This document shows, in pieces, positions 1 through 64,000 of a DNA stretch of 64,000 nucleotides. Positions within the stretch are counted from its first letter, which is position 1; every line of letters starts with the position of its first letter. The DNA is from Globodera rostochiensis (Eukaryota; Nematoda; Chromadorea; Rhabditida; Heteroderidae), in the NCBI GenBank assembly GCA_018350325.1, contig JAEVLN010000012.1:1385991-1449990 (forward strand), in the 5' to 3' direction. The position numbers and the translations under genes are program-made. Below the pieces are notes generated by a model. It was not told where the DNA came from. It ran no database searches and saw nothing but the letters and a program-made list of their open reading frames with translations.

Positions 1-284
1 TGGCTAATGGGCGGATGAGGGGGGGGATCAGTCACTCGTCTCTTGCTTGCTGCCAGCCGCACCCACTGATCTGCCAGCCGGCCGGCCGGCGAGTGGTTTC
101 CCCGCCAAATGCATCACCCGCCCCGCACTAAGACAAATGGATGGGCTGAGGGGAGGGGAGGGAAAGTCGTGCAGCAAATGGCAGACAACAAAAACGCGAC
201 GGGCGCTGGAAGCAAATCACTCACACCGGTGGCGATGGCGGCTGGCAGCAAAGGGAAGGGGCGCAGAAAGTTTTCCGGATGTGT

Positions 285-690
285 TACTGATCAGTCCGGT
301 CGACCGTGTGGGGGGAGGGGGGGCTCTGATCAGTCCGGCCGTTTGGGGGGGGGGCTTTGATCAGTCCGGCCGTTTGGGGGGGGGGCTCTGATCAGTCCGG
401 CCCGTTTGGGGGGGCTTTGATCAGACCGGCCGTTTGGGGGGGGGCTCTGATCAGTCCGGCCGTTTGGGGGGGGGGGGCTTTGATCAGACCGGCCGTGTGG
501 GGGGGCTTTGATCAGTCCGGCCGTTTGGGGGAGGGCTTTGATCAGACCGGCCGTGTGGGGGGGCTTTGATCAGTCCGGCCGTTTGGGGGGGGGCTTTGAT
601 CAGACCGGCCGTGTGGGGGGGGGGGCTTTGATCAGTCCGGCCGTGTGGGGGGGGGGGGGCTCTGATCAGTGCGGCCGCCCGTGTGGGGAA
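285..690. repeat. G-rich tandem repeat, about 30-bp unit
   Basis: Roughly a dozen head-to-tail copies of a unit reading TGATCAGTCCGGCCGTTTGG followed by 6-14 G and a short GCTTTGA or GCTCTGA link. Copies differ mainly in G-run length and in T/A at one site (GTCC versus GACC). Each unit joins a TGATCA palindrome, a CGGCCG palindrome and a long G tract, so one strand is G-quadruplex-prone. Gly-rich reading frames over the array are repeat artefacts. The array decays at its right end, around 660-720. Confidence 0.9.
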
Positions 691-3266
691 GAGGGGCTGT
701 GCTCTGATCAGCCCGTCCGATCACTTTGTTCGGACCAATGCTGCCCCAGCAGACACAGTGTGCGGCGGCCTCGTTGTCCTTTACACTTTAAGCTTCTCTC
801 TGCACCACACCACTCTCTGTCTGTCTTCCACATTTTGCAACTGTTACACACTGTCTCTTTTGTCATTGTCAAGCGCCACCATTCGAGAGGGTGAGGGATA
901 CTGGCCGAAGTTGTGGGGTGTAATTTCTGGGCGGGCGGCTGGTGGATGCATTTATATTAAAGATTGATGGATGGAGGTGAACATTTATTGTGAGAGGCGG
1001 GGGGGGGGGGATGAATCAAAGGGAGTGTCGGCGCCGGCGGCGGCGCTGGTGGTGCTGGGACAAATGTGCAGAGAATGTGAAGAGGGGGGGGGATAAAGGA
1101 TAAACAAAATGAATGCATGTAGCGATGTGAATGGACTGACTGACGGACGGACGGATGGGTATGAAAGAACCAACGAACGAACGAATGGGTCGGCCCTCAG
1201 CTCAACACTCGAGGGGATGTTTGGGGGGGGCGGCAAATCACTGATCACAAGAATCTCTGATCAGAGACATGAACGGACGGGACGACGCACTTTTGGGTCC
1301 CAGAATTTGTCAACCATTCGTCCCGGGTGGGAGGGCATGCTAATTTGTAAGCATATTATCGGGGAAGGAGCATGCGCTTTTTAGCGCCGGCGGGTATCCT
1401 CCCCCCACCACCCCCCCCCCCCTAAAATGATCCCCCCGGTGATCAATGTCAGTGATCAGTGTTTGGGTGGGTTTCTGCCAGCCGGTGTGATCAGCAGAAT
1501 GGATCAAAGGGGAAGACGACGACGACAACAGTTGTTTTGTTGAAAGAGAGAGGAATGGAAAGAATTTTGAGAAAAGATCACATACATAACGCCAAAACGT
1601 CCAGCAGCAAAACAACTGACGCTTGCGGAGAGAGTTTTTTTAACGGAAGCTCCGATTGATCCGCATTTTTTAAATGTCAGATCATTGCAAAAAAATATGT
1701 GTATATTCTATTTAGAAAGTGGCTAATCATTAGGGGTCAATTGACTTTAAAATTTGCAAAATATTTAATTAAAATTTGCAAAATGTTTAAGGCTCACGGC
1801 AGGCGCAGTTGGTAAAATTGTCGAAAGTTTATCAGATTGAGACAACAAAATCTCGGTTTAAATCTGAAAAAGTAGGTAAAGCGCTAACATAGCACAAAAC
1901 TTTAATTAATTTTTGATTAAAATTGGAAAAACGAATTAAAAGACACTCATTTAAAAACATTGCCCACAGAATTTACACTTTTGGATAAACGATGTGGCAA
2001 AAAAAACAAAACAAAACAAAAAAATGGTGAGAAAATTTTTGTGTAAATCCAAATGCCGTTCGTTTGCAACATTTCTTTGCCTTTTTTTTTGTGTTCGGCC
2101 GTTTCACATAAACAGTAAGTTAAAAGAGTCGTAAAATTGTGGGCAAAAGGCAATGAATGGACAGCGATTATTCCCTTTTTAGCCATCCACATCCAATACT
2201 TTTTTGTTTTGTTTTGCTTTTGTTGTAAATAAATTGTCTTTTTCTGTCCATCCCCCCCCCCTCCCCGGCTTCTTTGATAATCCAATTTGCTTCTCCTTCC
2301 GCCAAAACAATGCTTCGTCCGTATGGTCTCGTAAACTGACGATGAGTCACTGCGGTCAATAAATTAGGAAAAATTAATCAATTAGCTAAAAGTTTAAAAA
2401 AAAAATTCCACCAATAAATTGAAGATAACGGGTGGAGGGGGGGGGATTCGTACTGTTTTTGGCCGTGCTGGGATTCAGAACATTTGGCTTGTGGGGATTC
2501 GGACGAGTGGGCTCGGAGAAGCCTGGCGGAAGCGGGACTCACGCCGGGGGGGGGGGAGGGATATACGGGATTTCCGCTCCCGTTAATTTGGGCCCAACGG
2601 GAGAGCGGGAATCCTCCCGCTCCCGGCTAAGAATTATTACAAAAATATTTTGTATTTGTTATGGAAGTAGGGCTTATTTAGTTTTGTTCGGATTTATTTT
2701 ACCGAGCTCTAGCTTCGGATCGGTAGCCATTTCTGTTACGGGGCTAGGTTAAAATCCTTAAAAAAAATTCCCTAACTATAAGCCAAACCGGTCAACTCAC
2801 TAATAGCTTAAGAGCGGACAAAATCGAGCATCGTCTGATGTACCGTAACCATTTCATTATTGTTTATTGTACCCGTTAATTCATTCAAAGGTCCTTAGCG
2901 ATGACAGAACGCCATAGATTTTTGTGAGAACAATTTTCAAAAGTAAGCCGTGGTCGTTCGAGAAAAAAATACGAAAACAGAAGTTGGGAGGACAGTTTGC
3001 TGAATATTAATTTCTCTTTTGTTCTATTTTCATCATAATGTCATCAGCGAAGGCCTGCTACTGCGAAATTTCAAAAAAAAAAAGAAGAAGATTGAAAATG
3101 ACAAATTTAAGTAGAAAACATTGCCACTTAACCTCCGGTGGGCGAAAACCAGAGTTTCTTTTGCGTTTGATGAGTTTATTTTGGAGTTACAATTGGTCGG
3201 GATCATTGAAAAGGAGCAAAAAGTATAGGAAATTATGGTTTTGAAACCTAACGCAATAAAATTAAG
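691..3266. other. Non-coding, low-complexity region
   Basis: No supported gene. The stretch has many G or C homopolymers (for example near 1000, 1085, 1405 and 2255), tetranucleotide runs (ACGG/ACGA near 1140-1185), A/T-rich tracts and scattered TGATCA palindromes. A degenerate tRNA-like stretch lies around 1794-1866: an A-box-like GGCGCAGTTGG and a B-box-like GGTTTAAATC, without a foldable cloverleaf. It may be a decayed SINE or tRNA fragment. Confidence 0.6.
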
Positions 3267-3560
3267 ATGTGTGAATGGGAAGAACAAATGCGACTGAAGG
3301 AGGCCGAGTACGAACGCATGAAACGCGAAATAGCCGAGCGGGACAGAATGATAACCGAGCAGGCCAGAATGATAGCCGAGCAGGCCAGAATGATAGAGGA
3401 GCGGGACGGATGGATCCGAACAGCAACGGGTCAGCCCGAATTGGATCATATGGAGGACGAGGATGAAGAAGAGGAGCAAAATGAGAATGTTGATGAAGCC
3501 GGAGCGAATGAGGCTGGCTACGTAGCAAGCCGATATGAGCCATTCGGCGCAGGATGGTGA
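3267..3560 (+). CDS. Hypothetical coiled-coil ORF
   Basis: Single-exon ORF of 97 residues, not recognised. Residues 1-50 are rich in E, R, K, M, A and I with regular heptad spacing. They contain a 7-residue motif (RMIAEQA and variants) repeated four times, reflecting a 21-bp tandem duplication at about 3345-3405. This is the signature of a short coiled coil. Residues 60-80 form an acidic D/E cluster. The start shown is the first codon of the open frame, and no spliced-leader acceptor is obvious. Amino-acid use looks protein-like, unlike the surrounding AT-rich DNA. It may be a fragment of a larger or transposon-derived coiled-coil protein. Confidence 0.35.
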   Translation: MCEWEEQMRLKEAEYERMKREIAERDRMITEQARMIAEQARMIEERDGWIRTATGQPELDHMEDEDEEEEQNENVDEAGANEAGYVASRYEPFGAGW

Positions 3561-6293
3561 AGAATCAGCGATTTGTTGCTCTGATTTCTTGTAAAAGTTG
3601 ACAAAAAAAATCATTGCTCACTTTTTTATGAAAATAGTTGCACCAAATATGTGGTTTAAACCAAAAAACTTGAAATGGGGAACGAGTTGGTCGCGTTAAC
3701 TAGATTCAGAATGGATGCCAATCAAAAAGCCATGTTTTTTTTGTTAAAGTGGAGTCGTATTCATTCCATTTAACTGCTACACAGTTGCCTAATGCGTTTA
3801 GCTTAAAGTTTGCAGACGATTAGAGACGAATCAGAAAATCAGACAGAATGGGAGAGAGTGTGCTCCTCTGTTTCTCTGTCCCATTTGTTCTTCTCTCGCA
3901 ACAATGCGCACGGGGCTCACAAGTTCCGAAGTAGCAGCAGTTGCGTTCCCCATGTCTAACCAGAGCATTTTGTCTTCACTTCCTTTTCCTCTCCATTTCG
4001 TTTTCACCTCCGTTTCCTCTTCATTTGCTCGCTTTCTCTCTTCATTCAATATTTTTCACAGTTTTCTCTGTTCTCAATGTCCCAATTCTGGGCCCCCTGC
4101 AAATCCAAAGCCACTCACTGCTTTTCCCCTCCAGCGCTGTGTGTGCTCGTTTTGCTACTCTCTCTCCGCTCATTTGCACTTTCCCTGTTTGCTTCTCCTC
4201 CTCCGCCTCCATCTTTCCTTTCCTCTCCTTTCTGCTGCTGCTACTAGTACATACATAACATACCTAATCTGCTGTCCGTTGTGGGCAGTTGGAGGGGGGA
4301 ACAAACTCTCTTCTTCCTCTGCTGCTGCTGCTGCCCAAGTGCAATGAAATTGAATAGCAACGCGCAAAGACCCCCCCCCCCCCCAACCCCCACCAGTCGC
4401 TCTCTTCACACATCAAAAATCATCACACATTTTGCATTTTTGAGCTGCACACACACATCTTTTCATTACTTAAATACCCACCCCTCTGGTGATGTTTCTT
4501 TTGCAATTACATTTACTAATTACTGTGTGTGTAAATTAAATCAATTTGACCCAAATTCTCTAAAATTTATTTATCGCGTTAATGCGTGCGCATGCACATA
4601 CTTACATATTTGCTAGCAACTAAATCGAACCAATCAATACTCAAGTGCGTCTCACCTAAAATCAAAGTTCGTCCTGGACCTGAACCTTGACCTGGATTTT
4701 ACTTTGGACACAGAACAGTTCCAGTGAAAGCTTCGCCAGCCTTCCGGCGGGACTTTCCTTGGCTTTTTAGTTAATCTTGTCCAACTCCTCCCCCAAATGC
4801 AGGGCCAGAGGATTTTCAAATGACGGTAATTTTTGCGTCACCTATGCCAAATTTTGCAAAAAACGAAACTAGGATAGAGAAAATTAAAATTAATGGAATC
4901 GTGTCGATACATTTTGAATTATTTCTTCAGTAAAAAATTGACAAGCACTTCGAAGCGTTTAACTTCAATTACATCCGGCGGCTCCGTCTCAAACTTTCAG
5001 CATCCCTAGAAAACAAAATAAGAATATTTTTTAACATTGAAATTTGGACCCAAAAGGATTTGGACTAAGAAAAAATTGTATTGATTTATAACATACCTAT
5101 TTATGTGTAAAATATGTACATATGTATGTAATTGGATTTTTAAAAGCATTAGTCCATTTGCTAATCAATCGTTCAGTTTGATTAAATAATTGGATTCACC
5201 CTCATTCCCTCCCCCCATCCCATTTCACTGGTTGCTGACACTGATTTGCCGTTTCCTTCCAGCAGCAGGAAACACAAAAATGGAATGAATGGCAGTCAGT
5301 CAGTCAGTCTCAGTCAATAGATACATTCGAATCCCCCACTTGCCCATATTCAGCCGCCCCATCTTTGCCGAAACCACCCCCCCCCCTCACCAGCACCCAC
5401 CCATTCATTCATTCCAATCCTCTGTTCTCAACCGTCCATCGTCCCCCTCCCCCCCCCCCCCCCCTCCATAATACATCATCAGCATCACTCCATCCAGCAA
5501 CCACATCTTCGTCGTCGTCGTCGTCATTTGCCGACCTATCACAGTCAAACGCATCATCATCATCATCAATCCATTTTATGTACATTCAACGCATTTTTGT
5601 TCCATCCGTTTTTTTCCGCGTGTCATTCGATTAGCGATTTCCGTTTTGGATCCGTTTTATATGTTTTGCTGTAGTTCGAAACCATGGACGTATGTATATG
5701 TATGATGAATTGTTTGAAAATGCAATTCCGGAAGTTCGGACTCGAAAATGTGCCACGCTTACCATGAACAGACGACAAATTTTGACATTTTCAGAACTTA
5801 GTTTAGGCCCTTGCTCACCAAGCAGCAATTAATTATTTAACCAAAGCCCAGGAATCCATCATAATCAGCATCATCATCGTCGCCAACCCAGCTTGCCTAA
5901 AACCAACCGATAACCACTCAACAAAACCATCTCACAGTTTCTCAGTCACTCCGACGACCGTCTTAAAATAACAAAAAACACCTCAATTTTTGTGTCTGTA
6001 CGGCAGAGAGAAAAAGAAGCAACACGGACAAGCAATTTCACCAAAATCCATTCAGTAGTAAATGGACGTGCCTTTGCCAGGTACAGCAACATTTTTTGGC
6101 AAAATGTTAGGCGTTTTGTCCGTTTTTTCCCCCATTTTAAAGGTGAAAAAAGGACCACATCCGTTGTTGTTTTTTGTTATGGAATATGGCACATTAAATT
6201 TGTAGAATCAAAGAAACAAATTCAATTTTATTTTCATAAAATTTTTAAAAAGTTCCACCACTTCTGCCAGGCCTGTTCCCCAGTACAAACAAC
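3561..6293. other. Non-coding region upstream of the 6.3-kb gene
   Basis: No supported coding exon. Contents include pyrimidine-rich stretches (3950-4250), a C run (4370-4384), CAC/CCC-rich DNA at 5370-5470 and TCG/TCA microsatellites at 5508-5570. A CCTGGACCTG-type dispersed motif lies near 4672. Early exons of the downstream gene could lie here. A possible 3' splice site (CTGCCAG) ends near 6270 and would put an in-frame exon segment before the ATG at 6294. Confidence 0.5.
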
Positions 6294-9200
6294 ATGATTC
6301 GGTGAGTTTTTTTTGCGAAGATGTACACGACTTTTTGATTCAAAACATTTAAGAAATTCTCGCATTTTCAGCGGTTCCGGAACATTGTCATGGCTCTCAC
6401 CAAAAGCGGTGATTGGAAAATTTGAAAATTTTTATTTTATTGCGGATTTAAATTGTGCGTTTTTTAGGGTCTCATCGATTGCTCAAAGCCCGTTCAGGCG
6501 ACCGTCTCATTCCAACTCAAAGACTTCTGTGATACGGGTGTGACAGATCTGACCACTGTCCTCAGGTTTTTGTCCAAACTAAAAAAAAACAAATTTTTTT
6601 GATACAATTTTTGTTTTTTTTAAAGAGTGGGCTTTCGTCTCAGTTTTCACGCCATTCCAAATGCAAATCCTAACGAATGGATTGCCAATTATGTGTCGCC
6701 GGTCGTCGAGGTTTAACAAATTTTTTATTTTTGTAACCAGACACTCTGGTGCCAGGACCCAACCCGTTCCCCCAGAAGTCAAACAGAATTTCCAAAATGG
6801 CTTTTTTAAATCCTTAAAAACGCATTGAAAATGCACCTTCAAAATTCAATTTTTTTTTTACAAAAATGTATAAAAAACGGGAAAACATCCATAATATAGT
6901 AAAAGTCGATTGACTTTTTTTGGTACCTCCCCAAGACGCAAAATCTTTAAGTGCCTGTTTATAATTTGACGTTTTTAAATTTTATAAAATTGAGTAGTCC
7001 GCAAAATCATCATTAACTCGAATTAAATTTACTATAAGAAAAACTGACAAAAAAAAATCTATAAATATTTAGTACAATCATATTCATTGGTTCAGGAAGC
7101 AATCAGCGACGGTGGGCCCGAGCTGAATTTGGAGGCGTACGAGCCGCACAACATGCCGCCGGGCAAGGGCGGCAAGGACATGTACTCGCTGGCCAAGGAG
7201 ATCAACGCGCTCACATTTCTGTTCCAAATCTTCCAGAAAGGCGCCGGCGCTGTCCACTACATTCCGCTCTCAAAGTACAACCACCATATTTGGAGTAGAA
7301 AAAAAAAACATTTTCAAAAATGTTTAAACAATAATTATACCCAAAATCGGGTTTTCTGTACTTTGAGGACTTAAATCCCATTCCTCCCGTCCACAGTTTG
7401 CACAGTCGGATCAGCAATTCGGGTGACCAGGAGCTGTCCCGCTACATCGGGTCCAGCTCGTTGAAGAGACGCCAGTTCATCGAGGACCGCTCCTACATTT
7501 TCCATTTGGGAGAGAACGACGTCGTCTATTTGCAGGGTAATGGGGTTGCACAAAACAGAGAATTGGTGGGGCGAAAAAAAGTATTTTGCTTTTCCATTTT
7601 ATCTCCCTTTTTCGACTGGAAAATGATTTTAAAAATTCAGCGCCCGAGGTGTACCAGGCGGTCACGCAGTTGGCCCAGTTCCTGCTCACCCATGGCGGGG
7701 TGACCAGCTCGGACGTGCTGTTCCGCTTCTTCCAGAACGCGCCCGCCATTCCGTTGGCCGTCCGGGACAGCATTCAGAACCGGCGCACTCAGTTCATGCA
7801 GGTGATTGGGGTTAAAAGAATACAAGCCGTTCAGGGGGGATGTGGACAGTCAGCCCGTGTTGGGCTTTCACGATTCAAGCAAAATGGCATTTTTCATAAT
7901 ATTCTAAAGGCAGGGGCATAATGACGGGACTGGCAAATAGATTCGGGGAGTCTTCGAAACATTTTTTGGTACAAAATCTGTTTTACGAATAATCTCATTA
8001 AACTTCAGTTTCTTGCCCGTCATCCGTTCGCATTTTCGCCGTTCCCCTCCCAATTCTATGTGGGTGTCCGGCGCAATTTGCCCTATTTTGACTACGGCAC
8101 GTTCATTCGCAAGGTGGGCATAGTTTTGGAGACGTTCAGAGATATTCGGAGTGTTGGCATTTCCACTTTATTCAATTTTCAGTCTTTCCCCAACTTCCAA
8201 TCCGCTTCGGCACGGCCCCTTTCGCGGCCCGTTCTGCAGTCCAACGAAAGTTTTGACCAGCCGCTGGCCAGCCCTCTGGTGGAGAGTATTCCGTCGTTGA
8301 ACACCGGCGGCGCTGGCGGTGCCCATCCACTGGGCATGACCAATGGGTAGGTACACTTTGGCATTGTGCCTTTTTGGAAGTTTCAAAAAATCATTAAGTT
8401 TTGGATCGCGGTACGGTGCGCCGCCAATGGTGAATGGCCATGGCCAGGTACATCATCATGGCGGAGCAGGTGCCACAACAGCAGCGGCACATCACCACCA
8501 TGCGCAGGCAACGAAATTTAAAAAAAAAAAAAGACGGGAATTGGAAAGAAAACATTTTAGATAAATGCTCATCCCAATCATCACCACCCGCATCATCATC
8601 ATCACCACCAACTTCAGCATCATCACGGCAGTGCTGGCACATTGTCCAGCATGCTGACGACGCCAACTGCTGGCGGTGGTGCGGGAGGTGCAACGGTCCC
8701 CACGGTGATCCCACCGATTGTCGGCGGTGGCATTGGACAGCAACAACAACAACAACCGCACAGTTTGGTCCCGGCACAGTCCATGCCGTTCATGGCACAA
8801 CAGCCGCAGCAACAAGCAGTGACAGGAGGACATGGTGGTGGTGGTGCTGCTGGAGTGGCACTGGCAGCTGCAGTGTCTGCCGCCGCTACTGTCGGAGCTG
8901 GAAACGGAATTGGATCAGGACTGTCCGCCGCGCAGCAGCAACAAAAGCCATTGTTCACGTTGTTCGACATCAAGCTTGGTCTGTACATTTCCTGGTGTTG
9001 TTCAAGAGTGAGAGCGGGTGTAATTGAGTGGAAAATTTAGCTTTTGATCAATTTTTACATTTTTTTGTTTGTTTGTTTTCAGACGACCATCTCCAGTCCT
9101 CTGTCCACCAGAACGGCGTCAGCGGCTCGGCCGGACTCCGATCAGCAGCAGCAGCAGCTGCTGCAGGGCCGCCCAGCGGTGGCAGCACGTCTTTGATGGG

Positions 9201-9747
9201 TAGCGGCGCTGCTGGGTCCATCATCAGCAGCAGCAACATCAACGGCGGTGGTGTGGTGACGCCGACGAGTGTCGGGACCGGCGGTGCGAACAACATTTGG
9301 ACCTACGGGCCTCACTGGGGTAAGTGTTCAGCATGGCTTTATCCATTTTATTGGTTATGTTTCCCATTACCCCTGCTTTGTATGTGCTTTTCGGCATGTA
9401 ATAGTTTTTTGTTGTTGTTTTTGTAGACATTGAACTGCTGAAGCTGTCCGATTTGACCTCCTCATTTGGCAGCAGTGGCATTGGCACCGGCGGTAGCGGT
9501 GGCACCGCCGCCGGCTCCACCGTGTCGCCTCCGGTAGTGCTGAACAACAACAGAAAGCGTGAGTTTGTGGAGTGTGCAGTGCAGACGGATGAGAGTTCGT
9601 TTGGCGGCAATGCCGTCGGGCACCACAACGCCAAGCAAGAGCCGCAGGCAAAGTATGTGAACAGAACACAAAAAAACATTTGAACATGCCGAACAAACAA
9701 TCCTCCGAAATTTTAGTCTCTGTGCCAATTGTGCGCAAAAGATTTGA
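6294..9747 (+). CDS. Multi-domain Gln/His/Gly-rich protein, tentatively Egalitarian-like
   Basis: About 13 exons join in frame. Clear ones are 6294-6301, 6372-6408, 6468-6565, 6626-6710, 7096-7274, 7397-7536, 7641-7801, 8009-8113 and 8183-8346, with low-complexity exons after 8399 and a last exon 9717-9747. The N-terminal part encodes a beta-rich block, then two alpha-helical repeats. The first begins ALTFLFQIFQ and the second YQAVTQLAQFLL; each ends in a block like FLARHPFAF followed by an aromatic strand. From memory this resembles the paired N-terminal helical domains of Drosophila Egalitarian, an RNA-localisation adaptor, but no exonuclease domain is present, so the name is tentative. The C-terminal half is disordered: His runs, Gln runs, Ala/Gly stretches, then ECAVQTDE, and it ends in a Cys-x2-Cys (CANCAQKI). 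The true start may lie upstream. The join near 8400-8565 is ambiguous; one option needs a GC donor at about 8506. Confidence 0.55.
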
Positions 9748-12700
9748 TCCGGATTCCGCAACGGTTGTTGTTCTTCGTCTCGCTCGTTTTGCATTGGGTG
9801 AACTTGCAATGCCAACATTCTGGGGATGTGCGTGATCACCACCAATTTTGGCAACATTTTGGCATCCCCCCCCCCCTCCCCTCCCAATCGTCCGTCCACA
9901 ACACAACACACTCTCTTTCTCTGCTGAACTTGAACTCTCTCTTTTTGTGTGGCATCGTTTTGTTTGCCATTTGTTGTTGTCCATCTCCACATCCATCCAA
10001 AATCATCTCACTTCCTGTTTTTCGATGCTTTCTCAATTTTTTGATGTACATTTTAGATAAAAATACATATATAAACTAATTTTGTTGTTCCCTCCGTCCC
10101 CCGCCCTCTGCGCAACGCTCACACAAATCAATTTTGTTTAAATTTCCATAATCCCTGTTTTTTGTTCCGATCACTCACTCACTCATCGAAACTATTCAAC
10201 GCTGTTTTTGTTCACTCAAGAATCCCCGTTAAACGTTAAAAAACATAACCCAAAAATCACATTATTCATTCATTCATCTCTCTCAACCATCCAAACACAC
10301 AAAGTCCTTAACCTTAACTCTCCCGACCCGATTCATAAATAAGCCTCTGTTTGATATTTTTAATTTTTGTTTTTGTCGTTTTGTTGTTGCCCTTTCCACT
10401 TTTTGCCCTTTGCCTTCTCCGACATCGCCAAACAAGCGCGCGCGTATTTAAATTTGTTTTGTATAGCCCACCGATCAATCAACCACTTTCTTCTCTTTTT
10501 TATGTGCTTTTCTTTTTCACCCTTTCTTCCTCCTCCTCCTTTCGCCTCGTCTCTACGCGGTTCGTTGAATGAATAAATAAAACTACAAACAAATCATGGA
10601 TAGGTAATAGGCGAGAACAGACAATCGCAACATATAAATCTATCTCAAACGTTTTTCTCCCCTCCGGCGCCCCTCTCTTTCTCTCTCTCTCTCTCTCACC
10701 TCTATGTTAGGGCACCGACTGATCGGGATCGGTCGCTTCTGTTCGGATTAGACCAGTCAATTCAAGACTCTTTCAAAGCCTATTGATTGATGTTGAGTAG
10801 TGATCGGTCCCGATCGCGACTGTCCCCCAGCCCAATGTCCCACAACCACCACCACCACCTTACAAATCTCATTCATCGTCTTGTGCCGGTGCAAGTTGCG
10901 TTAAATTTTGATTGATTGTTTATTGATTTTTCAAGAATTTTAAGGAGTGGAAAATTTGGGACAAATTCTTTGGAAATTGTAAATATTGCATCGGCACATC
11001 AAATTGTTAGGCGCCTCTCAAAAAAGCCATTCAAATCGCCCACACATTTTTTCATTTCATTCCCATCAATTTCACACAACGATTTTGCCGATGAGTCCCC
11101 CCAAATCGCCTCTTTTTTCATCCCCCCCCCCCCGATTATTTACATATTTTCTATTCAAAAATAGTTATATTTTTCATTTGAAACGTTGAGGAGCAAAAAC
11201 TCCCCCCCTCCCCCCCCTCTGTTGCTTACATTTTGTATCGTTTTTGAGAGTCCATTTGAACGAGAAATGTACTGTAAATATATAATTAATAATAATACAA
11301 TATTTATGCTTTTCCCCCACCCCCCCCCCCCCCATTTTGAGCATATTTTTGCGCGGCCTTTCCACCATCAGCCCCAGGTCCAACCACCCCCATCCACCAT
11401 TTTTCAATTCCCGGCATCGCCCCAACTCAACAAAAACAACAACAAAAATGCATTCCCGAAAATTTCCTCGTCACACCCTATAAACAAACACACAACGAGC
11501 AACAGCAGCAGCAGCATAGCAAAAAACCGTTGAAAAGCCCACACAAAAAACACCATTTTTTGTTTTTTTAATTTACCCAATTCAAATTTTCCCCATTTTT
11601 CACAACACTCCGTCGTCACAAAAAAGCGCCATCTCTCTCCTCCACCCACGGATCACCCAGTCAATAAAATTCGTTCATATTCATTCATTCATTAACATTT
11701 TGTTTGTTTGTGCACTCACCCCCACCACCCATCCATCCACCACCTCTTGAAACATCGAGTCTTAACAATGCGAAAATGCCACAATTTTTTCCTCAAACTT
11801 TGTCGTCATCTTTGGCCCAATTCCCAAAACACATCGGCTTTTACGGATCATTTTTACACACATATACACATACATATTACGCCATGCCGTCGTGTAAAAG
11901 TTTTGTTTTTGCAGAAAGAATTAATCTCTCTTTTTCGTCGTCCCCCCCCCATCCCCTTTTATTTGTTTCGCTTGTTGTTGTGAACCCTTTTTAGCCTCCT
12001 CCAAAAGGAGGGCAACTACCTAATGGTGGTAAAGCTCAATCCAAAATTCGAAAAAAAAAACCTACAAAATTTTTCACGCCGATTGATCATGTTTAGAAAG
12101 AAGTTTTTGACCAATCAGTGAGTGCTGACGGGTAAAAAGCGCCCCAGCAAAACTCTGTTCGTTGTCTCGGAGTTGAACTTTTGAAAAAGAAGCCCCCGGG
12201 GGCCATTGAACTTTTGAAAAAAAGCCCCCCCCCCCCCCGGGGGCCATTGAACTTTTGAAAAAAAGCCCCCCCCCCCGGGGGCCATTGAGCAGAGCAGCTC
12301 CGGTGCAGGGCCGGAGTCCACGGTTCCGTCCCACTAGTTTTGGACAGTTGAAAAGCTTAGGACACAAATTGCCATTCAAAAAGTGCAAAGCGCCCCATCA
12401 AATTTCACACAATTTGAGAACGCTTTTTTCTGTTCCAATTTCTTCCATTAACACGCGGAGCTTTTATCAATCAATGTAGCGCAGCATTCGAATCACTCCC
12501 CCGCCCCCCAACCCCCCGGACATTCAACGATTTCTCATGGATTTTTTTGTTTTGTTTTTCCTCCCACGTTTGGCCCTTATCACAATCAGAACATCAACAC
12601 AAACAATTTCTTTTGTGATCGCTCCAACTCCCATTCTCCTTGCTGCCCGCCCCGTCTGATCAAATCACCATGTGCTTGCTTATTGTTGGCCATTTTTTTT

Positions 12701-13294
12701 CTTCTTCAAATAAACGGAACGAAAAGTGCCTCTGCGCATTATCGGAAACTCGACATCTTAAAAAGAAGAAGCTCTTCAATCGCGCACTCACTAGGCTTTT
12801 CCGAAAAGATCTGATCAGAGATCGATCGGGTGGTTTTCAGGGCGCCCACAAAAAATGATCAAGCCTTCCCCTGTCTCATGTAAATAACAATCGGCCTCCT
12901 AAAACAGGCTAAAAAAGAAGTCCCCCCCCCCGGCAATTATTACTGAAAAGTTAATTTGCTAGAAAAAAATTAGCATTTTTATACACATTTTTCACAACGT
13001 CAACAAATGAGCAATTTGGGCGCCTTTCAACTGAACAAAATAATAATAATAATGCACACACACAAAACGTTTTTTACGTGGAAAAATTGGGTGAACAAAG
13101 TGAAATTAAAGTCATTTGAGTGCTTTTTGTTGAAATAAATAAATTTTTTGCTTTTTTTTGCGCAGGAGGAAGAAAAAAAATACCCGAAATTTTTTGTTGA
13201 AAAAAAAAATCGACAGCCCTTTTGGTAGACGGACAGAACAGAAGAACAGACAGCAAAACATTTCCCAAAACGGTCACTGGTTGTTGTTGTTCAT
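9748..13294. other. Intergenic, low-complexity DNA
   Basis: No supported gene between convergent genes. It holds long C runs (9867, 11125, 11320, 12225, 12265, 12920), CT microsatellites (10676-10697), CA/CAT-rich stretches and AT-rich DNA. An imperfect inverted repeat around GATCGGGATCGG lies at 10718-10735 and 10800-10820. The 3' UTR of the 6.3-kb gene is probably at the left edge; polyadenylation signals are not distinctive. Confidence 0.6.
12170..12290. repeat. Short tandem repeat, three copies
   Basis: Three copies of a unit with GGGGGCCATTGAACTTTTGA followed by an A run, AGCCC and a long C run that opens the next GGGGG. The C run plus following G run makes each junction a perfect small hairpin. 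Unit length varies from about 42 to 58 bp with homopolymer length. Confidence 0.8.
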
Positions 13295-14544
13295 TCACCA
13301 AAGTTCCCATGGCGGTTTGTTGGCGAACGTGTCGCGCAACGATCGGTTCGTGTAGTTCAACGGAATTTGAATCCACAACTCCGGCTTCTCGTAGACCAGG
13401 TACTCGCGCAGACGACGCCTCAAAAAAAAATTGTGAAAAATATTATGCGATAAATTGTATTTTTGAAATTTATTAAATTTTGTGCGCAAAAATATTTGTT
13501 GACCAACCCCGACACGCCGGGCAGCCATGCGGCCGGGATGTCGCCTCTTCGTTGACTGTCATCCGTGACCATGTCTGTGAACAATGTTTGAATTAAAAAA
13601 AAAAAAATTAAAAAATTGCCAAACACAAAAACAGTGGACAACTTCATTTTTGAACATTTAGTTTCCCCCCCCCCCCAAAAAAAAAAAGGGCGTCGTGGTC
13701 GAGTCAGATAACGACGAGAAAATTGAATTTGATTGAAATCAATTCAAAAACCGATAAAATCGTCGCCTCCGCTGGACGAGTCCGTGATCAGCGCAATTGC
13801 GGCGCCCGCCTCCTGCGCGTTCAGCACCTTTTCCACAAAGGGACAGCCCCTGAAAATTTGATTCATTTTCAGAGACCAAAACGCGTCAGTGAACAAAAAC
13901 AACGATGACATTCATTAATCATTTTTAACGCAATTTTTTTTGGAAAGAAAAATGATGCGGACTGACCCCCGCTCAAGCAGTACAACATCGCCGGAGATGA
14001 ACTCGTTGGTCAGCTTTTGACAGCCTTCGGGCGGCTCTGCGTACACCAATGAAATGTCCTTAAATTTTTTGACATTTGATTTTTACCAAAATTGTCAAAA
14101 TGTAGAAAAAACATTTTTTTTAATAAATATATTAGTGAATGAGAACATTTCTGTCCATCAAAAATTGTTTAAATAATTCAAACCTGGATTGTGTAGGAAG
14201 GGAAACGAGCACCGATCTGGTAGGAGGGGTTGATCTGGTAGATGTACGCCAACTTGGTGGGCTTGTCCACCTGGAAGAAAATTCCCTCTGAAAATTGGAA
14301 CAGTTTTTTTTTCATTACACAAAAATCAAATTTTTGTTATTTGTTTGAGGAAAAAAAGTTATTCCTAAAAATTTCAGTTTAAGAAAATGCCAAAAAAAAT
14401 TTGTCGCATAAAACCGAGTTTTTTTGTTTTGTTTTGCTAACCATCTAAAGAAAGCGTCTGCCAAGCAAAAAAGACGAGGCTAGTCAAAGTGAAAGGGAAG
14501 GCGGTTCTCCAACGGCACCTCAAAATTGGCACAACAACGCGCAT
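13295..14544 (-). CDS. PRADC1-like secreted PA-domain protein
   Basis: Minus-strand gene of at least five exons. Exon 1 (14544 down to 14442) starts [13 protein letters not shown] and continues into a hydrophobic segment ([12 protein letters not shown]), a signal peptide. The next exons give [17 protein letters not shown] (about 14290-14185), [13 protein letters not shown] (about 14060-13967), [16 protein letters not shown] (about 13852-13770), [15 protein letters not shown] (about 13565-13500) and the C-terminus [10 protein letters not shown] then KPPWELW. This order and spacing match vertebrate PRADC1/PAP21: the AEPPEAC and ERGGC-F region, the DIPA motif, and an N-glycosylation site before a PPW-aromatic end. 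The protease-associated domain here has no attached protease, and PRADC1 is a secreted glycoprotein. The stop follows ELW at 13297-13295. Intron positions were placed by GT/AG and reading frame. Confidence 0.85.
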
Positions 14545-14891
14545 CGGTCAATCTAAAAAGGGAGGCGGACAATTCGATTTGTTTTGAATTTTTATGAGAA
14601 TTGTTGCAGGATTTGTTTTGAATAAGCCCAAAAAAAAAATTGAAACAATAACAATTTTCAATTCTAATTTAGAAGGCACGAAAAAGTGATCACTTTTGTC
14701 TTCTAAAACGTTGAAGAAAGGTAAAGCCGCTCAGATCGGATAAAATAAGAAATAATCAAAAATTTGTAAAATAAAATCATTGGACAAACAACCAATCAAA
14801 ATCAATCAAACAAACAAAAAAATGATACATTTATTCTGCACAAAAAATCAGAGCCTAAATAATCACACAAAAAACAATTTTCTGCTCCCCC

Positions 14892-15166
14892 CTATTTCTT
14901 GCGCACATTGGCCGCTCCTTCTGGGTCAAACCATCGCATAAATCGGTTCCGTTTGCCCTCATAATAAGCGTAAATGTACTCGCCATACGTCCAATAGGTC
15001 ATAACAGAGACAAATGCAATGCTGGGAAAGAAATCACGCGCACTCACCACGGGCTGGAATGGAAAGTGAACATTATTTATTTGTTGCCCAATTTTGACAA
15101 TTTAATAAAAACAAAAATGTTTTAATTGTTTTTCGACTGCTGCGCGAAAACCCTCCGACTTACCAT
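14892..15166 (-). CDS. 54-aa single-pass membrane microprotein
   Basis: Two-exon minus-strand gene. Exon 1 contributes only the ATG (15166-15164), followed at once by GTAAGT; exon 2 is 15053-14892. The product begins MPVVSARDFFPSIAFVSVM and ends NVRKK. Residues 10-33 are hydrophobic/aromatic (one transmembrane helix), followed by a basic stretch (EGKRNRF) and a short soluble tail. The size, single helix and charge pattern resemble small accessory subunits of mitochondrial respiratory complexes, but I do not recognise the family, so this is only a suggestion. It lies upstream of the PRADC1-like gene on the same strand, 350 bp apart. The frame is closed by a TAG and both splice sites are canonical. 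Confidence 0.65.
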
Positions 15167-15761
15167 TTATTTGGTTATGGAAAGTTAAGGAATGGACGGC
15201 TCGGCTCGGCAACGGCGGATCCTTTGAAAATAAAGACAATTCAGTCGCTAACTTCGCTAAATTTTCAGTTACGAGGCTTTTTAGGGGGATCGGAATTTCG
15301 ATTAAAAATTTTTTGAAGCTCTGAAATTCAAATTTCGATTTGGTGGATACAATGTCATTTCTCTAAAATTGCGCCAATCAACTTTTGAATGCAAACTTTC
15401 AAATAAACGGGACTCGGCTTTATTTTGGTTAGAGTTCGGAATTTCAAAAAGCCGGGCCCGGAAAGCGCCGGATTCTCTCAGCTCTCTCACAAATCAGACC
15501 CGGAGCGGTGCCTCGGGTCAATTTTGGTCTTGCATTAATAAACATAATCTTTGCTTCTCCATAAATATATGTACCTGAAAATTCCGGGTCTTAATTTTCT
15601 GGACCAAAATCCAAATACTTAAATTCATTAGGCCTGGATTCTCAGACCCATGCTCCGGATTACTTTCTGTTTTTACTTTTTGTTTGATTAATCAAGAAAA
15701 ATTGTTGGGGTACATTTTTAGAGCAGTTTTTTCAACTTCAAAGCATTCTTCAACAACAAAA
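15167..15761. other. Divergent intergenic spacer before RPB3
   Basis: About 600 bp between the minus-strand microprotein gene and plus-strand RPB3, so it probably holds both promoters. It includes dispersed-repeat-like segments rich in CCGGGTC/CCTGGATT (15475-15520, 15585-15660). No gene is seen. Confidence 0.6.
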
Positions 15762-17883
15762 ATGCCATATGCCAACCAGCCACAAGTGAGCATTCTGCAG
15801 TTGAGCAATGAATTTGTGCAGTTTGTTCTCGAGGACACGGACCTCAGTGTGGCAAACGCTCTGCGCCGCGTGTTCATTGCTGAGGTGCCAGTATTGGGTA
15901 GGTGGTGAACACGGCACTTTTTAACTTAACACCCTCCGCCCCCCCCCCCCGACTTTTTTGCAGCGATTGATTGGGTGCAAATTGAGCAAAACACGTCAGT
16001 GCTTCATGATGAATTCATTGCGCACCGGATGGGCATGGTGCCGTTGACCAGCGACAACATTGTGGACAGAATGCAGTACACGCGAGTCAGTTGCTTCATT
16101 TCTCGTCTCCACCCATCAAATGCAATAAATAAAAAATGGTTTCATTTTAATTCATGGATTGGTTTTTGCTACAAATATCCGGAGGATTTGATCACTCCAT
16201 TTCTGATCACTCCGTCTTTGATCACTCTAAAATGCAGAGGCTTTGATCACTCCATCCTCTGATCATGCAACAAAATGCAGTCAGTTTGTCTGATCACTGA
16301 AAACCCCCTAAAAAACTTTTTCACTGGGGGTGATATAATAAATTTCAACAAAAAAATCAATACTTTTAAATCAATAAAAATACTTTTATGTATTTTAGGA
16401 CTGCACATGCACCGAATTCTGTAACAACTGTTCAGTGGAGTTTGGTCTGAATGTGCGCTGTGATGAGGAGGCGACCAAGGCGGTCACCTCGGACGATTTG
16501 GAGTCCGGCAATGTTGAGGTTGCTGAATTTTAGGAAATTTAAAAAAAAATGAAATTTTTTAGGTGGTGCCCGCGTGTGGAATGCACGTGGCAAATCGGGA
16601 CGGCACGGAGGTGGACAGTGGCACGGGTGAAATTCTGCTCGTCAAACTGCGCAAGGGTTGGTTGGTTTTTGAAGAACAATAAAATGAGCAAAAAAAATTT
16701 TTTTTGCTTAAATCCGCCTCAACCTGAAAAAATCGTTTTTAGGAAAAGTTCTTGGCGGAAATTCACTTAAAAGAGGTCGATAAAGACTAAAGTCATTTTT
16801 TGTTGTACAACTGAGCCCACCCCATAGAGATCGCACTTGATTTCGATCGAAATCTCGAAAAAGCATTAATCAAATTTCGTTGATTGACGAGAATCTCGAA
16901 AAAAAGCGCTAAAATTTTGTCGATCGTAATTTGAAAAATCTCGTTTGAAAACACCGAGATTTTGATCGATAATCTCACTAAAATCTTATAAAAATTTCGT
17001 TGATTGAGATTTTAATAGAGAATCTCGTCGACATTTCAATCGAGAATCTCGATCGGTTCGATCTCTAAGCCCAACCCCCACCCCCCCCCCCTTATCAGCC
17101 CTCGAAATTTTAATTAGAAAGGTTGCTTTGTCTATGCAAAAAAAAAATAAATTTTCATCCGTTTGGCCTCCTTCGTATTTTGATAATGTTTCAACAAAAT
17201 TCAGGTCAGGAGATTCGAATGCGCTGCTTTGGCAAGAAGGTACGGGGGGGGGGGCACACATTGCCGTCATGTTTTTTAGCTTTCAAAAATTTGCGTAATT
17301 TTGTCTCTTTCTTCTGCAGGGCATCGGCAAGGAGCACGCCAAGTGGAACCCGTGCTCCGCGGTGGCGTTCGAGTACGACCCGGACAACGCGTTTCGCCAC
17401 ACCGTGGTGGCCAAGCCGGAGGAGTGGCCGCGGTCGACCTTCTCCGACCCGGCGGACTATGAGGGGGACAAAATGCGCGAGGCGCCCTACAAGTCGGAGG
17501 GCAAGCCGCGCAAGTTCTGGCTGGGCGTTGAGTCCACCGGGGCGTTGCGTGCCGAAAACATTGTGTCCAGGTGGTGGGGGATGGCACATATTTTTTTTTT
17601 GTTGTGGAGTTGACGACATGTCAAAATGTTGAAGACGGACTCTCCCACTCATTAAAACATTTCAAAAAAAAATTTGAAATTAATTTTTGAGGGGCATTTG
17701 CTGACTGAAAAAACATACCATTTAGTGTTAAACGACTTTTTTGACTCTGAGCGACATAATTTCATTTTCAACTCACTTTTTTTTTGTAGCGGTATCCAAA
17801 TGCTGAAGAAAAAGCTTATCGACATGCAGGAACAGTTGATCATTGAGCGAAGTGCCATGGACCAACAACCGACATTTTATTAA
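15762..17883 (+). CDS. rpb-3: RNA polymerase II subunit RPB3
   Basis: Seven exons: 15762-15897, 15964-16085, 16399-16518, 16563-16656, 17205-17239, 17320-17570, 17790-17883. All joins are in frame with GT-AG borders. The product opens [18 protein letters not shown], nearly identical to human POLR2C, and has the alpha-like motif [13 protein letters not shown], then [14 protein letters not shown] zinc-binding Cys cluster ([11 protein letters not shown]) follows, then [21 protein letters not shown] and AFEYDPDNA, ending in a Leu/Lys-rich helix. RPB3 pairs with RPB11 as the assembly platform of RNA polymerase II. Length and domain order match the family, with no missing parts. The intron at 16657-17204 carries a TIR element (16826-17066). 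PRP4 follows 200 bp downstream on the same strand. Confidence 0.95.
16826..17066. mobile_element. Short TIR element in RPB3 intron
   Basis: A 241-bp AT-rich segment inside intron 4 of RPB3. It starts AGAGATCGCAC and ends GTTCGATCTCT (inverted ends) and is filled with alternating TCTCGA and GATCGAGA blocks. The flanks GCCCACCCC (left) and GCCCAACCCC (right) look like a slightly decayed target duplication. It has the same architecture as the cleaner copy at 30426-30570. There is no coding capacity, so it would be a non-autonomous MITE-like element. Confidence 0.6.
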
Positions 17884-18082
17884 TAATATTTTGAATTTTT
17901 TGTATTTTGTTGTTCTTTTTCTTCTTTTTTTTGATCTCCGGCGAATGTTGTCACCGAAACAAAAAAGAAACATTTTTTTTTTAAATTTGGTTTTGATTAA
18001 GTAACAGTTGCATAACATAACATAACTGTAAATTGTGACGGATTATGAAATTGTAAACATTTTTTTTTTGCTTTTTGTCATT

Positions 18083-21000
18083 ATGGCAACAATGACCACA
18101 ATGGAGGGGTTCATCGACCTTTCGGCCATCACCAATCCGGTGCAGAAGGAAATATTGACCGACTTTGACCGCCGGAGAAAGGTAAATGTGGAATTTGTTC
18201 AAAAATGTGAGCTGATCGTTTTTTTAAAGGCGCGAAGTCTGACGTTGCCAACAGACGATGTGCAGGTCAAATTGATGTTGCGACGCTGCAATGAGCCGAT
18301 ATGTGAGTTTTTGTTGCATTTTACAAAAAAATAAAACAGCGGGGGCGTGTACAATAATAAAATAAAAAGATAAAAGGTCAATTTGGTCTTAATATGGAAA
18401 GCAAAAAAAAAAAGAAAAAAATAATCAGCCCGATACGGGGCTCGAACCCGTGACAACCAGATTAAGAGTCTGGTGCTCTACCGACTGAGCTAACCGGGCA
18501 CCTGTCTATGTGGGGCGATTCCTTAACCATGACAAAGACGATTAGAGGAGGGAAATAGAATGAATGGAAATAAAGAAGGTAGGAAGTATTCAAAAAACCC
18601 GTGTCCATAAACAAAGTTTTTATAATGGGGGTGGAGGGATTAGGGAGGCTCGGCTTTAGCGTAAATTTCTGTAATATTGTACAATACAAAGTACAAGATA
18701 GGGTTCGCATTTCTTTTTGTGAGATTTTCAATTGCGTCGTTGTTTTGTGCCAATGAGAAAGTATTTTTTTTTGTGGCGTTAAATGCCAATGTTTTTGTTT
18801 GAATGTCGTTCCAAACGTGCATTTTGTCTAAATTTGTAGTTTTATTTAAAAAGAGGGGTAACAAAACAATGTCTGTTTTTTTTGTTGCCAAAATGGGATT
18901 ATGCGAAAAAAACAAAGGCTTACAAAAACAAGAACTGCAGCGCGTTCACTTACATAAGGGAAAAATTGTGCAAAAAAGGGGAAAAAAGTGATAAGCCCGA
19001 TACGGGGCTCGAACCCGTGACAACCAGATTAAGAGTCTGGTGCTCTACCGACTGAGCTAACCGGGCGCCTGACTGCATGCCTAACAATTTGCATGATTAA
19101 CCGCTAGGCTTTGCCAATTTTTCTATGACACAATTAATGCTTGATGTGAATACATAAAAGCTTCATCATTTGTTTATTGCTGTTGCAGGTCTTTTCGGTG
19201 AGGACATTTTGGACCGACGCGAGCGACTGCGGGCGCTGTTGTCGCGCATGTCCGAGGATGAAATTCACGCAGTGCTGCACTTTGACGAGCGGGAACGAGC
19301 GGATGCACAGGTGGGGGGGGGGGGGGCGGGGTGGGGGGGGGGGGGGGCGGGGCAGTATTTTTGTAAACAAATTTTTGTTGTTTGGTTTTGGCATTATTTT
19401 TTTCTTCTGAAAATTATTTGTCTCTTTCTTCTGCTATAAATTTTGACGCATTTATTCCATTGTTTTCAAGTCTTCACTCAAAAATTTTGCACGCTTTTAT
19501 CCTCCCATTTTTTATTTAGGATTTTTTTTGAATGTTTTGACGGCTTTTAAATTTTTGTTTTTTGTTTTCCAGGACGATCAGTCCACCTGGTACCACCGGG
19601 GTCCAGGCGCGTTGCGCGACGCACGCGTCACTGTTGCGGACTGGAGTCTGGTGAAGGCCAAGGCGAGGTTGGAGCGCGCGCGACAGCACGCGCAACTTTC
19701 GCAGCAAGAAAAGGCGTTGATCAAGCAGGCAACTCATCGAAAGATTCAAACACTGCAAATCTACGGCACTCAGGCAGGCAGAGAGATTCCAATTTTATTC
19801 AACAAAAACAAATAGAATTTTTGGGTTTTTTTTTTGATAGTTTTTTTTTTCTCTTTTCCGATTCCCCGGAAATTTTCTGAACACATTGGGTTTTGGTTCC
19901 GAATGATTTTTTAATTTTTGAGCTGAAAAATATAGGTCTCCGGCACTCGGCCCACCGCATTCGTCGAGTTTTCGCCCGACTCGCGCCATCTGATCACGTC
20001 CAACTGGTCCGGCCAGGTCACGCTCTGGACAGTGCCCGAGTGTCGGCAGGAACTCAACTTGCAAGGCCACGCTTGCCAAGTTGGCTGTGCGGTGGGTTTT
20101 TTTAAAAATTTTCCCTTAATTTTTGTTTTTCAACATTTTTTTAAAGCGTTTTCATCCCGGTGCTTTTGTCAATGTTGACCCGTTGTTGTTGAACGTCGCC
20201 TCCTGTGACCACTCGGGCAACGTGTTGTTGTGGAATTTGGTGAACGGTGAGGCGCCGTTGGCACGACTGGAACGGCACGAAGACCGCGTGCCGAGGCTCA
20301 CCTTTCATCCCAACGGGCACTTTCTGGCAACCGCATGGTGGGGGAATTTTTTGGTTTTTGTCTTTAATTCTGTGCAAAAAGAAGTCTTGCTTTATTAATT
20401 GAAAAATAAAGAATTCCATGAATTTTATTTGGCATATTTACATTTTTTGCATAAAGTTTTGACTCCTCGTGGCGCCTCTTCGACCTTGAGACACTGCAGG
20501 AACTGCTCTACCAAGAGGGCCACAGCAAATCCGTCTTTGATCTCGACTTTCACGCCGACGGCTCTTTGCTTTTGACGGGGTTGGTTTATTCTTTCGTCAC
20601 AAATTTGTAAATAAATATTGTAAATTTTTAAAATATTTTAGTGAATTTCAAATTTTTTTTTTTGCATAATTTTCTGCCACACACACACACAGAGGCCTCG
20701 ACTGCTACGGGCGTGTGTGGGATTTGCGGACTGGACGATGCATTATGTTTTTGGAGGGGCATCAGAAGGGCATTCACACGGTGTGCTGGCATCAGAACGG
20801 CTTCCTGATGGTCACCGGCAGTGCGGACAACACGTGCAAGGCAAGCGCACGCGCCTGACTTGTTTTTGGGGGGGGGGGGGAGGAGGAATGGAGTTTTATT
20901 AGTAATTAGTAGCAATATGATCAGAATACCAACAACCAGATCACAACATTCCAACCGGTTTTTTGGTCACGAAACCCGAGGAGTTTGGGTGTCCTTCAAA

Positions 21001-21588
21001 TGACCGAAACATTTTGGCTAAAAGTAGTGGTGGGGCAGTTGATGACGAACGTCGTAGTCGTCTGTCTTAATTGTTATAATATTCCAACCAAATGGTCGTC
21101 AGATTTGGGACGTGCGAATGCGTCGTCAGCTGTACACAATGCCGGCCCACCACAACCTGGTGTCCCGCGTTCGGATGGACCCGTCCGGCGAGTTTCTGGT
21201 CACCGGCTCCTATGACAACACAATGAAGCTGTGGACGTGCCAGGGATGGCAGCCGTTGCGCGTGTTCGACGCGCACAACATGAAGGTGAGTGAGTGAAGT
21301 GCGCGCGAGGGGGTTCATGGAACTTTAATCACTAGAGGAGCTCCTCAGGTCGGGCCCCGTACGATTTAAAAAAAACTCAGACTTTAGCACTACACGGGGC
21401 CGGATTGAGTTGGGAAATCCGGGCCCGGCTTTTCCAAGATTCTGCTTGCTCTCTGATAATCTTACACACTTTTCCCATCCACACACAAACAGGTCACTTG
21501 CGTGGACGTGTCACCGGACGAGAATTGGATTGTCAGTGCATGTTATGACCGCACATTCAAGCTGTGGAACTTCTCAGCCGATGATTGA
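18083..21588 (+). CDS. prp-4: U4/U6 snRNP protein PRP4 (PRPF4)
   Basis: Ten exons: 18083-18180, about 18230-18302, 19189-19310, 19573-19773, 19936-20091, 20147-20337, 20457-20579, 20693-20840, 21103-21285, 21493-21588. The N-terminal PRP4 (SFM) motif reads [20 protein letters not shown]; then comes [15 protein letters not shown], matching the TWYHEGP block of human PRPF4. At least seven WD40 repeats follow ([55 protein letters not shown]), ending [15 protein letters not shown]. The protein holds the U4/U6 and tri-snRNP particle together for pre-mRNA splicing. The introns after 19773 and 20840 start with GC; no GT donor precedes the in-frame stop. The 886-bp intron 2 holds two antisense tRNA genes. 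A polyadenylation signal AATAAA lies at about 21638. Confidence 0.93.
18427..18499 (-). tRNA. tRNA-Lys (anticodon CTT), copy 1
   Basis: On the minus strand the gene opens GCCCGGTTAGCTCAGTCGG and ends ATCGGGC plus discriminator T. The acceptor stem pairs fully (one G-T), the D arm is GCTC/GAGC, the anticodon stem is CCAGA/TCTGG around loop CTCTTAA (anticodon CTT, reading AAG), and the T arm contains GGTTCGAGCC. No intron. It lies inside intron 2 of PRP4, antisense to it, and A and B boxes are intact. Confidence 0.95.
18994..19066 (-). tRNA. tRNA-Lys (anticodon CTT), copy 2
   Basis: Its 72-nt body is identical to copy 1, which lies 567 bp away in the same orientation. Immediate flanks differ, so the duplication is old enough for the flanks to diverge while the tRNA is conserved, or arose by insertion of separate copies. 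Also antisense within PRP4 intron 2. Confidence 0.95.
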
Positions 21589-22002
21589 CACACACACACA
21601 CAAAAAACTTTCTCATTGTTTTTATGCCGATTTGGAAAATAAAATTTAAAGGCAACATTAGCTTAAAACATATTGCGAGATACTTATCAAAAAAACAAAC
21701 AAACAAATAGAGATATAATCAAAATAGTGGTAGCAAAAAGTATGTTGTGAGTGAGAACAAAAAATTCAAAGTAACTTATTAAAGAATTAAAATTGATCGT
21801 TGAGAGAAGAAACAAAAACTCGTGCAAATTGTGGGCGCGCCAAAACAACGAGAAAAGAACAAAACAGCAAGCAGCACACACTCATTGTAGATTAACTACT
21901 TGTGAGGATGCCGCCATAAAGTTGAAAACAGACATATCCTTTAATTTGAACAAAAGACGATGAAGTGAGCCGCCCGTCGTCCCCCGCCTTACAATTTGTC
22001 AT

Positions 22003-24984
22003 CTACTGCTTCTCCTGACTGCCGCCCTTTTTGACAATCGCTTTGCCCACCTCCAGCAACAGCAGCGACATCAGCTCGTCACTGCGCTCGCTCCACAGCA
22101 GCGCCACCTAAGCGCGGGACGGGGGCAACTTTTAAATTAGAAAAAATAAATGTTTTTGAATAATAATTAATGACGTGCCAGAAGTCAAAATGCAACAACA
22201 ACAAAAAACGCCCTAGCTCACATTGTCCTTCGACACTTTGATCGCGTTGATGTTGGGGCAGTGGTTGTTGATGAACACGAGCAAATCGGCGGCTGTTGGA
22301 AAGGCGTCACGATAAACGCCTGACGGGCTGATGCTCATCAACTTCTTGTCCAAATCATGGTGCTGAACATAAATAAAAATAGTATATTTGAACAATTCAA
22401 TGGTGTGAAGACAGAAGGTTTTTACATTGATATTCTGCAACATGCACATCATGGTGCTGATCAGTCCGACAAACTTGTAACGCTCGTTGGTGGTAAACTA
22501 CAATAAAAACAGTTTTCAATTATTTTGCTTTAGACACGTTAATTAAAAAACGTTTACCGTTTTAGTCCCTTTCTTCGTCAGTTTGTTGTTGGAAGTGCCA
22601 ACTGCGCTAAAATTAGAAGCCAAAATTTTTTTGCACAATTTCTTTTGATTTAGCAATTAATTTATATTTTTCATCACGGCAAATTCGACACACTCAAAAA
22701 AAAAACCCCCCACAACTGTTCGTAGAACTGCTCCGTCTCCTCGTCGTGCAGCTCTTCCGGCGTCGTGGTCTCGTGGCCCGCCTCCGCTTCATCAGGCCGG
22801 GACATGCGAATCATCGGCCCCTCCTCTTCTTCCTCATCATCTTCGTCTTCCTCCTCATCCTCTTCCGCATGATGTGCTGCTCCTTGTCCGTCCACCTTGA
22901 CGGAGTTGCTAAGATGGCCAAGCAGATCACCCGCTACATTTTTGAGCTGTCCGCGAAGCTTCATTTTCTCCTCTTCCTTATCGGCAGCAATAGCAGCAGC
23001 AGTCTGATCTTCATCCTCATCATCATCATCACTGCTCATCAAGTTGGGCGCAAACGGCGGCGCTCCGTGAAAACGGCCCTTTCCAGCGTAAATTGGCTTC
23101 CTCGGACGCGGCACTGATGCCTTCTCGCGCTCAAAAACGCCAAAGTGCTGCTTGCGCTTCTCCTAAACGAGATGAATACGTTTGATTACAGCTAATGAAA
23201 GTCTCTGATTGATAGAAAAAAATTTTGAATCATGGAGCAAACTCAAAATCGTCCATCACTTGAATTCTGCTCACCCCAAAAGAATTCACGTCTTTGGCAC
23301 GCGTCTCCAACCCATTCTCATCATCATTATCATGTGCAGCGCGATGGTGCTGAACGTGTTGCTGCTCACGCTTTCGGTTGCGCAATCGCTCCGACACCAA
23401 TGCGTCACGCTCAAGCCGCTCCTCCGCCCATTTTGCCTCCAGCAGTGAACCTCCGATGTCGCTGGTCGTGACGCGACCGGCAGCAGGAGGCATCTTTAGT
23501 GTAGTGTACAGTTTTAGAGTTCATCCAAATTCTCTCCCCCCTCCCTTTCACTCTCTCACCTTGTCGCCCTCTTTTCTGGCACCAACGCTCTTCACGGACT
23601 GCTGCTGTTTCTTCTGCTGTTGGCTCATCATCAACTGCTGGTAGCCGTCCTCCAACGCCGCGTCGCCCAACTCGCTGCTCTCCTCCGCTTCGTTAGTCGA
23701 CTCCAACTCGTTTGGCCACGCGTCATCGTTCGGCCACGCGTCATTGTTGTAACGGGTCTTTGTCCGCTGCGCATTATTTCCCTTATGTATCGTCGTCCGT
23801 TCTTTCTGAAAAAAACGCTAAAATACTGCTCGAACGCCCAATTTCTGTTTGGTTCTGCTTCTGCTTTCCACAACGGCACTCTCAAAAAAAATCCACAAAT
23901 ATTTTTTTAAACCTTTCCAACCGTATCCATTCCGACGTCGTAGGCGACCAATGTGCTTGTTTCGCTGTTGCCGGCACCGTTCTTCGGACCCGTCGTCCCA
24001 CTCGGCACAAAATCCTCCAAAATCCCATCAGATGACGGCGCGTCCGCCGCTGTGTCGTCTCCAAAACCGCCAGTCAACGAGAAAACTTGCTGAAAATTAA
24101 GCACCATTTTTTAAAAAGAATGCAAATTGTTTAGTCCTTTACTGAAATTTCCATTCTTGGTTAAATTAAAATCAAAAATAAAACGGTTGCATTTTCAGGA
24201 CCAGGGTAAAACGTGCACAAACCTTGCGATTGGGAGGCGGTCTAAGCTGATCGGAAGTGACAACAGGCTGTGGAATTGCAAATTTTTCCGAAGTGGGCAA
24301 AACTTTGCGACTCGGAGCCGGTTCCGGCAACGCCACCAAATTCGGACGATCGGCCTAAAATGGCGTAAAAATTTAAAAAAAAGCCGCCAAATGGGATAAA
24401 ATTTGAAAAACCTCATTGCTTTTGGGCATCGCCAACAGAGGCGCCGTCTTCGGCGAGTCGGCAAGCGCAGCTGTGTAAATTTTACAAATTTATCAAAAAT
24501 TATTAAAAAAAGAAAAGAAAACCTGGCAAAGAGCGCTTCATCTTCAAGAACAGACTGCCGGTAGCGTTCACATCGGTGGCCATCCCCACATCTTTGGGCA
24601 TAAAATTCTCAAAAACTTGCTTAATGTGTCCTTTGGAGAAGAATTTGCGAAGTTCCGCCTTGTTCAGGTACTCTGAAAACATGGCAAATGCAAAAAAAAA
24701 ACAATCAATTGATGCAAACATTTGGACGTACCGTCATATTTGTTAAAGTAGGCCTTTTGTAACTCCAGCAGCACAACCGGCTCTCGTTCTGCACCACACT
24801 CCGACAAGCAGGACAGAAGACGCTCGCGTCCCTGCAAAAAGTTTTGAATAAAAGTGACTACACATTACGACAAATTGAAAATTAGGAGTTTTGGCAAGAC
24901 GTCCAAAATCGGCTTTTTGACACAAAAAAAATTCAGCACCATGTTGTTGCGTTCCGATGTGCTGAGCATCGTTTGATTTGCCAT
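22003..24984 (-). CDS. Unrecognised acidic multi-exon protein
   Basis: The minus-strand gene starts MANQTMLSTSERNNM and is read through about a dozen exons to VGKAIVKKGGSQEKQ and a TAG at 22005-22003. The N-terminal 90 residues form a helical, LisH-like block (RERLLSCLSECG, ELQKAYFNKYD, ELRKFFSKGHIKQVFENFMP). The middle is low complexity: Pro-rich, Asn/Trp motifs (NDAWPNDDAWPNELE), Gln runs and two long Asp/Glu tracts (about 23030-22990 and 22880-22790). The C-terminal 110 residues form a compact helical domain (TTNERYKFVGLISTMMC, FPTAADLLVFINNHCPNINA, NVALLWSERSDELMSLLLLE). The N-terminal/C-terminal pairing with an acidic linker recalls ciliary or centrosomal scaffold proteins, but I do not recognise the family and assign no function. 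Exon joins in the middle are approximate. It is convergent with PRP4. Confidence 0.65.
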
Positions 24985-26103
24985 TCTTTTTTGTTGATTT
25001 TTGAAGGGTTGGAAAATGATAGAATGTTTTCAAGTGCAAATCTGAAAAATTGAGAAGGAATTATGTTCTGATTAATTGGAATATAGAATTGAACTTCTTT
25101 TTTGTAATCCAATTCCAGCAATTTGTGCAAAACTAAATGAATGAATGTTGGGTGGAGAAATGAGAACAGATTATTAAAGATGCAAATGCAAATTTATGTG
25201 CTGATGAACACAGGTGGGGATTTTCAGTTTGCGATTACTTTTCTGAAGAATGAAAGAAGGGACGAGGGGAGATCATTCATTGAACTTGGGAATGGGGACA
25301 AAGAGGGGGCAGGGATGGGGGACGGGCGATGGCTGAAAAAAGGGTCCGTCGCATCGTAAACATAAAAATACGTTATCAAATAAAAATCAATGGAATAGAG
25401 AGGGGCAAATAAAAATTGGTAGATAAAAATGGCGCCGCCATTCCAATCAAATTGGACCCAAATTATTGCATCTCATTAGCGCTGCAACTTTTGCTTCATC
25501 AGCGGCGCGGCGCGGCGCGTTAAACGTTCTTTCTTCTGCTGCTGCTGCAGGCGGACGGATGCCTTTTTTGAATTTGTTCGTAAGATGAAAGGCAAGAAGA
25601 TAAGATCGTGTGTGGTGTGTGTTAGCAACGATCTTGCCAAGAAAAATTTTCAAAAAATTTCGAAATATGTATGTACGCGCTTCTTCTTTTTAAAATTTGA
25701 TGCCTAATTTGTAAGTTTTTTTACTAAAATCGCCCTGCGACTCGCGTAATCGCATCAGATTTATGCTCTTTAACAATGCAATGAGCAAAAGCCTAAAGTT
25801 GTAGCAGCACCGGCTTCACGGCTATTGCAAAACCACGGAAAGCTGTTCAGGGCTATTTTTTTGCTTCATCTTCTTAAAATGGGAAACTTACGGAAGGAAC
25901 TCCAAAGCATTGACACATTTTTTGTATCGATTGCGATAAGCAAAAACGAGCATAAAAAATTCATTACTTTTGTTCTTTGTTCTGACTTCTCACAAACGGT
26001 TATATTACACATAACCCAATTTTAAATTGTAAATTTAGCAACTTTTTACCCATTATTCAATTTCTCTTTCTTATTCGGTGCCTACTATCCAACAAATCAC
26101 ACC
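24985..26103. other. Divergent intergenic region before SRSF1
   Basis: About 1.1 kb between divergent genes, so likely two promoters. It has a GC-rich island with repeated GGCGC units at 25500-25520 next to a CTG run (25536-25548), T-rich tracts and ATGTATGTAC near 25667. No coding sequence is supported. Confidence 0.6.
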
Positions 26104-27646
26104 ATGAGTCACCGGGAGCGCGACTGCCGCATTTTCATCGGGTTTCCTTTCCAAACTGTACACTTTTAATCGCGCTCGGCTTTGTTCAGAAATTTGCCTC
26201 CTGACGTACGTCAGAAGGACATTGAAGACATGTTCAACAAGTACGGCAAGGTAAAAGGGATGCATTTCATCGTATTATGGCCTTATGCTAGTGGGGCTGA
26301 GTTCGTGAATCATGCCTAATAATCGCACGACCCGTCCATGGGGTACAGCTCCACTGAACTTGGACTCTGGTGTGCATGAAAAAAATCCAGGCCTGGCTGT
26401 ACCCCCAGGTCCAGCATGGCGGGCTCTAGTTGCTAGAAATTTGGGTGTCTATTTTTTGGAACAATGAATATTATTATGTCTCATTTTTTCAGATCACTTA
26501 CATTGATCTGAAAGCTCGTCCAGTGCGTGGCCCGCCGTTTGCATTCGTAAGTTGGGAAAAAAACCTCGCCGACAAAATGATTTATTCTTTATTGAATTTA
26601 GCTTGATTACGACGACTCAAGGTCGGACAAATTTGTGCAAAAAAAAAAAAAGATTAAGATTTACAAAAAAATTACAATTTTAGAGATGCGCAGGACGCAA
26701 TTCGGGGCAGAGACGGATACAATTTTGATGGCTATCGACTCCGCGTGGAAGCGGTACGAATTTACTAATTTTTGTGTCGTTAGGTATTTTGGCGGTTTTC
26801 TTGGCGTTTGTACGTTTCATTTAAATAAAACAAAAATTATTAGAAAATGGGCAATCAGCATAAATTTCAGGTACATTTTATTGAACCTCTTTTTTTGCTT
26901 GAATTTGGCCAAACTTTCAGCCACGTGGCAACGGTCCGTACAGCGGCGGCGGCGGTGGTGGTGGTGGCCGTGGCGGTGGGGGCGGCGGCGGTGGTGGAGG
27001 CGGTCGCTACGGGCGCAGTCCGCCGCGTGACCGACCGCGCGGGCGCTTCCCATACCGGTTGGCGGTGTCCGGGTTGCCGATCAGCGGCTCGTGGCAGGAC
27101 TTGAAGGATCACATGCGAGAGGTTTGAATTGGAAGTTGGTCGATCGGAAGAACATTTGGAAAAATTGCAGGCGGGCGACGTGGTGTACGCAGACGTGTAC
27201 CGTGACGGCACCGGTGTGGTGGAATTCTCGCGCAAGGAAGACATGAAGTACGCGCTGAAAAAGTTGGACGACTCAAAGTTCAAGTCGCACGAGGTTTGGT
27301 TGTGTTTGTTGTGATTAGAACACACTTTTGGAATTGAACACAGATTTTGACTGGTCATTGGGCATCATTTTCATTCTTCTTCTATTTGTATTCAACGCTC
27401 CCCCCCCCCCTCCTCCAGGGCGAGGCGTCCTACATCCGACTGCGCGAGGACACCGGCGGCAGCAGCGGGCGTGGTGGTGGCGGCGGCGGTGCTGGTGGTG
27501 GTGGCCGCTCGTCGCGTTCACGTTCACCTGTGCGCAACAACCGGGCGTCACGTCGCTCGCCTTCCTATTCGCGCTCTCGTTCGCCGCACTCGCGTAGCCG
27601 CACGCACTCGCGCACACGCAGCCGCTCGTCCCGCTCGGCTTCCTGA
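26104..27646 (+). CDS. rsp-3: SR splicing factor SRSF1/RSP-3
   Basis: Eight exons: 26104-26141, 26190-26250, 26493-26546, 26602-26621, 26684-26753, 26921-27121, 27171-27293, 27419-27646. The first RRM has RNP2 (CRIFIGNLP) and an RNP1-like PPFAFLDYDD. The Gly-rich linker is unusually long (about 20 Gly at 26943-27002). The second, pseudo-RRM contains [13 protein letters not shown], where SRSF1 proteins carry the invariant SWQDLKD. The C-terminus is an RS domain of alternating Arg-Ser. This is the SRSF1 type of SR protein: nuclear, binds exonic enhancers, recruits U1 snRNP and U2AF, and is controlled by RS-domain phosphorylation. The start is preceded closely by a T-rich tract. The Gly codons and a second Gly block at 27470-27505 make these exons GC-rich. 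Confidence 0.95.
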
Positions 27647-29182
27647 ACAACAACAACGACGACGAAGGCGAGGGGAGAATGGACGAACGGACGGATGGAT
27701 GGACGGACGACATGCGACGATTTGTTTTGATCACAGGAGGAGGAGAGGGACCCCATGGAGTCTGTTTGTTTTGTTTGGGGGTTTTTTTTTTGTCGTGGAT
27801 TTTATTTGCATTCGTTCATCAATCAACAAACAAACAATCACCCCACTCACACACTATCCATCATGTTCGCCATGATGGTTGGTGGTGGTGATCCTATCAC
27901 AAAACGATTTTTGATTTGATTTCTAAAAATTAACAAAATTCGGAACCCGTAGAGACCTCCCCCGTTGGCATCACACAGCCTTATTTATACTTACTCAGCC
28001 AGCATTTTTGCAGTCTCTCCTTTTTGGGGTGAAAACAAAAAAAACATTTTTTGAATGTTTCAAAAATAGCGGAAAATTCAGCCGCCCAGGACCAAACAAA
28101 CGATCCATTTTTTCAGCATTTGTGCCGTCCGTTCATTTCCGCCCATTTTTGTTGCTTATATTAAAGAATTCCCGTGGTGTGTTTGCCAAACTCGCCCCAT
28201 TTTTTTTTCTTTCTCTTGCATATGTTGTCGTCATGATAAAATTCCATCCACCAATTTCAGCCCCCGGGGGCATTGTGTGGGAATGTGGAGGAGGAGGAGG
28301 AGGAGAAGAAGAAATGCTTTGGGGGAGGACACGTTGGAGGAGACAAGGAATAGCACACTCACTCACTCCGGAACACACTGGAGGGGAGGAAACCAACCAC
28401 TCACGCTCGGTGGAGCACACTCACTCGGGAATTGGGACATTGGGACGGAGGAGCACACTCACTCGGGAATTGGGACATTGGGACAATACGCCTCCTTCAA
28501 ATATATAGCTGATCACCAAAAACAGGACAAAGCACATACTGTGACTGGGGGACGAAGAGAATGTGTGGAGTTCACAACGAGTGGGCGATCGGTGGTGCCA
28601 CAAAAGAAATTGTTTTCCCCGTATTTTAATGCAAATTGATTGCTCTAACTCTAATTTTAGCCCTAAGGGCAAGGACAAGTTGGAGGAGCATGGAGGCTGG
28701 AATTGTACTCGAGGAGACACTGGAGGTGCTCCGATCACGCTTGGGGGAATGTTTCTAATTTTTTTTTTGTGGACAAATATTTTGTTATATTTCTTATAAA
28801 TTATATATAATATATACGCAATAGATTTCTTTCACAATGACATGTGAACGTGTTGGTGACGACGACGACGATGAGAGATTTCGTTTACATAAAAAAGGGG
28901 GGCGGGAGGGTAATATTCGTCACAATTTGGGCCTTGATCATAAAAAGAACGGGCTGAAATGGCATGGGATGATAGCGTGTACCGGTGTGTGAATTGGCAT
29001 TGGCATATAAATACAACAGAACGAATTTGGAAGAAAATATGCACAATAATCGTCGTCAAAATTTGGTTGGCTAAAAGAGAAGCGCCGGTTCAAATTTTCA
29101 AAAGATGAAAATCTGCCGTCCCATTCCGCTGATTGGCGTGCCGCCGACAAAATTTTTGGGTTGAACGCCGTGCCGTCGCTCT
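27647..29182. other. Intergenic region between SRSF1 and SLC17 genes
   Basis: Convergent spacer. It contains the SRSF1 3' UTR (tetranucleotide GGAC/GGAT repeats at 27680-27710), purine-rich DNA at 28285-28320 and a short tandem repeat at 28400-28490. Long AT-rich DNA follows near 28750-28820. No gene is supported. Confidence 0.6.
28395..28490. repeat. Short direct repeat ACACTCACTCGGGAATTGGG
   Basis: Two near-perfect copies of a 35-38-bp unit (GGAGCACACTCACTCGGGAA, TTGGGACATTGGGAC), with partial copies before them built on CACTCACTC. These make a local imperfect minisatellite. Confidence 0.7.
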
Positions 29183-32100
29183 TCAAACTTTGTCGTCAGC
29201 GGACGGATGTTTCCGTTTCACCGAGGAGGACACTGTTGTTGCTGTTGTGGTGGTCGACGCGATGCTGTTTTGTGAACGTTTCATGCCGCGGGCCCACGCC
29301 TGGGGCTGATCACTGCCCCACACGGTGAAGAGCAGTACCTGCAGTAAAACGGAAATGCGTGGGCATGGAACGCGCTCCAAATGCGACAATTTGCCCCATT
29401 AAAATCTCATCCCGGGGAGGGCGACAAACTGCTCGGACTCCATGAATTGTCCCAGTAAAATCTCATCCCAAGACCCGGGGGGCTAGGTCTGGGGGGGGGG
29501 ACGAACTGCTCGGACCCTATGAAATGTCCCAGTAAAATCTCATCCCGAGGAGGGGGACGGATCCCATGAATTGTCCCAGTAAAATCTCATCCCAAGACCC
29601 GGGGGGCTAGGTCTGGGGGGGGGGACGAACTGCTCGGACCCTATGAAATGTCCCAGTAAAATCTCATCCCGAGGAGGGGGACGGATCCCATGAATTGTCC
29701 CAGTAAAATCTCATCCCAAGACCCGGGGGGCTAGGTCTGGGGGGGGGGACGAACTGCTCGGACCCTATGAAATGTCCCAGTAAAATCTCATCCCGAGGAG
29801 GGGGACGGATCCCATGAATTGTCCCGGCAAACTCTCATCCCTAGGCCCGGGGCCGACTGCTCGGACCCCATGAATTGCCTCCCGGGGATGGGGGGGGGGG
29901 GCGAACTGCTCGCGGCCCATGAAGGATGTGTGTTCTATTCATTGCATAATTTCATAACAGTTAGGTATGTTTATTGACTGACCGGAAGTGCGGCGACAAC
30001 GGCGGACACGTAAAAGACCATTGCCCACTCGTCTTTTGTGCCGTTCTGCACAATCCATTTGGTCAACATCTGTCCAGAGCAATTAAAAGTTAAAATTAAA
30101 AAGCAAAAGCAAAAACAACAACGGCACCTTGTTGCCAATGCTGAAAATGGAGACGACAAAAAAGGCGATGCCGGTGATAATGCCGGAAAACGGTGGGGCC
30201 AACTGAAGCAGTGCCGTCTGGACTCCCTGCAAAAAAAACAAAACAATCATTTCAATGATATAAGCCTAGGAAGCTGGGGCATTTATATGCACCAAAAATG
30301 GCATTTTTGATCAAATTTTTTTGCCAAAATATGCTCCAAGGTCCTCAAAAAATGCAAAAAAAAAATTTCTTGGTGTTTAAATACATTTCTCTGTTAAAGA
30401 ATTTTTTGATAAGTGACTACAAATTAGAGATCGGACTTGAGGACCGATCGAGATTACGATCGAGAATCTCGAAAAATCTCGAACATCTCGAAAAAGTTTG
30501 TTCGACTGGTCGGTCAGCCAAATTTTTTCGATCGAGATTTCGATCGAGAATCTCGGTCGGTCCGATCTCTACTACAAATTAAGCTTTTTCTTTCAACTGT
30601 GCCGCAATTAATTATTATTTTTGGCACCGGTGTGTGAAAGCCGGCAAATGCCATCGCACCGCACAGTGCCACCACGGCCCAATGGGCCAACTGTTTGTTG
30701 AATTGGGGCACCGCCGCGATGCACACCGCCAGGCCAAAGGACGCGACGGCGTTGAACGCCTTAAACATTCTTTTTTATTCATTATTTAGCAAAGCTTTTT
30801 TTTTGTTGGATCCGATCGATCATCGAGACAAAATGGCAAATTATTAATAAGATTTAGTTAATATTTTAAAAAAATCTTATTGGCGTTGGTCAAGATTAGT
30901 GATGGCAAATGCGCAATTTAAATTGTAGTGCCACCCCGAATGCCCCCAGGGTTTCCTCGTCCATTCAATTCATTTTGCTGATCGGCGGAAGCCGGTCTGT
31001 CCCCCGAGGCGAATCTCGGGTTCATAATTTATCCTACCACATTGGGGGCACACAATGTATGGGATTTCCCCTAAAGGCTTCCCGGATAAAGGGGAGAGCC
31101 GGGAGGTCCGGCAGTGCCTACGGGCGCTCCCGGAATTCATTACTAAGACGCCGAGATCGGATCATTCGTCCAGTTTCTACTCAAGACTGAGCTCTTCAGG
31201 GGCAAAAATAATTTGATCAGATCAGATCAGGATTGATCACTCTGCACGCCTGCATGCATGCACACCTTGCAAATGCGTGTGCCGCGCCTGCGCTCGTACC
31301 AAATGTCGCCGCTCGCTGTGGCGGTCGCTTCACGTCTGGAGCTGATCCACGAGGACAGGCTGGAGGACATCCATTTGCTGGCCAACAAAAACAAAATTGG
31401 CAAGGCCGAGAGGAGCTAAAAATCGTTTTTTTTTGTTTTTTCCAAAAATTCATTAAAAAATTTTTGTGCCAAACCCCATTTTGGGTGGGCGCCAATTCCA
31501 ACACGTCGCGCATGTAATTGGGCAGAAACTGCAGCATGATCACCAGCGGATATTCCTGCAAAATGTTTGAGGGTAAATTAACAAAAATGGGCCCCAATTG
31601 ATCAATCCCCGAAAACCGATCCCCGATGATTTTGGATCAATCCCCGATCCCCGAACGTTCAACCCCGACGGGTCAATTGATCAATTCCCGGCAACCGATC
31701 CCCGACGATTTTGGATCAATCCCCGATCCCCGAACATTCAACCCCGACGGGTCAATTGATTAATTCCCGGCAACCGATCCCCGACGATTTTGGATCAATC
31801 CCCGATCCCCGAACGTTCAACCCCGACGGGTCAATTGATCAATCCCCGACAACCGATCCCCGACGATTTTGGATCAATCCCCGATCCCCGAACGTTCAAC
31901 CCCGACCCGGATCCCCGACATTTTGTTCTGCCCCGACGGCGAACAATTCGTTCCTCCCCTGAGTTTCAACCCCGACCTTGTTCTTCCCCGATCCCCGACT
32001 TTTGCCTCCCCAAACGTCGGGGTGCCGTCAACCCTAATTATTATATAATGTAATAATTTTGTACATGGCAAATCAGCGACAAAACATTGATCCACAACGG

Positions 32101-34632
32101 CACCGACTGGGCCATCTTCCGCCATGGCACTTGTCGGGGTTGGGTCCGTTTGCCGATGTGCTCACATGCTATCCTTAAATGGCCCACAATTTATAATAAA
32201 ACATTAAATGGATTTATAATTAATTTCACAAAATTCTCAACAAAAATTTGTTCCAAAAAAATTATTTTGCCTGCTTTCGATGTAGAGGCGTTCTTTGTTC
32301 GGCATGCAGCACTGCTTGGATGGTTTGTCAGCCCCAATTGGAAGCCAAAAAAACACTGCAAAAGCGGTCACCAATGTTGAGAGGTGAAAAATCAGTGGCC
32401 AATGCTAAAAAATGCACAAAAATGATCGATTGGACTGATCAGAGTGCTAAAATTAATGATCAGAGAAGGAAGCCCAGTTTAAGCCTAAAGTCTGATCAAT
32501 AATATAATTTTATCTCTGATTAATTTTAAACAACAAAAAAACATTGGATAATAATGATCAATGTGTACACCAACCACCCAGCGGGGAAGTGACCGGACAG
32601 ATTCCAAAAATGCCCAGACATTTTTTTTGGGTAAAATTTGGCACTTTTTTCAAAATTCAGAAAATTTTGTCCCCGCAAAAATTTACCCCGCAAAGTGCGC
32701 CGGCCACAGGCAGAATGAACAGCGTGCCCAGCTGACGTCCGCCCGTGATGCAGCCGATTGCTACCGCGCTAAAAATTGTTTGAGTTTTTGGAGTTTTCAA
32801 ATTTCAAAATGAAATTTAAAATTTGAATGCCGGACAGTGATCAGAAAGAAGCATGATGATTCTTAACTGATCACAACGCAAAACGATCAGAAATCATTGA
32901 TCAGCAACACAATTCAGCTTCAATAATGATCTGATCACGACGCAAAACCCGAGTTGATCAGCAGCTTTAATCATTCAACCAGTGATCACTCTCTACGTAA
33001 AATGCCAATGCCAATCTTCTGATCATTGAACAGCCCCATCAGAAAAAGTGTTTTTTTCATTTTTAAACAAACCAACCGTTCCGTGTGCGGGAACCAGCGA
33101 GTGATCAGTGAGGACATTGCGGGTGCAATGAACGCGTCGGAGGAGCCGATGGCTGAATTTTTTTTTTTCAAATTTTGTTTTTTTTTTTTGTTAAAATTTT
33201 TTTTTTAAATTTTCTCACCAATTCGGGCGCCAAAAGCGTACCAAAACGATTTGGCGGCCAGCAACGGCAGCGCCAAATTGCCCGCTAAACACAACGCCAA
33301 ACCGGCGGCCACCATCCATTTGCCGTTAATTCGATCAGCGAAAAAGCCTAAATTTTTTGCAATTAATTAATAATTTTTGTGATTTAAATTGAATTGAATT
33401 GAATTCTTTTTTTTGTTCCTCACCGGTGACCAACATGAGCAGCGAGCCGATGTTCTGTGCCGCCAGAAGAAGGCCCTGAAAAATGCCATTTAAAATTTTA
33501 AATTGATAGAATGCCAAAACATTGTCTGTCCTAAATAGTCCCCCAGTCAAAATGCCAAACAGTCAAAGTGCCCCCAGTCAAAATGCCAAACGGTCAAAGT
33601 GCCCCCAGGCAAAATGCCAAACCTGTCAAAGTGCCAACCAGCAGGCCTAAGACGGTCAAAATGCCGCAATGCCTGGTTGGCATTTTGACCATTTTGGCAT
33701 TTCGTCCTGACACGTTTTAAATGGCTAAAAGTCTTCAAAAAAAAATGTTGCGGCCACCTCTTTATCCGTCTCCCACTCAATGGTGCCGTGGTAGCCGTGC
33801 CGTCGTTCACATTTGATCATGCAAATCAGTGCCACCTGAATGATTAATTTGTTAAATTTAAAAAGAAATTTTTAAATTTGCCTTACGGCAATATTTGAAG
33901 AGCTGACAGATACGGTAATGTAAACGAGGCAAAGGCACAGCGCGAAAAGGAGACGCACCGACGGCAAAAGCGGCACTTGCTGAAAAGTTGGCAAAAAAAT
34001 TTAATTCAAATATTAAATTTTTATATAAATTAATTAAAATATTTTGCACTTAATTATGCAATTAAATCCTAGGGATCGGGCAGGATTTTATTCACTTTTT
34101 ACAATAATTATTTTTACAACACATTTCATTTTAAACATTAAAATTATTGTGATGCTAAAATATTATTATTGTTATTTGCTTTTAAATAAACTTAAAAATT
34201 ATCTATTTGAATATTATTTAACCCGAATTTTCTTTAATTAGGTAATTAACTTCTGTATAATATAAATGAATTAAAACACTTAAATTATTTTGCTTTTAAA
34301 TAAGCTTCAAAATTATATATTTGAATATTATTTAACTCTAATTATCTTTAATTACCTAATTAATTAATTAATTGATACCTTTGAACTGCCGCCGCTGGAC
34401 GACGCCTTTGGGGCCAACGAATTTGTGGACGAAGACGACGTCTTTTTGTTGGTGGCCAACAAACAATTCGGCTCCAACGCCACGCGAAAAATTGGACTAA
34501 AAAAACGCGAAAAAAATATTTTTGTTTTAAATATTTTTTTTTTTTCAAATTTTACTTTGTCATGGACATTTTGCGCCTCTGCGATTTGCGTGTTGGCCAT
34601 GCGGCCACAGTGACAGCGTCGAAAACGTACAT
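29183..34632 (-). CDS. SLC17-family anion/phosphate transporter
   Basis: Minus-strand gene with about 14 exons, starting at 34632 (MYVFDAVTVAAW) and ending with TGA at 29185-29183. After a Ser-rich N-terminus come successive hydrophobic blocks: SVRLLFALCLCLVYITVSV, then QGLLLAAQNIGSLLML-type sequence, DRINGKWMVAAGLALCLAG, SSDAFIAPAMSSLITRWFP, IGCITGGRQLGTLFILP, MAQSVPLWINVLSLICH, FLPNYMRDVLELAPTQNG, AVVALCGAMAFAGFHTP, LLQLAPPFSGIITGIAFF and EWAMVFYVSAVVAALP. It ends in VLLFTVWGSDQPQAWA, the SLC17 C-terminal block (like GSAEVQPWA). Order and spacing fit the 12-helix MFS fold of sialin, vesicular glutamate and type-I phosphate transporters. The exact substrate cannot be told; the usual early motif NxSVA is altered. 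Introns hold three minisatellites and one TIR element. Exact exon borders in the middle are approximate. Confidence 0.85.
29400..29905. repeat. Minisatellite, about 122-bp higher-order unit
   Basis: Lies in the last intron of the SLC17 gene. A basic unit of about 60 bp (GTCCCAGTAAAATCTCATCC then a G-rich part and GAACTGCTCGGACC) occurs in two alternating versions, forming three near-identical 122-bp blocks. One version carries AAGACCCGGGGGGCTAGG, the other GAGGAGGGGGACGGATCC. The array degrades at both ends. Confidence 0.9.
30426..30570. mobile_element. 145-bp MITE-like element with 10-bp target duplication
   Basis: Starts AGAGATCGGAC and ends GTCCGATCTCT, perfect 11-bp inverted ends. It is flanked on both sides by the identical 10 bp ACTACAAATT (30416-30425 and 30571-30580). 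The interior is alternating CGATCGAGA and TCTCGAAAAA. It lies in an SLC17 intron. The same interior motif recurs at 16826-17066, 36485-36610 and about 53175-53225. Confidence 0.8.
31596..31965. repeat. 79-bp minisatellite, four to five copies
   Basis: Unit of 79 bp with CCCCGACGGGTCAATTGATC, AACCGATCCCCGACGATTTT and GGATCAATCCCCGATCCCCG blocks, the last copy truncated. It lies within an SLC17 intron. Because 79 is not a multiple of 3, all three frames stay open across copies, giving spurious repeat ORFs. A degenerate CCCCGA-rich tail continues to about 32010. Confidence 0.92.
33538..33690. repeat. Short tandem repeat, GTCAAAATGCC motif
   Basis: Four or five imperfect copies of a 36-40-bp unit (AAATGCCAAACGGTCAAAGTG, CCCCCAG) within an SLC17 intron, followed by an inverted copy (GGCATTTTGACC) near 33680. 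Confidence 0.75.
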
Positions 34633-35554
34633 TTTTAAATGCGTTCAAAATTTGTGGGCAAAAATAAAATCTGAAAATTTTTAAAATAAACTTTTAAGGC
34701 GAGGCCTCACTCGGTGTTCAAAATTGCAAAAAAAAAATAATAAAAATTATTTTTGGGGTTTGGAAATTTTATTAAAATCTTTGAACCTTTTGGCAAAGTG
34801 TTTAATCGGGCTTTAAACAAAGTTGTTTTGGTTATTTATACAATTTAATAATTATACAAAAGAAATTGTCAAAATTTGTGTTAAAAATCGAAAACTTTGA
34901 AAGGCTCCGATTTTTGTCGGGAAAAATCAAACATTTTGCGGTTTAAAAAGGTGCCGCGCATAATTATGCAATAACAATTTATTTTTGCACCAAAAAATTC
35001 GGTCGGTCGTCGCCCGGGGGGGGGGAGAAAACCAACAAAAATTTTGTGGCCTTTGAAGAAGAATTTTTGTTCGCGCCTTTGGGGGTGCGCGAAAGCATAA
35101 AAAAGAGAAGGCCCCGCGGGGGGCGGCGCGAAAGTTGCGACACAAATTATTTTCTTCAAAGTTCCAAAAAGTGATTTGTGTTGCGGCTGCTGCTGTTGCT
35201 GTTACTGTTACTGATCGTTCTGCTCGAGACGATCTTTGGCCTCCCCCCCCCCCCCTCCCCTCCGGCGTCCCCCCCCCCGTCCCCCCCGGCGACACCATTT
35301 AATTTAACTTTAACCACCCGCCCGCCCCCGTGCAAAACAACGCTTTTTCCACCCGTCCGTCCATTCGTCCGTCCTACGACTTTACACACCAACACAATTT
35401 TAATTAACAAATTATACTTTTTTTTTGCGCGATTTCGGTGAAAAATGAATAACGGAAATTTTACAACAAAAAAAAAAAATGAATGAAAATTAAATTGCGC
35501 TCGCTGCAGCAAAAGCAGCAGCGGCGGTGGCGGCGGAAGATGGTCGTCACATTC

Positions 35555-36485
35555 AAAAATTTAATTTAAACTCGAGACAAAACCAATTTAAATAAAAAAT
35601 TTAATTTAAACTCGAGACAAAACCAATTTAAATAAAAATTTAATTTAAACTCGAGACAAAAGCAATTTAAATTTAAAAAATTTAATTTAAACTCGAGACA
35701 AAACCAATTTAAATTTAAAAAATTTAATTTAAACTCGAGACAAAACCAATTTAAATTTAAAAAATTTAATTTAATCTCGAGACAAAACCAATTTAAATTT
35801 AAAAAATTTAATTTAAACTCGAGACAAAACCAATTTAAATTTAAAAAATTTAATTTAATCTCGAGACAAAACCAATTTAAATAAAAAATTTAATTTAAAC
35901 TCGAGACAAAACCAATTTAAATAAAAATTTAATTTAAACTCGAGACAAAAGCAATTTAAATTTAAAAAATTTAATTTAAACTCGAGACAAAACCAATTTA
36001 AATTTAAAAAATTTAATTTAAACTCGAGACAAAACCAATTTAAATTTAAAAAATTTAATTTAATCTCGAGACAAAACCAATTTAAATTTAAAAAATTTAA
36101 TTTAAACTCGAGACAAAACCAATTTAAATTTAAAAAATTTAATTTAATCTCGAGACAAAACCAATTTAAATTTAAAAAATTTAATTTAAACTCGAGACAA
36201 AACCAATTTAAATTTAAAAAATTTAATTTAATCTCGAGACAAAACCAATTTAAATTTAAAAAATTTAATTTAAACTCGAGACAAAACCAATTTAAATTTA
36301 AAAAATTTAATTTAAACTCGAGACAAAACCAATTTAAATTTAAAAAATTTAATTTAAACTCGAGACAAAACCAATTTAAATTTAAAAAATTTAATTTAAA
36401 CTCGAGACAAAACCAATTTAAATTTAAAAAATTTAATTTAAACTCGAGACAAAACCAATTTAAATAAAAATTTAATTTACTCAAG
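35555..36485. repeat. 42-bp AT-rich satellite, about 22 copies
   Basis: Head-to-tail units of AATTTAATTTAAACTCGAG, ACAAAACC, AATTTAAATTTAAAAA. Most units are 42 bp; 39-40-bp variants lack part of the second AATTTAAA block. Each has one CTCGAG; some read TTTAATCTCGAG and occasional units AAAGCAA. A block of about seven units is itself duplicated: the pattern at 35552-35880 recurs at 35880-36100, showing higher-order structure. Since 42 is a multiple of 3, one minus-strand frame stays open for 209 codons as a 14-residue repeat; this is not evidence of a gene. Confidence 0.95.
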
Positions 36486-36615
36486 ACAAAACCTCTAGAC
36501 GAAATCTCGGTAAATCTCGGTCGAGATTCTCGATCGAAATCTCAGTCCGAGATTTTACAAGATTCTCGACGAAATCTCGGTAAGTCTCGGTCGAGATTCT
36601 CGATTGGTCCTCAAG
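36486..36615. repeat. Dispersed TCTCGGTCGAGATTCTCGA repeat
   Basis: Directly abuts the 42-bp satellite. It has two copies of a segment CGAAATCTCGGTAA, TCTCGGTCGAGATTCTCGAT about 75 bp apart. It is related in sequence to the interior of the elements at 16826 and 30426, but without clear terminal inverted repeats. Confidence 0.7.
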
Positions 36616-38864
36616 TCCGGGGCTCAAGTTTTTAGTCCCTAAAAATCGTAGCCCTATTTATGGGCCAACAAATTTGACTTTTAGAACACATCGAAAAGAG
36701 AAATGAATGCAATTTTTCCCATTTCGCCAGTTTAAAAAACATTTTTTACACTAAATAATTATAAATGGGGACAAAAAATCTGTTGCCCCCCTCGGGCGAC
36801 GGGTTACAATTTTTGTGGCAGGGAATAAATTGACTTCCCCAAAAAAAGATTAATAAAATTCTTCAAAGGGAACAAAAATTGAAATTTTTAATCGAAATTA
36901 ATTGCATTATTAAAAAGCAATAAAAAAATGCGCGCATTTTTAATGGACCGCCGCGGCGCCCGAGGGCACATTTTGTTGAAGAGAAATGGCGGGGGCTAAA
37001 GACCAAAGAAACGGCGCGGTTTTCTAAGGTCACTCGGCTCATCAGAGGGGGGCCACTCATAATTTAAAATTTCCCCTCGGGGGAATCGGCGGAGTGAAAT
37101 GAAACGACCGTTTTGTGGGGCGATCCCCGCTCCCCCACCCCCCCCCCCCCCCCCGAGGGGGGGGGGGACGGGGGGGGGCATTAAAGGTGTAAAATGTCCC
37201 CAGGGGGTTGTAACATGTCCCCAGGGGGTGGGCATTAAAGTTGTAACATGTCCGTCCCCCCAGGGGACGGGGACGAGGAGGCACGACATGTCACACACTT
37301 TTTTTTTTGAAAGGTTCAACTTTGGTTTTTTGGCCTCACAAAGAGCAGAACTCGCTAATTGAGCAAAAATTCATTTTGTGTTCATTGCTTTTTTGAAATT
37401 TTAATGCCGCCAAAAGAATTTGAGTGCCGTGTAAATTATTAGAAGAACGGCAGCGCCTCAAGCAAAAGTGCCACAATTTGTCTTTTTCGCAAAGTTTCGA
37501 CGGTTTGAACAATGAAAAAATTTAGCAAATTTTCCTGACGCAAAAGCAAAATTAATTTTCATATTGGACGGCAATTAAATCGGTCCGATTCCTTCTCGGG
37601 AGGCTCTCATAAAGTATTTTGAAATGCAAAAAAAATCGGTCACAACGACTTGCGTGAGCCGCGCGACCCCGCGGGGTTTTCAAAACGTTTTTGCCGAGTT
37701 CGGCACCGGCATTTACAATAAAAGTTTGGGTTGGCGGACGCGTCACGGCGCGCCCAAGGCTAAATGAATATGCGCCCACGGCACCATTTTTTAAGCAAAG
37801 AAAATTGTGGCACAAAAAACGAATTGTCGCGCACCATTTTTTAAGGCATTTTTTGTGTGCTGTATTTTAACCTTAAAAGCGGCGCCTTTTTTGGTGATCT
37901 TTGCCCCGCCACATTTTGCGGCGTGCGCTTTTCCACCACAAAACGGCGCGGACGATTTTCAAAAAGTTACGCCGTCACTCCCCCCCCCCCCTCCCCCTCC
38001 GTGGAGGCCATTCAAAATTGGCGCAAAATTGGGGTGAGCAAAACGCCACACTTTTGAAAATGCTTTTCCGGAAACCCAAAATTTTCGGCGGCGGCGGCTT
38101 TTCATCAGGCTATCATCCCCTACGGCGCCGTGACAACAAAATGCGTTGTTTTTTTTTTGTTTGATTTTTGGCCGAATCATTCTCGAAGCGCGGCCGGCGA
38201 GCGACCACCGTTCTTTGTGCACTTTTGTTTATTGCAAAAATTTATTTTTTATTTTTTTGTATTTATTTATTTTTCTTTCAATTTTTTGAAGGTCGCGTCG
38301 TCCGATTACTGCTCCCTGCCGCCCCGCCCCCGCCGGGCGCAAAACGCAAAAATTGGTGATCATTTTGATGGATGGGGGGGGGGGGGGGGACGAGCGCTGA
38401 TAGACTCTCTGGTGTGAGATCACTCGGGGTTTTGTGTGTATGTGAAGAGGCCGACGACGCCGGAATCCGGAACTGGCACTCAAAAACACTCTTAAAGAGC
38501 GACGATCGATCAAAACCCCTCCCGACCGACCGATCGACCAATGATCGGCCCCTCCTGCACAAAATTAAAAATGGTCCGTCCGTCAAAAAAAAAAAAAAAA
38601 CCCCTCAATTATTTTTATTCAAATTATTCACCGTCACAAAACGACAAAACAAGCAAAACAAACAAACAAAAAAGAAAGAAAGAAGAAAATAAATGAATGA
38701 ATGAAGTGCACGAAGAAGAACAAAATGAACAGTAAAAAATAAACACGTTCTTATTTATTTTCTTATTCAAAATGATTTTTTATTTGGAAAAGCCAAAATG
38801 CCGTCCGTGCCATGCCGTGTGCCCGCCCCTTGAACATTTCGTTGTTGTTGTTTTTTGGGGTGCA

Positions 38865-44360
<5,496 letters not shown>

Positions 44361-47300
44361 CGTATATTATGTGTAATATGGCTGGCCGGTCGAAATGCTT
44401 CGTTTATTTATTCTAAAAAATTAAAGAATTACTAATAATAAATATGTTAATCAATGCTTTAGGCATCAAGCCCACCCCAAAATTCATTAAAATGAGTATT
44501 GAAAATGTCGGGGAAGATATGGAAAAAGGAAGAAATTTGTTGAAAAATGTCATGCCAGAAATGGCACACCTTTTCATAAAAAGGAAAGCGCTTTTTCACG
44601 CAAAAAGTAAAAACAAATGACCCCAAATTAGGGCAAATTGGGGGGGGGGGGTGACTTGAATTAAATGACAGACAAACAGAGACAGAGCAAAAACATTGTG
44701 TTGAATGTGTCTCCTCTCTCTGCCTTTAGGTATATATTTTATGACATTCCGTTGCGGCGGTTCTTTGAAAGCAATGAATGCTAACATAAAATGCTTTTTG
44801 TATTTGCCATTTCTAAGGCCCGCCGGGTGGGTGGGTTCATATGCACCTAAAAAGCCCCAAAATATGCGCATTTTTAATCTTTTTTTTGCCAAAAATAAAC
44901 AAATATGCAAATTGTCGTTTTTATTGCATTTTTGTTAAAGAATTTTTAGTTAAAAAAAGAACCAAAATATGCATTTTTAAAATAGTCAAAAACGATCGGA
45001 CCAACAATTGAAAAAATACCCAACTCTGGCACCGGCCCGGCCCGTTTCAGACTGACTACCCAATAATCCCCCCAGGGGCTTGCTTTGGCAAATTAAATGC
45101 AACTTTACAACAGAAACTTGGGCGTGTTGGTTAATCTATTTGTGTGCCAAATTTAAACCAAAAATCCAATGGACACTGGGGGGGGGGGGACGTTCTCTTT
45201 GTAAGTTCCCGGTCCAAAAATGAAGAAAAAATGTATTCCAAAATGGGGTCCAAAAATGTAAGGACAAGTAGTAACTCTTCAAAATCTGTTTAAAATGTAT
45301 AAATATTGGGGCCATATTTCAATAATTTATTTGTTGCAATCCGCTTAAAGACTTAAAAAATAAGCTACAAAAATATTGGGGCCTTAAGAAAATGAATCAA
45401 AATAGAGGGAGGCGCCGATGATTGCGAGAAGACAAAAATGGGATAAACCCCAAAAAATCCTCTCATCACAATAACTGCTTTCTCTCTCTCTTTCTGGGAT
45501 GAGGGGATGAGTGGAGGTTGATGATAATGCGCTTTGGCGTCGTCGTTTTGTTGAACGAAGAACGAACGACAGACAAACAAAAAAAAAATGCTGCTGCTGC
45601 TTGTCCGCCATGCCCGTGTCTTCTTCTTCTTCTTCGTCGTCTTGTAATCGCGCAAGCAAATGATGATGGATGGGGGACGGGTGGATGAGCGCCGCGCGCA
45701 ATTCCCTCTCCCCTCCGGGGGGGGGGGGGGGGAGGGGGCAGTGGCCGGGAAGTGTGTCCCCTCCCCCCCCCCCCCCTGCTGCTGATGGCTTACCCCTTGC
45801 TCAGCAGCGTATGGCCAAGACGAAGACAAGACAAGACGACGCACGATTTATTAATCTGGCCAGCAGCTGAATGAATGCGTGGGGCTCGGGGGGGGGGGGG
45901 TGGGAGACAAATGAATGAACACATATATAGGTGGTATGTACATATATGCGAATGTTTTTTTTTGACTGTGCGGCGAACAACGGGAGGAGGGGGTGGTGAT
46001 GGGGCAAAAAATGTGGCGCAAGCAGTACTTTCATCCTCCCCCCCCCCCCCCCCCCCCCCCGACTTGCTGCTGCTGGCGTCTGCAAGAGAATTTTTGTCCA
46101 AAAAATGTGTAATCACAGAGAAGGTTTACAAAGAAAACATTGTTTATTTTTAAAAGTAAATAAATCGAAATTGTAAACGGAAAACATGCGCGCGTCAAAT
46201 TGAAATGGAATGTTTTTCTGATCGCATGGATTTATATACGAAATCTGGCCCAGATTATGGCACTAAATGAACCTCTTCACACACCACTAATGACGTCAAG
46301 CGACAACAATTTGTGGCGAAGGCATGGGCACTTAGCCAGGCGCACGTATTTAGGATTTTGCCCTGAGGGCAGGGGGGGGGGGTACCGAAAAACAAATCAA
46401 TTTCTAGAAGATTGTAGGCATTTTTCCGTTTTTACTGCATTTTATTAAGGACTTTTTCGAAAAAAATGTTCGTTTAGGGGTCCTTGCATTTTTCTTAAGG
46501 AATTTTCAAACTTACATTCCTTTTTTGAATCTGCTTTACTTTTATCGATGCCTAAAAAAGCCGGGAAAATTTTCCGAGTCCTGCTGAACTCGAAAAATCG
46601 GGAATCCCGAGCAGTACGCCCAGATCGGACGTGCGAGTCGAATTTCAAAAAGGAAAAATATTTAAATTCGCAAAAATGTTTCATTGGCCTCAATGGGAGG
46701 GCAAAGCCAATTAAAGCGCATAAATTGACGTGGGAGGCGGGGGAGGCGTACATATAGGCACGCCCGTCGCCGTATACACAGCCAACGCTGAGCCATGAAG
46801 AAAAAGCAAAAAAAAAAAGGAGACACAAAACTCTTCAAAGATGGGAAACAATTTTTTTTCCCGCGCGGCACATTTTGCCCTTCTTCGATAGGATGCCACC
46901 GACCTTATAATTAATTAACGGATATATTAGCGGGCGGGGGGGGGGCGTTGGGGGCGCAATTACCTCGAATGTTTTGTAACTTCCTCTCAAGCTGAACAAA
47001 TTTGGTCAAAATGAAACAACAACTTTGCGATCCATTGGACAAAGCTCGAAAAAGTTATGGCAAAAAAAACAGTGAAGAAAATGCCGATTTTTGGGGCTTT
47101 CTGGCCATAAGTTGCGCTTCTGCTTGATGGTAAATTTTTCACTCACAAATTGTTTGGCACTCGGCGGCAAATGCTTGTTAGGTGTATGGGCTTTGGACTT
47201 GTGCCCCTCCCCAAATTTTTTGCTTCCATTTTATGGGGTGTTTGTAGGAAATGGGTTTCAAAAGCTCTCAAAGCATTTACTGGGGAGATAAAACATATGC

Positions 47301-47443
47301 TATTACTGTTTTAGAATCTAAATTCACATAAAAAAACAGACAGAATGCCGAGAAAATTAGACGAAAAAATGGAACCGGTTTTAAACCGTAAAAGCGTAGA
47401 ATGAATTAATTTCGTCCTTTTTGAAGCGTATTTGAATTAATTG
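44361..47443. other. Intergenic region between Raf and the M41 gene
   Basis: About 3 kb with no supported gene. It has long G runs (44071, 44641, 45180, 45717, 45889, 46374, 46934), C runs (45760, 46040-46060), a CTT/CGT tract near 45620 and AT-rich DNA. The left part is the likely Raf promoter. ORFs here are compositionally biased. Confidence 0.6.
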
Positions 47444-48407
47444 ATGACACGCAAACAACAACTTGCACTGCTACGCCATCACAGCAAGCGGCGCCAGTTT
47501 AATGGGCAAATGGAAGTGGCTCGGGGCGGTGTGTACAACACCGCCCGAGTCTCGTGCCATGAAATTGGCCATGCCACATGCCTGTGGTACCAGCAGCATG
47601 CTGGCGCATTTGTCCAGGTTTTTTTTAAAATGCTTTTATCTGAGTAGAGCAAATTGTTAAATAAAAGGCTTCTGTATCCCAAACCGGGTCGTTTAGTCGA
47701 AAAAAGCCTAACGAGCTTCCCGGTTTTAAAACCGGTTTTCTTGGAGTAAGCTCTCCGGGTTTAACCCCTCCCCCTTAAACCTAGCTGATTCTGCGTCGGT
47801 TTACTGAATAAAATGACCAAAAATGGACGAAAAGTAACGCGAAAAAAGCCACCGAAAAATTAAAGCGTTTCAAGCCAAACTTCAAAAATCCTTAAAACGA
47901 CGAGGCGTTGCCGGACTCGGAAACCGTTTATTGTATTCAATGCAGAATAAGCTTGCCTACATATTAACACCGCTATGTCTGGCAAAATATCTCTACTCCA
48001 AACCGGGTTAAACTGGAAAACCTTTTTTGCTTTCGACTAAACCGGTTTCGGGAATTTTTTTTCTCGCCGCTATGAAAGCTACAGACTGGGGCTTCCAACC
48101 TAGGTCACCATTGTGCCACGGCCAGGCCACTACGACGGCCTAACCACCAGCTCGTGGAAAAGGCAGATGTCGCGGGCCGAGATGCGCGCCTGCCTGGTCA
48201 TGCAGCTAGGCGGCCGTGCGGCCGAAGAAGTACTGTTCGGGCACAGTATTGGTCACGCTGGCGATGAGGAGGACTGGAGGAAGATGGCAATGTACGTTCC
48301 CCCCCCCCCTCCATTAAGTTAAAATTTTTCCAATTTTCAGAATGGTTGAAGCAAAGGCAGGTCAAAGCGAGCAGAGAAGTGAATGGGCAAAGGACGGACG
48401 AATTTGA
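47444..48407 (+). CDS. Stand-alone FtsH-type M41 peptidase domain
   Basis: Three exons (47444-47617, 48104-48291, 48341-48407) join in frame to a complete 142-residue product. It matches only the C-terminal protease half of FtsH/YME1/AFG3 proteins: VSCHEIGHATCLWY holds the zinc motif HExxH (H39, E40, H43), followed by VTIVPRPGHYDGLT, the mid-domain LGGRAAEEVLFG, and GDEEDWRKMA where the third zinc ligand Asp is expected. The AAA ATPase module and membrane segments that normally precede it are absent in the 3 kb upstream. After DWRKMA the protein stops within about 25 residues, cutting the last M41 helices. It could be a fragment of a duplicated protease gene kept by chance, or a small soluble metalloprotease-like protein. 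No internal stop or frameshift is seen. Confidence 0.65.
47676..48055. mobile_element. Candidate foldback element in the M41 intron
   Basis: Inverted ends: CCCAAACCGGGTCGTTTAGT, CGAAAAAAG on the left and CTTTCGACTAAACCGGTTTC, GGG on the right, with further CCGGTTTTAAAACCGG palindromes inside. It fills most of intron 1 of the M41 gene. No clear target duplication was found, so boundaries are approximate. Confidence 0.45.
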
Positions 48408-49297
48408 TGGAGGAAATTCAAACAGAAAAAAGATTTATTAATGATTATAATTGTTGATTCCCCCTAATTTGCTGTATGAATGTTGGAATATGCGTACATT
48501 AGGTACATATTCATTGTATATTCTATCATGGAAATAAATTTGTACTCCAAAAGCTTAAAATAGGCCCAAGAAGGCCGCTGAAGCCGCAAGGTTCAAAATT
48601 TTTTAAACGAATACTGTGAAAATATTTCGAAAAATATTTATTAAAATAAATTATTTTAAACAAAAATATTTTTTTAATTCACTTGAAATTTTTCCGTTGT
48701 TTTGTGGCCCTTTTTTCGCTTCTCGTAATGGCGGAAAATCGATGCATTGTATCGGTTTTGGGCCGTATTAGTGGTGATTTTGCTGATGATGACCACCCGC
48801 GTCAGACACTTTCCAGCGGAGTCAGTGAAAGTGGGGGGGGGGAGGATACCCATTCATTATTAGTTTTTTTTTGTTTCTCTGATTTGACGCTCATAAAATT
48901 GTCGTTTGGGTTGGACGACGACGACGAAAAAGAAAAGAGAGAGCTTTTCTAATACATAAATCTCTCATTTTTTCCCTAGCAAATAAAAGTGACCTGCGTC
49001 CATTTTTAAACGGGGGGGGGGGGGTTAAGACAGAACTTCTTCCCTTTCCACCCGTTCCATGAAATTCGAAACCGAACGAACAGTTTGCCGTGTAGCTTAA
49101 ATTCGTGTTTTGAGAAACATCGGGCCCCAAACGGCGACGCCCAAACTGTCCCCCCCCCAACTCCATTCTTTTCGTTTCTCTCTCCCTAATTGTTTTTGCG
49201 TTGTAATTTTTTTAAACGTTTTGTTTTGTGGTTAAGGAAGTCTTTGAATAAAAGGGAATCCTAATTTTCATCTTTTAAAAATTGTGTCGTTCAAAAA
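48408..49297. other. Spacer between M41 and SET genes
   Basis: About 890 bp, AT-rich, with AATAAA-type signals near 48533, G runs near 48832 and 49011, and a (GACGAC)n stretch near 48914. It includes the probable promoter of the SET gene. No gene is seen. Confidence 0.55.
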
Positions 49298-52201
49298 ATG
49301 CGAACAAAACAACTCGCGTCCAAAGCTTGCATAGGTGGAGGCCGAACCAAACAGTTGGCGCTCAAATACGTAGCAGGAGGAGGAGGAGGAGGAGGAGGAG
49401 GAAATTCTGCTGTATCGAAACGTCCTGTGGTCGCCACAAAGGCGACCGGTACGCCGGCCAACAAAAAAGGTACACAAAATGGCAGGGCCTTATTTATAGA
49501 AAAAATTTCGTGAGGGGGGGGGGAGGGGTGTATTTTCCGTTTTTATTGCATTTTTGTGAACCTCTGTGATCGGAATTTTGTAAATATATTTCTTTTAAAT
49601 AGTTTGTCTTAACCAACATGGCGAACAAGTTGATGATGATCATGAAGAGATGCCTTCCTTGGAAGTTGCGGCTCAAGAGTTCGTTTAATAAACAAAAAAG
49701 GAACTTTTTCGTATTTTAAAATCCAGGAATTCGGGGGGCAACATCGGCATTTTTGTTGTGGACGATCTGAGCGGTGGCAAAGAGCTGAACAAATTGCGCG
49801 TGATCAACACGTACAACGAGGAGGAAATGTGCCCATTTGAGTACATCACGAGCACGGAAAATGATGCCAAAAATGGGGTAAGAATCGCAACAATTTGTGA
49901 AGCAAATTTAGAAATGTTTTTTTGATGAAAATGTTGCGCGGTTATTCATTAAATTGTTTTCAGGAGGCCGTCCCGTGCAAAGATGCTGGTGGTGAACCGA
50001 CGTTGCGGTCCAACACGCGCTTTCAGGTACTAAATAAGAATATGTTGGACTTAGTGGGGGGCAAGGACGTGTCTAAAATTTTGGTGTGGGGGTGGGGTTA
50101 AATTCAAAAATGCCGATCTTTAGTGGGCGTGTTTTTTGGTGCATGTTTTCTTAAAGAATTTTTTGAAAGGAAGTTGTGGGTCAATTCTGCAAAGTTTCTA
50201 TCAACTTTTTAACGGACAAATGAGCGAATTTTTATTTTTAATTTGAGGAGGGGGTGGGGGGGGGAGAATTGGCGGTATTGAAAAAATCCAGAATTTTTTT
50301 GTGTTAAAAATAGCAGTGGTTTTTGAAGCTTTTTAGGGATGGGATGAGACGGCGGAGCCGATAGGTGTCGTCGGGGAAAAAAAATTTTTTTTTTGAAAAT
50401 TTTAACAATGTTTATTGGGCGGGCTGTTCTTTGAATGATAGTGCTTTTGGTGGTCGATTTGAATGAACAAAAGTTGAGCCACTTTTTTCGCTAATTTATA
50501 ATGCAACCTTCTCAAGGTGTTCTACAAGAATCCCGAATTGGAATGGTCCCTGCAAACGTTGGAGGACATCGAGGCGGGCATGCCGTTGTTCGAATACACC
50601 GGAGTGCTGAGCAAAGTTGAGCCCAAAGACCCGGACGACTACGTCGTCGGATTTGAGCATGTACAGTGCAAGAATTCAATAAAAACAAAAATTGTTTTTG
50701 TCCATAAGCCTAAAGATAGAATAAAAAAAACTTCGAATTGGACTCGTACCGGAGGGTTAGGCCCCCTCCTCCTTTTCCAAGAATTACTAAAATTAAAAAA
50801 AAAAACGATTTTTTTGGGGTCGAAAAAATGAAGCAATGAACACCAACAACAACAACACGTCCTTATTTTTGTTTTAATTTTTGACAGGACGGCCAGAAAT
50901 ATTTGGTGGACGCCTTTCGTAAAGGGAATTTGGCTCGCTTTGTCAACCATTCGTGTCGCCCAAATTGCCGCGCAGTTTTGTCGCACGTCGACGGCACTGA
51001 ACAACAACAACAAAAGCGCATTCCGTCCATTGTGATCTATACCCTGCGGCATATTTATGCCTGCGAAGAATTGGTCATGGATTATGGTAGGGCCCTTTTT
51101 GTTGGACAAATGCACAAAATTTCTGCCGATTTTTCATTTTTTGTTTGTTTTGGCTAGGCTAACCACCAACCAAGGGAGGAGCCAGGAATTTTTTTCGGGG
51201 GGGGGGGGATCCAAAATATTTTTTTGCTGTTTATTGCATTTTTGTTAAGCAATTTTTGCGAAAAAAAAGTTGGATATCGGACACGGACGTTTGAGTGTGG
51301 GACGTTTGAGTGTGGCAAAGTTTGAAAGCCTATAACTTTTTTCAAACTTAACTAAATCAGTTATGCATGGTATTTCCTGAAAGCCCTAAGTCTTTAGAGT
51401 TTACATTTAAAAAAAAAGCTAAGCGATTCGAAACTTTTCAAAAAAGTTATAACCGTACAAACAAAAAAAGTTCGGGTTTTCCGGGCTAATTTTTTTCATA
51501 TGGCTATAACTTTTTTGAAAAGTTTCGAATCGCTTAGCTTTTTTTTTAAATGTAAACTCTAAAGACTTAGGGCTTTCAGGAAATACCATGCACAACTGAT
51601 TTAGTTAAGTTTGAAAAAAGTTATAGTCTTTCAAACTTTGCCACACTCAAACGTCCCACACTCAAACGTCCCGCACCCGTTGGATATTACTTTAAAATTT
51701 AAAAAAAAAATTACGAATTTTTTAAATCAAAGAGCCTTCCCCCCTATGGTTTTTTCAAATTTTTTCTCCGGCCCCTAAATATGTACGTGGGTGCCTGCCT
51801 GCTGCTGCAATTTTACCCCTCAAATTTTAGGCGAAGGCTGGTGGCTTGCCAAAGCGGACGAGTTTTGTTGCCAATGCGGTGGCGAACAATGCAAATACGA
51901 CGAGGATTGGTGTGCCGAAAATGCACGTGCCGCCTCCATTCGTGGTGGACGGCTGCGACAGACGGCCTGCAAATCGACCGGAGGGCGTGCGCCACGCGTG
52001 CAGACGGCGACGAAAGCAGCCTATCGTCCGCCGCCCGTGGCACACATAAATGCGAGCCCGTCGATTGGTCCGTGGCCCGGCATGGGCAAAAAGTTGAGCG
52101 AAAGTCAACTGGCACTTCTGATAGACATGGAGGACGACGATGACGATGACGACGACGAAGAGGAGGAGGAAGTGGAAGAAGATTCGAAAGCGGAAGAATG
52201 A
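49298..52201 (+). CDS. SET-domain protein with two histone H3-tail-like segments
   Basis: Seven exons (49298-49469, 49603-49678, 49727-49877, 49964-50026, 50517-50660, 50888-51086, 51831-52201) sum to 392 codons, 391 residues. Residues 2-26 resemble the H3 tail in register (RTKQLASK, then TKQLALK), then a Gly run and ATKA. The middle is a SUV39/G9a-type SET domain: CPFEYITSTEND, LFEYTGVLS, YVVGFEH, the AdoMet/substrate motifs ARFVNHSCRPN and ELVMDYG, and post-SET CQCGGEQC. The GxG motif expected before TLEDI reads EWS, and the pre-SET zinc cluster is nearly missing. Residues 311-334 are again H3-like (QTACKSTGGRAPR, VQTATKAA). The tail is a 25-residue Asp/Glu run. Family knowledge suggests H3K9 methylation, but the lost GxG makes activity uncertain. 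Neighbours give no functional clue. A 400-bp foldback lies in the last intron. Confidence 0.88.
51280..51679. mobile_element. 400-bp foldback MITE in the SET-gene intron
   Basis: Almost the whole element is one inverted repeat. Left-arm blocks GACGTTTGAGTGTGG, TGAAAGCCCTAAGTCTTTAG and GCTAAGCGATTCGAAACTTT recur in inverse order on the right; arms are about 185 bp with few mismatches and a short loop near 51475. Identical TTGGATAT flanks both ends (51272-51279 and 51680-51687; 9 bp if one shared G is counted). No coding capacity. Transcription of the SET gene would place a long hairpin in its pre-mRNA. Confidence 0.88.
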
Positions 52202-53352
52202 GGAGGAGGCGATGGTGGAAGAAGGGGATGGCTTTTTAACATGTTCAATGGATTGGACGGAAGAATAATTCTTCACTTTCTGTTTCGTATGTAAACGACC
52301 GCTTGTTTCTCATCCTTTCAATTTTTTCAAGTTTCTGTTTTTTTACAAATAAAGCTCACTGCCAGAATTCAGAAGAACACATTGAATTTAGTAAATTCTT
52401 TTTTGTTGTTCCAATAATTTAATTTGTAAGTGTTTTGAGCGGGGCTGGGGTTTGGGCCTGGAACGAGCAAGTTTTATGCCAAGAGAATTATGAAAAGCTC
52501 ACAGGTTTTTTGGCACTTGCCCTGTATAAATTTTTTGGAACGCTTTATGCTGATTGGTTTTTAGTGAGTGACCGGTTGGGATTTTGACGTGTTTCCCGTT
52601 CGGCTACTTTTTGTAATCCTGTTGGTCTCGTGTCCCGGTTCAATTCCCGGACCTAACAAATGTTATTTTGATTACGAATTTGAAATTTGTACATAGAAAA
52701 CATTTCGCCATAAAATTTCATCAGCGAAGAAACAAAAAATGAATTTCATAGAAATGCAGCAAATTTTCTTTGAAATTGTGTAGTAAAATTTAGAACCGTT
52801 TTTTGAAAATTCTGGACCCGGATTTTAGGGATGTGCCTGGACCTGATTTCCTGGACAAAAAATCCAGGTCTAGGGTTGCAGACGCCTGGATCCCCAGGCC
52901 TGGGCCTGGATTTTTTCAAAAACTAGTTTTTTTTAATTAAATACCAGATATGACTTGTAGAGACCAATGCTTGCATTTTCCCATTTTGACAAAAGTAGAT
53001 TCTTAGGAGTGCATTTTTGGGGTTTATTTTGCTTAAAGAATTTTTTCAAAAGTTGTAAGAATACTAAAAACTAGTGCTCGGCACGGTTCGGTATTTACGA
53101 ATATATATGTATGTACATCGTACAAAAACCTGAAAATTTCGAGTTTTTCATCTAAAACAACCGAGCTTGTGAATCCGTATTTTTCGATCGAGAATCTCGA
53201 AAAATCATCTCGATCGTCCTCTACTCTAAATGAGATTTTGTTGTTGTCAAATGTTGAAGTAGGGAGGATTGTGATTAGCTTAAGTAATTGTTTAACGCTA
53301 TTTTATTAAGATAATCATACATTTTTTGAATAAACATTTCAACACCGACAAA
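52202..53352. other. Spacer between SET gene and UBE2F
   Basis: The SET 3' UTR has AATAAA at about 52349. A tRNA-like stretch at 52570-52660 (B-box-like GGTTCAATTCC) does not fold well. The CCTGGACCTG/CCAGGCCTGG motif family is dense at 52830-52915, and a TCTCGATCGAGA fragment is at 53175-53225. No gene is supported. Confidence 0.55.
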
Positions 53353-54409
53353 ATGTTCAACTTGCAAGATCGTGTCGAAGGAAGAGATGCCGACCGTGAG
53401 CATCGCGCTAAGCGCATTACCATCCGGGACAAATTGCTCAGTCAAGGTAACCAACCAATGATTAAGGAAAAAAGAATTTTGTTTTGTTTTTACATTAATC
53501 AAGGGCGTGCCAAATGTCTTATTGTTAGCCTAACTTCCTTTCTGCAAGTCTGAAAAAGATTCAGAAATCAATTTGATTTGACAGATTCAGCCACGGGGAA
53601 GGAAGATCCAAAAAATTCCAGTCTTATAGTAACTCCGCTTTAATCACATCATTTTCCAAAAAAAAAGGAGTTTTTCTTATTGTTAGTTCGATCGAATTGG
53701 GACGTATGTATGTGTACACAGTGTAAAAAGTGGTAGAATTTTTTATTCCAATTTTAGAAAGCAAAGAATTGGAGCAGCATTTGCGCGATTTGCCTACGTG
53801 CAAATTGCTCTTCCCCTCGACGTCGGCCCTTCACGAAATGGAGCTGACGGTGAAGCCGAACACGGGCTGCTACAAGGGCGGCGTGTTCAAATTCAAAATC
53901 ACCGTCCCGCCGGACTACAACAATGTGGTGAGTTTTTTGTTGGGTTTTTCTTCTTTTGACTGAAGAAATAAAGTTTTTGTTAAGCCTCCAATTGTGAAGT
54001 GCCTGACCCGCGTTTGGCATCCGAACATCACCGAAGACGGCAAAATTTGCCTTAGTTTGCTAAGACAAAACTCGCTGGATGGATACGGTGCGAGTCTTTT
54101 TCTTTTTTTTTTGCAAATTTTTCTCGTTTTTTTTTTTGTGAAACAAAAGGTTTTCAGGTTGGATGCCAACGCGGCACATTCATGACGTCATTCTTGGCCT
54201 GGACCAATTGTTCACTGATCTCATCGACTTTGACGACCCGCTCAATGCAGAGGCTGCAGAATTATGGCGAACCAACAAAGTGAGCATGGCATTTTCAAAT
54301 TCCACATTCAGAGTTGAATTTGCTTTCACCACTCACTTATAAATATGTTCAGGAAGCGTTTGCTAAGAAGGTCAAGGAGTACATTTCAAAGTACTGCCCC
54401 AAAAACTGA
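53353..54409 (+). CDS. NEDD8-conjugating enzyme UBE2F
   Basis: Five exons (53353-53446, 53758-53927, 53985-54087, 54158-54279, 54353-54409) give 181 residues. The N-terminal extension [14 protein letters not shown] is followed by RITIRDKLL, matching the RRVSVRDKLL start of human UBE2F. The UBC fold has [30 protein letters not shown] with the catalytic Cys, [24 protein letters not shown] and a C-terminal helix ending YCPKN. UBE2F carries NEDD8 from the E1 (UBA3-NAE1) to cullin-5-type ligases through its N-terminal extension. The choice of UBE2F over UBE2M rests on the RDKLL N-terminus and the FDDPLN block; length equals the family. AATAAA lies at about 54480. Confidence 0.9.
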
Positions 54410-54960
54410 GGAACGGATGCTGAAGAAAATAAGTGATGAGACGACGATAGTGTTGTGTGTTTGTACATTGATAAAATAGCAATAAACAGGCGAATCGACC
54501 ATCGTGAGTCGGCGAGTTGAACTGCAAGTGGAAATTTAAAATTTTTGATGGATGGGAACGAGTCGATGGTGAACAAGTTAGTAGGGGAACGGGTCGATGA
54601 TGGTCATCTGGCAAAAACTGTACGATGTACGGCCAACTCGATTTCTATTTCTAACTTTTTTTTAAGTTATGACAGAACGCCAAAGATTATTATTACAATT
54701 TCGTTCAAAAATTGTTTTTTTTTTCCATAAAGAATCGCTTGGTCGACCCTGGAGCCCCCAACATGTTGAAAATTCCTGGACTTGCTGGACTCTGGATCCA
54801 GGTCGGGCTCTGGTAAAATTCAAGCGCCTTTAATTTATCACAAGAATTGCTGAGATTTTGGTTTTTTCAACCGCCACTTTCTAATCCCGACATTTCATTA
54901 AGTGTAAATTCACTTGGCATTCATGTTCGATTAAATAGCTAATGCAATAAAATTGCAATA
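54410..54960. other. Spacer between UBE2F and CDC16
   Basis: About 550 bp containing the UBE2F polyadenylation signal, a CTGGACTTGCTGGACTCTGG dispersed-repeat segment near 54779 and an AT-rich upstream region for CDC16. No gene is seen. Confidence 0.55.
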
Positions 54961-57900
54961 ATGGCCTCCTCCTCTTGTTCCTCTCCGTCTTCGTCGTCCA
55001 AAATGCAGTTTAAATGTTCGACACCAAAACCGGTAAATAGTCCGGAGTTTTGTATCCTCCACAATTTTTTTTATAACAAAAATTCGTGTGCAAAAATGTA
55101 CATTTTTCAAAAATAGTGTGAGTTGGGGGGTGGGTACAATTCAAAAACAGTTACATATGTGCCCAAATTGCGTAACAGCAGCCCATGGACGAGACGACGA
55201 AGGAGGACGTCGACGGCGAGCAGTTGCTGGATTGGCGTGAATTGCGCACATTGTGTGACGAGCATTTGCTGAGCGGTGACTGTCAGACGGCCGCATTTTG
55301 GGCCGAAAAATTGTTGGCACTGAGCAGTGGGCGGACACTGAACGAACGGTTGCCAGACATTGCGCATTATTTGTCGGTGCGTCCAAAAGCATCTTTTTTT
55401 CAAAATTTTTTTGTTTTTTAGGTTCTTACGGCTGCCCAATTCTGGCAAACCATCATCATGTTGATTGAACGGCACGATCTCTTCCCCAAACATTTGGTGT
55501 TCGCTTTCTTTCACGTCAATGCACTCTTCCATCGGGAGTTGTACTCGGAGATTATTTCCCTCCCCGTCGGCTATTTGGTTGGTTTTTTCAAAATTTAATT
55601 AAATTTCACCACAACCACCAATGAATTGCAGTGCCATTGGGATGACGTGCCGTTCATCCAACCGGACAGTGCCACCTACATTTGTGCTGAGAATGATGCC
55701 GTCAAAGAACCAAAAATCCGACAACGCTTGGATGCGTTTGTGCGCGAAAAGAAATACGAAGGTCGGCTGCTGTTGCTGTTGGCCAAGACGTACTTGATGG
55801 TGCAGAACCGTCCGGCCGCATCTGGATGTCTAAAGTTTGTGTCCGATTGCTGCTTTTTCAAGCCTATTTTTGCATAAATTTTAAAGAATTTTTAAATGCT
55901 TTTAAAGGCATTGTCTTGCTGCCAACCCATTCTGCTCCGAGGCCATTCATTTGGCGGTCGACTCGCGGTTGATCAGCGCTCGCGAGCTGCGCGCCATCAT
56001 CGGCTGCCAGTACAACCAGCAAAAGACGGGCCAGAACAGTTCCGGTGCGCGTGTCATTGCGCACCTGCTCGAAATCTACGACCTTGGTGTACGGCAACAG
56101 TTTTTTTTTACAATTTTCTTTCTGTTGGGTTTGAAAAAGCGTCAAATTTTAACAATTTTGGACCAAAAACGAGTCCGAGAAATGTTTTTTGATCCTAAAA
56201 AAAGTGTTTAACATGTCTTTCTGGCACATTCATTGATTTAATAATGCCTTCCTTTTTTGGCAGAATGAGCCAACGGTGCCGCCCTCCGGCGCCACCTCGC
56301 GCCTCGCCCAACTGTTGGCCAAAGACCTTTCCGTTCAGTCCGCCACCGCCTACCGGCTGTACGCGCGCGGTTCTGTGCACGAGGCGTACCAGATCAGCGC
56401 CGAAATAATGCACGAGTACGGCTACTACAGCGTATGATTTTGCAAAAAAAAAAAAAAAAAATTTTTTTTTGCGGGAAAATTTAAGAAATGCCAAAAAAGT
56501 TTTATGCAACATTTTGGATTGGGTTCATTTTCGACAAAAAAAATTTTAGAAATGTTTCCTCGTCCACGTGGCCTGTTTGGTGCACCTGAACAAGGTCAGC
56601 GAGCTGTACCAGCTCGGCCATCAAATGGTGAAGCTGCAGCCCGAGCGGGAGACCACCTGGTACACCGTCGGCTGCTACTACTACTCCACCGGCCAGTACA
56701 CGACGGCCAAGAAGTTTTTGAGTGCGCGCGTTTTTCACCATTTACAAATTTTGTTGATTTTTAAAAAAATACTCTAAAAATTGTTTTTACTAGTAAATAT
56801 TTTCTTTAATATTAAAAGTTTTTTTCTGCAAAAATTGCAAATTTCAAGACAAATGCACCATGATGAATTCCGGCTTTGGCGAGGGTTGGCTCGCCTATGG
56901 ACACGCTCTGTTCTACATGGAGGAACATGAACAGGCGATGAACTGCTACCTGAGGGTGCGTTTTTTTGGGGGGGATTTTTTAAAAAATGGAAAAAATATT
57001 CAGTTACTTATTTAGCTAAAAATTTTCTGTTTAATAATAATTTTGAAGCTTCTTTCTCTTCCAGGCCTCCCGCATTCTTGAGGGTCACTTTGAGCCGTTG
57101 CTGTACATCGCGGTGGAGTACTGCTTTGCCAACAATTTCAAGCTGGCCGCCGACTTTCTCACTGACGCAGCCCAAGTGGCCGGTGCCAATGCGCTGGTTG
57201 GTGTTTTTCTCGGATAAATTGTTTTGAAAATGGGAGATTATACATATATTTTTTAGGTCATGCACGAACAGGCCGCAACAGCGTTTATGGAGAATGACTT
57301 CAAAAGTATGATGGAGTTTTTTGAGGCGTATTAAAAAGATTTTTGTGTTGTATGGTTGACGGCGCGTAGAACAGGGATTTTTTTTTTGTTTGGTTTAACT
57401 TGGCCCGAATAACAGAAAAGTTTCGGTTCGGATAATCGAAGAACTCACAGAAACAGGGCAAAGTTTTTTGTTTGTTTGTTTGTTTGTTTTATGTTTTGTT
57501 TTGCACAGAAGCCGAACAAATTCTGATGGAAGCTCTTCGTCTGCTGGTCGCGCATGCCGTCGTCGTTGTTGACGACGGCGACCCCAACGGTGGTGGCGGC
57601 CAACAATCCGTGGAGCAGCTGATGGCGGCCGAGGTCAACGACTTTTGGGAGCCGCTCTACAACAACCTGGGCCACGTGCTGCGCAAGTTGGGCCGGTACA
57701 CGGATGCCATCCATGTGCACAGGTCGGTCAGCCGGTGTCATACACTTTTTGTTGTTGTTGTTGCTCATTTTATGCACACATACTTCTTGAAATTGTGTAG
57801 GTTTAAAAAATGATGTTTGTTGTTGTCCAGAAAATCGTTGCTGCTCAGCGGTGCCAAGGCGGACGCGTGGGCATGCCTTGGCGTGTGCTATGCGTCGTTG

Positions 57901-58243
57901 GCGGGCACAAAATTTACGGCAAATGCCAACACGGAGGCGGCCAAACTGGCCGCGCAGGCCACCGAGGCGTTGAACCGCGCGCTGGCGTTAAAGCCCGGCG
58001 ACGATGTGAGTGGTTCCCATTTTTTTTTTTGCAAAATTTCGCAACGCGAAATACAATACAACCCGACTTTTTATGCATAAATCTAATTTTGCTGTGTTTA
58101 AGCTGGTCAAGACAGCACTAGACCGGGTGATGCAGTTTGAGGGCGAACTGCTCGACACCGTGTTCGAAGTTCACGAAAATGTTGATGACAAGAATTATGC
58201 CCTGTCCCGTGACATTTGCATGGACGAGGAGCGATTGAGGTGA
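54961..58243 (+). CDS. emb-27: Anaphase-promoting complex subunit CDC16 (APC6)
   Basis: Thirteen exons (54961-55032, 55179-55376, 55422-55577, 55632-55834, 55908-56088, 56264-56431, 56550-56721, 56849-56955, 57065-57196, 57257-57305, 57509-57722, 57831-58005, 58103-58243) sum to 656 codons, 655 residues. After a Ser-rich start come TPR repeats: [115 protein letters not shown] and [16 protein letters not shown]. These match the consecutive TPRs of CDC16, including the TWYxVG-YY and GHA blocks. CDC16 dimers form part of the TPR arm of the APC/C ubiquitin ligase. The A-only half codon at 56721 and all phases close exactly. An alternative start is the ATG of exon 2 (MDETTKED). The symbol is by homology to the C. 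elegans gene. Confidence 0.92.
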
Positions 58244-58703
58244 TGATGAAACGGTGCTAAAAATGTTACACCAAATTTTTGTTGTTGTTTTTGTATTGCT
58301 TACAGAGGGTGGCAGGCTCATAGAGTGAACCATTCATTCATTTGTTGGAAATATTTTAATTGAAAGAAATTTTCTGAAAATTTGCGATCGAATCCGATCG
58401 TTTTCTCACTGATTGATCAGTCAGTGTTGGTTGGACACTGATCGTCTGAAAGCATTTCTGCCCCATTTTGTTCTGTCATTTGCTGCTTTTTATGTTTGTG
58501 TCTTTCCCATTTTGATAAATACACAATTCTATTCAGAAATTTGCCATAAAATGCGTGTATTATTTTTTTGTTTTGTTTTGTTAATTTTTATTTATTAAAT
58601 TAATTTGTATTCCGTCAATGGCACGGGCGTCGTTTCGCCAACGGCGTTATTTTATTTGTGAATCGCGTGTCTTTTTCCAATTTTATACTTTGATTCAGTG
58701 CGC
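58244..58703. other. Spacer between CDC16 and UTP21
   Basis: About 460 bp holding the CDC16 3' end and the UTP21 5' region, with T-rich DNA and TGATCA palindromes near 58410. No gene. Confidence 0.55.
58685..58698 (+). promoter_or_regulatory. Probable spliced-leader acceptor of UTP21
   Basis: A pyrimidine-rich ATACTTTGATTCAG ends 5 nt before the UTP21 ATG at 58704. A strong TTCAG with no upstream in-frame exon is the usual form of a nematode trans-splice acceptor. It could instead be the 3' end of a cis intron. Confidence 0.5.
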
Positions 58704-61700
58704 ATGACCAGAACAGAGACCAACTTGTTCGCGCCGTTCAAGGCACTCGGCGTCATTTGCTCTTCGGGTATTGTTGTTAAACGGTTCTCTCAATATGCAC
58801 ACCGCTGCCGTTTCAGTGCCGCCGGCGTGGGCGCCGCCCGTGTCGACGCGGGCCCATTTCCACGACGGGTACGTGCTGTGCGCGTTGGACAACGTGGTGG
58901 TCGCGTACGGGCTCGGCCGTCGGCTTCAGCTCGCGTTCTCCACCGATGTGTTGGACGATGGCACAATCACATTGTTGGCGGCCGACGCGCACCGGCACTA
59001 CGTGTGCTTTGCCAACAAAACGCTTGTGGCAGTGATCAGAAACCGGACGGTCAGTGCGTGCGCGAGAATTAAAGACGGAATTTTGGGAGCCGATCGATTG
59101 GTCTCGTGGGCAAAATTCGATATTCTGAACGTTTCTAGGAATGAATGAATGCGAATGTGGTGTGTCTATTGTAAAATGCAGATTGAACGCCGTCTGTTCG
59201 TGGACGGAGGTCCCCCAAAGTTGTTGTTGTCGTTGACCGACTCGCTGGTGGTGGTGGACAGTTCCAACAGCATCCATTTGTTCGACGTGCACACTGGACA
59301 ACCGTTGGTCCGGCTGGACAGCACGGCGTCATTTGACATCACCGCCATTGTGCATCCGATCAACTACTTGAACAAGGCTTTCTTCTTATATGATTTTTGG
59401 TTTAATTTTGATCAAATTTTTATTTAGATTCTCGTCGGCGCAGCGGACGGACGAATGCGTTTGTGGAATTTGTGCAGTGGTCGGTTGGTCCACGAGTTTC
59501 CCGTCAGCGACACGTTCAACGCGTCCATCACCGTGTTGGAACAGTCCCCGGCTGTCGATGTGATCGGAGTGAGTTTGTTGTGTTTGTTGATCAGACGAGA
59601 TGTTGTGATCGGTTCAGGTCGGTTTGGCGGACGGGCGCATTCTGTTGAGGAACATCAAATTTGACAAGCTGATCTGTACGTTTCGGCACGGCTGTGCTCA
59701 AATTACGGCGCTCGCATTTCGGTTGGTGGGGGTGGTGGGCCTTTTTTGTTGAAAATCCAATTTTTTTATAAAATATTTTAATTTATTATTAATTAATTAA
59801 AATTGATGTCTTAAAAAAAGCACGGACGGTGTGGACAAGATGGTCAGCGCCAACGCGGAGGGTTTGCTGGCCGTTTGGGATTTGAATGAGCGCCAACTGC
59901 TCGTCCAACTTTCCACCGCACATTCGGCCAAAATCACGTGGCTTCACTTTGTGCTTGGCCAACCCTATTTGATCAGTGCCGGCGAGGACAATCGAATTGG
60001 TTTTAATTTGAAATTTAAATCTAAAAACAAATTTTGTTTTGTTTAGTGAAATGGTTTTTCCGCTCTGAAGTGGCACTGCCCGAAATTGACACCGCTTTGG
60101 AAGGCCATTCCGAGCCGGTGAGTGGGGCAGGCAGAAGCGCGGAAGTTTTTTACCTGTCCCAATTTCCCTTGAAATTTTTTAAAAATTGACGAATTTTAGG
60201 GAATAAATTTTTTGGGAAAACCAAAATGTCACCGAGGCTATCAAAATTTAAAAAAAACAAAAGTTTCTAGGTTACTGCGCTCCGTTTCTGTGCCGAGCAT
60301 TTGGTTGTGTCCGCTGGTCGGGACGGCCATGTGCGTCGCTTCAACACCGGTACTGGCGAAAAAAGCGGCGGCTCCGTGCACTTCGGGTTGGCCCGGGAGG
60401 TGAAAAAGTGCGTTTTTTGATTAGGCAGGGCAATGAATTTTTAAAATTTTGAAAAATGCTTTTCAGAGGCGACTTGAGCAAGGACCGCTTCATGGATGTG
60501 CTGCTGAACCCGATTGTGCAGATTGAAGTGAATTTTTGTGCCAGTTTGTTTCAACTTCCTCAATTTTTTTTGCTACAGCTAAGCCATGGACGCGAAGCCG
60601 TCTGGGACAACATGATATGCAGGTCGTTGTTATTGTTGAAGCCTTTTCGCCTGGGGCGTTGCTCCCAGACCTCTCCCCTCCGGTGACGTGCCCCCCGGCC
60701 CGGAAGGATTGGAGAACAACCAACACCCACCCATCCCACACTTTTGGAGCATTTGACAAAATGAAAATAATGCAAAATTCTGTTTGTTAGGCACGAGGAG
60801 TCACCGCTGGTGTCAACATGGAGCACCCGGCGCGGCACGCGAGGCTCCCATTTGGTTGGTCGTTGAAGATTTTGAACTCGTTGAATTTTCCTGGCTATTC
60901 CAATCTGAACTTAAAACATTTTGTGAAATGTGGCATTTTTGCTTGGTTTAGTTGTGCCATGAGCGCTTCTCCAAGAATGCGAAGTTGCTGCACGCGATGG
61001 TCACCTCATTGTGCATCAGCTGTTGTGGCACTTTTGCCATCCTTGGCCATTCCACGGGCCATGTGGACGTGTGGAACATGCAAAGTGGCCGGTGGAAGTA
61101 TGAGCTGCAACGCAGTGAGCAGGAGGGCGACGGCGCAAAAAAGAACAGGAAAAAGGTGCCACCACAACAGCAAGCAGTACAACTCCAGTAAAACACAAAT
61201 GTATTTCCAGCGGCAACAACATGCGCTGCCGGCCCACGACGGGGCGGTCACCGGGTTGGCACTGGACCTGACCAACCGGCATCTTGTCACCGGCTCCGAC
61301 GACGGCACCATCCAGTTTTGGCACTTCCGTTCACCGCAGCAGCAGCAGCAATCGAGCGTGCCCGCACTGGGTTCACGTCTGCAGGTGCAGGACGCTGTGC
61401 AACTGTTCCGACTGGACGCGCACAACTCGTTGCTTGCGGTCGGACTGCGCGGTGGCGAAGTGGGCGTGCTGGACATTCTGTGCCGGTCAGTCGATGAACC
61501 GCTTTTTTTGTAAATCTTTTTTAATGTTTAAAGACGTATTGCGCGACGCTTTTTCCACTCGTCTTGCATTGATTGGCCACAGAATGCACGTCTCACCGGC
61601 CTCGACTTTTCCAGTGACGGCAAGTGGCTGGTGTCGGCGGACAATTTGGGCTTCTTGAAGGTGTTGCGTGCCATTTGATGAGGCTTTTGCATTCAGTTTC

Positions 61701-63440
61701 AAAAATGCTTCTGCTAAAGGTTTGGGACTTGGTCACCGGCTCGCTCATCGACGTGATGCGCTGTGCTGCCCCATGCGTTGGCCTTGCGTTCAGTGAGCGC
61801 AACGACTTTTTGGCCACATGCCATGAGGGCCAACGGGGCGTCTATTTGTGGGCCAACAAAGCAATGTTTTTGGCGTCCCATTCCATGTCTGCACGGCCTG
61901 AACATGAGGTGGTTTTGGTTGTTATGGAATTTTGACCACAATGCCACCCTTTTTCACAGTTGCACAGCGCAGCTACTGCTGCGATTACGGCACTTCCTGC
62001 AACTGCCCCAGTCGTCGGTGAGGATCCGCAACAAGAAGTGGAGGAAGAAGTTGAAGCAGTAGTACAAGGACACAGAGCACATGATAACAGTGAGGACCAG
62101 CGATCACAGGCAGAGGAGGAGGATGAACTGGAGAACCGAGTAGCAAATGAGGAGGAGATGAAGCAGGACGAGCGGGAGACGAGGGCGATTTTAATAGACG
62201 AAGAGGAGGAGGAGGAAGATGGAGGTGTGTGCATGCATGGCGAAAGCTTTTTCTGCATAAAATTGTGGCACATTTTATTATTCTGTGTCCCCCTTCATTG
62301 TTTAGTCGCTTCTCTGTCCACGCTGTCGTTGGAGGTCGGCGCTGAACTGCCCGAGCGGCTCCAACTCGACCCATCGCTGTACACACTGTCCGGGCTGGCG
62401 CCCGCGCGTTGGGCAGGACTGCCCCATCTGGAGCACATTCGACGACGGAACAAACCGACGGAGCCACCCAAGAAGCCCAAGGCGGCACCATTCTTTTTGC
62501 CCACCGTTGGCACCATAAATGTAAGTAAAATGTTTCAACTCATCAAAAACATCAAAAAATAATCTTTTAACAAAAATCCCGACGCTTCAGAGCTTTGCAT
62601 TCGACAAGGAAGTGGTGGACGAACTGAAGAAAGGTGGCAACAACAACAACAACGAGACCGCCGACGATGGCATGGAAGGCACTTCTTCAACCATGGAACA
62701 GGCACAGCTGGAGGACGGAGACGAAAGGGCCATTCTGAAAGGCAAACGAAGGACGACGACGGACCAGCAACAGCAGCAGTTGCGCAGCCAATGGACGCGA
62801 CGGTTGATGAGGTGACATGCTGACGATTGAATTTCCCAGAATCGGGGGCCCAAAAGTTTTGGAAATTAAAAATTTAATCACTCTTCTCACTCAGTGCCAC
62901 AACTGACGACAACTTGCGTGCCGTGTTTGCCGAGCTACGCGAGATGAGCGTGTCGGCGTTGGACTTGCAGTTGCGCTGTTTGTCCGGCACCGCTGAACTT
63001 GTCCAATTTGTTGCCATGCTGGCCGCCCAGATGGAGTGCCGACGCGACTTTGATCTGGCCCAGAGTTTGTTGGCCGCCTTCCTCAACATTCACCACGGCA
63101 CACTTTGGTCAACCAGCAACAACAATGGAGTGCAGCTGCAGCAGCAGCTGAAAAGCAGCAACGACGAGGACGTGGAGGTGGCACAAACAATTTATACTTT
63201 TTTCAAATAATTTTTGTGGCGCAGATGGCATCATCAAATAGCGGAACCAGAACGGCAGAAACAACAGCAGCAGCAGTAGCAGAAGGTGTTCAAGATGATG
63301 CGAACGTGCTGAACAACTGCCGGCTCACAGAACAGTTGGACCGACTGCACAAATTGCAGCAGCAAGCGCACAACACGCTCGCCCAACTGTTCGACGACAA
63401 CACGGCGATGACCGAATTTGTGAAGGGCGCGTTTGCTTAA
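58704..63440 (+). CDS. SSU processome WD-repeat protein UTP21/WDR36
   Basis: About 18 exons, starting MTRTETNLFAPFKALGVICS and ending EFVKGAFA at the TAA 63438-63440; roughly 900 residues. Tandem WD40 propellers are visible: AHFHDGYVLCALDNVVVAYG, SNSIHLFDVHTGQPLVRLD, DGRMRLWNLCSGRLVHEF, ADGRILLRNIKFDKLICTF, EGLLAVWDLNERQLLVQL, DGHVRRFNTGTGEK, GHVDVWNMQSGRWKY, SDDGTIQFWHFRSP, DGKWLVSADNLGFLKVWDL and GVYLWANKAMFL. The C-terminal Utp21 domain has ELPERLQLDPSLYTLSGL, PHLEHIRRRNKPTEPPKKPK and APFFLPTVGTI. The ITALAF, WDNMICRH and VDVWNMQSG blocks match WDR36. An acidic Glu-rich insert (62040-62220) and Asn/Gln runs near 62640-62780 are lineage-specific. UTP21 acts in the UTP-B complex on pre-18S rRNA in the nucleolus. 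Mid-gene exon joins were placed by frame. Confidence 0.9.
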
Positions 63441-64000
63441 CGCTGGCGGCACATTTTTTTTTGTTTTGTTTTGTTTGTTATTTTGTTGGCATTGTTATAA
63501 TAAATTTATGCAAAGCATTTTTGGCCCGTTTGGCTCCACCGCCTGGAAAGTGATAGAAAATAAATTAATTTCGCGAAAAAAGCTTTCATCGGGGCCAAAA
63601 TTGGTCGAAACGGAGGTGGGATTCGGATTCTACGACTCCGAGAACCTATAGAAACAATTTTTTATCAATTGAAGCAGTCTGCGATTCTGAGGTGTGATGT
63701 TATTGGGGCAAGTTGAGAACGAATTTTGCGCATTAATTCACGCCCTTTTATAGGCGTAAAAATTGCATTCGAAAACCCATTAAAAAAAAAAATTAGTTTT
63801 TCTTCTCCAAAATTTTGTAAAATGCTTGAATTTGCTCACACCGATCACTTACCATTTAAGCTTTGTCCTGAAAAACTCAACTTAACCGACAAAAAAAAAT
63901 CATTTGTGCAAATCACAACGCCAAAATCATTTAAACAAATTTGGAGACATTGTGCCCTTGATTGGTGAATGCATAAATTAAATATAAACGAAGCTTATTA
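63441..64000. other. UTP21 3' region with a dispersed repeat
   Basis: AATAAA lies near 63498. At 63595-63655, TGGGATTCGGATTCTACGAC continues into CTCCGAGAACCTATAG, which resembles the inner arm of the Raf-intron element (GATTCGGATTCTACGCCACC near 43460). No gene is seen to the window end. Confidence 0.55.

Follow-up and report, generated by a model that had tools for sequence, protein, structure and literature searches.

Tail-length histone H3 mimics in a Globodera SET-domain protein, a probable self-substrate or pseudosubstrate at the equivalents of K9 and K23

Histone mimicry within a methyltransferase is known from the very short motif of G9a, an ARKT sequence in which the arginine is required. 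The non-histone protein PAF15 has an H3-like N-terminus of a few residues, and the partner of PAF15/DPPA3 is the PHD finger of UHRF1; unlike the putative enzyme described below, PAF15 and DPPA3 are not methyltransferases. The autoregulatory loop of Clr4/SUV39 is not known to copy the H3 tail. This H3K9 methyltransferase is switched by self-methylation (PMC10135481, PMC12407891). Intramolecular histone mimicry is also described for BAZ2B, whose histone-like linker can reduce histone binding in cis; its lysine-rich stretches, unlike the copies reported here, act on a PHD finger and not on the SET domain of a methyltransferase (PMC5663869).

Several papers cover the short G9a mimic. Human GLP and G9a methylate H3 at K9, K18 and K23 (PMC9677696). 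R8 is essential for G9a, methylated G9a recruits HP1-gamma, and the review that reports this gives nothing to show an effect of automethylation on what the enzyme does (PMC8541646). In C. elegans, SET-32, which has been grouped with the SET-6 family (PMC5934874), methylates H3K23 within the sequence QLATKA, H3K23me3 has been shown to persist over generations, and HP1 proteins are bound in vitro by K9me3 as well as by K23me3 (PMC7431132). The account nearest to the present case is a 2018 note on the SET-PPN proteins, candidate methyltransferases reported only from Globodera and Meloidogyne and given there as of unknown function (PMC5934874); the terms “mimic” and “histone H3” do not occur in its main text. 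Among the open-literature matches listed, taken at the level of titles and abstract openings and with most subscription papers outside this scope, none describes tail-length copies of H3 in a SET protein.

Like the SET-PPN proteins, with which it is compared by description, the protein reported here (P0001, or GrosA) is a SET protein of a plant-parasitic nematode. Like G9a/EHMT2 and GLP/EHMT1 (mimic sites K185 and K205), it is a putative methyltransferase whose own polypeptide includes H3-like sequence. Unlike the G9a mimic, its copies extend over about 25 residues, and there are two of them in this protein. The gene lies at 49298-52201 on the plus strand of the window, the 64-kb stretch of Globodera rostochiensis DNA that was analysed, and comprises seven exons with GT-AG borders throughout. 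The translation of the joined exons is exactly the 391-amino-acid G. rostochiensis SET protein A0A914IBY1 (UniRef), and a diverged paralogue on another contig (C67; GrosB) has an identical exon structure. Exon 1 (49298..49469, plus strand, as are all features below) supplies the start codon, an H3-like segment and a glycine run and ends in ANKK; it has 89% amino-acid identity in the paralogue. The phase-consistent exon 2 (49603..49678) is joined in frame, through the donor GTTCGT, to exon 3 (49727..49877), the region preceding the SET domain, which aligns with relatives. Exon 4 (49964..50026) is the probable remnant of a pre-SET-like segment, at the site where relatives carry cysteines that P0001 has mostly lost. 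The SET core (Pfam SET, 2.6e-18 on the joined protein) is divided between exon 5 (50517..50660), which encodes EYTG, and exon 6 (50888..51086), which encodes NHSCRPN, EEL..DYG and invariant columns of the catalytic core. Intron 6 holds a non-coding foldback element with two 191-nt inverted arms (51285..51671) that has no counterpart in the corresponding intron of the paralogue. Exon 7 (51831..52201) encodes the post-SET motif (CQCGGEQC), a second H3-like segment, an acidic tail (52133..52198) in which 18 of 22 residues are D or E, and the stop codon. An earlier note on this DNA depends on the last exon being spliced in frame to the SET exons, and the agreement with the UniRef protein bears this out; since the paralogue has the same exon structure, exon 7 belongs with the SET exons.

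The C-terminal segment is the stronger of the two copies in P0001. The stretch 51956-52027 translates to RQTACKSTGGRAPRVQTATKAAYR, and the best ungapped match to H3 covers 51950-52036, RLRQTACKSTGGRAPRVQTATKAAYRPPP, with a BLOSUM62 score of 90. Residues 312-332 align to H3 5-25 with 17 of 21 identical, as the earlier note had counted, and its reading of the individual positions is also correct: the equivalents of K9 (K316, 51971-51973) and K23 (K330, 52013-52015) are kept, and K4 is replaced by R, R8 by C, K14 by R, K18 by V and K27 by R. A search of PDB sequences with this segment returned histone H3 at 2.5e-6. A search of the assembly with H3 residues 1-45 gave at least five places, namely four H3 tail exons (98-100% identity) and exon 7 of P0001. 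A six-frame scan of the window gave 51 as the next-best H3 score, in exon 1 of this gene, followed by 45.

That second H3-like segment, in exon 1, is absent from the earlier note. Exon 1 encodes MRTKQLASKACIGGGRTKQLALKYV, which aligns to H3 at offset zero and keeps R2, T3, K4, Q5, A7, K9, G13, K18, Q19, L20, A21 and K23; the mimic proper, MRTKQLASKACIGGGRTKQLALKYVA, occupies 49298..49375, in H3 register from residue 1 and with K4, K9, K18 and K23 all retained. A relative from Heterodera trifolii (P0003, or Htri; niasHT_029776, representing a five-sequence cluster) begins with MRLKQLACKSTGGRAPRKQTAYKCAGG, a closer copy of H3 than that of P0001, which finds H3 in the PDB from 7e-5 and gives decisive support for the H3 likeness of exon 1. 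P0003 has no C-terminal H3-like copy. The N-terminal match is in exact H3 register in three proteins (GrosA, GrosB and Htri). The earlier placement of the mimic at the C-terminus was thus right but incomplete, since P0001 and the Heterodera protein also carry one at the N-terminus, and the proposed removal of the other modifiable lysines holds for the C-terminal copies but not for the N-terminal ones, which retain K4 and K18.

Could such likeness be the chance product of basic, low-complexity tails? For the C-terminal segment, none of 5000 shuffles reached the score of 90 (maximum 50), which upholds the earlier claim of a match beyond chance, and 1000 shuffles of the whole protein gave a best H3 score of 58. 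The Heterodera N-terminus, scoring 78 at offset zero, was likewise not reached in 5000 shuffles. The N-terminal 26 residues of P0001 score 46 (0/5000), and a longer alignment of this end scores 51, which one of 1000 whole-protein shuffles reached. Points in favor of chance come from the weaker N-termini: the score of GrosB, taken alone, was reached in 3 of 5000 shuffles, and the N-terminal segment of GrosA alone has no PDB match up to E 10. Against it, when offset-zero scores were compared across the returned records that start with methionine, P0003 scored 76 and P0001 43, whereas the 132 others, which include the same-family proteins P0002, P0004-P0006 and P0034-P0035, averaged -15.5 with a maximum of 14. 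On these sequence comparisons, chance is refuted for the GrosA C-terminal and Heterodera N-terminal copies, the tail-length H3 resemblance of the P0001 C-terminal segment is confirmed as genuine, and chance is scarcely credible as an account of the family.

The distribution of the copies among relatives speaks to their origin. Among 143 returned records (39,355 residues), in which SET proteins predominate as a result of the search strategy, only P0001 (positions 5, 19, 312 and 326), P0003 (5 and 19) and P0035 (267, 281, 297 and 315) contain the motif Q[TLIV]A.[KR] at least twice. It occurs once each in P0002, P0007 and the outside records P0029 and P0044, and is absent from P0004, P0005, P0006 and P0034. 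In each set, the first motif pair is 14 residues apart, the spacing of Q5 and Q19 in H3. P0035, a 365-amino-acid protein found by alignment search, comes from a 1122-base contig whose uninterrupted frame of 365 codons suggests a transcript. Its post-SET tail reads RMRQTATKC...PLRQLATKC, followed by PQTARRTGT and PQIASRTGT and then an acidic end; four Q-x-A-x-[KR] modules were reached in none of 20,000 tail shuffles (maximum 2). A profile of four cyst-nematode copies matched whole P0035 at E 8e-5, where none of 1001 shuffled decoys did better than 0.29; the match falls into two weak segments (E 0.024 and 0.72), of which the first is out of register with the ungapped H3 match at 264-285. In a midpoint-rooted tree of 141 columns, P0035 lies outside the cyst-nematode proteins (support for that group alone, 93) and joins them at 97; all of these lie within a branch, supported at 94, that also takes in C. 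briggsae P0008, the nearest outside protein. P0008, a possible SET-32 or SET-6-family member, is not among the module-bearing proteins.

The Globodera C-terminal and Heterodera N-terminal copies have four non-H3 residues in common (L3, C8, R14 and T20), which suggests that a single H3-like segment was ancestral and that the two did not arise separately; the main copies thus probably descend, as judged from these residues, from one ancestor within the family. Descent from the host H3 genes at the codon level was considered and dropped, as no trace is seen in the DNA. Compared with the four H3 loci, the C-terminal copy has 8, 8, 6 and 2 identical codons among 19 that encode the same residue (6.2-7.3 expected), and the N-terminal copy has 3, 3, 4 and 3 among 12 (4.5-5.0 expected).

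This codon identity, which is not above expectation, would also suit a relic of an old fusion, or a convergence, that now drifts without function, and further observations fit this reading. In the paralogue, the C-terminal copy has a scrambled first module (QATCCK-G), as has that of G. pallida P0002 (QAACCE-G), and the copies sit at different ends in Globodera and Heterodera. H. trifolii has a further relative, P0034, which is the sister of P0003 (100); its 196-residue record, which is without a post-SET region and possibly partial, has no H3-like segment. Orthologues without the segment, which the earlier note had taken to count against it, therefore exist in part: P0003 lacks the C-terminal copy but has the N-terminal one, P0034 has none, and in the paralogue the C-terminal copy is scrambled. 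Yet residues are kept. Five intact copies were compared (GrosA C-terminal, GrosA N-terminal, GrosB N-terminal, Htri N-terminal and P0035), the scrambled C-terminal copies of the paralogue and P0002, the P0007 fragment and the last two P0035 modules being left out. R2, A7, K9, A21 and K23 are constant in all five, which represent three lineages, the N-termini of GrosA and GrosB being recent paralogues; Q5, Q19 and G13 are present in four of the five and K4 and K18 in three, and A1, R8, K14, R26 and K27 in none. In its ungapped H3 register, P0035 shows K4R, K14V and K18R and keeps K9 and K23, as does the P0001 C-terminal copy, so that neither of the C-terminal copies compared here has any H3 lysine left other than K9 and K23. 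In the scrambled copies, the counterpart of K9 depends on the alignment, and K23 and A21 are kept by eye; when both rows are added, K9 is no longer constant and K23 still is. Together with the 14-residue spacing, which recurs in P0035, this constancy makes a functionless relic quite improbable. Ka/Ks between the paralogues A and B is 0.49 for the whole gene and about 1 for the N-terminal mimic, the latter uninformative with 4 changes only; of the regions compared, the C-terminal mimic region has both the highest Ka and the highest Ks.

What kind of enzyme carries these copies? Compared with PDB sequences, the P0001 SET core has its best match in EHMT2/G9a (1.2e-22), ahead of MLL (8.5e-13) and SUV39H2 (3e-9), and EHMT2/G9a also leads for P0035 (7.2e-27). 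The predicted fold of P0001 gives G9a with an H3K9M peptide as its top match (2.3e-13, 161 aligned columns). P0001 contains EY.G, NHSC.PN, DYG and the post-SET CxCx4C, a core common to many SET families. Across 38 aligned sequences, Y181, H223, C225, N228 and Y268 are invariant and C282, C284 and C289 nearly so. By homology, P0001 is a SET methyltransferase of nematodes whose nearest solved structures are those of G9a/GLP; we do not claim membership of EHMT. Unlike G9a, P0001 has no ankyrin repeats and has lost its pre-SET cysteines: SET is the only Pfam family found in it up to E 1, with no Pre-SET and no histone fold after the tail, and the pre-SET cysteines are mostly lost throughout its clade (clade 1). 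P0035 keeps a cysteine-rich stretch at the pre-SET position by eye, with Pfam Pre-SET not called. In a tree made without human G9a, the family stands apart from the single ankyrin-SET record, P0075, which has a long branch. In P0001, EWS stands in place of the usual GWG motif, and with this change and the loss of most pre-SET cysteines the activity of P0001 is not assured. We assume that P0001 is an ordinary nuclear enzyme, and no hydrophobic stretch is evident by eye at its N-terminus.

A G9a-like enzyme with K9 and K23 as the constant tail lysines makes self-writing the simplest reading, and the methylation of K9, K18 and K23 by GLP/G9a and of H3K23 by SET-32, a nematode SET protein whose target the mimics resemble, gives the idea of an autosubstrate a rational basis. 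The features above suggest that a built-in copy of its target may be marked by, or may restrain, the P0001 enzyme, and the tail-length mimic is probably a self-substrate or pseudosubstrate at the equivalents of K9 and K23. Our preferred reading, to which we give a probability of roughly 0.45, is that a SET protein nearest to G9a/GLP carries the H3-tail copies as ligands of its own groove, likely methylated at the K9- and/or K23-like lysine, and that these would recruit readers. Each copy would bind in the K9/K23-type substrate groove of the enzyme, either in cis or on another molecule, and would most likely be methylated there on the K9-like lysine, the K23-like lysine or both. The methylated copies would then offer a soluble binding site for readers of H3K9me/K23me such as HP1 proteins. 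Reader recruitment is the better-supported analogue, since methylated G9a recruits HP1-gamma and no effect of automethylation on activity was found. A plain K9 autosubstrate of the G9a type is not assured: unlike the ARK[S/T] mimic of G9a, none of the five copies has an arginine before the lysine. As R8 is essential for G9a, its replacement in all five favors either the K23-like context (A-T-K) as the likelier methylated site or a pseudosubstrate that binds but is methylated poorly.

As a pseudosubstrate, unmethylated tails would fill the SET groove and shut the enzyme down until they are pushed out by H3, by a modification or by the acidic C-terminus. The loss of R8 in all five copies fits a ligand that is bound but poorly methylated (PMC8541646), two P0035 modules have R at the position of the target lysine (QTARR and QIASR), and the reduction of histone binding in cis by the BAZ2B linker offers a precedent (PMC5663869). 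Such autoinhibition would not, however, need the K9 and K23 that all five intact copies keep. Docking of a mimic into its own SET groove was also looked for in the AlphaFold model of P0001 and is not seen there, which counts against the preferred reading as well. The mimics are predicted to be disordered, with pLDDT below 50 at residues 1-103 and 308-333 and an overall mean of 59.7. We regard this form of restraint as possible, if on the unlikely side.

It is also conceivable that the copies act in trans, as decoys for chromatin readers, erasers or other H3 writers, with the SET domain incidental. The N-terminal copies keep K4 and K18 in addition and lie, as in H3, at a true N-terminus. H3 A1 is read by many PHD fingers. 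In the N-terminal copies, though, A1 is methionine, and the C-terminal copies are internal. Moreover, proteins with at least two modules were all SET proteins of one clade, in a record set biased to SET proteins by design, and a decoy therefore seems to us a poor bet.

If the copies are instead self-substrates, as we prefer, K316 and K330 are predicted to be methylated by the enzyme itself. Of the modifiable H3 tail, about 25 residues have been copied, in register from the N-terminus in both Heterodera and Globodera. With the K9 and K23 equivalents as the lysines that no intact copy has lost, the family amounts to a natural experiment on which tail residues are important to K9/K23 writers and readers, set in the phylum in which transgenerational H3K23me3 is known (C. 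elegans; PMC7431132).

A sister clade, P0004 (contig C56), P0005 and P0006, combines the SET domain with long terminal repeats rich in A-x-K-S. It is a more speculative idea, and an unlikely one, that a nematode clade evolved methyltransferases with self-carried H3 tails as a dedicated self-substrate, that copies moved between the ends of the protein, and that the A-x-K-S arrays of the sister clade replaced the tail, which would yield a nucleosome-free, multivalent scaffold for methyl-lysine readers. The arrays themselves were rejected as H3 mimics: the three tails score 35, 37 and 37 against H3, values attained in 35, 39 and 47 cases out of 500 shuffles, and the reversed tails score nearly the same (33, 36 and 36). 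An upstream open frame beginning MRTK in the C56 paralogue was also dropped, as annotated relatives start further downstream. P0004 has 28 A-x-K-S units, and 33 of its 35 lysines lie in A-x-K.

Three SET proteins of the sister clade, P0004 (the contig C56 paralogue, encoded at L019:4355-5649), P0005 and P0006, end C-terminally in a long tandem array whose unit is A-x-K-S. The P0004 array contains 28 A-x-K-S units, and there are 33 occurrences of A-x-K in the tail of this protein versus 35 lysines. Each A-x-K-S unit is a potential methylation site. When compared with shuffled sequences, the arrays of all three proteins were no more H3-like than the shuffles; a Pfam match of the A-x-K-S SET proteins to the histone H1-like HC2 family was below threshold.

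Pieces of exons 1-3 of the SET gene, including RTKQLALKYVAGGGG, are also found in P0007, a Globodera pallida record titled BTB/POZ domain-containing protein 3, which is probably a fused gene model.

Intron 6 of the SET gene contains a foldback element (window 51285-51671) with 191-nt arms that are 94% complementary. No such element was seen in the corresponding intron of the diverged paralogue on contig C67; DNA upstream of this paralogue is ~74% similar to part of the element.

Elsewhere in the window, two minus-strand tRNA-Lys(CTT) genes (18427-18499 and 18994-19066) start 567 bases apart and have identical Rfam scores of 69.9. By eye, FtsH/M41-type protease-like fragments (HEIGHA, ...RAAEEVLFG) are visible at 47440-48300, upstream of the SET gene; these fragments may represent a partial gene. 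Downstream of the SET gene, on the same strand, the open frames at 53346-54400 look, likewise by eye, similar to a ubiquitin-conjugating enzyme of the UBE2F/UBC12 type.
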